Virus record (IMG/VR): IMGVR_UViG_3300027797_001262
Coordinates: 1 to 28,240 of that record
DNA length: 28,240 nucleotides
Direction: 5' to 3' (one strand)
From: a virus
Shown: positions 1 to 28,240 of the stretch, in pieces
Numbering within the stretch: the stretch's first letter is position 1
How the letters are laid out: each line of letters opens with the position of its first letter
Translations under genes and position numbers: made by a program
Notes under the pieces: generated by a model
What the model was told of the DNA's origin: nothing
The model's database searches: none
The model's input: the letters and a program-made list of their open reading frames with translations, nothing else

Positions 1-462
1 TGTTGTTGGAGCAAGGAAATAACCTATCAACAGAATAGAATTGTATTGAGGCTGCGAAGTAATATTCAATGATACCAAGGTGCCTTGCGTTTCAGTCACG
101 GGTGCAACCACGGGGTTATCAAAGAATTCTAGATCATCGTTGGTAGGGGTAAAGTCAAGACCAAAATAACCGTTAGCATTATTAGTGCCAACTCTGTTGT
201 AGAAATAAATGTCTGGATCAAATGTAATGCCGGCAATATTGATCCAGGGACGCCCTTGAACTAACCCGCCAGTGTTGGCATTGTCTACCACAGTGTTACC
301 ACTATATTTTGTAGGTAGGGCATTTATATCGTAGGTATTATTTTGTCGATATCTAGGTGCAGTAGTGTCGCCGCCTGCCTGACGTTGAGTTTGAGCCAAA
401 TCAAGTTTTGCCTCTTGTCTCTCTTCTTTGGTTGCCAGTGTTGATATTCCGTTTGCGGCCAT
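1..462 (-). CDS. Phage structural-type protein, C-terminus cut by window edge
   Basis: This reading frame begins at an ATG at 462 and stays open for 154 codons to the window edge, so the C-terminus is missing. The N-terminus (MAANGISTLATKEERQEAKL) is charged and helical. It is followed by a Tyr/Asn-rich stretch and a beta-rich part, as in small virion proteins of marine T4-like phages. It lies 12 nt downstream of the tail-fibre-like gene on the same strand, so it probably belongs to the same late virion operon. No enzyme motif is visible. The structural role is inferred from composition and position only. Confidence 0.7.
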   Translation of the reverse strand, partial: MAANGISTLATKEERQEAKLDLAQTQRQAGGDTTAPRYRQNNTYDINALPTKYSGNTVVDNANTGGLVQGRPWINIAGITFDPDIYFYNRVGTNNANGYFGLDFTPTNDDLEFFDNPVVAPVTETQGTLVSLNITSQPQYNSILLIGYFLAPTT

Positions 463-474
463 TATGTTTTTCCG

Positions 475-1764
475 TTATCTTGGGGGTTCATCGGCTGGGA
501 TGTCTGGTTCTCTGATGTAGGTTATCGTACCAACCATAACATAGGCTTGGTCCGGGAAAGTGAGATTGCTATCAGTCATCAGTGCAATGTAGGCGCTAGG
601 ACCTGAGCTCAGGCCATGCCAATACAAGTCCACTTTGGTGGTGCCACCTAACACTTTGCCACTCACATGTGTAGGTGTATTACCAAATTCAAAATAATCC
701 AATACAAGATTGCCAATGTGTTCCGGTGTGCCCAATCCCAACGTTGTGTCAAAGGCCGTAAATGGCAGATTGATTAGCTGTATTGTAGTAGGCACAGTGA
801 TGGTATGCGCACTGACCTGTATGGTAAAATAGCAGGTCACATGCCTGCCAGTTTTCACATAGCGGCCTTCCTGTTTGGCATAGGTGAAAACGCCTGTGCC
901 TGTGTTGGTTTTTAATGCGGGAGTCCATGTGCCCAACTGTTGATCAGTGCCAGTTACAGTGACGTCAGCCACGCCAGCATTATAAATTGCGGACACTGTG
1001 TCGCCAATAAAATTGATTGCTGTGACTGGCAGGCTCAAAGACAAGCCTTCGTCTTTGACTACAATAGTAGTGCTGGCAGCTGCACCAGGAATAGTCACTG
1101 TGACGTCATTGGACATAGATACCGTGGTAGTAACACCTGCACCAACAAAATCAATCATAGTTGGATGAGCGGTCAATACAGAACTTTCATCCCTAATTTC
1201 TATGCCTCTAACTTTTACCTCCACATTACCCGGAGTAGGCACTGTAGCAACAACACCTGGGCCAACAAAATCCAAAGTAGAAACAGCAGTGCTTAAAGTT
1301 GTGCCTTCGTCCTCAACTGCAATGGTGTTGCTGACTGCTGGAATGGTCACAGTGACCACGTTGCCTGTGGCAGTGGCTGTAACTCCTGCGCCCACAAAAT
1401 TCATGCTGTTGGCAGTGGCAGCAATAATAGTGCCTTCATCGCTGACTGCAACTCCTGCAATACCACCTGGGATGGTTACATCTACATCACCAGTGAGTGG
1501 ATTGCCCACTGTGGCTGTGACTCCTGCGCCTAAAAAGTTTAGGCTGCTGGCAGCAGCAGTCAAAATAAGATTTTCATCTTTGACCAATATAATACCACTG
1601 CCGCCACCGCCACCCAAGATGATTAGGCCGCCGGGGGTCACTCCGTCACTTATGCGCAGAGTATGCGTGGGTTTGTCATACCAGATTCTATCTAGTTGAC
1701 CTATTCTTGTAGATCCGTCGTTGTAGTTGCGTCTGCCACTGTAAAGGTCTTGTGTAAACGGCAT
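475..1764 (-). CDS. Tail-fibre / receptor-binding-like protein with internal repeats
   Basis: This is a 429-aa protein. Residues about 20-46 (LDRIWYDKPTHTLRISDG, then VTPGG) resemble the N-terminal module of phage tropism determinants and tail fibres (the 'DGVTPGG' type). A glycine run follows at 51-56. Residues 58-271 hold five imperfect repeats of about 40 aa with the pattern V-x-DEG ... (N/D)F-(V/I/L)-GAGVTAT ... VTVTIPG. The C-terminal part starts with GTWTPALKTNTGTG, an opening typical of beta-sandwich tips in fibre proteins. The ATG at 1764 has AAGGAA 6-8 nt upstream. It sits between two other minus-strand genes of the presumed virion operon. A host-recognition role is likely but inferred. 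Confidence 0.75.
   Translation of the reverse strand: MPFTQDLYSGRRNYNDGSTRIGQLDRIWYDKPTHTLRISDGVTPGGLIILGGGGGSGIILVKDENLILTAAASSLNFLGAGVTATVGNPLTGDVDVTIPGGIAGVAVSDEGTIIAATANSMNFVGAGVTATATGNVVTVTIPAVSNTIAVEDEGTTLSTAVSTLDFVGPGVVATVPTPGNVEVKVRGIEIRDESSVLTAHPTMIDFVGAGVTTTVSMSNDVTVTIPGAAASTTIVVKDEGLSLSLPVTAINFIGDTVSAIYNAGVADVTVTGTDQQLGTWTPALKTNTGTGVFTYAKQEGRYVKTGRHVTCYFTIQVSAHTITVPTTIQLINLPFTAFDTTLGLGTPEHIGNLVLDYFEFGNTPTHVSGKVLGGTTKVDLYWHGLSSGPSAYIALMTDSNLTFPDQAYVMVGTITYIREPDIPADEPPR
952..1593 (-). repeat. Five tandem protein-level repeats in the fibre gene
   Basis: The fibre-like gene encodes five successive units, at about residues 58-100, 101-142, 143-187, 188-227 and 228-271. Each carries a 'DEG/DES' turn, then 'NF/DF-VGAGVTAT', then 'VTVTIP'. 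Units 1-4 are closest and unit 5 is the most diverged (NFIGDTVSA). The DNA also repeats, for example the segments encoding GAGVTAT. Such arrays can expand or contract by recombination. Confidence 0.8.
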
Positions 1765-1774
1765 TGTCTATTCC

Positions 1775-2065
1775 TTAACCAATTGGCTCGTCATCGTCAG
1801 TTTCGTGTTGTATAACAGCCTTGATTCCTGTGAGTTTCTTGATATCATCAAGTTCGTCTGTTTCACCGTCATAAAAACTGTCAATTCCTGCTGATTTTTT
1901 CAGTATTTCTAATTTTTGTTGCAACGGAGGAATCATCAAAGGATCTGAGCTAGGCGCAGTGCCGTCCATGCCCTGTGTGGCAGCGGCCATTTGATCATTG
2001 CCGGATCCAGATTCAATGTTATCCATTTTATCTGCCAAAGTTCTTAAAATATCTGCTAGTCTCAT
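1775..2065 (-). CDS. Small conserved phage protein, function unknown
   Basis: This is a 96-aa protein when started at the ATG at 2065 (MRLADILRTLADKMD), which has AGGA 7 nt upstream. A longer TTG start at 2083 has no better support. The N-terminal helix is followed by a low-complexity Ser/Gly/Asp linker, then a conserved-looking helix (PPLQQKLEILKKSAG) and an acidic C-terminus. It heads the minus-strand virion operon, 50 nt downstream of a late box. The helix-linker-helix layout would suit a small scaffold, neck or tail accessory protein, but nothing identifies it. Confidence 0.65.
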   Translation of the reverse strand: MRLADILRTLADKMDNIESGSGNDQMAAATQGMDGTAPSSDPLMIPPLQQKLEILKKSAGIDSFYDGETDELDDIKKLTGIKAVIQHETDDDEPIG

Positions 2066-2114
2066 AATATGTCCTAATAACAATGATCAAAGCCATCATG
2101 TTTTGTACTAACCT

Positions 2115-2120
2115 TATTTA
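2115..2120 (-). promoter_or_regulatory. Late-promoter box TAAATA for the virion operon
   Basis: TAAATA reads on the minus strand 49 nt before the ATG at 2065, leaving room for a leader with the AGGA ribosome binding site. It lies back to back with the plus-strand box at 2126. It matches the core of the T4 late promoter TATAAATA. Confidence 0.55.
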
Positions 2121-2125
2121 TCGGT

Positions 2126-2131
2126 TAAATA
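2126..2131 (+). promoter_or_regulatory. Late-promoter box TAAATA before hemA
   Basis: TTAAATA lies 8 nt before the ATG at 2140. With the T4 late-promoter geometry, transcription would begin at or next to the start codon. Together with the box at 2115-2120 it forms a divergent late promoter pair. Confidence 0.55.
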
Positions 2132-2139
2132 ACATTACG

Positions 2140-3342
2140 ATGATAAACAAAGAACCCTTCAACTCCTTGCTTAAAGACATGAAAACCACGGGCAAATACC
2201 GTGTGTTCAACGACATTATACGTGAAGCAGGCAAGTTTCCTGCTGCCATGTGGTACGGACCTTACAATATCAAAAACATTGTGAACTGGTGTTCCAATGA
2301 CTATCTGGGCATGGGACAGCACAAAGTGGTTCTAGATGCCATGCACACTGCCTTGGATCACACGGGATCAGGTAGTGGAGGCACTCGCAACATAGGCGGT
2401 ACCAGTCACTATCACGTGGCTCTGGAGCATGAATTGGCCACTCTGCACAACAAGGCCAAGGCTCTGCTGTTCTCATCAGCCTATGTGGCCAACGAATGGA
2501 CCTTGATTGCTCTGGCCAAGATCATACCCAACATACACTTTGTGTCGGACAGTGAAAATCACAACAGTCTTGTTATTGGTATGCGCCATAGTCGTGCAGC
2601 AAAAAGCATTTTCAAACACAATGATCTCAAAGATCTAGAAGACAAATTATCCAGTATACAACTCACGGGCAATGTGCCCTGTGTGGTGTTTGAATCCGTC
2701 TACTCAATGGATGGCGATGTGGGGCATATCCGGGAGATCTGTGACCTAGCTGATCGCTATGGTGCCATCACATATATCGATGAAGTACATGCGGTAGGAC
2801 TCTATGGTCCCCACGGTGGTGGGAAAGTTGAAGAGCTTGGGCTACAATCCCGTATTGACATAGTCAATGGTACATTGGGGAAAGCCTATGGAGTCCAAGG
2901 TGGCTATATTGCTGCCGATGTTGAGATCATCGATGCCATCCGTTCAGTAGCTGCGGGTTTTATTTTTACCACATCAATGAGCCCTGTTTCATGTGCCGGT
3001 GCTCTAGCTGCTGTCAAGTATCTCAAAGATCATAACGAACTACGTGATCTGCATCAAGAACGTGCTCGTAAACTAAAGCATAGATTGATCAAAGCGGGTA
3101 TACCTGTGATGGAATGTTCAACCACGCACATAGTACCGGTGTTGGTAGGTGAAGCCAAGAAGTGCAAGGCCATGAGCGATGCGCTATTAAATGATCACAA
3201 CATCTATGTACAGCCAATCAATCATCCCACAGTTGCAGTAGGTACAGAGCGTTTAAGATTTGCTCCAACACCCTTTCACGATGATGGCATGATTGAAGAT
3301 CTAGTCATGTCTCTCAAAGACGTTTTTAATAGAACTTACTAG
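2140..3342 (+). CDS. hemA: 5-Aminolevulinate synthase (ALAS, Shemin pathway)
   Basis: This PLP enzyme of the alpha-oxoamine synthase family condenses glycine with succinyl-CoA to 5-aminolevulinate, the first step of heme and tetrapyrrole synthesis. At 400 aa it has full family length. ALAS-type motifs appear in order: CSNDYLGM (51-58), [17 protein letters not shown] (76-92), SDSENHNS (136-143), [15 protein letters not shown] (214-228; Asp214 and His217 contact PLP) and [12 protein letters not shown] with the Schiff-base Lys248. The 'GTRNIxGTSHYH' and '[11 protein letters not shown]' forms point to ALAS rather than BioF or Kbl. The start at 2140 aligns with known ALAS N-termini; an in-frame ATG at 2083 would add 19 unrelated residues. 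All catalytic landmarks are present, so it is probably active. A late box sits 8 nt upstream. It is a host-derived auxiliary metabolic gene. Confidence 0.93.
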
Positions 3343-4201
3343 TCTTTAGATACTGGCAGTATTCTTTAATGCCCTGCCAGGGTTCATAGAATAAATCAAC
3401 GTTGACTCCCGCAAGCTCTAGTTTGCCAGTATCAGCTTTGGTATCCAATTGATATTGTGCTTTGAGATCTTCGGGCATGGGGATAGAGCATTTGACACCT
3501 GTACCACATTCATTGATCACAATGTTGGCGATGCTGTCAAAGTCCACACTGGCTCCTGTGCCTAGATCATATATCCCGGGTGTGTAGTTTTTCACAAAGT
3601 GATAGATGGTACTGGCCACATCCTCTACCCAGACAAAGTCTCTACGATAGTTCTTGCTGTTTTCAAAGATGTTGATCTTGCTGTCTGTTTGTATTTGATT
3701 GTACCAATGCAGTATGGTACTGGCCATACGACCCTTGTGATACTCGTTGGGTCCGTAGACGTTGAACAGCCTCAACACTACACCTGTAATCTCTTGTTCG
3801 CTGACCTGTTTGCTGAATGCATATTGATTGAGTGGGCCTGCACCATTGCCGTAGACTGCGGCTGAACTGGTAAAGATAAAAGGGATGGCATGTTCAAGAC
3901 AGAAAGCATTCCACATGCGAGTTGACAGCACATTGCTTTTATAGATAGATGGCCAGCTGCGTTCCAGTGTGCTAGAGTTAGCACCAATGTGGACGACTGC
4001 GTCAATGTCTTTGGGATTGAACGTGGTCTTTTCAAATGCGGAGTGCGGGTGCATACTCTTGAACTGCTTGCCCACAAGGTTGCGATATTGTGTTTCGTTT
4101 GACAGATCATCAAATAACACAACATCAGTGATGCCTTTCTTGTTTAGATAGCCCAACATCACGCTGCCGATGAAACCGCCTGCCCCTGTTAATACAATCA
4201 T
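3326..4201 (-). CDS. hldD: ADP-L-glycero-D-manno-heptose 6-epimerase
   Basis: This 291-aa extended short-chain dehydrogenase is expected to convert ADP-D-glycero- to ADP-L-glycero-D-manno-heptose using NADP(+). It has the Rossmann motif TGAGGFIG (5-12), SSAAVYG, the catalytic Tyr and Lys in [20 protein letters not shown] (the HldD-type 'YGPxExHKGxMAS' signature), [10 protein letters not shown] and GIYDLGTG. Spacing and motifs follow E. coli HldD closely. The ATG at 4201 overlaps the stop of hldA as ATGA, so the two are translationally coupled; a longer frame to 4231 has no support. It is the last gene of the clpP-heptose cluster and converges on hemA with a 17-nt overlap. The product is the activated heptose used in LPS inner core. 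Confidence 0.9.
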
Positions 4202-4959
4202 AGTATTTCTTCCATCGTAGGAGCATAACATCCAACATGCTGAACTGTGATAGCGGCAGCTTGGTTGGCAAAGTCCATGGCTCTTTTTATATCTTTGGTA
4301 TGTAGGTAGTTGTAGACAAGTGCGGCAAGAAAGGTATCTCCTGCGCCTGTAACATCTACAACTTCTACTCTTGGTGCTTTAGAACTATACTCGTGATGGA
4401 CAGCATCCGCACCTTTGGCACCACGTGTAACAATCAATCCACTGCATTCGCTTTTGATCTTGGTGTACTCTAGCTCGTTGATCTTTACCCATGCACCTTG
4501 CATACGTTCTAGATCTGTTTTCTTAGTATCGATAAAGATAGGAATACTTAGTGCTATCAGATCTTCTATAAGTTCGTAGCTAACTGTTCCTTTATTATAA
4601 TCACTGACTACAACAGCATCATACACATCGGGAATATCTGTTTCGAATGTCAACGGATCAGATACGATGTCATTGTCAATACGCACAATCTGTTGTTTGC
4701 TGCGAGCATCAATAAGTCTAGTCTTGGTGCTGGTCTCGCCAAATAGATAATTTACTTCACAGCCCAATGCCTCTAGATTGTTAAACACATTACCTGCCAT
4801 ACCATCGCTTTCTTCTGCATACGTAGGCACAAATACAGGTACAGGTGCTTCTGGGCTTAGCCTATCAATAGTCCCGTACTGGTAAATGTCTTTACAGTTA
4901 TCACCTATTAGCAATATCTTGTATTTTGTTTGTGGTTGAGTAGTTTTTGAATCTGTCAT
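4198..4959 (-). CDS. hldA: D-glycero-beta-D-manno-heptose-7-phosphate kinase (HldE domain I type)
   Basis: This 253-aa PfkB-family sugar kinase matches the kinase half of HldE. It has LLIGDNCKDIYQYG near the N-terminus, RLSPEAPVPVF (the heptose-kinase signature), a Gly-rich GMAGNVFNNLEALG segment, and the catalytic DVTGAGDTF near the C-terminus. It is shorter than a typical HldE kinase domain (about 315 aa), mainly in the central lid region. It would phosphorylate heptose-7-phosphate at C1. Its first 20 codons overlap the end of hldC by 59 nt in another frame. Its stop overlaps hldD as ATGA. In E. coli this domain is fused to the nucleotidyltransferase; here the two are separate and in reversed gene order. 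Confidence 0.87.
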   Translation of the reverse strand: MTDSKTTQPQTKYKILLIGDNCKDIYQYGTIDRLSPEAPVPVFVPTYAEESDGMAGNVFNNLEALGCEVNYLFGETSTKTRLIDARSKQQIVRIDNDIVSDPLTFETDIPDVYDAVVVSDYNKGTVSYELIEDLIALSIPIFIDTKKTDLERMQGAWVKINELEYTKIKSECSGLIVTRGAKGADAVHHEYSSKAPRVEVVDVTGAGDTFLAALVYNYLHTKDIKRAMDFANQAAAITVQHVGCYAPTMEEIL

Positions 4960-5302
4960 AAAATTTTATCTCTTTGCAGTATTCTGCACCTATAATGGGC
5001 TTGTCTCGATAGTCACTGCCCTTGACCATGACCTCAGGTTCAAAGCCTTTGATCAAATCTACAAGTTCCTGATCAGTGTCAAATGTTTCCACACGATCCA
5101 CACACTTCAAGGCAAACAACATACTGCATCGTTCATATTCCGTGTTAACAGGACGATTCAAACCTTTTAGTTCTCGCACTCTGCGATCACTGTCAGTTAA
5201 CACCAACACATAGCTGTTGGGAAAACTTCTTGCATATTGCAGTAATCTCAAATGCCCTAAATGTATGATGTCAAATGTTCCGTTGACAACAACCCGTGTC
5301 AT
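4901..5302 (-). CDS. hldC: D-beta-D-heptose 1-phosphate adenylyltransferase (HldE domain II type)
   Basis: This 133-aa cytidylyltransferase-fold enzyme is expected to join heptose-1-phosphate to AMP from ATP, giving ADP-heptose. It has NGTFDIIHLGHLRLL with the nucleotide-binding HxGH (His-Leu-Gly-His), VLTDSDRRVRELKG, EVMVKGSDY and the C-terminal YSTTNKI. All are in the order found in HldE domain II and stand-alone HldC. Length fits the single domain. The start ATG overlaps the gmhB stop as ATGA. The last 59 nt overlap hldA in another frame, which is long for this genome. Other glycerol-phosphate-type cytidylyltransferases share the fold, but the neighbours make heptose the best substrate. 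Confidence 0.87.
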   Translation of the reverse strand: MTRVVVNGTFDIIHLGHLRLLQYARSFPNSYVLVLTDSDRRVRELKGLNRPVNTEYERCSMLFALKCVDRVETFDTDQELVDLIKGFEPEVMVKGSDYRDKPIIGAEYCKEIKFYDRFKNYSTTNKIQDIANR

Positions 5303-5916
5303 GCAAGCGACTCCACAAACTGAGCTAGGTTGTCAAATATGACAGTGCGCTGTTTGATTTTTCTATAGGTAAACTTTTGCAGTTCTTTTTCAGTTTCTGA
5401 ACCATAGCCAGTTCGAACCAGCACAGGCCTAGCACCAATGTTCATGGCTGCTTTGAGATCTTTCATTTTGTCGCCTACGTAGAAGCCACCCTTGAATTTG
5501 ATATCTTTAATGTCGGCTTCACACTTTTTAAACATGCCCACGTTGGGCTTGGCAAATGGATCTTCCTTTCGACTACTGGCGCTGTAGTAGATGCCGTCAA
5601 TACTAAAGCAGCCTGCTTCGCCCAGCAGTTTCAGCATGTGCTCATGCACAGTGTCCACATCTTGTTGTGTGTAAAGACCTTTTTCGATGCCACCTTGATC
5701 GGTGATCACTGTGATCTTATAGCCTTTACGCCTTAGTTCAGCTATGGCATCAATGCTGCCTGGGATGGGGTCAAAGTCCTCTACCTTGTGGCAGTAGGTG
5801 CCTAGGTCTCTATTGATTACTCCATCTCTATCAAGTCCTACTACACATTTTGTGCGGAACTCTCCGCCTATCCAAGATATCTTAGGTTGGTTGTTCTGTG
5901 GCTGGTTTGGCTGCAA
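5299..5916 (-). CDS. gmhB: D-glycero-D-manno-heptose 1,7-bisphosphate phosphatase
   Basis: This HAD-superfamily phosphatase is expected to remove the C7 phosphate between the kinase and adenylyltransferase steps. Motif I is GLDRDGVIN with nucleophile Asp29 and Asp31, motif II is VITDQGGI, and motif IV is YVGDKMKDLKAA. The Cys/His zinc loop of most GmhB proteins is absent: the equivalent segment (YYSASSRKEDPFAKPNVGM) has no Cys. The start is TTG at 5916, supported by AGGAG 9 nt upstream; this makes a 205-aa protein that overlaps the cupin gene by 35 nt. The first 15 residues are Gln/Asn/Pro-rich. A histidinol-phosphatase-like HAD is the alternative family reading, but the operon favours GmhB. 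Confidence 0.85.
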   Translation of the reverse strand: MQPNQPQNNQPKISWIGGEFRTKCVVGLDRDGVINRDLGTYCHKVEDFDPIPGSIDAIAELRRKGYKITVITDQGGIEKGLYTQQDVDTVHEHMLKLLGEAGCFSIDGIYYSASSRKEDPFAKPNVGMFKKCEADIKDIKFKGGFYVGDKMKDLKAAMNIGARPVLVRTGYGSETEKELQKFTYRKIKQRTVIFDNLAQFVESLA

Positions 5917-6277
5917 CTTGACTGTCTCCTGGAATGATTCTGTAATTGTCTTCTACTGAGTCTGCTGTGCTGACTTCAAATACCATTGAGTTGGGTTTGA
6001 GTGCAATCAACTGATGCGGCATCATTGGTGGATTGCGCCACGTGTCACCTTCTTTGAGGATCTGTTCTTTGTAGGTGGCAGTGGTGGTATCGCACCAAAT
6101 TAACTTGAACTCGCCTGCGTTAACAAACCAAGTTTCATCTTTTTCTTTGTGAAAGTGCATGCTGAACTTGGCACCTACTCGTTCAAATACCATGATCTTG
6201 CCGCAGTACTTGTCATTGGTGGCCCAGATGATTTCGTAGCCCCATCCTTTGTCTTGTTTACCTTGTAGTTGTGTCAT
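5882..6277 (-). CDS. Cupin protein, phosphomannose-isomerase-like
   Basis: This 131-aa single-domain cupin carries motif 1 as HFHKEKDETWFVNAGEF (metal-ligand His, His, Glu) and motif 2 around GDTWRNPPMMPHQLIAL (Pro-His). It resembles the C-terminal cupin of type II mannose-6-phosphate isomerases and small sugar-nucleotide-cluster cupins. The ATG overlaps the clpP stop as TAATG, and the gene runs into gmhB. No gmhA (sedoheptulose-7-phosphate isomerase) is seen in this window. The cupin could supply an isomerase step or act on the nucleotide sugar; that is inference. The C-terminal 15 residues are low-complexity (VAAKPATEQPT) and lie in the overlap with gmhB. Confidence 0.8.
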   Translation of the reverse strand: MTQLQGKQDKGWGYEIIWATNDKYCGKIMVFERVGAKFSMHFHKEKDETWFVNAGEFKLIWCDTTTATYKEQILKEGDTWRNPPMMPHQLIALKPNSMVFEVSTADSVEDNYRIIPGDSQVAAKPATEQPT

Positions 6278-6864
6278 TATCGTTTGTCAATGATTTTGTC
6301 AATGAGTCCATATTCTAGTGCTTCTTCAGCTGACATGAATGTGTCGCGATCCATGTCACGTTCAAAGTCAGCATAGGTCTTGCCTTTGGTATTGTGCTTG
6401 ACGTACAGTTTGGTCAAGACGTCTTTCATCTTGGTGATCTCTTTGTATTGAATTTCAATGTCGCTCTGCATGCCACGAGCACCGCCGCTGGGCTGGTGAA
6501 TCATGTGACGAGCATAGGGCAACATATAACGCTTGCCTGCTGTACCTGCCTGTGCCAGGAATGATCCCATTGAACAGGCCTGGCCCATCACATAGGTTGC
6601 CACATCGCATTTGATAAACTGCATGGTATCGTAGATGCTCATGCCACTGGTGATAACACCACCTGGGCTATTAATGAATAGCGAAATCTCTTTGTCTGGA
6701 TTTTCTGATTCCAAAAATAACAACTGCGCCACAATGGTATTGGCCATCATGTCTTCTACAGGGCCGTTTAACATGATAATGCGTTCTTTGAGCAAGCGGC
6801 TGTAGATGTCATAGGCACGTTCCCCTTTGGAAGTTGACTCAATGACCATTGGTACTAAATTCAT
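6277..6864 (-). CDS. clpP: ATP-dependent Clp protease proteolytic subunit
   Basis: This 195-aa serine peptidase has the length and motifs of bacterial ClpP: FINSPGG (oxyanion region), GQACSMGSF with nucleophile Ser98, HMIHQPSGG with His123, and an acidic [10 protein letters not shown] segment (about 169-178) supplying the catalytic Asp. It should form a tetradecameric barrel fed by a host (or phage) Clp ATPase in the cytosol. It is the first gene of the heptose cluster, with a sigma70-like promoter at 6895-6922 and AAGGAA before the ATG. It could redirect host proteolysis or process phage proteins; the sequence does not say which. No propeptide is obvious. Confidence 0.93.
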
Positions 6865-6894
6865 ATTGATTCCTTGTTGTTGATTATCGTTTAG

Positions 6895-6922
6895 TTTATA
6901 CTATTGTTCGTTACGATGTCAA
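6895..6922 (-). promoter_or_regulatory. Sigma70-like promoter for the clpP-heptose cluster
   Basis: On the minus strand, TTGACA (6922-6917) is followed after 16 bp by TATAAA (6900-6895), about 30 nt before the clpP ATG. It overlaps the end of the upstream gene. No other promoter is obvious inside the cluster, so all six genes are probably cotranscribed. Confidence 0.7.
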
Positions 6923-7717
6923 GCCCATTCGTTGACAATTTTCATAGAGATGTTTTGCCCAAGTAAAATGCGCCGCCTCAGCTAGGTGCCCGAGTGCTAA
7001 TAGATATTCTTTAGGCTGGCCTTTATACATGTTACGGTCTGATATCATTAGCCCTGAATTTGTAAACTCTGAATAGATGGGTTCTAGCGTTTTAACCACT
7101 GACGGATGCAATGGTGGCTCTATATATTTCGTTAGGTGCATTGCACGAGGGTCACATTCTACGAAATACAACTGATTTTTTAATCTAGTTTGAGCTAGGT
7201 GTAATAGTGTGCGTAGAGCTATTGAAAACTGAAACATTATTACTGGATCGGTGCACCATTTTATAAAAAATGGATACCCGTGTTCGAACCCCTGTGGCCA
7301 GCCATGCAAATATCCTAGATGCAGAGTTTGATCTCTTCCATCATGATTGATATAAATTAAGCGATTGGGGCTGGTTATTCCCAATATCACAAGATCAGTA
7401 TCCAATATGTCACCATTGACTAGGTCTTGGTCTATGCTATAGATCATATTATAGATGCTATTCCCAGGACGAGACCTATTAGTCCACGGTATTCCTATCC
7501 TATCTGCAAGGTGCCGCGGCCATGCATGAGACTTAGCAAGCTCGTTGTATTCTGCTTTAGTCAAATCAGGATATTTTTTATACAAAGTTTGCAAAAATGC
7601 ATCTAGGCCCTGAGTTTTTTTAATCTCGTTCGCTCCTGGAACATATTCCTCGTCAAGGAGCTCATCTCCCTGCGTATAACTGCAACCATACGCTACTAGT
7701 CTTTTGAATTTTGTCAT
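6911..7717 (-). CDS. SGNH/GDSL-hydrolase-like protein
   Basis: This is a 268-aa protein from the ATG at 7717 (MTKFKRLVAYGCSYTQGDE). The N-terminal GCSYTQGDE resembles SGNH block I with Ser13 as possible nucleophile. NRSRPGNSIYNMIYS fits block II (Gly, Asn), LVILGITSPNRL follows, and a C-terminal HLAEAAHFTWAKHL could supply the His of block V. Family members hydrolyse esters, often acetyl groups on glycans, so an LPS- or capsule-directed role is possible. The upstream in-frame extension to 7792 crosses a late box and is probably not translated. The TAAATA box lies 10 nt before the ATG. The fold assignment is moderate and the substrate is unknown. Confidence 0.7.
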   Translation of the reverse strand: MTKFKRLVAYGCSYTQGDELLDEEYVPGANEIKKTQGLDAFLQTLYKKYPDLTKAEYNELAKSHAWPRHLADRIGIPWTNRSRPGNSIYNMIYSIDQDLVNGDILDTDLVILGITSPNRLIYINHDGRDQTLHLGYLHGWPQGFEHGYPFFIKWCTDPVIMFQFSIALRTLLHLAQTRLKNQLYFVECDPRAMHLTKYIEPPLHPSVVKTLEPIYSEFTNSGLMISDRNMYKGQPKEYLLALGHLAEAAHFTWAKHLYENCQRMGLTS

Positions 7718-7727
7718 CTTGTACTTA

Positions 7728-7733
7728 TATTTA
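7728..7733 (-). promoter_or_regulatory. Late-promoter box TAAATA before the SGNH-like gene
   Basis: TTTAAATA on the minus strand ends 10 nt before the ATG at 7717. It lies beside, and points away from, the sigma70 promoter at 7741-7769. Confidence 0.5.
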
Positions 7734-7740
7734 AAAACTG

Positions 7741-7769
7741 TTGACTTGTTGTGGTTTTGACTGTATACT
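7741..7769 (+). promoter_or_regulatory. Sigma70-like promoter before the HNH gene
   Basis: TTGACT, 17 bp, then TATACT, with the -10 box 28 nt before the ATG at 7798. A late box follows at 7784, so the HNH gene may be read both early and late. Confidence 0.7.
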
Positions 7770-7783
7770 GATTGTTCTTGGAT

Positions 7784-7789
7784 TAAATA
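7784..7789 (+). promoter_or_regulatory. Late-promoter box TAAATA before the HNH gene
   Basis: ATTAAATA ends 8 nt before the ATG at 7798, the same spacing as at hemA. Confidence 0.5.
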
Positions 7790-7797
7790 CACGTATT

Positions 7798-8313
7798 ATG
7801 ACTACCCTAGTACTTAACGCAGACATGCAGCCATTGAGCCTATTACCCCTCAGTACCATAGACTGGCAAGAAGCCATTCGTTACATGGTTCTGGACAAGG
7901 TCAAGGTCTTGGAATGGCATGAAGATTGGATCGTGCGATCTGCACGTTGGGAAACTCGTGTGCCTGCTGTGATCATGCTGAACTCCTATCAAAAACCCAA
8001 ACACACCATGAGATTGAGCAAACGCAATATATTTCTGCGTGATGCCTATAGTTGCCAATACTGTGGAGTAGAAATGGCAGAAGCGTTGGCCACTTTGGAT
8101 CATGTGCTGCCTGTGAGCAAGGGTGGCAAGACCACTTGGGAAAACTCAACCACTGCCTGCAAGAGCTGCAACTACAAGAAGGCAGCACATGTGGGCAAGA
8201 TGAAACCAAAAGTCACGCCCTACAAGCCCACATTTTGGGACCTTGTGGCCAAGCGTAGGGTAAGGGGATATCATCTACAACATCCTAGTTGGGCTGACTA
8301 TTTGGGCATTTGA
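7798..8313 (+). CDS. HNH endonuclease
   Basis: This is a 171-aa protein. Residues 86-89 (CQYC) and 121-124 (CKSC) form a Cys4 zinc site around the nuclease core TLDHVLPVSKGG (Asp101-His102), then WEN and the closing NYKK. This is the classic HNH arrangement of bacterial and phage nucleases (CxxC ... DHxxPxSxGG ... N ... CxxCN). The N-terminal 75 residues (MTTLVLNADMQPLSLLPL) match the leader common to stand-alone HNH proteins. It may be a free-standing homing-type nuclease or a host-DNA-degrading or packaging-associated enzyme. It has both sigma70-like and late-type promoter elements upstream. Confidence 0.88.
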   Translation: MTTLVLNADMQPLSLLPLSTIDWQEAIRYMVLDKVKVLEWHEDWIVRSARWETRVPAVIMLNSYQKPKHTMRLSKRNIFLRDAYSCQYCGVEMAEALATLDHVLPVSKGGKTTWENSTTACKSCNYKKAAHVGKMKPKVTPYKPTFWDLVAKRRVRGYHLQHPSWADYLGI

Positions 8314-8317
8314 TTGG

Positions 8318-8346
8318 TTGACAGGATCTTAGGATCCTGTTATACT
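8318..8346 (+). promoter_or_regulatory. Sigma70 promoter with an operator-like palindrome in its spacer
   Basis: TTGACA, 17 bp, TATACT. The spacer and end of the -35 box hold a perfect inverted repeat, ACAGGATC - TTAG - GATCCTGT (8321-8340), that ends exactly at the -10 box. This is a typical place for a repressor. The promoter drives the 54-aa gene and the helicase/methyltransferase operon. Confidence 0.75.
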
Positions 8347-8377
8347 ATATGCATACAGACACTAAGAAAGGTCCAAA

Positions 8378-8542
8378 ATGGACAAACTTAAAATTAGAGA
8401 AGACGAAGGTAAATTCTACGTTTACTTCAACGGTCCTTTTGGCTCGTGCGCCTATCAAAGTGATCCTTTTGACACACTAGAGGCCGCAGAGGCTTTCCGG
8501 CAAGAGCAGATAGATTCCGCAGACTTTGGAGATGAAGAATGA
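8378..8542 (+). CDS. Small acidic protein (54 aa), function unknown
   Basis: This is a 54-aa frame starting MDKLKIREDEGKFYVYFNG, rich in acidic and aromatic residues and ending in DSADFGDEE. It begins 31 nt after the -10 box at 8341 with AAAGG upstream, and its stop overlaps the helicase start as ATGA, so the two are coupled. No known family is recognised. As the first gene of a restriction-like operon behind a palindromic promoter it could be a regulator or a nuclease/DNA-mimic accessory. That is speculation from position and charge only. Confidence 0.72.
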   Translation: MDKLKIREDEGKFYVYFNGPFGSCAYQSDPFDTLEAAEAFRQEQIDSADFGDEE

Positions 8543-10875
8543 GTGAGACTATTATTTCTCAGTCCCTTAAAGAACATTACGGATTTACATACCGTGAGCA
8601 TTTTGACGCTATGTTTCGTCGCAATGCACTCTTTGTTAAAGATGGCGACGCAAACGATACTAAAGTACGATGGTCCAATGCAGATATCGCTGGTGCAAAT
8701 GAAGCTGGCAAGAAAGTGCCTCTCCATGTGTTTACGGATCTAGAAGGTATTAAACGAGATCATGACTATCGCAAAGAAGTAGCCAAAGTATTTCCCCAAA
8801 GCCATCCAGAACTTGATGGCGCCGGCTCAGAGTGGCATGCAGTTCCTCTAGCATTAATTCCAAGTGAACACATCGACCACTACAGAACTCATAAAGACTC
8901 AAACTTTAATCTTGCCATTCGTCCAATTGTAGAATGGTTACAAGACCAACACGCTAAAATCTTTGCCAAGTTTGGTGCTAACAATACAAAACGAAAAGTA
9001 TCGTTACGAGATTTACAGAAAAAAATTATCAAGCGTATTATTAAATTATTAAAAAAACACGGAGTTGACAGCACAATTATTGCAGAGCTGGCTCCTAGAT
9101 TTGGCAAAACTATTTTCTTCTTGAGCCTGTTCTTGGAGATCAGCAAAGAGTACGGACATAAAGTCATGCTGGTCCCAGCGTACTGGCTTCCTGCCATTGC
9201 TAGTTTTAAAAAGGAAACTGCAAAGTGGAGAGACTATCAAGATATGGTATTTGTTGATACCATTGAAGATGGCAACTGGCAACATTCAGTGGAAAATGCG
9301 CTCGAAGTAGATAAACTAGTGGTAGTAGGAATAAGTCTTTACCCTGCATATGACGATTTTGTTGTGCGGAACAAATGGATACATGACTACACAGAAACTA
9401 TCCTTGCAGTAGGCGACGAAGCCGACTATGGTAGTCATACTTCTAACCAACAAGAGAAGATGGAGTATTTGTTTGCTAACAAACAAGTAACTTTTATTCC
9501 TAGTTCGGGTACTAACATCGAGCGTATGAGCAAAGGTGCCGGCGACAATGTAGTAGATGTTGTTGCGGTTCCTTACGCCCTTGTTGAGCAAAGTGGTGAC
9601 GTAGGCATTGTTAAACGAGAGATGTTCCAAATGTATGTAAGCAATCGCATACAAGAATTGGTTAAAGACTATTCTGACGAGGACCGTCCTGCTTGGTCTA
9701 AAATGTTGGAAAAAGCAATGGCTAATAGTCAGTTTTTGATTGGCTTCTTTAGAGCAATATACAATTATGATTCCGAGTACGGAATGTCGTTGGATGAAGC
9801 GGCCGGTGAAGAAATCGTTGTTAGTATGATCTTTGCTAACATGACCAAAGAAGCAATGTCCAAACTAAAGAAATTACTAGATTCCCATCTGCCCGACCAT
9901 CACATCAAAGTTATCAATGGCAACGAAATGACTGGTCGCGATGCGGAAGAAGTAGCCAAAGATACGTTACGACAGGTCAAGTATGGATGGATCGATAAAA
10001 AGAAAGTGATCTTTTTAAACAATGCAATGGCGTCTCGATCGTTTAGTGTAGGTGACATCCAAGCAACTTTATTCCTTAAAGACGGCGGCAGTGTTGATAC
10101 TTTTATACAACAGGCTTTACGAGTTGTGACGCCATTGGACCAAGACGAGACTATTTTAGTTGCTAGTAAACCTAAAGGATACATCTTTAGTTTTAGTTTC
10201 GACCAAAACAAAGAACGCAAAGATCAACTTATGTTGTTGTACGAAGCAAAACGAGTAGTTGAATACTTTGATGAACTAGGACTTCCTATTCCAGGTGCAA
10301 CAAAACCAGGAATTGTGGGCGGAGTTCAGTATGTATTAAACAGTATGAATCTGAGTTCAATTGGCTTTTTGGGAGAAGGCAGACTGGTTAAGGAAAATGC
10401 AGATTCTGTTATGGCCGATTTTGAAGACGATGAAAAAGTTTTACGTGTAGCAGGTATTATTACTAACCGGGCAGGCATTATGGCTAGTCCAGAATTAATG
10501 GAATTGTTGCTCAAATGTCCTTCAATGAAACCTGACCAAAAAAAGAAAGTACAAGCAATCCTTGAGAAAGGAAAATCCAAAGGTGGTGCTGTTGGTGGAA
10601 ATTTTTCTCCAGATGACAAGAAGACACTCGAGAAAGAAGTACTAGGTGCCATCAACTCTATCATCTATAGTTCAACTACAGTGCTACAATTTAGCAATTT
10701 TCAAGGACATAATTTTAAGGAGTGTTTGGAAAATATTTCAAGCAACACCGAGGCTGACAACGATTTTAAAAGAGTGTATAATATTACAAGTGCCGAGATG
10801 ATGAAGTTTTTGCCATACTTGCCAGTTGAATTGTTAGACATGAGCGTTCATAACGCACAGAAAGCATCACAGTGA
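8539..10875 (+). CDS. DEAD-box SF2 helicase, restriction-system-like
   Basis: This is a 778-aa protein. Residues 156-172 (LRDLQKKIIKRIIKLLK) form a Q-motif-like helix. APRFGKT (185-191) is an unusual Walker A of the type seen in phage and restriction helicases, DEAD (293-296, in GDEADYG) is motif II, SGT (323-325) is motif III, and a segment near 538-545 (IQQALRVV) fits motif VI, so both RecA-like domains appear present. The first 130 and last 180 residues have no recognised domain; no PD-(D/E)xK nuclease motif is obvious. ATGA and GTGA overlaps couple it to the 54-aa gene and to the methyltransferase. It may be the motor of a phage-borne type III- or ISP-like modification/restriction complex, or an antirestriction or replication helicase. 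Confidence 0.85.
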   Translation: MSETIISQSLKEHYGFTYREHFDAMFRRNALFVKDGDANDTKVRWSNADIAGANEAGKKVPLHVFTDLEGIKRDHDYRKEVAKVFPQSHPELDGAGSEWHAVPLALIPSEHIDHYRTHKDSNFNLAIRPIVEWLQDQHAKIFAKFGANNTKRKVSLRDLQKKIIKRIIKLLKKHGVDSTIIAELAPRFGKTIFFLSLFLEISKEYGHKVMLVPAYWLPAIASFKKETAKWRDYQDMVFVDTIEDGNWQHSVENALEVDKLVVVGISLYPAYDDFVVRNKWIHDYTETILAVGDEADYGSHTSNQQEKMEYLFANKQVTFIPSSGTNIERMSKGAGDNVVDVVAVPYALVEQSGDVGIVKREMFQMYVSNRIQELVKDYSDEDRPAWSKMLEKAMANSQFLIGFFRAIYNYDSEYGMSLDEAAGEEIVVSMIFANMTKEAMSKLKKLLDSHLPDHHIKVINGNEMTGRDAEEVAKDTLRQVKYGWIDKKKVIFLNNAMASRSFSVGDIQATLFLKDGGSVDTFIQQALRVVTPLDQDETILVASKPKGYIFSFSFDQNKERKDQLMLLYEAKRVVEYFDELGLPIPGATKPGIVGGVQYVLNSMNLSSIGFLGEGRLVKENADSVMADFEDDEKVLRVAGIITNRAGIMASPELMELLLKCPSMKPDQKKKVQAILEKGKSKGGAVGGNFSPDDKKTLEKEVLGAINSIIYSSTTVLQFSNFQGHNFKECLENISSNTEADNDFKRVYNITSAEMMKFLPYLPVELLDMSVHNAQKASQ

Positions 10876-12125
10876 AATTTGTTACAAATTTAGGATTAGG
10901 CATTTTAGGAAAACCCGATAACCCTAATATATGGAGAGAAATCCTTTCTACCAGAACAGTGAAACGTGCATGTAAAAAAGCAAAACGAATTCTTGTTGTA
11001 GCAGGAGGACACGGTACTGAGGTAGACGTGTTAGTTGAATTACACGGAGAGGAAATTCTAACTAAGATTTGGTTTAACGAACTGTTAGTTTGTTTTACAA
11101 ATGATATCTTGGCAAGATATCCTCAAATAAATATAGCAAAGGGAGACTTTTTAAGTCTAAGTTTTAATATGAAATTTGATGTAATAATAGGAAATCCGCC
11201 ATATCAGGAAGGCGGCAGAGATGACCAAGCAAACAAGTTGTGGCCTCAGTTTGTAAAAAAAGCATATGACTTAGTTGAGAACAACGGGTATGTAGCAATG
11301 ATTACCCCCAATGGTTGGATGCAACCTACTGCTGACATTGGTAAAGGCACGGGTAAAAATGCTCTCAGCATCTTTAATGATATCTTTAAGAAGAACAATT
11401 TGATTGTAGCAAACATTGACAGTGACAATATTAGAGAAACGCACTTTAAAGGAGTTGGCAGTACCTTTAGCTATTATCTCTTCCAAAAGGCATCTTATTC
11501 AGGCAGCACAGAATTTATTACTTCCACTGGCAATGTACAAATTGACATTAGCAAAATTGATTCTTTGCCTAAAGTAACTTCTAAAGAAAGTTTGTCTATT
11601 GTAAAGAAGATGGTCGGAACTCCATTTTTGTTTTGTGATCAGAATCACGGATTAGGCGGGAAAGAAAATGACGCACAGGGCCCTTCAGTTTTTCTAAAGA
11701 AAACTAAAAATGGAAACGTATCTGAAACAGTTGACTACAAATACAAAACATATCATACTAATAAGAACGGGGGCACCTATTGGTATAGTGAGACATTAAA
11801 CCCGTACACTAATACTCCAAAAGTTATTATTAGTTTGTCAGGAACATATCTACCGGTGTTTAATAATACCACTGGATTTAGTAACATGTGTTTGGCACTG
11901 ATGTGTGCTACAGACGAAGAAGCAACAAGAGCACAATTCATCTTGTCAAGTAAATTATATAAGTTTTGGGTGGAAATGCAAAAGTTTTCCGGATTTAATC
12001 CACGCAAATTAATTTTAACTTTGCCAGCATTATCTCTAGCACAAGACTGGACAGACGACACGATATATAAACATTTTAGCCTTACCCAAGAAGAAATTGA
12101 CTATGTCGAAGCCAATGATAAGTGA
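10872..12125 (+). CDS. N6-adenine DNA methyltransferase (NPPY type)
   Basis: This 417-aa protein has a GTG start (10872) that overlaps the helicase stop. Motif I appears as VVAGGHGTE (variant of the SAM-binding loop), an acidic motif II as WFNEL, motif III as AKGDFL, and catalytic motif IV as IIGNPPYQEGG. Order I-IV fits Eco57I-like and type I/III adenine methylases. The C-terminal 200 residues, with FSGFNPRKL and similar segments, may be the target-recognition part. It is expected to transfer a methyl group from SAM to adenine N6 in DNA. Third codon positions look more A/T-rich than in flanking genes, which suggests a separate origin. Confidence 0.87.
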   Translation: MKFVTNLGLGILGKPDNPNIWREILSTRTVKRACKKAKRILVVAGGHGTEVDVLVELHGEEILTKIWFNELLVCFTNDILARYPQINIAKGDFLSLSFNMKFDVIIGNPPYQEGGRDDQANKLWPQFVKKAYDLVENNGYVAMITPNGWMQPTADIGKGTGKNALSIFNDIFKKNNLIVANIDSDNIRETHFKGVGSTFSYYLFQKASYSGSTEFITSTGNVQIDISKIDSLPKVTSKESLSIVKKMVGTPFLFCDQNHGLGGKENDAQGPSVFLKKTKNGNVSETVDYKYKTYHTNKNGGTYWYSETLNPYTNTPKVIISLSGTYLPVFNNTTGFSNMCLALMCATDEEATRAQFILSSKLYKFWVEMQKFSGFNPRKLILTLPALSLAQDWTDDTIYKHFSLTQEEIDYVEANDK

Positions 12126-12678
12126 AGTTATAGATCACATTCGAAATCGTACCTATATGGGCGGAGTTGAGCGTGACAAACTGCGAGTAAAAGCTACAGG
12201 TGAAGTATTCACTCCTACAGAACTTGTATGCACAATGTTGAATCAGATACCCAATGATCAATTCACAGATCCTACTAAAACCTTTCTAGATAACAGTTGC
12301 GGTGACGGGCAGTTCCTTGGCGAAATTCTAATACGTAAGATGGAGAATGGGTCTACCTTTGAGCAGGCTCTCTCCACTATATATGGTGTGGACTTAATGA
12401 TTGACAACGTGGACCTATGTCGTGAAAGGTTGCTCTGCGGAGAGACACACTTACGACATATTGTAGAAAAAAATATCCAATGTCGAAATGGTCTTAAATT
12501 CGGATATAATTTCGGACCAATGGGACCTGCTCGTAGAAACACCGAAGATAAAGCAAGGGCTAAACAACAAAGATTAAAAATCAAACAAGAAAATTTAGCC
12601 AAACTAGAAGAAGCTAAAAAACAAAAAGAAGCCAGACAGAAAAAATTGTTCGGTGAAATAATTCCGGAATGTGTTTGA
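12103..12678 (+). CDS. Truncated adenine-methyltransferase-like protein (SAM domain, no NPPY)
   Basis: This 191-aa protein begins at the ATG at 12103, overlapping the preceding methyltransferase by 23 nt; a start at 12115 is also possible. It has TGEVFTPTELVCTML (the N-terminal signature of type I/IIG methylases), FLDNSCGDGQFLGEIL as motif I and IYGVDLMIDN as motif II. It then stops short of the catalytic NPPY and continues into a highly charged helical tail (about residues 145-187, KARAKQQRLKIKQ...). So it has a classical SAM site without the catalytic tetrapeptide, while its neighbour has NPPY with a divergent SAM loop. It may partner the neighbour or be a degenerate or regulatory paralogue. 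Confidence 0.78.
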   Translation: MSKPMISEVIDHIRNRTYMGGVERDKLRVKATGEVFTPTELVCTMLNQIPNDQFTDPTKTFLDNSCGDGQFLGEILIRKMENGSTFEQALSTIYGVDLMIDNVDLCRERLLCGETHLRHIVEKNIQCRNGLKFGYNFGPMGPARRNTEDKARAKQQRLKIKQENLAKLEEAKKQKEARQKKLFGEIIPECV

Positions 12679-12703
12679 CAACTCAACCACTTGATGCTAT
12701 AAT
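12675..12703 (+). promoter_or_regulatory. Sigma70 promoter for DNA ligase
   Basis: TTGACA, 17 bp, TATAAT: a full consensus match. The -35 box overlaps the stop of the preceding gene and the ligase ATG lies 27 nt after the -10 box. Confidence 0.82.
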
Positions 12704-12730
12704 ATATACATACTAACAGCAAAGGCAATC

Positions 12731-14047
12731 ATGCGCACACAACCGGAAACGATCATTCAACAGCTTGAAGCTGACAACAGCCGTTTGAGCAAAGAACAAA
12801 TTCTAGATAGGGCGGCTAAGGAAAATATCCCGGAATTTTTTGAAGGCCTACGTATGGCGCTAGATGGTCTTTACACGTTCGGTGTCAAGCAGGTGCCCGT
12901 CAGTGAAAAAGACGGACAAGGACTTAGTTGGTCCAACTTTCTCGAACTTGCAGACAGTTTGTATCGTAGACGTCTTACTGGACATGCAGCCAAGGATGCC
13001 ATTGAATTGGCCATGAATGTTGCTACTAAGGCTCAATGGAACGATTGGTATCGTCGCATACTGATCAAAGACATGCGAGCAGGCTTTAGTGAAAAGACTG
13101 TGAACAAGGTGCTCAAGATACACAAAGACATTGCTCCTGTTCCTGTGTTTGAATGTATGCTTGCACATGATGGCGCCAAGCACGAGAAAAAGATTACAGG
13201 CAAAAAGATCCTGCAAAAGAAACTAGACGGTATTCGCTGTCTTACAGTTGTAGACTTCGAAAGTCGTACAGTTGTTCAGTACACACGTAATGGTAAAGTA
13301 CTTGAGAACTTTTCACACATTACAGATTATCTTGCTACTCAACTAGATAACTTTGGCCGTAGCTATGTTATTGACGGTGAGATTATGAGCAAGAGTTTTC
13401 AAGCACTCATGACACAGGTACATCGCAAAGACAACGTTGAAGCATCCGATGCGGTGTTGAATGTCTTTGATATTCTGCCACTCTCAGAGTTTAAGCAAGG
13501 CATTAGCTCAATGGGCCAACGTCGACGCTTGAACTTCCTTAAAGAAAACTTTAGTAAAATCTTTGGCGATAGCAATTGCATTGAGATTGTGCCTTGGATT
13601 GAAGTTAATCTCGACGAGTTCATCGGCGACATTGAGTATCGTGACTACAACAAACAAATGGTTGCTGAAGGTTACGAAGGTATTATGATTAAGGATCCAG
13701 AGGCCAAATATGAATGTAAAAGATCTGTTTCGTGGCTCAAAGAAAAACCATTTCTCGAGGTTAGCCTTTCGATCACCGCGGTGGAAGAAGGTACTGGCCG
13801 AAATGTTGGTCGTCTTGGCGCTTTGGTCTGCGAGGGTATTGATGACGGTAAGTCGATCGCAGTCAATGTTGGCAGTGGGTTTAGTGATGCTGATCGTGAT
13901 GCTTATTGGGAGGAACGTGATACAGTGGTGGGGCAGGTGGTAGAGGTACGTGCCGATGCGGTCACACAGAATCAAGACGGTACCTACAGTCTGCGGTTTC
14001 CACGCTTCCTACGCTTCCGTGGCTTCATAGCAGGGGAGAAGATCTAA
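12731..14047 (+). CDS. ATP-dependent DNA ligase (T4 gp30 type)
   Basis: This is a 438-aa nucleotidyltransferase ligase. Motif I is KKLDGIR with the AMP-accepting Lys164, motif III is VIDGEI, motif IV is EGYEGIMIKD, and motif V is SWLKEKP. A helical N-terminal domain (1-135) and a C-terminal OB fold (about 350-438) complete the T4-type layout. It seals nicks in phage DNA during replication and repair. It starts an operon of five genes (to 15546) joined by ATGA/TAATG overlaps. Confidence 0.94.
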   Translation: MRTQPETIIQQLEADNSRLSKEQILDRAAKENIPEFFEGLRMALDGLYTFGVKQVPVSEKDGQGLSWSNFLELADSLYRRRLTGHAAKDAIELAMNVATKAQWNDWYRRILIKDMRAGFSEKTVNKVLKIHKDIAPVPVFECMLAHDGAKHEKKITGKKILQKKLDGIRCLTVVDFESRTVVQYTRNGKVLENFSHITDYLATQLDNFGRSYVIDGEIMSKSFQALMTQVHRKDNVEASDAVLNVFDILPLSEFKQGISSMGQRRRLNFLKENFSKIFGDSNCIEIVPWIEVNLDEFIGDIEYRDYNKQMVAEGYEGIMIKDPEAKYECKRSVSWLKEKPFLEVSLSITAVEEGTGRNVGRLGALVCEGIDDGKSIAVNVGSGFSDADRDAYWEERDTVVGQVVEVRADAVTQNQDGTYSLRFPRFLRFRGFIAGEKI

Positions 14048-14313
14048 TGAAAGAACAAATTGGATTTATACGTTGGTGGTTCTCAAAGCTAGAACTATGG
14101 CAATGGTTCTTGTTGGCCAGTCTGTTGCTTAATGTAGGTAGTCTGTTTGCCATAGGCACAGAGATATCGTCTGATATGAATCTAATCGGAATGATTCTAT
14201 TATTGATAGTATTTTTTAAATGGTTTATTGTAGATCCGTTAAAGACCAGTTGGACTCGTTATAAAGAACAAAGAAACTCTTTGTTAACCACAATCAAGGA
14301 CAGCCACAAATGA
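14047..14313 (+). CDS. Small membrane protein with two transmembrane segments
   Basis: This 88-aa protein has two hydrophobic helices, about residues 17-37 (LWQWFLLASLLLNVGSLF) and 45-62 (LIGMILLLIVFFKWFIV), and a basic C-terminal tail. The ATG shares bases with the ligase stop (TAATG). It has no recognised family. Size and topology would allow a holin-like or envelope-associated role, but its position in a replication-gene operon does not specifically support lysis. Confidence 0.7.
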   Translation: MKEQIGFIRWWFSKLELWQWFLLASLLLNVGSLFAIGTEISSDMNLIGMILLLIVFFKWFIVDPLKTSWTRYKEQRNSLLTTIKDSHK

Positions 14314-14981
14314 ACATTGAATTCCACTCAGATGATCCTTCGGTTGTAGAATTTTTTCCTGTGCAACCGGCCAACAAGGTGGTACCAGAATGGTACCGAG
14401 ATCTAGATCTTTGGAAGAAGAATCAGTTTCCCGGTAAAGGGATGCCTACCATAAAACACTGCATGCCTGTGCAAGACATGATTATGTCTGGATATATTAT
14501 TTTCAACACCTATGAACTAATTTTGCATCCAGAGAAGAAAGCAGGCAAGCATGAAGATTTCAAAGTCAGTGTGCCACATGTGCCTTACATAGGCGGACAT
14601 AATCATGAACAATGTCCCGTGATGTTAGACGGCACTTCCAAACAGTATTTCAAAATTGCTCAGCCGTGGCTGATACGAACTCCACCTGGATATAGTTGTT
14701 TAATTATCCAACCGTTTTATCAGTTTGAAGAACGCTTTCAATTATTCCCGGCCATTGTTGATACAGACACACATGACTTGTCTACCGAACTTCCTGGATA
14801 TCTTATCAGCGACAAAGAAGTTAAAATCAACCCCGGCGATCCGCTGGTACAGGTAATTCCTTTCAAACGAGATTCATGGGAAATGAGCTGTGAATTCCAA
14901 GCAAAAAAACGCAGTAAGCTAGAATTTTTCTTGGGTGGTGCGTACCGTAAGATATTTCACAACAAGAAAGAGTTTAAATAA
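14310..14981 (+). CDS. Conserved phage protein, possibly beta-barrel, function unknown
   Basis: This 223-aa protein has many Pro/Trp/Tyr positions (VPEWYRDL near residue 25, TPPGYSCLIIQPFYQF near 130, PGDPLVQVIPFKRDSW near 180). The pattern of short beta strands around 'GDPLVQVIPFKR' recalls cupin- or dioxygenase-like barrels often annotated as hypothetical in marine phages. It has no clear metal triad. It is coupled by ATGA to the membrane protein and TAATG to the next gene. Confidence 0.7.
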   Translation: MNIEFHSDDPSVVEFFPVQPANKVVPEWYRDLDLWKKNQFPGKGMPTIKHCMPVQDMIMSGYIIFNTYELILHPEKKAGKHEDFKVSVPHVPYIGGHNHEQCPVMLDGTSKQYFKIAQPWLIRTPPGYSCLIIQPFYQFEERFQLFPAIVDTDTHDLSTELPGYLISDKEVKINPGDPLVQVIPFKRDSWEMSCEFQAKKRSKLEFFLGGAYRKIFHNKKEFK

Positions 14982-15232
14982 TGAGCTATGATTTCACAGA
15001 GTTAAACAAGGTGGTTGCCAAATGGGCCGCTGACGATCCTACAAGCTATAACTTTCACCTACCCAACTCAAATAACATTACCTGTAATGTAGGCTCTACA
15101 GAAATGCTTCGTGTTGCTGAAGATGGATTCTACGTTCGTGGCGAAAAGATTCCTGTAGATGACAAGGAAGCTGCCACTGTTTATACAGCCTTCAAAGAGT
15201 TCCTTGTTTGGAGCAGATTGAGTAGAGAATGA
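14981..15232 (+). CDS. Small phage protein (83 aa), function unknown
   Basis: This is an 83-aa acidic protein. The centre (STEMLRVAEDGFYVRGEKI) followed by DDKEAATVYTAFKEFL looks like a strand-turn-strand plus C-terminal helix. This segment type recurs in small phage proteins of unknown role. It overlaps its neighbours on both sides in ATGA/TAATG fashion, so expression follows the ligase operon. Confidence 0.68.
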   Translation: MSYDFTELNKVVAKWAADDPTSYNFHLPNSNNITCNVGSTEMLRVAEDGFYVRGEKIPVDDKEAATVYTAFKEFLVWSRLSRE

Positions 15233-15546
15233 CAACCAATCCTAACAAATTTTGGACGATGCTCAGAGGTGCAGATCACTACTGCCATAAGCTAGCCGAA
15301 GAAATGCAGGCTGTGCATGGTAGACAAAAAAAGTTCCACCGTAAGGTAGATCAATCAATTTATTTTATCATGGATAATTTCGCAGATCAAGAAGTGGTCA
15401 ACTGCATGCATACTTGGTTGAAGATATATGGCTTGCCCATAGATCCAGATCGATTGGCATCATTTGATGACTTTCATGCCAAATACGGCGCAGGTCTAAC
15501 ATTTAAAGATCCTAGCAGTCTGTTAAAAAACATAAAACCCTATTGA
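15229..15546 (+). CDS. Small phage protein (105 aa), function unknown
   Basis: This is a 105-aa, mainly helical protein beginning MTTNPNKFWTMLRGADHYCHKL, with a basic patch (HGRQKKFHRKVDQ) in the middle. It has no recognised motif. It is the last gene of the ligase operon; a new promoter begins at its stop codon (15543). Confidence 0.66.
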   Translation: MTTNPNKFWTMLRGADHYCHKLAEEMQAVHGRQKKFHRKVDQSIYFIMDNFADQEVVNCMHTWLKIYGLPIDPDRLASFDDFHAKYGAGLTFKDPSSLLKNIKPY

Positions 15547-15571
15547 CAGTTTTCTAACAAGACTGTATAAT
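15543..15571 (+). promoter_or_regulatory. Sigma70 promoter for the 15600-16477 gene pair
   Basis: TTGACA, 17 bp, TATAAT, with the -10 box 28 nt before the ATG at 15600. Confidence 0.82.
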
Positions 15572-15599
15572 ATACACATAGTAACAAAGAGAGACTGAT

Positions 15600-15935
15600 A
15601 TGAGCGGTTGGAACACTATCCAAAGAATCAAACGTGTTGAACAAGCAGTTGACGAGCTGGGCTTTAAGTTCAGTAAAAGCAAGCACAGTGATTGGACAGA
15701 AGATCACGGCGCTCTAAGCCTTGTGCCAAAGGATCAAGATGCACTGCCAATTTACAGTCGTGATGCTGAACTGTTTGTAGGTAGTCTTGAGCGACTGGAA
15801 GATTGGTTGGCAGGTGTTAAGTGGGCTCGAGACTACGACATGATGTTGCGATTGAGCAACGATACCAAGAGAGCTCGCAAAGAGCAAGATACTCGAAACA
15901 AAAATTTGTTAACTTCTATAAAGGAATCAAAATGA
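15600..15935 (+). CDS. Small phage protein (111 aa), function unknown
   Basis: This 111-aa protein starts MSGWNTIQRIKRVEQAVDEL, mostly helical. A central GALSLVPKDQDALPIYSRDAEL could be a short beta hairpin and the C-terminus is a basic helix. It is the first gene of a two-gene unit, coupled by ATGA to the next. No family is recognised. Confidence 0.68.
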   Translation: MSGWNTIQRIKRVEQAVDELGFKFSKSKHSDWTEDHGALSLVPKDQDALPIYSRDAELFVGSLERLEDWLAGVKWARDYDMMLRLSNDTKRARKEQDTRNKNLLTSIKESK

Positions 15936-16477
15936 TCACAATGAAAGAATGGATGGAATTGGTTGACTACAAAATCACCGAAGGCGGTGAGTATGGTTGG
16001 GGTTGTTACGGCCCCAACAGCTATACACTAGACTCATGGAACGGTGTTCACGGCAAGGGTGGATACAGTTTCAGTATTATCTTTAGCACCAAAAGCCAAA
16101 AGGTCTATGAAGTCAGCATGTGCGATTATACCAATGATCGCGCCTACCGTATGATCAACCCAAAGAATGTTGACAAGCATCGTAAAGAAGCGGAATCCAA
16201 AAGTGTGCTAGCCAACCAAGCATGGGACGATGTCAACTACATTGATTTGGAAGTCGACGATGACTTTATCCAAAAGGCCCTAGCTATCAAGGCCGGTGAA
16301 CCCTATGACACTCGTGTGAGCGTTCCAATAGACTTCACAGATGAAGAACTCCTGACCTACATGAAGATAGCACATGAACGTGATATCACATTCAATCAAT
16401 TGATCGAAGACGCTCTTCGACAAGCCATCAATACTCATGCATCTTATCTAAATGACGAGGAATTAGATTTGCTCTAA
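15932..16477 (+). CDS. Hypothetical protein with Arc/ribbon-helix-helix-like C-terminus
   Basis: This is a 181-aa protein from the ATG at 15932 (GGA 6 nt upstream, ATGA overlap); a longer frame to 15821 lies inside the preceding gene. The N-terminal 90 residues are aromatic and beta-rich (GWGCYGPNSYTLDSWNGVHG). The last 50 residues (RVSVPIDFTDEELLTYMKIA, then HERDITFNQLIEDALRQAI) resemble a ribbon-helix-helix domain: a strand with alternating hydrophobics, then two helices. It may bind DNA as a dimer; this is tentative. Confidence 0.66.
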   Translation: MITMKEWMELVDYKITEGGEYGWGCYGPNSYTLDSWNGVHGKGGYSFSIIFSTKSQKVYEVSMCDYTNDRAYRMINPKNVDKHRKEAESKSVLANQAWDDVNYIDLEVDDDFIQKALAIKAGEPYDTRVSVPIDFTDEELLTYMKIAHERDITFNQLIEDALRQAINTHASYLNDEELDLL

Positions 16478-16480
16478 ATA
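16475..16480 (+). promoter_or_regulatory. Late-promoter box TAAATA before the carboxypeptidase
   Basis: TAAATA spans the stop codon of the preceding gene and ends 4 nt before the ATG at 16485. No ribosome binding site is visible between them. Confidence 0.5.
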
Positions 16481-16484
16481 ATTG

Positions 16485-17255
16485 ATGAAGCTTTTAGTCA
16501 TCTTATTGTTGCTGGTCAACACAGCCTGGGCTCGCAATGAGCCCAGTGTGCTTTTGTATGATAACACAACCAACACGGTTCTACTTGCAGAGCATACACA
16601 ACAGGTAAGGCCCATGGCCAGTATTACCAAGGTAATGACTGCCATGACCTATCTAGATCTCAATCAGGATCTAGAAGCCAAGATAGAAGTCTATCGTGGT
16701 GTCAGCGGTGTACTGTTAAAGAAACAGAACTACACTCGTAGAGAACTGCTAATTGCCATGTTGATTCGCTCAGACAACTCTGCTGCCGAAACCTTGGCCC
16801 GTGATCATCCCAATGGTAGATCTGCCTTTATGGCTGCCATGAACGTCAAGGCACAGCAGCTAGGAATGGCCTACAGCCATTTTGATGATCCCAGTGGGCT
16901 CAGCCAAAAGAATGTGGGTACAGCATTGGACATCATGAACATGCTCAAGGCTGCGATTACCATAGACTTTATTCGCCAGACCAGTGTGATACAAAAGACA
17001 GAGATCGCTGCCAAGGATCGCAAGAAGCCTGTGCGTATCATAATACAGAATACCAATATAGGACTGCTGGAAGAATTCAATACCATTGTGCTGAGCAAGA
17101 CAGGGTTGACTAACCCTGCTGGTTGGTGTGTTAGTCTAGTACTAGAAGAACGTCATAGACAGTTCATATTGGTTGTGCTGGGTGCGCCCAGCAAGGATGC
17201 TAGAAAGAAGATAGTCGAACGTGTGGTGTTTTCAAATCTTCGTGAGTTGAATTGA
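16485..17255 (+). CDS. D-alanyl-D-alanine carboxypeptidase-like S11 peptidase
   Basis: This 256-aa protein begins with a Sec signal peptide (MKLLVILLLLVNTAWA, cleavage after Ala16). The three penicillin-binding motifs are in order: SITK (Ser46, Lys49), SDN, and KTGLTNPAG. This matches family S11 (DacA/PbpG type), which trims the terminal D-Ala of periplasmic peptidoglycan; the C-terminal membrane anchor domain of PBP5 is absent. It starts at ATG 16485; the TTG just before adds one residue. A late box overlaps the upstream stop. It could act in lysis or in remodelling the wall late in infection. It converges on the radical SAM gene with a 24-nt overlap. Confidence 0.88.
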   Translation: MKLLVILLLLVNTAWARNEPSVLLYDNTTNTVLLAEHTQQVRPMASITKVMTAMTYLDLNQDLEAKIEVYRGVSGVLLKKQNYTRRELLIAMLIRSDNSAAETLARDHPNGRSAFMAAMNVKAQQLGMAYSHFDDPSGLSQKNVGTALDIMNMLKAAITIDFIRQTSVIQKTEIAAKDRKKPVRIIIQNTNIGLLEEFNTIVLSKTGLTNPAGWCVSLVLEERHRQFILVVLGAPSKDARKKIVERVVFSNLRELN

Positions 17256-18149
17256 TTTAGTGGCCAGTATGTCAAAGCTGTTTCTGCAAATGTCTAGCTT
17301 GCAGCTTCTGGGGTGGGTGGGCCAAACTATATTATGCTCTTTGATATTGCCCATGAATCCTCCTTGTCTACAGTGTCCGCGATAGACCCTACCCCAAGCA
17401 TCTACCACTATCTGTTCCATGCCAGCCCAGCAGTCATAGTCTTTGAACGTGTTACTGCCTTCTAACACCATGGTCTGATAGTCAGTGTATTCAATCTTGT
17501 CACCTTGTGTGATCTTGATATCACCATGCTGTCTTTTCAACTGTGTGGTTTGATTGCTGGTATAGTGTTGTGGAGTGGTATTGAACACAGGATCTTCAAA
17601 CAACATGCGTTTGTTCACACGTATATGTGGCCATTTGGAGTGTATGCGATCATACAACAGCTGACTGCTGGCCCACGTATCTTTGAGCATGTTTAGGTTC
17701 ACAGTCACGGCTACCCCTGCTTCAACTGCCGCACTCACAGCCAATAAAAAGTGCGCACTGGTGGTATGCTCGGGATGATGCTCAATCAACACACCATGGG
17801 TCACTGCCATGTATTCATGCCAAAGATCAATGCTGACATTGGCATTGGTTCTAAACCTAGTTTCACAGCCCTGCCTATGAGCGTGGGTCAACAGCTCTAG
17901 AAAGTCAGTCCATTCTGTGACTTCACCCCCTGTAAACTCTATGTTGGCTGTTTTGTGTTGATTGCTGGCATAGACCACTGTGCTGTCTATGAACTGTTTG
18001 CAGTCGTTGAGATAGGGCAGATCGATGTTGCCCTTGCGTATGATTTCATTGCAATAGCTGCAGGCCCATGAACAGTGATTCATCAACCACCAATTGACGT
18101 AAAATTTATCCCCAGCCCTAGTGCTGGCAACCAGCCTTACACCATCCAT
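17232..18149 (-). CDS. Radical SAM protein with C-terminal Cys-rich segment
   Basis: This is a 305-aa protein. The N-terminal HCSWACSYC (Cys26, Cys30, Cys33) is the CxxxCxxC site for the [4Fe-4S] cluster, and FTGGEVTEW supplies the SAM-binding GGE motif. The C-terminal third has five Cys (DCWAGMEQ, RGHCRQGGF, CKLDICRN), suggesting a SPASM-like auxiliary cluster as in peptide-modifying enzymes. The start ATG at 18149 overlaps the upstream YqgE-like gene by 13 nt; a TTG at 18182 is less likely. The substrate is unknown; a peptide or protein modification is the inference from the C-terminal Cys pattern. Confidence 0.85.
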   Translation of the reverse strand: MDGVRLVASTRAGDKFYVNWWLMNHCSWACSYCNEIIRKGNIDLPYLNDCKQFIDSTVVYASNQHKTANIEFTGGEVTEWTDFLELLTHAHRQGCETRFRTNANVSIDLWHEYMAVTHGVLIEHHPEHTTSAHFLLAVSAAVEAGVAVTVNLNMLKDTWASSQLLYDRIHSKWPHIRVNKRMLFEDPVFNTTPQHYTSNQTTQLKRQHGDIKITQGDKIEYTDYQTMVLEGSNTFKDYDCWAGMEQIVVDAWGRVYRGHCRQGGFMGNIKEHNIVWPTHPRSCKLDICRNSFDILATKSIQLTKI

Positions 18150-18694
18150 GAATCCACAGCCTGCTGCCCACTTAGACTGCAACTGCTAGGCCACAGCTGT
18201 TCTGCATCTAGATCAAACAGCCAACTGGGGTCGGGTCGCTTCACACACAGCCAACTGCTGCGATGGCTCCAGGGTTCCTCACCCTGTATCTCAGCATCCA
18301 ATTGTCCTGCATCCCAACTGGCATGGCCTATCATGATACGGAATCGATTGGGCCATACCCCCTTGCTGAGATGATGGAACATTTCTTCATGGCTGGTAAT
18401 GCTCCATTGATCGTTGATACGCATGGTATTGTTCACAGACCAATCACTGTCATGCAACATCCACACAGTGCTGAGGCTCACTGGACCACCCCAATACAGG
18501 GGGTGATCTGTTTTAAATTTCAGCCCCAAGGGCTCCACTATGGTATTGAGGGTGTGTTCTGTGGGCTTGTTCATGCACAGGGCATAGGCTCCACGTGAGT
18601 TGTAATGTGTGATAAACATCACGGATTGGTTGAATCTTGGATCTGGCATGCTCGGGGGTGCTATCAAGAGATCCCCGGTCTTGACATCGACCAT
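18137..18694 (-). CDS. YqgE/AlgH family protein (UPF0301)
   Basis: This is a 185-aa protein. GDLLIAPPSMPDPRFNQSV, the THYNSRGAYALCMNKPT segment and LYWGGPVSLSTVWMLH follow the YqgE/AlgH pattern (GxLLIAxPxMxDxxFxxSV ... GAxGLxxNxP ... GGPV ... LH). Its bacterial relatives have the same length. Their biochemical role is not settled. Presence on a phage is unusual. It is coupled to the radical SAM gene (13-nt overlap), so the two may act together. Confidence 0.85.
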   Translation of the reverse strand: MVDVKTGDLLIAPPSMPDPRFNQSVMFITHYNSRGAYALCMNKPTEHTLNTIVEPLGLKFKTDHPLYWGGPVSLSTVWMLHDSDWSVNNTMRINDQWSITSHEEMFHHLSKGVWPNRFRIMIGHASWDAGQLDAEIQGEEPWSHRSSWLCVKRPDPSWLFDLDAEQLWPSSCSLSGQQAVDSWMV

Positions 18695-18697
18695 GTG

Positions 18698-19222
18698 TTA
18701 ACTCCAGTCTGGTAAGGGGCCGCCGTACTTCTTGCCCTTGATCTTTTTGCCTTTTACAGTGGTGCGCTCGTTGCCAATCTTGTGTGACTTATCACCGTGA
18801 CGTCCACGATAGCCCTGGCTCTTGCATGATGCCAACTGACTGGCACCTAGTGCAGCATTTGGTTTGCCACTGGTGCATAGGGCACGACTGGCAGGCTCTT
18901 CGTCTAGATCAGTGTCTTCATCTAGATCACCTTCTACAACATCATCAGCGGCAGCACCCGATCCGTTGAACATGAGATCGTCATTGATGGGAAAGTCTAG
19001 ATCCATAAAGCGTTCTGGCAGCTGACTGTTTGAAATGATAAAGTCCAGCTCTTCTGCTGTGGGGTGTACCTTGAGTAACACCTTGGCAGCTTCGTCGTGT
19101 GCTTCTGCATTTTGCCACACATTGATGTCGTAGTGGCTTTGATAGAGTTCTGCCACGGCCTGCATGACCTTGTGATAGTCTGTGGTGAATATGTTTTCAG
19201 TAAGTATTTCGTTGATACGCAT
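18698..19222 (-). CDS. Phage protein (174 aa), acidic middle and basic tail
   Basis: It starts at ATG 19222 (MRINEILTENIFTTDYHKVM), a form of N-terminus seen in many small phage proteins. Residues about 85-110 are very acidic (DDVVEGDLDEDTDLDEE) and the C-terminal 50 are Lys/Arg/Gly-rich (YRGRHGDKSHKIGNERTTVK). It has no enzyme motif. It ends 3 nt before the YqgE-like gene. The polyampholyte layout could suit a virion-packaged or nucleic-acid-associated protein; this is inference. Confidence 0.7.
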   Translation of the reverse strand: MRINEILTENIFTTDYHKVMQAVAELYQSHYDINVWQNAEAHDEAAKVLLKVHPTAEELDFIISNSQLPERFMDLDFPINDDLMFNGSGAAADDVVEGDLDEDTDLDEEPASRALCTSGKPNAALGASQLASCKSQGYRGRHGDKSHKIGNERTTVKGKKIKGKKYGGPLPDWS

Positions 19223-19226
19223 GTGT

Positions 19227-19463
19227 TTATCCCAGTTGAGCCACGGCATACACAGCCATGACCAATGCAGTCTTTAGTTCTAGATCAGCACATTCTCTAT
19301 CCAGTAGATCCATACGTGCAACATCTCTGCAAAGATCCTGATATTCCTCTGCTGTGATCTGATTGGTGTTCACTGCCTGTGTGAGTTCAAGCACATAACG
19401 AGCCCTTGCTGAAATAGCTGGGTCTTGATGTTCTGTAAGTGTTCTTAGAGTTTCGATTGACAT
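19227..19463 (-). CDS. Small helical protein (78 aa), function unknown
   Basis: This is a 78-aa protein, almost wholly helical (MSIETLRTLTEHQDPAISAR start; VLELTQAVNTNQITAEEYQD; C-terminal ELKTALVMAVYAVAQLG). The ATG overlaps the stop of the lipoprotein gene as TAATG, and the next gene starts 4 nt after its end. It is not recognised; translational coupling suggests a partner role. Confidence 0.7.
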   Translation of the reverse strand: MSIETLRTLTEHQDPAISARARYVLELTQAVNTNQITAEEYQDLCRDVARMDLLDRECADLELKTALVMAVYAVAQLG

Positions 19464-19852
19464 TAGAATCTTCCTAGTATAACACCAGCTGCTCTAGCTG
19501 CTTGCTCTTGCATGGCTCGCTTCTTGAGGTCACAGTAGACCCTGCTGCCGTCTTTGTCTGCCACCATCTTGGCAAAGTCTCCCACAGTGGCCTGCATGGG
19601 CTTGATTACCCTTATGACATCTTGATTGCGGGTGCCCGCCGATTCTGAATACAGCTCAAACCAACGCAGTTCGTCCTGTATGCGTTTGACTTGAATGTGC
19701 TGTGGTTTTGCACAGTCCAGTTGGTCAACTGCCATGCGCACATCTGTAATTTTGGCTGACTGGTTCACATCGTTGAAACTGGGTATCCAGCTGATGATTG
19801 AAGCACAGCCAGAAAGCATGACGATAGATAAAATTGCAAAGAGTTTGTTCAT
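19463..19852 (-). CDS. Predicted lipoprotein, possible outer spanin or envelope protein
   Basis: This is a 129-aa protein from ATG 19852. The N-terminus (MNKLFAILSIVMLSGCASI) is a type II signal peptide with lipobox LSGC, so Cys16 should be acylated. The mature part is helical and charged and ends in AARAAGVILGRF. A late box lies 5 nt before the ATG. Lipoproteins of this size in phages include outer spanins, but no paired inner spanin is obvious next door. An alternative is superinfection exclusion or another envelope function. Confidence 0.78.
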   Translation of the reverse strand: MNKLFAILSIVMLSGCASIISWIPSFNDVNQSAKITDVRMAVDQLDCAKPQHIQVKRIQDELRWFELYSESAGTRNQDVIRVIKPMQATVGDFAKMVADKDGSRVYCDLKKRAMQEQAARAAGVILGRF

Positions 19853-19857
19853 GTTAA

Positions 19858-19863
19858 TATTTA
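19858..19863 (-). promoter_or_regulatory. Late-promoter box TAAATA before the lipoprotein gene
   Basis: GTAAATA on the minus strand, 5 nt before the ATG at 19852, without a ribosome binding site between. Confidence 0.5.
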
Positions 19864-19877
19864 CCAATCATGGCAGA

Positions 19878-20495
19878 TTAAGTATACAGCAGATAGCTGC
19901 TCATGATGTATTTGGAGTCACCGTTTTGGGGCATGTGTCCTCGATGTGGGTAGCACCAAGTGGGTGGGAACATCACAACCCTGCCCTCTCGTGCTGCCAC
20001 TGTGTAGCGTTCTCTGGGGAATTCTGTGCCCGCATCTGAATCATTGAGATAGAACAAAAAGGCCACGTATCTGGTGCTGGAGGCAGCATGCGCCACGTCC
20101 ACATGCAGGCCAAATTGATCCTGCTGATTGGGTCTATAGCACTTGATTCTGAATGCTTCTATGGCCATTAATTCAGGTGTAAGTGCTAGGCCTTGTTCAT
20201 GCCCCCAGTGAGCAAGATAGTCTCGTCCCAGATTCATCACCAGGTCTGTGAGTCTGTCACTGTGCTCAGTCCAGTCGTAGGGTCTAGTTTTTTGAGCCAG
20301 TTGCAGGCTGTTAAGTCTAGCACCCTGTGCCCGAGTGCTGTAGAGTTCTAGTTCTGTGAGTGCAACATGTGTGCTAGATCTACGACTGTGATGCCGTTCA
20401 CACAGCTCAAAGTTTGTGCGCAGTTCATGACATGTCTCCGGTGTCAGCACCTGATCAATGACTCTGATGTAGTTGTGATCGTATGTGATTTTCAT
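19878..20495 (-). CDS. 2-oxoglutarate/Fe(II) oxygenase (prolyl-4-hydroxylase type)
   Basis: This is a 205-aa protein from ATG 20495. The iron site is FGLHVDV (His-x-Asp) with the distal His in PPTWCYPHRGHMP and a following Lys (SKYIMSSYLLY) for 2-oxoglutarate. FLFYLNDSDAGTEF and EGRVVMFPP are the usual strands between them. This is the P4H-type fold often found in T4-like marine phages. It would hydroxylate a protein, nucleobase or sugar; the substrate is unknown. The start at 20495 fits the late box 4 nt upstream; an in-frame start at 20513 would lie upstream of that box. Confidence 0.87.
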   Translation of the reverse strand: MKITYDHNYIRVIDQVLTPETCHELRTNFELCERHHSRRSSTHVALTELELYSTRAQGARLNSLQLAQKTRPYDWTEHSDRLTDLVMNLGRDYLAHWGHEQGLALTPELMAIEAFRIKCYRPNQQDQFGLHVDVAHAASSTRYVAFLFYLNDSDAGTEFPRERYTVAAREGRVVMFPPTWCYPHRGHMPQNGDSKYIMSSYLLYT

Positions 20496-20499
20496 GAGA

Positions 20500-20505
20500 T
20501 ATTTA
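20500..20505 (-). promoter_or_regulatory. Late-promoter box TAAATA before the oxygenase
   Basis: CATAAATA on the minus strand, ending 4 nt before the ATG at 20495. It forms a divergent pair with the box at 20591-20596. Confidence 0.55.
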
Positions 20506-20536
20506 TGGTGCATTTTGGATAGGGTGATAATTCATG

Positions 20537-20553
20537 GCAGCTCGAAGAGCTGC
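20537..20553. repeat. Perfect hairpin between divergent late genes
   Basis: GCAGCTC - GAA - GAGCTGC is a 7-bp perfect inverted repeat in the 106-bp region between the divergent genes at 20495 and 20602. There is no T-run after it on either side, so it is not a standard terminator. It could be an operator or RNA element. Confidence 0.6.
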
Positions 20554-20590
20554 GGAGCAGCGCAAAATTTGCAGGGGTTATCTAGAACCA

Positions 20591-20596
20591 TAAATA
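20591..20596 (+). promoter_or_regulatory. Late-promoter box TAAATA before the 20602 gene
   Basis: CATAAATA, 5 nt before the ATG at 20602. Its flanks (CATAAATATCT) match those of the box facing the other way at 20500. Confidence 0.55.
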
Positions 20597-20601
20597 TCTA
20601 C

Positions 20602-20802
20602 ATGCAGATAGACCCAATAACCACCCAGAGTATAACCACCACAGCCTCGGTGCAGAACAATCGTGTAGAAACTGTGCGCAGAGAGTATGTGGATCTTGGT
20701 GGCCGTGTGGAAGTCAGAGAAACCTACTTCTACTACTTGATATACGATTCAAAGGCCAAGATTCAAGAACCTGCTGCTAATGCCATTGATCTACGTGTAT
20801 AG
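20602..20802 (+). CDS. Small phage protein (66 aa), function unknown
   Basis: This is a 66-aa protein (MQIDPITTQSITTTASVQNN start), beta-rich, with VRREYVDLGGRVEVRETYFY in the middle. The ATG at 20602 is chosen because it follows the late box; the longer frame from 20485 runs through the hairpin and the divergent promoter. It converges on the minus-strand gene ending at 20791 with a 12-nt overlap. A virion or host-interaction role is possible from its late promoter only. Confidence 0.68.
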   Translation: MQIDPITTQSITTTASVQNNRVETVRREYVDLGGRVEVRETYFYYLIYDSKAKIQEPAANAIDLRV

Positions 20803-21021
20803 ATCCTTTTGATACTGGCGACGCAATTGGGGGAAAGCCAGTACAAGTATTGACGCATACTGTCTATCTATATAGTAGTCATATTGCCCTCCATTGAGAT
20901 AACTCACTGAACCCCCGTGCCGTTGTACTAGTTCCCAAACGGCCTCGGGATCGTAGTCAATGAAATAGGGCAACTGATAACAGAAGATGTCGGGTTCTGA
21001 AATGGCATCTGTATACTGCAT
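20791..21021 (-). CDS. Small protein (76 aa), function unknown
   Basis: This is a 76-aa protein rich in Tyr and Asp (MQYTDAISEPDIFCYQLPYF start). The PEAVWELVQRHGGSVSYL segment looks helical and the rest beta. Its ATG overlaps the stop of the upstream 57-aa gene as TAATG, so it is the third member of a coupled trio led by the 23-aa membrane peptide. No family is recognised. Confidence 0.65.
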   Translation of the reverse strand: MQYTDAISEPDIFCYQLPYFIDYDPEAVWELVQRHGGSVSYLNGGQYDYYIDRQYASILVLAFPQLRRQYQKDLYT

Positions 21022-21194
21022 TAGAATAGACTTAGAAATGTGGCCGTCTTTGAGTCGCAGTCAACTAATACTATATAGTGATCTTTCAAATCGTCGTATA
21101 AGATATGTATGATACGAGCTATATGAAACCCTGTATATACGTAGTCCTGACAGCGATCCAGCTGTTCTAGTGAGTAGTCAAAGGTGTACAACAT
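21021..21194 (-). CDS. Small protein (57 aa), function unknown
   Basis: This is a 57-aa frame (MLYTFDYSLEQLDRCQDYVY start, ending TATFLSLF) with helical and strand-forming segments. Its start lies inside the end of the 23-aa peptide gene (17-nt overlap, other frame) and its stop overlaps the next start as TAATG. The two-sided coupling and a composition like the neighbouring gene (Tyr/Asp-rich) support it as real. Its function is unknown. Confidence 0.6.
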   Translation of the reverse strand: MLYTFDYSLEQLDRCQDYVYTGFHIARIIHILYDDLKDHYIVLVDCDSKTATFLSLF

Positions 21195-21249
21195 ACCAAA
21201 TGGTTACGAGAGCTATAGAAGCTATAAGTGCAATGAGTTTATGATCCAT
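21178..21249 (-). CDS. 23-aa single-span membrane peptide
   Basis: This is a tiny frame beginning MDHKLIALIASIALVTIW, with one hydrophobic helix covering about residues 5-22 and a charged N-terminus. It is supported by a TAAATA box 5 nt before its ATG, the same spacing as other late genes here, and by overlap with the next two small genes. Possible roles include holin-like or antiholin peptide or envelope modulator; none can be chosen. If it is not translated, the late box would serve the 57-aa gene. Confidence 0.55.
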   Translation of the reverse strand: MDHKLIALIASIALVTIWYVVHL

Positions 21250-21254
21250 GTGAG

Positions 21255-21260
21255 TATTTA
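21255..21260 (-). promoter_or_regulatory. Late-promoter box TAAATA before the membrane-peptide trio
   Basis: TTAAATA on the minus strand, 5 nt before the ATG at 21249. Confidence 0.5.
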
Positions 21261-21445
21261 ATGCTTTTGTATACTGTAAAACTCAGAGTGCGTAGTGGCC
21301 CCGCTGCTGGATATCAAGCGATGTATACGTTGATGCGTGAGTGAGTACATGTACGTATACCATGATGTTAGAGCATGAGCAGTCAGGCGCTGCGCGAGCT
21401 CTAGAGAACTATACAGCATTATAGAGAATTATATTGTTCTATTGA

Positions 21446-21480
21446 GATCAGTAAATGCAAAAAAGTGTGATTTACTGATC
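21446..21480. repeat. 11-bp perfect inverted repeat
   Basis: GATCAGTAAAT and ATTTACTGATC flank a 13-nt loop (GCAAAAAAGTGTG). It is a strong hairpin without a following T-run on the plus strand. Its loop overlaps the first copy of the 16-bp direct repeat. Confidence 0.8.
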
Positions 21481-21566
21481 GGTGTGTGGGGGTCAGAGTG
21501 CGCATAGGCCCCGCTGTGTGGGGTATGCGTATTAAGAGAGTGTGATAAAGTGCAAAAAAGTGTGAT
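21456..21566 (+). repeat. 16-bp direct repeat (iteron-like)
   Basis: TGCAAAAAAGTGTGAT occurs at 21456-21471 and again at 21551-21566, with further partial GTGTGAT copies nearby. It is iteron-like in size and A/T content. Confidence 0.7.
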
Positions 21567-21679
21567 ATTGTGTGAATTTTTTGTTAGCCTCATAAGCCAC
21601 AGACCTGACTGTGCTCAAACCCTAGCAAAATTGCACCAAACCGTGTTCAAATGATCCATCTACAGTGGTTTTCACTCTA

Positions 21680-21705
21680 GATAAATGGCTGCGCCAGTAT
21701 TTATC
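21680..21705. repeat. Interrupted inverted repeat
   Basis: GATAAATGGC, TGC loop, GCCA, a 3-nt bulge, then TTTATC: a 10-bp stem with one bulge. Function unknown. Confidence 0.55.
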
Positions 21706-21807
21706 ATGATAGAATCACGGTGGTTTTGTGCAGCGACTCCCTGTACACTGCCAACCGTTCCCCCACGATAGGCCCCGCTGCTGGGTTGTGTGAGTGTATA
21801 TACGTAT

Positions 21808-22014
21808 ATGCCTACACTTAAATATAGTATGCATGAAGTCCCTTCAGGTGTTCTACTATTATATACAGCTAACTCAAGACCCTACACTATGGGATCATAC
21901 TCAACTACAGCTAGGAAGTTCCTGCCTGATCCTGTATTGCAGCCAAAACCTGTGGCTTTTCAGCCATTGGCCCCGCTGCTTGATACCAAATTTCAGGTTG
22001 ACAAACTCACATAA
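21808..22014 (+). CDS. Doubtful small ORF (68 aa)
   Basis: This is an open frame from ATG 21808 (MPTLKYSMHEVPSGVLLLYT start). It has no ribosome binding site or promoter at a fitting distance, and its 3' part contains the fourth GGCCCCGCTG copy and the -35 box of the next promoter. It may be noncoding. It is listed because it is the only sizeable plus-strand frame in the switch region. Confidence 0.3.
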   Translation: MPTLKYSMHEVPSGVLLLYTANSRPYTMGSYSTTARKFLPDPVLQPKPVAFQPLAPLLDTKFQVDKLT

Positions 22015-22026
22015 CGATCATATACT
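21998..22026 (+). promoter_or_regulatory. Sigma70 promoter before the BPSL0761-like gene and tRNAs
   Basis: TTGACA, 17 bp, TATACT. The predicted transcription start falls at about 22033, on the first ATG of the next gene. The three tRNAs downstream have no other promoter in view and may be read from here. Confidence 0.8.
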
Positions 22027-22032
22027 ATATAC

Positions 22033-22371
22033 ATGCTGAAGAAAAGATCATTATCTAGAAGCAGAGATCCCATGCAACTATCAAACGAGATACCTATGAC
22101 ACTACCAGATGAGAGATACCGTGCAGTGGTGCAGACTGAGAAGTTTCTAAAAGAGATTCTCTCAACACCCAGGGTTCCCAAAGCTATCAAAGACCGTGCT
22201 AGAAGTTGTCTGCGACACTATCCCTCAGACTATGACATGACTCGTGCAGCAGCAGCAGCACCAGATGTGTTTGCTGAACGTATGGAGGATCTTCATCGTT
22301 TCGTAGCTGCGGGTCAACGTGCAGCGGAAGCAGAAGATTCAGAACTCCTAAGGGGCTATAAAGAATCATAA
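22033..22371 (+). CDS. BPSL0761-like small protein
   Basis: This is a 112-aa frame. The segment from residue 22 (MTLPDERYRAVVQTEKFLKE ... RARSCLRHYPSDYDM) matches the pattern of BPSL0761-family proteins, small helical proteins of unknown role found mainly in Burkholderiales (MTxPxERxRAVxQTxxFLxxL ... LRHYPS). The family start corresponds to ATG 22096, giving 91 aa. The upstream ATG at 22033 would sit on the predicted transcription start, so 22096 may be the true start. It ends 7 nt before the first tRNA. It is a pointer to a betaproteobacterial host, not proof. Confidence 0.72.
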   Translation: MLKKRSLSRSRDPMQLSNEIPMTLPDERYRAVVQTEKFLKEILSTPRVPKAIKDRARSCLRHYPSDYDMTRAAAAAPDVFAERMEDLHRFVAAGQRAAEAEDSELLRGYKES

Positions 22372-22378
22372 GATTAAC

Positions 22379-22456
<78 letters not shown>

Positions 22457-22479
22457 TATTATATACAGCAGCAACACCA

Positions 22480-22556
22480 CACGCCTTAGCTCAGTTGGAT
22501 AGAGCAACAGCCTTCTAAGCTGTGGGCCACTGGTTCGAATCCAGTAGGCGTGGCCA
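22480..22556 (+). tRNA. tRNA-Arg (UCU)
   Basis: The anticodon loop is CTTCTAA (UCU, reads AGA/AGG). The D arm is GCTCAGTTGGATAGAGC, the T arm has GGTTCGAATCC, discriminator G, CCA encoded. The body is very like bacterial Arg-UCU, but the first pair is C1-G72 instead of the usual G1-C72. It would relieve rare AGA codons in the host. Confidence 0.94.
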
Positions 22557-22609
22557 TAATAACGTTGCAGCATGTTGAGAAGCAGCAGTTGAGCGCAGCG
22601 TACGAGAGA

Positions 22610-22696
22610 GCCCGGATGGTGAAATAGGTAGACACAAGAGACTTAAAATCTCTCGCTCGAAAGGGCATGCCGGTTCGATTCCGGCTCCGGGCACCA
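22610..22696 (+). tRNA. tRNA-Leu (UAA)
   Basis: This 87-nt class II tRNA has acceptor GCCCGGA/TCCGGGC, anticodon loop CTTAAAA (UAA), a long variable arm (CGCTCGAAAGGGCATG region), T loop TTCGATT, discriminator A, and encoded CCA. It reads UUA/UUG. Confidence 0.94.
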
Positions 22697-22799
22697 AGAA
22701 CAGCAGCAACTTGAAAGACCTGCGCAGCGCACAGCAGCAGCCTGCAGCTAATGAGAGTGCCGCGGGCTAGCCCAAAGTGTGGCAGTTTGGCTACAGTTT

Positions 22800-22837
22800 G
22801 GTTATCCACAAGCACTGTGTATAACCTGTGGATAACC
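22800..22837. promoter_or_regulatory. Cluster of three DnaA-box matches (candidate origin element)
   Basis: TTATCCACA at 22802-22810 (plus) and the same consensus on the minus strand at 22827-22835 lie within an 11-bp perfect inverted repeat (GGTTATCCACA / TGTGGATAACC). A third match, TTATACACA, is on the minus strand at 22816-22824 in the loop. All fit TTATNCACA. A directly repeated CAGTTTGG (22783, 22794) precedes and a T-rich stretch (22884-22894) follows. Host DnaA binding is therefore likely; origin function is inference. Confidence 0.7.
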
Positions 22838-22895
22838 TTAACCACCAACATCTAGAACAAGAAACCCTAGTGTGTCATGGGTCTTTTTATTTTGG

Positions 22896-22924
22896 TTGAC
22901 GGCATCACCAAAATGCAGTATAAT
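22896..22924 (+). promoter_or_regulatory. Sigma70 promoter with near-leaderless start
   Basis: TTGACG, 17 bp, TATAAT. The ATG at 22931 begins 7 nt after the -10 box, at the expected transcription start. Confidence 0.8.
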
Positions 22925-22930
22925 AGACAC

Positions 22931-23269
22931 ATGACACAGACAAACACCATTCGTAAAAAGCGCACAGATCGCAATCATATCATATATGAGTTGCGTGTTG
23001 CTGGGGGCAACTACATAGGAGTCACTGCCAAAACAGAGACTACTATTAATAAGTCAGTTCTTGCTCGTGCCGCTAAACACTTCTATCGTGCCAAGAAAGA
23101 AGCTAAGGATTGGGCCTTGTGTCATGCCCTGCGCACTCTCAGCGACAAGAGCGAGATAGAAGTATACGTGCATGAAGTGGTTCGTGGCAAGGCTCAAGCC
23201 CACAAGCGTGAGGTAGAGCTACGTCGTGCCATTAACCCTACACTGAATACGGATGTTCGTGGGGACTGA
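22931..23269 (+). CDS. GIY-YIG nuclease-like protein
   Basis: This is a 112-aa protein from ATG 22931. IIYELRVAGGNYIGVTA fits the GIY-YIG core (here xIY...YIG), a conserved Arg-x3-His lies in LARAAKHFYRA, and REVELRRAINPTLNT provides the Glu and Asn at the end of the fold. KKRTDRNH at the N-terminus and EVVRGKAQAHKREVEL are features seen in homologous T4-like phage proteins. It probably cuts DNA. The longer frame from 22877 starts upstream of the promoter and is unlikely to be translated, so this mRNA may be leaderless. Confidence 0.78.
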   Translation: MTQTNTIRKKRTDRNHIIYELRVAGGNYIGVTAKTETTINKSVLARAAKHFYRAKKEAKDWALCHALRTLSDKSEIEVYVHEVVRGKAQAHKREVELRRAINPTLNTDVRGD

Positions 23270-23298
23270 TTGACTGATTGGGCAAATGGCACTATAAT
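23270..23298 (+). promoter_or_regulatory. Sigma70 promoter of the 23328-24383 operon
   Basis: TTGACT, 17 bp, TATAAT, then the leader AGACACATACACACACAAAG and the ribosome binding site GGAGCGA before ATG 23328. Confidence 0.85.
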
Positions 23299-23327
23299 AG
23301 ACACATACACACACAAAGGAGCGAAAG

Positions 23328-23501
23328 ATGACATTCACACAAGCTATGGTATACATTAGCCAACGCAAAGAAGCTGATGGCTCAGGACTGTTAGAGACTC
23401 TGCAGTACATGCAGGACAACTTGGATGAGTTTGAGCCTGTTGAACAGCAGGCCTTCCGAGTTGTGATGAACGATTTCCGCAAACTGTTAACACCCGCTTA
23501 A
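23328..23501 (+). CDS. Small helical protein (57 aa), function unknown
   Basis: This is a 57-aa frame (MTFTQAMVYISQRKEADGSG start, ending RKLLTPA) with GGAGCGAAAG directly before the ATG. It is wholly helical with hydrophobic residues every three to four positions. It is the first gene of a four-gene early operon; the next starts 10 nt downstream with its own AAGGAG. No family is recognised. Confidence 0.78.
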   Translation: MTFTQAMVYISQRKEADGSGLLETLQYMQDNLDEFEPVEQQAFRVVMNDFRKLLTPA

Positions 23502-23511
23502 GGAGCACAAG

Positions 23512-23778
23512 ATGAAAGCATTAGAGAAGTTTTTGAAAGACAAGAATCACTGGAACTCATTCTTCAAGGGCCCACAGTACTCCTTGAACAGTGCCAAGGA
23601 CCGTCAGGCTGTGGCAGACATGATTGACTCTGCCCTTAGCCCAGAGAACTTGACATGCGATGGTGAACTGCCTAGAGCAGAGGTTAACCGCCGCTACAAA
23701 GAGTTGATGACAGCGGCTCGTCAGCTGAAGAAGTACGACCCTACAGTTACATTCTACGAATACGAAACGGAGATCTAA
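23512..23778 (+). CDS. Small early protein (88 aa), function unknown
   Basis: This is an 88-aa protein (MKALEKFLKDKNHWNSFFKG start), with a basic N-terminus and acidic C-terminus (YEYETEI). AAGGAGC precedes the ATG. It abuts the next gene with no gap. Helical segments (DRQAVADMIDSAL; NRRYKELMTAARQL) dominate. Not recognised. Confidence 0.75.
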   Translation: MKALEKFLKDKNHWNSFFKGPQYSLNSAKDRQAVADMIDSALSPENLTCDGELPRAEVNRRYKELMTAARQLKKYDPTVTFYEYETEI

Positions 23779-24156
23779 ATGAGACACTACGACGAATTGG
23801 CTGTATACGAGCGCAACGGCTTTGATATTATTGTGGATAAATCATATGAAGACCTGGACCCCAAAGACTGCTTCGACGACACCCAGTTCGACATTGCAGA
23901 GATCAACCACAACATCGAACACGGGAATCTTGACTGGTTCATGCTGCGTGTCCGAGTTATGGTTGAGAACATCGAACTCAGTTCACAGTTCTTGGGCGGA
24001 TGCTTATATGAAGACGCCCGCGAAGTCCTTACTGACGGGACTGCCGAAGACCTCATTGCTGAAGCGTTGGTAGAGGCCAAACGGGATGTCTACCGCTTAT
24101 ACAAGAAGTTCCAGGACATCAGCTGGGAACTTGATGCAGAAGGAGTTGCAGCATGA
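23779..24156 (+). CDS. Acidic early protein (125 aa), function unknown
   Basis: This is a 125-aa, strongly acidic protein (YEDLDPKDCFDDTQFDIAEI near residue 25; TDGTAEDLIAEALVEAKRDV near 87), mostly helical. The charge could suit a DNA mimic or an inhibitor of a host DNA-binding protein, but there is no specific motif. It has ATGA overlap with the next gene. Confidence 0.75.
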   Translation: MRHYDELAVYERNGFDIIVDKSYEDLDPKDCFDDTQFDIAEINHNIEHGNLDWFMLRVRVMVENIELSSQFLGGCLYEDAREVLTDGTAEDLIAEALVEAKRDVYRLYKKFQDISWELDAEGVAA

Positions 24157-24383
24157 TCACAGCTGAACAACTGACTACGCTGACAACGTTTACAGCGGCA
24201 GCATTGACCAAGGCCCTAGACAATGAGGACTACCAATTCACGGGCACCAAGTTCCTAGGGCTTACAAACGGGGGCGAGTTCTGTTACAAGTGTACCTACC
24301 CTGTAAAGGGCGGCACTGACAGCACCAAGGTGTTCTTGAAGTTTGACCCTACAGTGGGCAGGGTTATTGCCACAGTAGGTTGA
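24153..24383 (+). CDS. Small early protein (76 aa), function unknown
   Basis: This is a 76-aa protein: an N-terminal helix (AEQLTTLTTFTAAALTKAL), then beta strands (YQFTGTKFLGLTNGGEFCYK) ending VGRVIATVG. It is the last gene of its operon; the next promoter begins in its stop codon. No family is recognised. Confidence 0.73.
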   Translation: MITAEQLTTLTTFTAAALTKALDNEDYQFTGTKFLGLTNGGEFCYKCTYPVKGGTDSTKVFLKFDPTVGRVIATVG

Positions 24384-24408
24384 CGGGAGTGGCGAAAGCT
24401 GCTATAAT
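24380..24408 (+). promoter_or_regulatory. Sigma70 promoter before 24442
   Basis: TTGACG, 17 bp, TATAAT, with a 33-nt leader ending in GGAGCGA before the ATG. Confidence 0.84.
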
Positions 24409-24441
24409 AGATACTTAACTTAACAACATTGGAGCGATACA

Positions 24442-24909
24442 ATGGGAACACGAAGCACTATTGCGTTAGAGTACGCAGACGGCACAGTAGAACAAGTCTA
24501 CTGCCACTGGGATGGCTACTTGGCCTACAACGGCAAGATGCTGCAGGACTACTATTCAAACCCGTTCATCTTGCGTGACTTGATTGACTTGGGCGACATC
24601 AGTTCACTCAAGCCCACAATCGGTACCAAGCACGACTTCAGTCACTTTGGTACAGCGTTGGATCAAAAGGCCTACGATGCGCTCTACGGCGACATGACCA
24701 CATTCTACGGACGTGATCGTGGCGAGACAGGTACGAGTGCCAAGAAGTTCAAAGACTTTGCTGACTACAAGGCTCGTCACCAGTATGAGGAATACGAGTA
24801 CATCCTGCGCTCAGTAGGTGGTGAGGCAGTTTGGTTTGTTGCAGATCACAGCGACGAGTTCAAGCCCTTGTTGCAGGCATTAATTGCAGAAGAGGAATGT
24901 GTGGCTTAA
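24442..24909 (+). CDS. Conserved T4-like phage protein (155 aa), function unknown
   Basis: It begins MGTRSTIALEYADGTVEQVY and continues CHWDGYLAYNGK, LRDLIDLGDISSL and TTFYGRDRGETGT. This sequence pattern is common in hypothetical proteins of T4-like and other large phages. The conserved His-Trp-Asp-Gly and Tyr-Gly-Arg-Asp-Arg-Gly blocks suggest a specific fold or active site, but the role is not established. It is monocistronic, with its own promoter and GGAGCGA ribosome binding site. Confidence 0.82.
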   Translation: MGTRSTIALEYADGTVEQVYCHWDGYLAYNGKMLQDYYSNPFILRDLIDLGDISSLKPTIGTKHDFSHFGTALDQKAYDALYGDMTTFYGRDRGETGTSAKKFKDFADYKARHQYEEYEYILRSVGGEAVWFVADHSDEFKPLLQALIAEEECVA

Positions 24910-24923
24910 ATGCCACAACGCAA

Positions 24924-24946
24924 CTAGGGGTTGACAATACCCCTAG
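24924..24946. promoter_or_regulatory. Operator-like palindrome over a -35 box
   Basis: CTAGGGGT - TGACAAT - ACCCCTAG is a perfect 8-bp inverted repeat whose loop contains nearly all of the TTGACA box of the next promoter. A bound protein would block RNA polymerase. There is no T-run, so a terminator is less likely. Confidence 0.7.
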
Positions 24947-24959
24947 AGTGCGCTATAAT
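24931..24959 (+). promoter_or_regulatory. Sigma70 promoter for the AAA+ ATPase gene
   Basis: TTGACA, 17 bp, TATAAT, followed by a leader very like that at 23293 and GGAGCGAAAG before ATG 24991. Confidence 0.86.
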
Positions 24960-24990
24960 AGAGACTTACTAACACACACAGGAGCGAAAG

Positions 24991-26043
24991 ATGGCTACAT
25001 TAGTTGAGATTGTTGAGGGTTCGTATGGTGCTCGCAAGAACATGATCTATCCCGGCATTCGGTTGCAAATGGTCAAGGACTTTGACGGTGAGGCTATTAC
25101 TTGCCTTGCTGGCGAAGAGATTGAAAACGGACGCAATCCCTACAAGAAGATCCGCGTCAAGGTCTCTGGCATTAATGCATACCGCGTGGTTGCGCATATT
25201 GACGAGGCTCCTGTAGGAGAGAACAGTTTGGTACAACTTAAGGTGGCTGATAGTGCTGTAGCACACATTACGGACGAAGAGCTCATCGAGAAGACTCGTG
25301 CTCGCTTCCAAGTACTTACAGACATGACTAAGGCTGTTAAGGCTGGTGATGTACGTGCTATGATTGTCACAGGTCCCCCAGGCGTAGGCAAATCGTTTGG
25401 TGTTGAAGAAGTGCTCACTAAGGACGACTTGTTCAATACCTTAGGCGAGCGCAAGCCACGCTACGAGATTGTGAAAGGTGCTATGAGTGCCATTGGCTTG
25501 TACAGCAAGCTCTACGAGTTCTCAAGCGAGAAGAATGTTATTGTGTTCGATGACTGCGACTCAGTGTTGCTGGACGACTTGAGCTTGAACATCTTGAAGG
25601 CGGCTTTGGACAGTTCCAAGAAGCGTACTATCAGCTGGAACACTGACAGCCGTATCCTACGAAGCGAAGGCATCCCAGATCGCTTCGAGTTCAAGGCTGG
25701 TGCTATCTTTATTACCAACATCAAGTTTGAGAACGTGCGCTCTAAGAAGCTACAGGATCACCTTGCCGCTCTTGAGAGCCGTTGCCACTACATTGATCTG
25801 CAGATGGACACAGACCGTGAGAAGGTGTTGCGTATCAAGCAGATCGTTGCAGACGGCATGCTTGACGAGTACGAGCTGAGCGATGTGGCCAAGATTGATG
25901 TTGTGGACTTTGTGTCTAACAACCGTGCTAAACTACGCGAGCTGAGCCTGCGTACGGTGTTGAAGGTTGCACAATTGCGCAAGGCATTTGCCAGCAACTG
26001 GGAAGCAATGGCAGAGGTCACTGTTATGAAGCGAGGTGCATGA
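24991..26043 (+). CDS. AAA+ ATPase
   Basis: This is a 350-aa protein. An N-terminal beta-rich domain (1-90) precedes a single AAA+ module: Walker A GPPGVGKS (about 127-134), Walker B VIVFDDCD, sensor 1 region AIFITN, and a following Arg-rich segment. The C-terminal helices (VDFVSNNRAKLRELSLRTVL) fit the AAA+ lid. It is typical of phage ATPases of unknown partner. Its early promoter carries a palindromic operator. It may work with the second ATPase at 27675 or remodel host complexes. Confidence 0.88.
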   Translation: MATLVEIVEGSYGARKNMIYPGIRLQMVKDFDGEAITCLAGEEIENGRNPYKKIRVKVSGINAYRVVAHIDEAPVGENSLVQLKVADSAVAHITDEELIEKTRARFQVLTDMTKAVKAGDVRAMIVTGPPGVGKSFGVEEVLTKDDLFNTLGERKPRYEIVKGAMSAIGLYSKLYEFSSEKNVIVFDDCDSVLLDDLSLNILKAALDSSKKRTISWNTDSRILRSEGIPDRFEFKAGAIFITNIKFENVRSKKLQDHLAALESRCHYIDLQMDTDREKVLRIKQIVADGMLDEYELSDVAKIDVVDFVSNNRAKLRELSLRTVLKVAQLRKAFASNWEAMAEVTVMKRGA

Positions 26044-26261
26044 TGGCTGAGTGCCAATACATTGGCCCGGAGCAGGCAGAGCCGCCCTATACACACTGTG
26101 GCCGGGAGGTATTCCCAGGCAAGAGCTACTGTGAAGATCACGTGTGGGTGGTCTACAAGAAGAACACCAACGTGGGTAACAAGAAGAAACTGAAAGAGAT
26201 TGAGAAAGAACTTGCAGAAGTTAAGCGTCTACAAGAGATAGCGGAGTATGAAAATGAATAA
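26043..26261 (+). CDS. Small Cys/His zinc-binding protein, GcrA-like knuckle
   Basis: This is a 72-aa protein. Residues about 4-36 (CQYIGPEQ ... YTHCGREVFPGKSYCEDHVW) show Cys-x14-Cys-x9-Cys-x2-His spacing resembling the C-terminal zinc motif of GcrA-type regulators and related phage proteins. A charged coiled-coil tail follows (KKKLKEIEKELAEVKRLQEI). The ATG at 26043 has GAGG at 6 nt; ATG 26040 would add one Met. It may bind RNA polymerase or DNA, but only by analogy. Confidence 0.72.
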   Translation: MAECQYIGPEQAEPPYTHCGREVFPGKSYCEDHVWVVYKKNTNVGNKKKLKEIEKELAEVKRLQEIAEYENE

Positions 26262-26445
26262 GATCATGTTGGTAGTAGGATTTGCTGTGTTCATCGTTGC
26301 CCTAGTTGTTCTAGGACCTTGGCTGGTAATTTGGGCCATGAACACATTGTTTCCTATATTGCTGATCCCTTACACTTGGCAGACTTGGTTGGCTGTTCTG
26401 ATCATGAGTGCCTTCTTCCAAACCAAAGTGAGTGTGAAGAAGTAA
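26248..26445 (+). CDS. Small membrane protein (65 aa)
   Basis: This 65-aa protein has two hydrophobic helices: residues about 5-30 (KIMLVVGFAVFIVALVVLG) and 36-56 (FPILLIPYTWQTWLAVLIMS), with short basic ends. It overlaps the preceding gene by 14 nt. Early expression and size would suit an inner-membrane host-takeover or exclusion protein; there is no sequence proof. Confidence 0.7.
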   Translation: MKMNKIMLVVGFAVFIVALVVLGPWLVIWAMNTLFPILLIPYTWQTWLAVLIMSAFFQTKVSVKK

Positions 26446-26462
26446 TTTGGCGAAATTGATCA

Positions 26463-26491
26463 TTGCTCTTGATCATGGATGCCTGTATACT
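26463..26491 (+). promoter_or_regulatory. Possible sigma70 promoter before 26537
   Basis: TTGCTC, 17 bp, TATACT. The -35 box is weaker than the others here, but the spacing is the same and a 45-nt leader with GGA precedes the ATG at 26537. Confidence 0.55.
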
Positions 26492-26536
26492 TGTATGAAG
26501 CTGTTAGTAAACAGCTCTAACAAAGGAAACTTAAAA

Positions 26537-26809
26537 ATGAAGAGATTCAATCCAGAAACAAAGACTTTCAAGGTCTTCTCAGCACTGCATAGTGGTGCAA
26601 CATTGACAGCCAGCAAAGCCAAGCATGACTTGGGCGTTGGTAACTTGGCAGCAGAAGCCAGCCGCATTCGTCAAGCAGGCTACGCTGTTTATTCAAACAG
26701 CCGCAAAGCTGGCAACGGTGTTACTGTTACCGAATACGTAATGGGCAAGCCATCACGTGAAATCGTTGCTCTAGGCTACAAGGCCAAAGCAATGGGCATC
26801 ACGCTCTAA
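26537..26809 (+). CDS. Small winged-helix-like protein (90 aa)
   Basis: This is a 90-aa basic protein from ATG 26537 (AAAGGA upstream); a frame extending back to 26447 crosses the promoter. FSALHSGATLTASKAKHDLG, then NLAAEASRIRQAGYAVYSNS looks like helix-turn-helix followed by a wing, as in small phage DNA-binding proteins. It is followed by a strong terminator, so it is a separate transcription unit. It is a candidate regulator of the palindromic promoters in this window. Confidence 0.72.
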   Translation: MKRFNPETKTFKVFSALHSGATLTASKAKHDLGVGNLAAEASRIRQAGYAVYSNSRKAGNGVTVTEYVMGKPSREIVALGYKAKAMGITL

Positions 26810-26854
26810 GGTTTCAAACAGGCAAGCCGATTCGCTCCCGGGGCGCCTTTTGAG

Positions 26855-26882
26855 GGTGTTGTAGAAATACAACACCTTTTTT
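26855..26882 (+). terminator. Rho-independent terminator
   Basis: A 9-bp stem GGTGTTGTA / TACAACACC closed by a GAAA tetraloop is followed at once by TTTTTT. It is placed 45 nt after the stop at 26809 and before the next promoter at 26905. Confidence 0.93.
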
Positions 26883-26904
26883 CTTGACCGGCACTCCAGC
26901 CTGG

Positions 26905-26933
26905 TTGACACTTTGGCTGAAAGGCTATATAAT
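26905..26933 (+). promoter_or_regulatory. Sigma70 promoter before 26965
   Basis: TTGACA, 17 bp, TATAAT, then a leader ending in GGAGCGA before ATG 26965. Confidence 0.86.
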
Positions 26934-26964
26934 AGAGACATACAGCAACAAAACGGAGCGAACA

Positions 26965-27600
26965 ATGTTTACAGCAGATCAGGTTTGGGGATTGGCGGTA
27001 GCAGCAGATCGTATCAACGGTGGCTACTTCAAGGAAGATGTCTACGTGATGGAGAATGAATGCCAGAAGCGAGTCACACAGGCCAACAAGCTGATGGTCA
27101 AGCAATGGCTCCGCGAAGGTGCGTTCACTGAAGCTACAGCAGAGGACATTGAGAAGGGTCGTGCGGTTCGCAACTACTTCAATGGATTCTTGCTCAAGCA
27201 GATCAGCGGTAAGATCAACGATTTCGAACAGCAGGCCCTGCGCATTGCACAGATGGATGAGTTCACTGGCCGTAACATGTTGGAGTTCGCCATCGTAAGC
27301 TGCTTGCCTGGTGTGATGCTGCGCGATCAAATCCGTAACGAGTTGGCTCGTGAAGTCCGCGGCAGTACTCAATTGCAGGGCGCTGTAGGCGACAAGATCC
27401 AAGGAGAGATCGAGGTTGTCAAGTGCTACTACAGCAAAGACTATGACAAGTATAGGGTTACTGCTAAACTGGTTGACAGTTTCGTGGATTTCTGGTATAA
27501 TAGTAACTTAGAAGCAGGCACTAGATTAAACATCAAAGCAAAGATTAAAAGTGTTCGTGGCGATAATACAACACAATTAAACTTCGTAAAAAGAGCTTGA
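26965..27600 (+). CDS. Conserved phage protein (211 aa), possible OB-type C-terminus
   Basis: It starts MFTADQVWGLAVAADRINGG. The first 130 residues are helical (QANKLMVKQWLREG; RNYFNGFLLKQISGK). The C-terminal 80 (GDKIQGEIEVVKCYYSKDYD ... GTRLNIKAKIKSVRG) form alternating strands compatible with an OB fold. It is similar in layout to conserved early proteins of T4-like phages. A perfect internal promoter lies at 27473-27501 in its 3' end. Its role is unknown; nucleic-acid binding is a guess from the fold pattern. Confidence 0.75.
   Translation: MFTADQVWGLAVAADRINGGYFKEDVYVMENECQKRVTQANKLMVKQWLREGAFTEATAEDIEKGRAVRNYFNGFLLKQISGKINDFEQQALRIAQMDEFTGRNMLEFAIVSCLPGVMLRDQIRNELAREVRGSTQLQGAVGDKIQGEIEVVKCYYSKDYDKYRVTAKLVDSFVDFWYNSNLEAGTRLNIKAKIKSVRGDNTTQLNFVKRA
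27473..27501 (+). promoter_or_regulatory. Internal sigma70 consensus promoter inside a gene
   Basis: TTGACA, 17 bp, TATAAT lies within the coding region ending at 27600, about 175 nt before the next ATG. It may add to transcription of the MoxR-type gene, making tandem promoters with the one at 27597. Confidence 0.65.
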
Positions 27601-27625
27601 CAACTGAGCTGATCGGTGTTATACT
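27597..27625 (+). promoter_or_regulatory. Sigma70 promoter for the MoxR-type ATPase
   Basis: TTGACA, 17 bp, TATACT, with the -35 box over the previous stop codon and a 49-nt leader to ATG 27675. Confidence 0.82.
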
Positions 27626-27674
27626 ATTAACACTGAGAAAGCAATTTTAACTGAGAAAAGAAAGAGGTCTTATT

Positions 27675-28240
27675 ATGGCAAAGTCAACAGATATCAGCGT
27701 TCGTCAAGTTGGTCCCAAGAACGCAAAGAAGTCAATCCGTTTCGCAATTAAGAAACGCCGTCCTGTGTTCCTTTGGGGCCCTCCAGGAATTGGTAAGTCA
27801 GACATCGTTAAGCAGATCGGCGAAGACGCTGGTCGCGAAGTCATCGACGTTCGCCTGGCCCTGTGGGAGCCTACAGACATCAAGGGTATCCCCTACTACA
27901 ATGCAGACAAGGGCACAATGGTTTGGGCTCCCCCTGCAGAGCTTCCTACCAACCCAGAGTCAACTGCAATCATCTTCCTAGATGAATTGAACAGTGCCCC
28001 TCCTGCTGTTCAGGCTGCGGCCTATCAGTTGATCCTTAACCGCCGTGTTGGTACATACGAATTGCCTAAGGGCGTTGACGTAGTGGCGGCGGGTAATAGA
28101 GAAGGCGACCGTGGCGTGACATATCGTATGCCTGCTCCCCTGGCTAACCGTTTCATTCACTTGGAAGCAAAGGTAGACTTTGATGACTTCCAGGAGTGGG
28201 CTGTTATGAATGACGTTCACCCTGAGGTGTTGGGTTATGT
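27675..28240 (+). CDS. MoxR-type AAA+ ATPase, C-terminus cut by window edge
   Basis: 188 codons are visible from ATG 27675. Walker A is WGPPGIGKS (about 35-43), the Walker B region is AIIFLDELNSAPPAVQAAAY, followed by sensor 1 VVAAGNREGD and PAPLANRFIHLE. The 'FLDELNxAPPxVQAA' and 'AxGNRxxD' motifs are those of MoxR/RavA-family ATPases, which usually work with a von Willebrand factor A protein as a chaperone or metal-insertion system. A VWA gene, if present, would lie beyond the window. Confidence 0.9.
   Translation, partial: MAKSTDISVRQVGPKNAKKSIRFAIKKRRPVFLWGPPGIGKSDIVKQIGEDAGREVIDVRLALWEPTDIKGIPYYNADKGTMVWAPPAELPTNPESTAIIFLDELNSAPPAVQAAAYQLILNRRVGTYELPKGVDVVAAGNREGDRGVTYRMPAPLANRFIHLEAKVDFDDFQEWAVMNDVHPEVLGY

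What the first reader, a model, noticed from the sequence alone, without database searches (positions are those of the whole stretch)
8318..12678. Helicase plus split-looking methyltransferase operon: candidate undescribed modification or anti-defence system
Four coupled genes (54-aa acidic protein, DEAD-box helicase with the unusual Walker A APRFGKT, NPPY methyltransferase with an atypical SAM loop, and a half-length methylase with a perfect SAM loop but no NPPY) share one promoter. The two methylase-like proteins have complementary strengths, as if SAM binding and catalysis were divided or one regulates the other. No nuclease motif was seen, so the unit may modify or protect phage DNA, or restrict competing phages using an unrecognised nuclease in the helicase ends.
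Basis: partly seen in the sequence, partly recalled or inferred. Interest (0 to 1): 0.8.

Follow-up and report, generated by a model that had tools for sequence, protein, structure and literature searches.

The report
Phage restriction-modification operon with split methylase
A virus of bacteria carries what looks like its own DNA-marking and DNA-cutting kit, in which the DNA-marking enzyme is made as two half-proteins that probably have to come together to work.

Summary
At 8318-12678 there is one promoter and four overlapping genes: a 54-aa protein, an SF2 helicase-like ATPase (APRFGKT), an Eco57I-type NPPY methylase, and a half-length methylase with motif X and a perfect SAM loop but no catalytic motif.

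Relatives in about 18 other IMG/VR contigs and in named phages show a conserved module. Helicase and NPPY chain are often one 1140-1160-aa polypeptide, and the half-methylase follows. Several relatives have an NPPY chain that starts at motif IV and lacks a SAM half altogether. In Aeromonas phages both halves form one permuted chain, whose predicted fold matches complete beta-class MTases across both halves (Z 10). So divided SAM binding and catalysis is well supported for the family and likely, not proven, for this pair.

'No nuclease' is wrong for the family. The helicase N-terminus is a divergent T5orf172/GIY-YIG domain (profile-profile E 1.7e-11), other branches carry an Mrr-like or LEM-3 GIY-YIG nuclease, and target-recognition domains are swapped. 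The ATPase model's best Foldseek hit is Type ISP enzyme LlaBIII.

Best reading: a phage-borne ATP-dependent restriction-modification system, Type ISP-like in plan, with a GIY-YIG nuclease and a two-piece adenine methylase. Whether the window's nuclease is active is open.

The parts
8318..8346 (+). sigma-70-type promoter-like site TTGACA-17-TATACT ahead of the operon
   Evidence: 11/12 match; consensus match only
8378..8542 (+). 54-aa acidic protein; conserved small partner upstream of the helicase in relatives
   Evidence: 80-81% identical copies in L017, L018, L025; 43-47% in L022, L023, L027, L028, L026; no family hit in Pfam, PHROGs or NCBIfam
8539..10875 (+). SF2 helicase-like ATPase, 778 aa; motor of the system
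   Evidence: (invariant Q, R-G-K-T, E-D, S/T, Q..R..T motifs); Foldseek best hits LlaBIII Type ISP and SauUSI; VIA-align RadD Z 20.9, LlaBIII Z 19.1
8572..8850 (+). N-terminal T5orf172/GIY-YIG-like domain (residues about 12-104); keeps Y14, G36, R44, D74, E98, lacks the family His (R78)
   Evidence: hhalign with T5orf172-positive relatives Prob 97.3, E 1.7e-11; T5orf172 hits in relatives L004 2.9e-10, L021 0.0026, L035 0.0076; beta-rich predicted fold
9091..9111 (+). Walker A, APRFGKT
10872..12125 (+). catalytic methylase chain: degenerate N-lobe, NPPY lobe, target-recognition domain; predicted N6-adenine MTase
   Evidence: Eco57I 8.6e-15; phrog_3689 1.5e-23; MTase_II 5.6e-20
10872..11168 (+). 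N-lobe with atypical SAM loop AGGHGTE; same region nearly canonical, ruined or absent in relatives
11193..11204 (+). NPPY catalytic motif IV
12097..12678 (+). half-length methylase: motif X (EVFTP), motif I (DNSCGDGQF), motif II, no motif IV; likely SAM-binding subunit (ATG alternative at 12103)
   Evidence: (57-82% identity in most related IMG/VR loci)
12289..12315 (+). motif I SAM loop DNSCGDGQF

Best explanation
The operon is a phage-borne, ATP-dependent restriction-modification system. Modification: P0003 (NPPY lobe plus target-recognition domain) and P0004 (motifs X, I, II with bound SAM) assemble into one adenine-N6 methyltransferase that marks the phage's own sites. This is the beta-class motif order cut into two chains. 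Restriction: the SF2 motor, coupled to the same recognition subunit (fused to it in close relatives), engages unmethylated sites, translocates with ATP, and its N-terminal GIY-YIG domain cuts. Targets would be DNA of competing phages, plasmids or the host. Shown by comparison: the conserved module, fusions, family membership, TRD swapping, interchangeable nucleases, NPPY chains without any SAM half, and a permuted one-chain form with a predicted single MTase fold. Inferred: complex formation by the window's own proteins, the methylated base, translocation, cleavage, targets, and the role of the 54-aa protein (perhaps a regulator).
For: (1) In L017, L018, L022, L023, L027 and L039 helicase and NPPY chain are one 1140-1160-aa protein followed by the half-methylase; L024 is a further fusion with another SF2 ATPase. 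(2) Half-methylase motif I is canonical in 43 of 44 sequences read (41 by strict pattern, plus S-CAM7 and L016 by eye; only LR756508 is degenerate), while the partner's loop runs from near-canonical to absent. (3) Half-methylases 75-82% identical to P0004 serve partners with no SAM loop at all (L024 VTILVPNALNGTIP, L026 NILVMFNIEF). (4) The permuted one-chain relative (L046, identical to Aeh1 ORF084c) is predicted as one fold matching beta-class MTases over residues 1-373 (M.BceJIV Z 10.1, MboIIA 9.6, EcoP15I Mod 8.9), while most gamma-class M.TaqI and CamA rows match one lobe only. (5) Among the fused relatives, helicase 79-96% and N-lobe 76-91% identical, TRD 14-21% between types. (6) GIY-YIG at the helicase N-terminus, LEM-3 GIY-YIG fused to the NPPY chain in phi-ST2 (6e-16) and PSD9 (3.8e-9), Mrr_cat_2 next to it in L026 (1.5e-6). 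(7) Motor resembles LlaBIII, SauUSI and HsdR. (8) A PADLOC 'REase_MTase_IIG' profile (1359 aa) covers the gut relative's helicase and NPPY chains end to end.
Against: P0003 keeps its own N-lobe with a GxG loop, so it may bind SAM alone; the complex of the window's own pair could not be modelled. The permuted-chain model has modest confidence (pLDDT 72, pTM 0.68) and plain Foldseek gives no hit below E 0.001. The window's GIY-YIG copy has lost a near-invariant His (R78) and Trp (F65), so it could be inactive; it gives no direct Pfam hit. N-termini of the L003-type helicases were not recognised as GIY-YIG. No methylation or cleavage data exist.
Confidence: 0.6

Rival explanations
1. Modification only: the methylase pair protects phage DNA against host enzymes, and the helicase with a decayed GIY-YIG domain is a remnant or a loading motor without cleavage.
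For: The window's GIY-YIG lost His78 and Trp65; several phages keep the methylase pair with no recognisable nuclease next door (Aeh1, 65.2, S-CAM7, P-SSM5).
Against: The helicase ORF is intact with all motor motifs; G36, D40, D74 and E98 are invariant in the aligned N-termini.
Confidence: 0.22
2. P0003 is a self-sufficient methylase; P0004 is a SAM-binding regulator or DNA-binding partner (one active, one inactive MTase subunit, as in METTL3-METTL14).
For: P0003 keeps an N-lobe with AGGHGTE, and L025, L031 and L033 partners have canonical-looking loops (DPAIGGGQF, DPAMGGGQF, DPDIGGGQF) beside a half-methylase.
Against: Relatives lack the N-lobe altogether, or have a ruined loop, beside an intact half-methylase; the permuted single chain exists and is predicted to fold as one MTase; L035 and L038, close to the window, have lost the second Gly (GHA).
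Confidence: 0.25
3. A BREX- or modification-dependent type of block: the motor and methylase stop foreign DNA replication without cutting it.
For: Weak PglX/BrxX similarity of the NPPY chain.
Against: The PglX similarity is confined to the shared NPPY region; no other BREX component was found by the window gene scans that were run, which did not cover every ORF; nuclease modules in relatives.
Confidence: 0.08
4. Unrelated cargo genes brought together by chance, the half-methylase being a decayed fragment.
For: Large phages often carry orphan MTases (general knowledge; several unrelated MTase genes lie side by side in LR756508).
Against: P0004 is the best conserved member (57-82% in most IMG/VR relatives) and has the NPPY chain directly upstream in all 23 assessable loci, about 18 distinct.
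Confidence: 0.03

Closest known systems
Type ISP restriction-modification enzymes (LlaGI, LlaBIII)
   Same: Nuclease, SF2 motor, MTase and TRD in this order; in close relatives of the window all on one chain; LlaBIII is the best Foldseek match of the motor
   Different: GIY-YIG-like instead of Mrr nuclease at the N-terminus; 1140-1160 aa against about 1500-residue chains; has a separate half-methylase; in the window motor and MTase are separate genes (PMC4666363 for the ISP plan)
PADLOC PDLC03626 'REase_MTase_IIG' (1359-aa profile)
   Same: Matches gut relative L009 helicase (profile 151-851) and NPPY chain (863-1356)
   Different: Single chain; the half-methylase does not match it; the window proteins themselves do not hit it
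Two-polypeptide C5 MTases M.AquI and M.EcoHK31I
   Same: One methylase made as two proteins (PMC3404938)
   Different: Cytosine-5 enzymes cut between motifs VIII and IX or at motif IX; here the cut separates SAM half (X, I, II) from catalytic half (IV) of an adenine MTase
Circularly permuted M.EcoKI-like DAMs of jumbo phages
   Same: Iyer et al. [quoted passage not shown] the one-chain Aeh1/65 form seen here is plausibly that
   Different: No split form, motor or nuclease module is described in the passages read; the accession they cite beside it (APU01582.1) is another, unpermuted protein
Type III R-M (EcoP15I)
   Same: Separate motor-nuclease and MTase subunits; beta-class MTase order; Mod matches the permuted model (Z 8.9)
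   Different: Res carries a PD-(D/E)XK nuclease (established knowledge); Mod is one chain

Membership tests
ATP-dependent R-M system (general) | SF2 helicase-like motor linked to an MTase | tested here: met
   fused in six related loci that match P0002
ATP-dependent R-M system (general) | site-specific MTase with exchangeable target recognition | tested here: met
   Eco57I domain; TRD swap in relatives
ATP-dependent R-M system (general) | nuclease domain or subunit | tested here: inconclusive
   GIY-YIG homology by profile comparison, but the window copy lacks one conserved His and activity is untested
ATP-dependent R-M system (general) | cleavage of unmodified DNA with ATP | not testable with these tools
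   needs biochemistry
Type ISP | single polypeptide nuclease-motor-coupler-MTase-TRD | tested here: not met
   window has separate genes; fused only in relatives
Type ISP | Mrr-family nuclease at the N-terminus | tested here: not met
   GIY-YIG-like domain instead; no Mrr hit
GIY-YIG / T5orf172 nuclease | sequence or profile match to the family | tested here: met
   hhalign Prob 97.3, E 1.7e-11 with T5orf172-positive relatives; no direct Pfam hit for the window sequence
GIY-YIG / T5orf172 nuclease | conserved active-site residues | tested here: inconclusive
   Y14, G36, R44, D74, E98 present; family His replaced by R78
Split beta-order N6-adenine MTase | motif IV and TRD in one chain, motifs X-I-II in the other | tested here: met
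Split beta-order N6-adenine MTase | catalytic chain lacks its own SAM half | tested here: inconclusive
   true for P-SSM5, S-CAM7, LR756508, Aeh1 and 65; the window chain keeps an atypical N-lobe
Split beta-order N6-adenine MTase | the two chains form one enzyme | not testable with these tools
   supported by the natural fusion model; the window pair was not modelled
BREX (PglX) | full-length PglX and companion genes | tested here: not met
   only short weak matches to PglX, far under its cut-off (13-19 against 500-900 bits); companion genes not seen among the window ORFs scanned

The most novel reading that the evidence does not exclude
A distinct class of phage-borne ATP-dependent restriction-modification systems in which the adenine methylase is obligately two chains: one nearly invariant SAM-binding half shared by all members, and a fast-changing catalytic-plus-recognition half that can be attached to different motors and nucleases (GIY-YIG, LEM-3 GIY-YIG, Mrr-like). 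The cofactor subunit would act as a universal adaptor, and the motor itself is repeatedly split between its two RecA lobes.
Probability: 0.45. Interest if true: 0.75.

Novelty: new variant of a known kind. Interest (0 to 1): 0.6.

Why it matters
If right, it shows that large phages carry complete, specificity-swapping restriction-modification machines rather than only protective methylases, probably used against competing phages or host DNA. It would also add an adenine-N6 methylase divided naturally at the boundary between SAM pocket and catalytic motif; the natural two-chain examples found in the papers read are C5 enzymes. A small, highly conserved cofactor half serving many catalytic halves would be a useful system for the study of methylase evolution and for split-enzyme tools. 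The half-methylases, mostly annotated as hypothetical protein in named phages, get a testable function.

Tried and rejected
Direct nuclease detection in the window's helicase by Pfam, PHROGs, NCBIfam and PADLOC gave nothing; phmmer against solved structures gave nothing for P0002 and P0003, and only BseCI E 0.005 for P0004. Relatives by P0002 alone in IMG/VR: none; plasmids: none; GTDB genomes with the helicase alignment: one phage-like Campylobacterales MAG contig, L059. Alignments A3 and A4 mis-registered the two lobes and were not used for folding. L003-type helicase N-termini as GIY-YIG: not supported. Relatives of the record could not be drawn. Literature searches for split adenine methylases gave no description of this arrangement in the open papers held, nor did searches for phage-encoded R-M or T5orf172-helicase-methylase combinations; subscription papers are not held. 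BREX and chance-cluster readings were considered and set aside as told under rivals.

Full report
Setting. The window is a whole 28,240-base virus record. Around the operon lie an HNH endonuclease gene upstream (7741-8313), an ATP-dependent DNA ligase downstream with its own promoter-like site (12731-14047), a ClpP-like head maturation protease, heptose/sugar-nucleotide genes and a cysteine dioxygenase-like gene, and three tRNA genes. Nucleotide similarity to named phages is limited to stretches under 100 bases in the rows shown (tRNA matches), so this is a little-sampled phage.

Observation. The four ORFs, their overlaps, the promoter-like site and the motifs are as described.

Conservation of the unit. 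A scan with P0004 found 25 IMG/VR loci at 57-82% identity. In every one of the 23 loci with readable upstream sequence (about 18 distinct after removing near-copies), an Eco57I-type NPPY chain lies directly upstream, and an SF2 ATPase before it where the contig reaches far enough. In L017, L018, L022, L023, L027 and L039 the ATPase and NPPY chain are one protein of 1140-1160 aa; in L024 a different SF2 ATPase is fused in the same way. In the L025, L031, L003/L020, L034/L035, L038 and L029/L030/L032 groups, and in L059, the ATPase itself is two ORFs. P0001 homologues end at the ATPase start in L017, L018, L022, L023 and L027, lie just upstream of it in L028, and are in frame with it in L025.

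The nuclease. P0002 has no recognised nuclease in any library. Relatives do: L004 hits T5orf172 at 2.9e-10 (41 bits against a cut-off of 20) and MUG113 at 5.3e-8; L021 and L035 hit T5orf172 weakly. Profile-profile comparison of the window's group (A6) with the T5orf172-positive group (A7) gives probability 97.3 and E 1.7e-11 over 93 columns. G36, D40, D74 and E98 are invariant in A6; the window lacks the family His (R78), so activity is uncertain. Other members use another nuclease: LEM-3-like GIY-YIG fused to the NPPY chain in Vibrio phage phi-ST2 and Shigella phage PSD9, and an Mrr-like protein between helicase and NPPY chain in L026. Proteins of similar size and likely kind in ACG-2014f (L014 gp052) and Bellamy (gp87) were not recognised by Pfam above threshold.

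The motor. The model of P0002 (pLDDT 75, pTM 0.68) matches LlaBIII (Type ISP, E 8e-11), SauUSI, HsdR of EcoR124I and RadD; by VIA-align RadD Z 20.9 (329 residues, 3.5 A) and LlaBIII Z 19.1 (400 residues, 5.8 A).

The divided methylase. P0004-like proteins carry motif X and, in 43 of 44 read, a canonical motif I (41 by strict pattern; S-CAM7 and L016 by eye; LR756508 is degenerate). The partner's N-lobe varies: AGGHGTE in the window and its close relatives, GHA in L035 and L038, near-canonical in L025, L031 and L033, ruined in L024, L026, L014, L044, L056, L057 and L059, and absent in P-SSM5, S-CAM7 (9 residues), LR756508's 277-aa chain and ACG-2014f US24, where the chain begins at MKFDxxxGNPPY or the like. 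L024 is telling: its catalytic lobe and TRD are nearly those of L003, its own N-lobe has no Gly loop, and its half-methylase is 82% identical to P0004. In Aeromonas phages of the Aeh1 and 65 types the order is NPPY-TRD-X-I-II in one chain. The model of that chain (pLDDT 72, pTM 0.68) aligns to beta-class MTases over both lobes (M.BceJIV Z 10.1, 165 residues, 3.6 A; MboIIA Z 9.6; EcoP15I Mod Z 8.9), whereas most gamma-class rows align to one lobe only. So in that relative the half-methylase completes the fold of the NPPY lobe. For the window pair this is an inference.

Specificity swapping. Between L018/L027, L022/L023 and L039 the sequence stays 76-96% identical through helicase and N-lobe and drops to 14-21% in the TRD, recovering in the C-terminal tail. 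This is a signature of changing DNA recognition.

Comparison with known systems. Architecture and motor point to Type ISP, but two defining features (single chain, Mrr nuclease) are not met in the window, so it works like a Type ISP enzyme and is not filed as one. A PADLOC profile labelled Type IIG covers the bacterial-type relative's helicase and NPPY chain. Naturally two-chain methylases known from the papers read are C5 enzymes with another cut. Iyer et al. 2021 mention a permuted M.EcoKI-like methylase in jumbo phages, plausibly the Aeh1/65 form; the split form with motor and nuclease was not found described in the open literature held.

Verdict. A real, conserved, phage-borne R-M-type operon; the divided methylase idea is right for the family and probable here; the 'undescribed modification or anti-defence' label is not needed.

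Noticed in passing
L034/L035 2576-4776, L038 2555-4713, L029/L030/L032 2614-4842, L003 474-2743, L031 2530-4741, L025 2296-4735, L059 1002-3364: The SF2 ATPase is encoded as two ORFs, cut at two different places (just before motif III, or after it) in several separate lineages, with overlaps of 1-14 nt or gaps of 35-39 nt: a recurrently split motor.
   Followed up: partly
L002 11260-13113 (LR756508): A beta-type DNA MTase ORF appears interrupted by an intein-like insert (CLSEDTEILT...ITGNSG), beside several paralogous MTase genes.
   Followed up: no
L015 4001-5642 (ACG-2014f US24): Two tandem NPPY chains that both start at motif IV, next to a beta-type adenine methylase gene; no half-methylase in this stretch, though the same phage carries one elsewhere (KJ019090 36154-36498).
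   Followed up: partly
8378-8542: The 54-aa protein ends in a conserved QxQxxxADxxDEE-like tail and has no family hit; an L026 homologue lies after the half-methylase instead of before the helicase.
   Followed up: partly
12675-12703: Perfect sigma-70 consensus TTGACA-17-TATAAT ahead of the DNA ligase gene; suggests use of host RNA polymerase.
   Followed up: partly
L053 (Prevotella phage Lak-C1): The NPPY ORF upstream of the half-methylase is open only if TAG is read as Gln (table 15).
   Followed up: partly
window 3326-7792: Minus-strand cluster with nucleotide-sugar epimerase, heptose-like genes, cysteine dioxygenase-like and head maturation protease genes: possible surface-modification cargo.
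   Followed up: no

Follow-up and report, generated by a model that had tools for sequence, protein, structure and literature searches.

A cluster of three DnaA boxes at 22802-22835 of a 28,240-base virus record (the whole stretch that was analysed, hereafter the window) is read here, tentatively, as an optional docking site for host DnaA that would modulate the first early promoter of the phage, and not as a replication origin. In the proposed mechanism, host DnaA would dock at a tandem double box (22816-22835) and an opposed third box (22802-22810), which lie about 95-130 bp before the point where the first early transcript is predicted to start. As a cooperatively bound dimer or trimer, DnaA would modulate the early promoter, by which the phage could sense or exploit the replication state of its host. 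We infer the binding of DnaA, its effect on the promoter and the sign of that effect. Large T4-like lytic phages are usually thought to be independent of the host initiator. If the site is real, a double box near the first early promoter that is gained and lost among relatives with its geometry kept would mean that some large phages couple takeover to the host replication state.

All three boxes are exact matches. Box 1 (TTATCCACA, 22802-22810, plus strand) and box 2 (TTATACACA, 22816-22824, minus strand, matching TTATNCACA) stand head to head across a 5-bp gap. Box 3 (TTATCCACA, 22827-22835, minus strand) follows in the same orientation as box 2 after a 2-bp spacer, and these two form the double box that recurs in relatives. 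A perfect 11-bp inverted repeat (22800-22837), with the arms GGTTATCCACA at 22800-22810 and TGTGGATAACC at 22827-22837, encloses the cluster. The window contains four strict boxes, compared to a mean of 1.7 in shuffled sequences, and 8.6% of the shuffles reach four, whereas the triple within 34 bp was seen in 0 of 1,500 dinucleotide shuffles and has a Poisson expectation of about 3e-6 per window. The unusual feature is thus the clustering and not the box count; the proposal of the initial annotation, that three boxes within 34 bp in a perfect palindrome are very unlikely by chance, therefore holds. The fourth strict box (23832-23840, minus strand) lies inside a coding sequence and is explicable by coding constraint, because this 125-aa reading frame is 100% identical in the related genome G001.

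In vivo, E. coli DnaA preferentially binds tandem pairs of boxes spaced 2-3 bp apart (PMC11317965), and DnaA binding is therefore the natural inference for boxes 2 and 3, which with their same orientation and 2-bp spacer fall within the double-box type of the E. coli regulon; the geometry is compared here with the preference of E. coli DnaA, and the DnaA of the phage host may differ in specificity.

As initially annotated, the cluster lies downstream of tRNA genes, where the early region begins. It is preceded by three tRNA genes (Met, Arg, and Leu; 22379-22696, plus strand), and a strong sigma-70-like early promoter (TTGACG-17-TATAAT, 11 of 12 matches; 22896-22924, plus strand) follows it. 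The repeated CAGTTTGG and the T-rich stretch, which had been described as flanking the boxes, both exist but belong to separate elements. The CAGTTTGG copies at 22783 and 22794 are parts of a hairpin (CCAAAGTGTGGC-AGTTTG-GCTACAGTTTGG; 22772-22801, plus strand), which is separate from the boxes and conserved independently of them, in relatives with and without boxes and in either orientation. The T-rich stretch (22884-22893) comes after a short ACCC/GGGT stem and resembles a terminator tail. This terminator-like stem with its T tail (22864-22893, plus strand), which ends the tRNA region, was read from the sequence and was not listed by the terminator scan; an equivalent stem (AACCCT..AGGGT) is present in relatives. 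After the tRNAs, the hairpin CCAAANTGTGGC-loop-GCYACANTTTGG has the orientation of the window in 24 dereplicated relatives and an inverted core (TGTAGCCAAAATGCCACA or similar) in 6. In addition, the palindrome TGTTCGCGAACA recurs upstream in relatives (e.g., L129-L133), between the tRNAs and the hairpin or before the terminator.

The first early gene (22931-23269, plus strand; 112 aa) is GIY-YIG-like by eye and has its ATG on the predicted transcription start; it gave no family match, and a protein search among named phages was empty. Exactly 6 nt separate the end of the -10 box TATAAT from this ATG (22919-22931), so the first early mRNA should be leaderless, and the same 6-nt distance is seen in most relatives. 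The distance from the promoter -35 to the ATG is also the same in relatives. A TTTTGG and CCAAAA dyad around the -35 (22892-22915), common to many relatives, is a possible operator.

Relatives were gathered via the first early gene and their upstream regions were dereplicated, which gave 69 regions carrying the promoter. Pairs were scored as two same-strand TTRTNCACA boxes with a spacer of 2 or 3 bp. With A or G at position 3 admitted after inspection of the relatives, which share ancestry and are not independent samples, a perfect double box was found in 10 of the 69, always with a 2-bp spacer and on the minus strand. A double box with up to two mismatches was found in 17 of the 69, nearly all in one register. 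No perfect pair occurred in 1,765 200-nt windows of G001 or in 1,380 shuffles. The box variants across relatives (TTATCCACA, TTGTCCACA, TTATACACA, TTGTACACA, and TTGTTCACA) vary at the third and fifth positions of the box, and the substitutions are largely confined to positions that the DnaA consensus tolerates. Measured from the ATG, the member of the pair nearer the promoter is at -101 to -106 in almost all relatives, including L170 and L178 (-102 and -101, respectively), in which the intervening sequence is different. The exception is L165, in which this box is at -84, displaced by two helical turns (about 21-22 bp).

Conversely, the double box is absent from about three quarters of the relatives that share this promoter, and in the closest relative (L124/G001) one disallowed point change in each of the three boxes has abolished them all. 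The window has an intact opposed box 1, as do L145-L152 with a different spacing, and the position of box 1 reads ATATCCACA in the near relatives L124 and L171. Because most relatives lack the double box and the boxes of L124/G001 are broken, any benefit of the site would be conditional or optional.

The related genome (G001/L125; 353,123 bases) aligns collinearly with most of the window (78-91% DNA identity), and the stretch with the DnaA-box site is 88.6% identical between the two. The match runs on across the ends of the record, as if the genome were circularly permuted. Genes for a family-B DNA polymerase (PolB) and a DnaB-like helicase are present in G001; no DnaA C-terminal (DNA-binding) domain was found there. 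Among named phages, a search with the neighbourhood at the DNA level gave tRNA matches only, and the nearest named relatives of the AAA+ gene at 24991-26043 are the PA5oct-group Pseudomonas jumbo phages and T4-like phages.

The window also carries a 5-aminolevulinate synthase gene (2083-3342; TIGR01821, 573 bits versus a cut-off of 339); copies on MAG and genome contigs from mixed taxa share 64-69% identity with it. A gene run at 3326-5916 resembles ADP-heptose synthesis, with an epimerase and a heptose-7-phosphate kinase-like gene as well as nucleotidyltransferase-like and phosphatase-like ORFs, the latter two judged by eye. An HNH protein (7741-8313) shows weak similarity to IscB and lies near a divergent gene boundary that is a local GC-skew minimum.

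A host DnaA site on the phage is predicted from the sequence, with support from the chance statistics, the double-box geometry, the recurrence at one position in relatives, and the mostly tolerated substitutions. Control of the next promoter (22896), one of the roles put forward in the initial annotation, is favoured because the distance between the boxes and the early promoter is near-constant. DnaA is a known activator and repressor of bacterial promoters and also acts in transcription at ori-lambda (PMC8203912). Counting against promoter control, the terminator-like stem lies between the boxes and the promoter in most relatives, and 95-130 bp is a long distance for RNA polymerase to be contacted directly.

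Viral contigs were surveyed for a plus-strand box followed after 2-20 bp by a minus-strand box and after a further 2-6 bp by another minus-strand box, with the box read backwards as the control. The pattern occurred in at least 120 stretches, compared to 1 for the reversed control, which suggests that DnaA-box clusters are widespread in phages. Among the matches listed, 54 of 60 dereplicated three-box loci were intergenic, and the second gap was 2 bp in 68 and 3 bp in 52 of 133, although 2-6 bp were allowed. The genes flanking the clusters in these matches were mixed (SSB, terminase, HNH, and helicase/primase), with no consistent replication initiator beside them. Because terminases, SSB, and helicase/primase genes flank them, many of the cluster contigs are true phages.

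Among named phages, the 21-base double box TGTGTATAACCTGTGGATAAC is common to Pseudomonas phage DL64 and Photobacterium phage TEMp-D1, with no annotated gene there, and a one-base variant of it lies in DNA without an annotated gene in Pseudomonas phage LIT1 and its relatives. A long non-coding stretch of Streptomyces phage Annadreamy also contains a double box. In Litunavirus (N4-like) genomes, the non-coding DNA that follows ORF90, close to the right end of the genome, holds a double or near-double box (L298 1501-1521, LIT1). No reports of DnaA boxes in jumbo or N4-like phages were found in the part of the literature that was covered. It is at present improbable that many unrelated lytic phages generally use intergenic double or triple boxes to read or manipulate the host DnaA cycle, the cases with a DARS layout recharging ADP-DnaA to ATP-DnaA during takeover; the layouts that match DARS make a specific and cheap biochemical test possible.

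An alternative, which we consider unlikely, is that the boxes serve as a sink or decoy: they would bind host DnaA, lower free DnaA and restrain initiation on the host chromosome, the more strongly as the phage genomes multiply. The double box is strong, additional copies of datA reduce initiation in E. coli (PMC5742627), the chromosome of that bacterium titrates DnaA (PMC12371093), and the mostly intergenic location of the box clusters in many unrelated phages, among the matches listed, is consistent with such a role. However, three clustered boxes, set against the hundreds of motifs that the E. coli chromosome carries (PMC12371093), would have little early effect, and the remainder of the 353-kb relative is not box-rich (15 matches versus 8 for the control). 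Moreover, a sink does not need a fixed distance to the promoter.

Also rather unlikely is that the cluster is not a DnaA site, in which case the boxes would either form the arms of a hairpin in RNA or DNA or have arisen as a side effect of an 11-bp tandem duplication (TTTGGATAACC to TGTGGATAACC) where the hairpin meets the terminator. The arms do pair as a stem in the predicted RNA, L124 retains a near-palindrome despite its broken boxes, and L136-like relatives read TTTGGATAACCTGTGGATAAC, which resembles a duplication. On the other hand, the overall fold is ordinary (z -1.66), L145 keeps the boxes though pairing is weakened, the boxes of L170 and L178 sit in different surrounding sequence, and the diversity is concentrated at positions that DnaA tolerates.

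A DnaA-dependent replication origin, as suggested in the initial annotation, is disfavoured and unlikely. The cluster does lie in non-coding DNA where the early region starts, and Ori-Finder reads such clusters as predicted origins in other phages (PMC11512268). However, the boxes are degraded in the 353-kb relative in spite of its identity over the site, and that relative has a polymerase and a DnaB-like helicase of its own. An AT-rich unwinding element is also missing, as AT content over 50 bp peaks at 68%, within the promoter, a level equalled by 8% of all 50-bp stretches of the window. GC skew, a check proposed at the outset, was rejected as support for an origin, as the 353-kb relative has no turn at the site; its extremes, where skew may follow gene direction, are at about 165, 310, and 341 kb, at least 14 kb from the site at 327 kb.

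Least probable, and in our judgement very unlikely, is a DARS-like element, in which the three boxes would stimulate the release of ADP by DnaA and increase the level of ATP-DnaA, which might keep host dNTP and replication genes active. The core of E. coli DARS1 is TTATCCACT-5-TGTGGATAA-3-TGTGTATTA, and DARS2 has the same spacing: in both sequences, box I (+) is followed after 5 bp by box II (-) and after 3 bp by box III (-), in agreement with the published description, in which head-to-head boxes I and II are the hallmark (PMC5742627). The window reads TTATCCACA-5-TGTGTATAA-2-TGTGGATAA, and thus resembles DARS1 and DARS2 in having three boxes with the first opposed (+,-,-), a 5-bp gap between I and II, and II and III in tandem. 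It differs from them in the second gap (2 bp and not 3 bp), in that related phages do not keep the layout (the gap is 6 bp with a broken box I in L171 and about 28 bp in L145-L152, and others have no box I), and in that no regulatory IHF/Fis region and no exact IHF site were found nearby. Among the matches listed in the viral survey, the loci L066, L073, L080, and L113 have exactly 5 and 3 bp, whereas 5-bp gaps are not favoured overall.

Other known systems resemble the site in part. Like E. coli datA, it is a cluster of DnaA boxes in non-coding DNA; the essential boxes of datA, however, all have one orientation and a required IHF site accompanies them, whereas one of the three phage boxes is opposed and no exact IHF consensus was found in the window, where one of 57 one-mismatch matches is at the site. 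The site is thus outside the datA type. Pseudomonas phage PseuGes_254 also has DnaA boxes on its genome, in an origin predicted by Ori-Finder (PMC11512268), whereas the site in the window has no origin features. The DnaA sites of phage lambda, at which ori-lambda is transcriptionally activated (PMC8203912), set a precedent for the use of host DnaA for transcription by a phage, as is proposed here; in contrast to lambda, this is a jumbo phage whose 353-kb relative has replication proteins of its own, and the sequence and position of the site are unrelated. Finally, the double boxes of the E. coli DnaA regulon (PMC11317965) share with the phage site a promoter-region location and two boxes on one strand with 2 bp between them, whereas the phage pair is predicted and is separated from the downstream start by about 95-115 bp and, in most relatives, also by a terminator-like stem.
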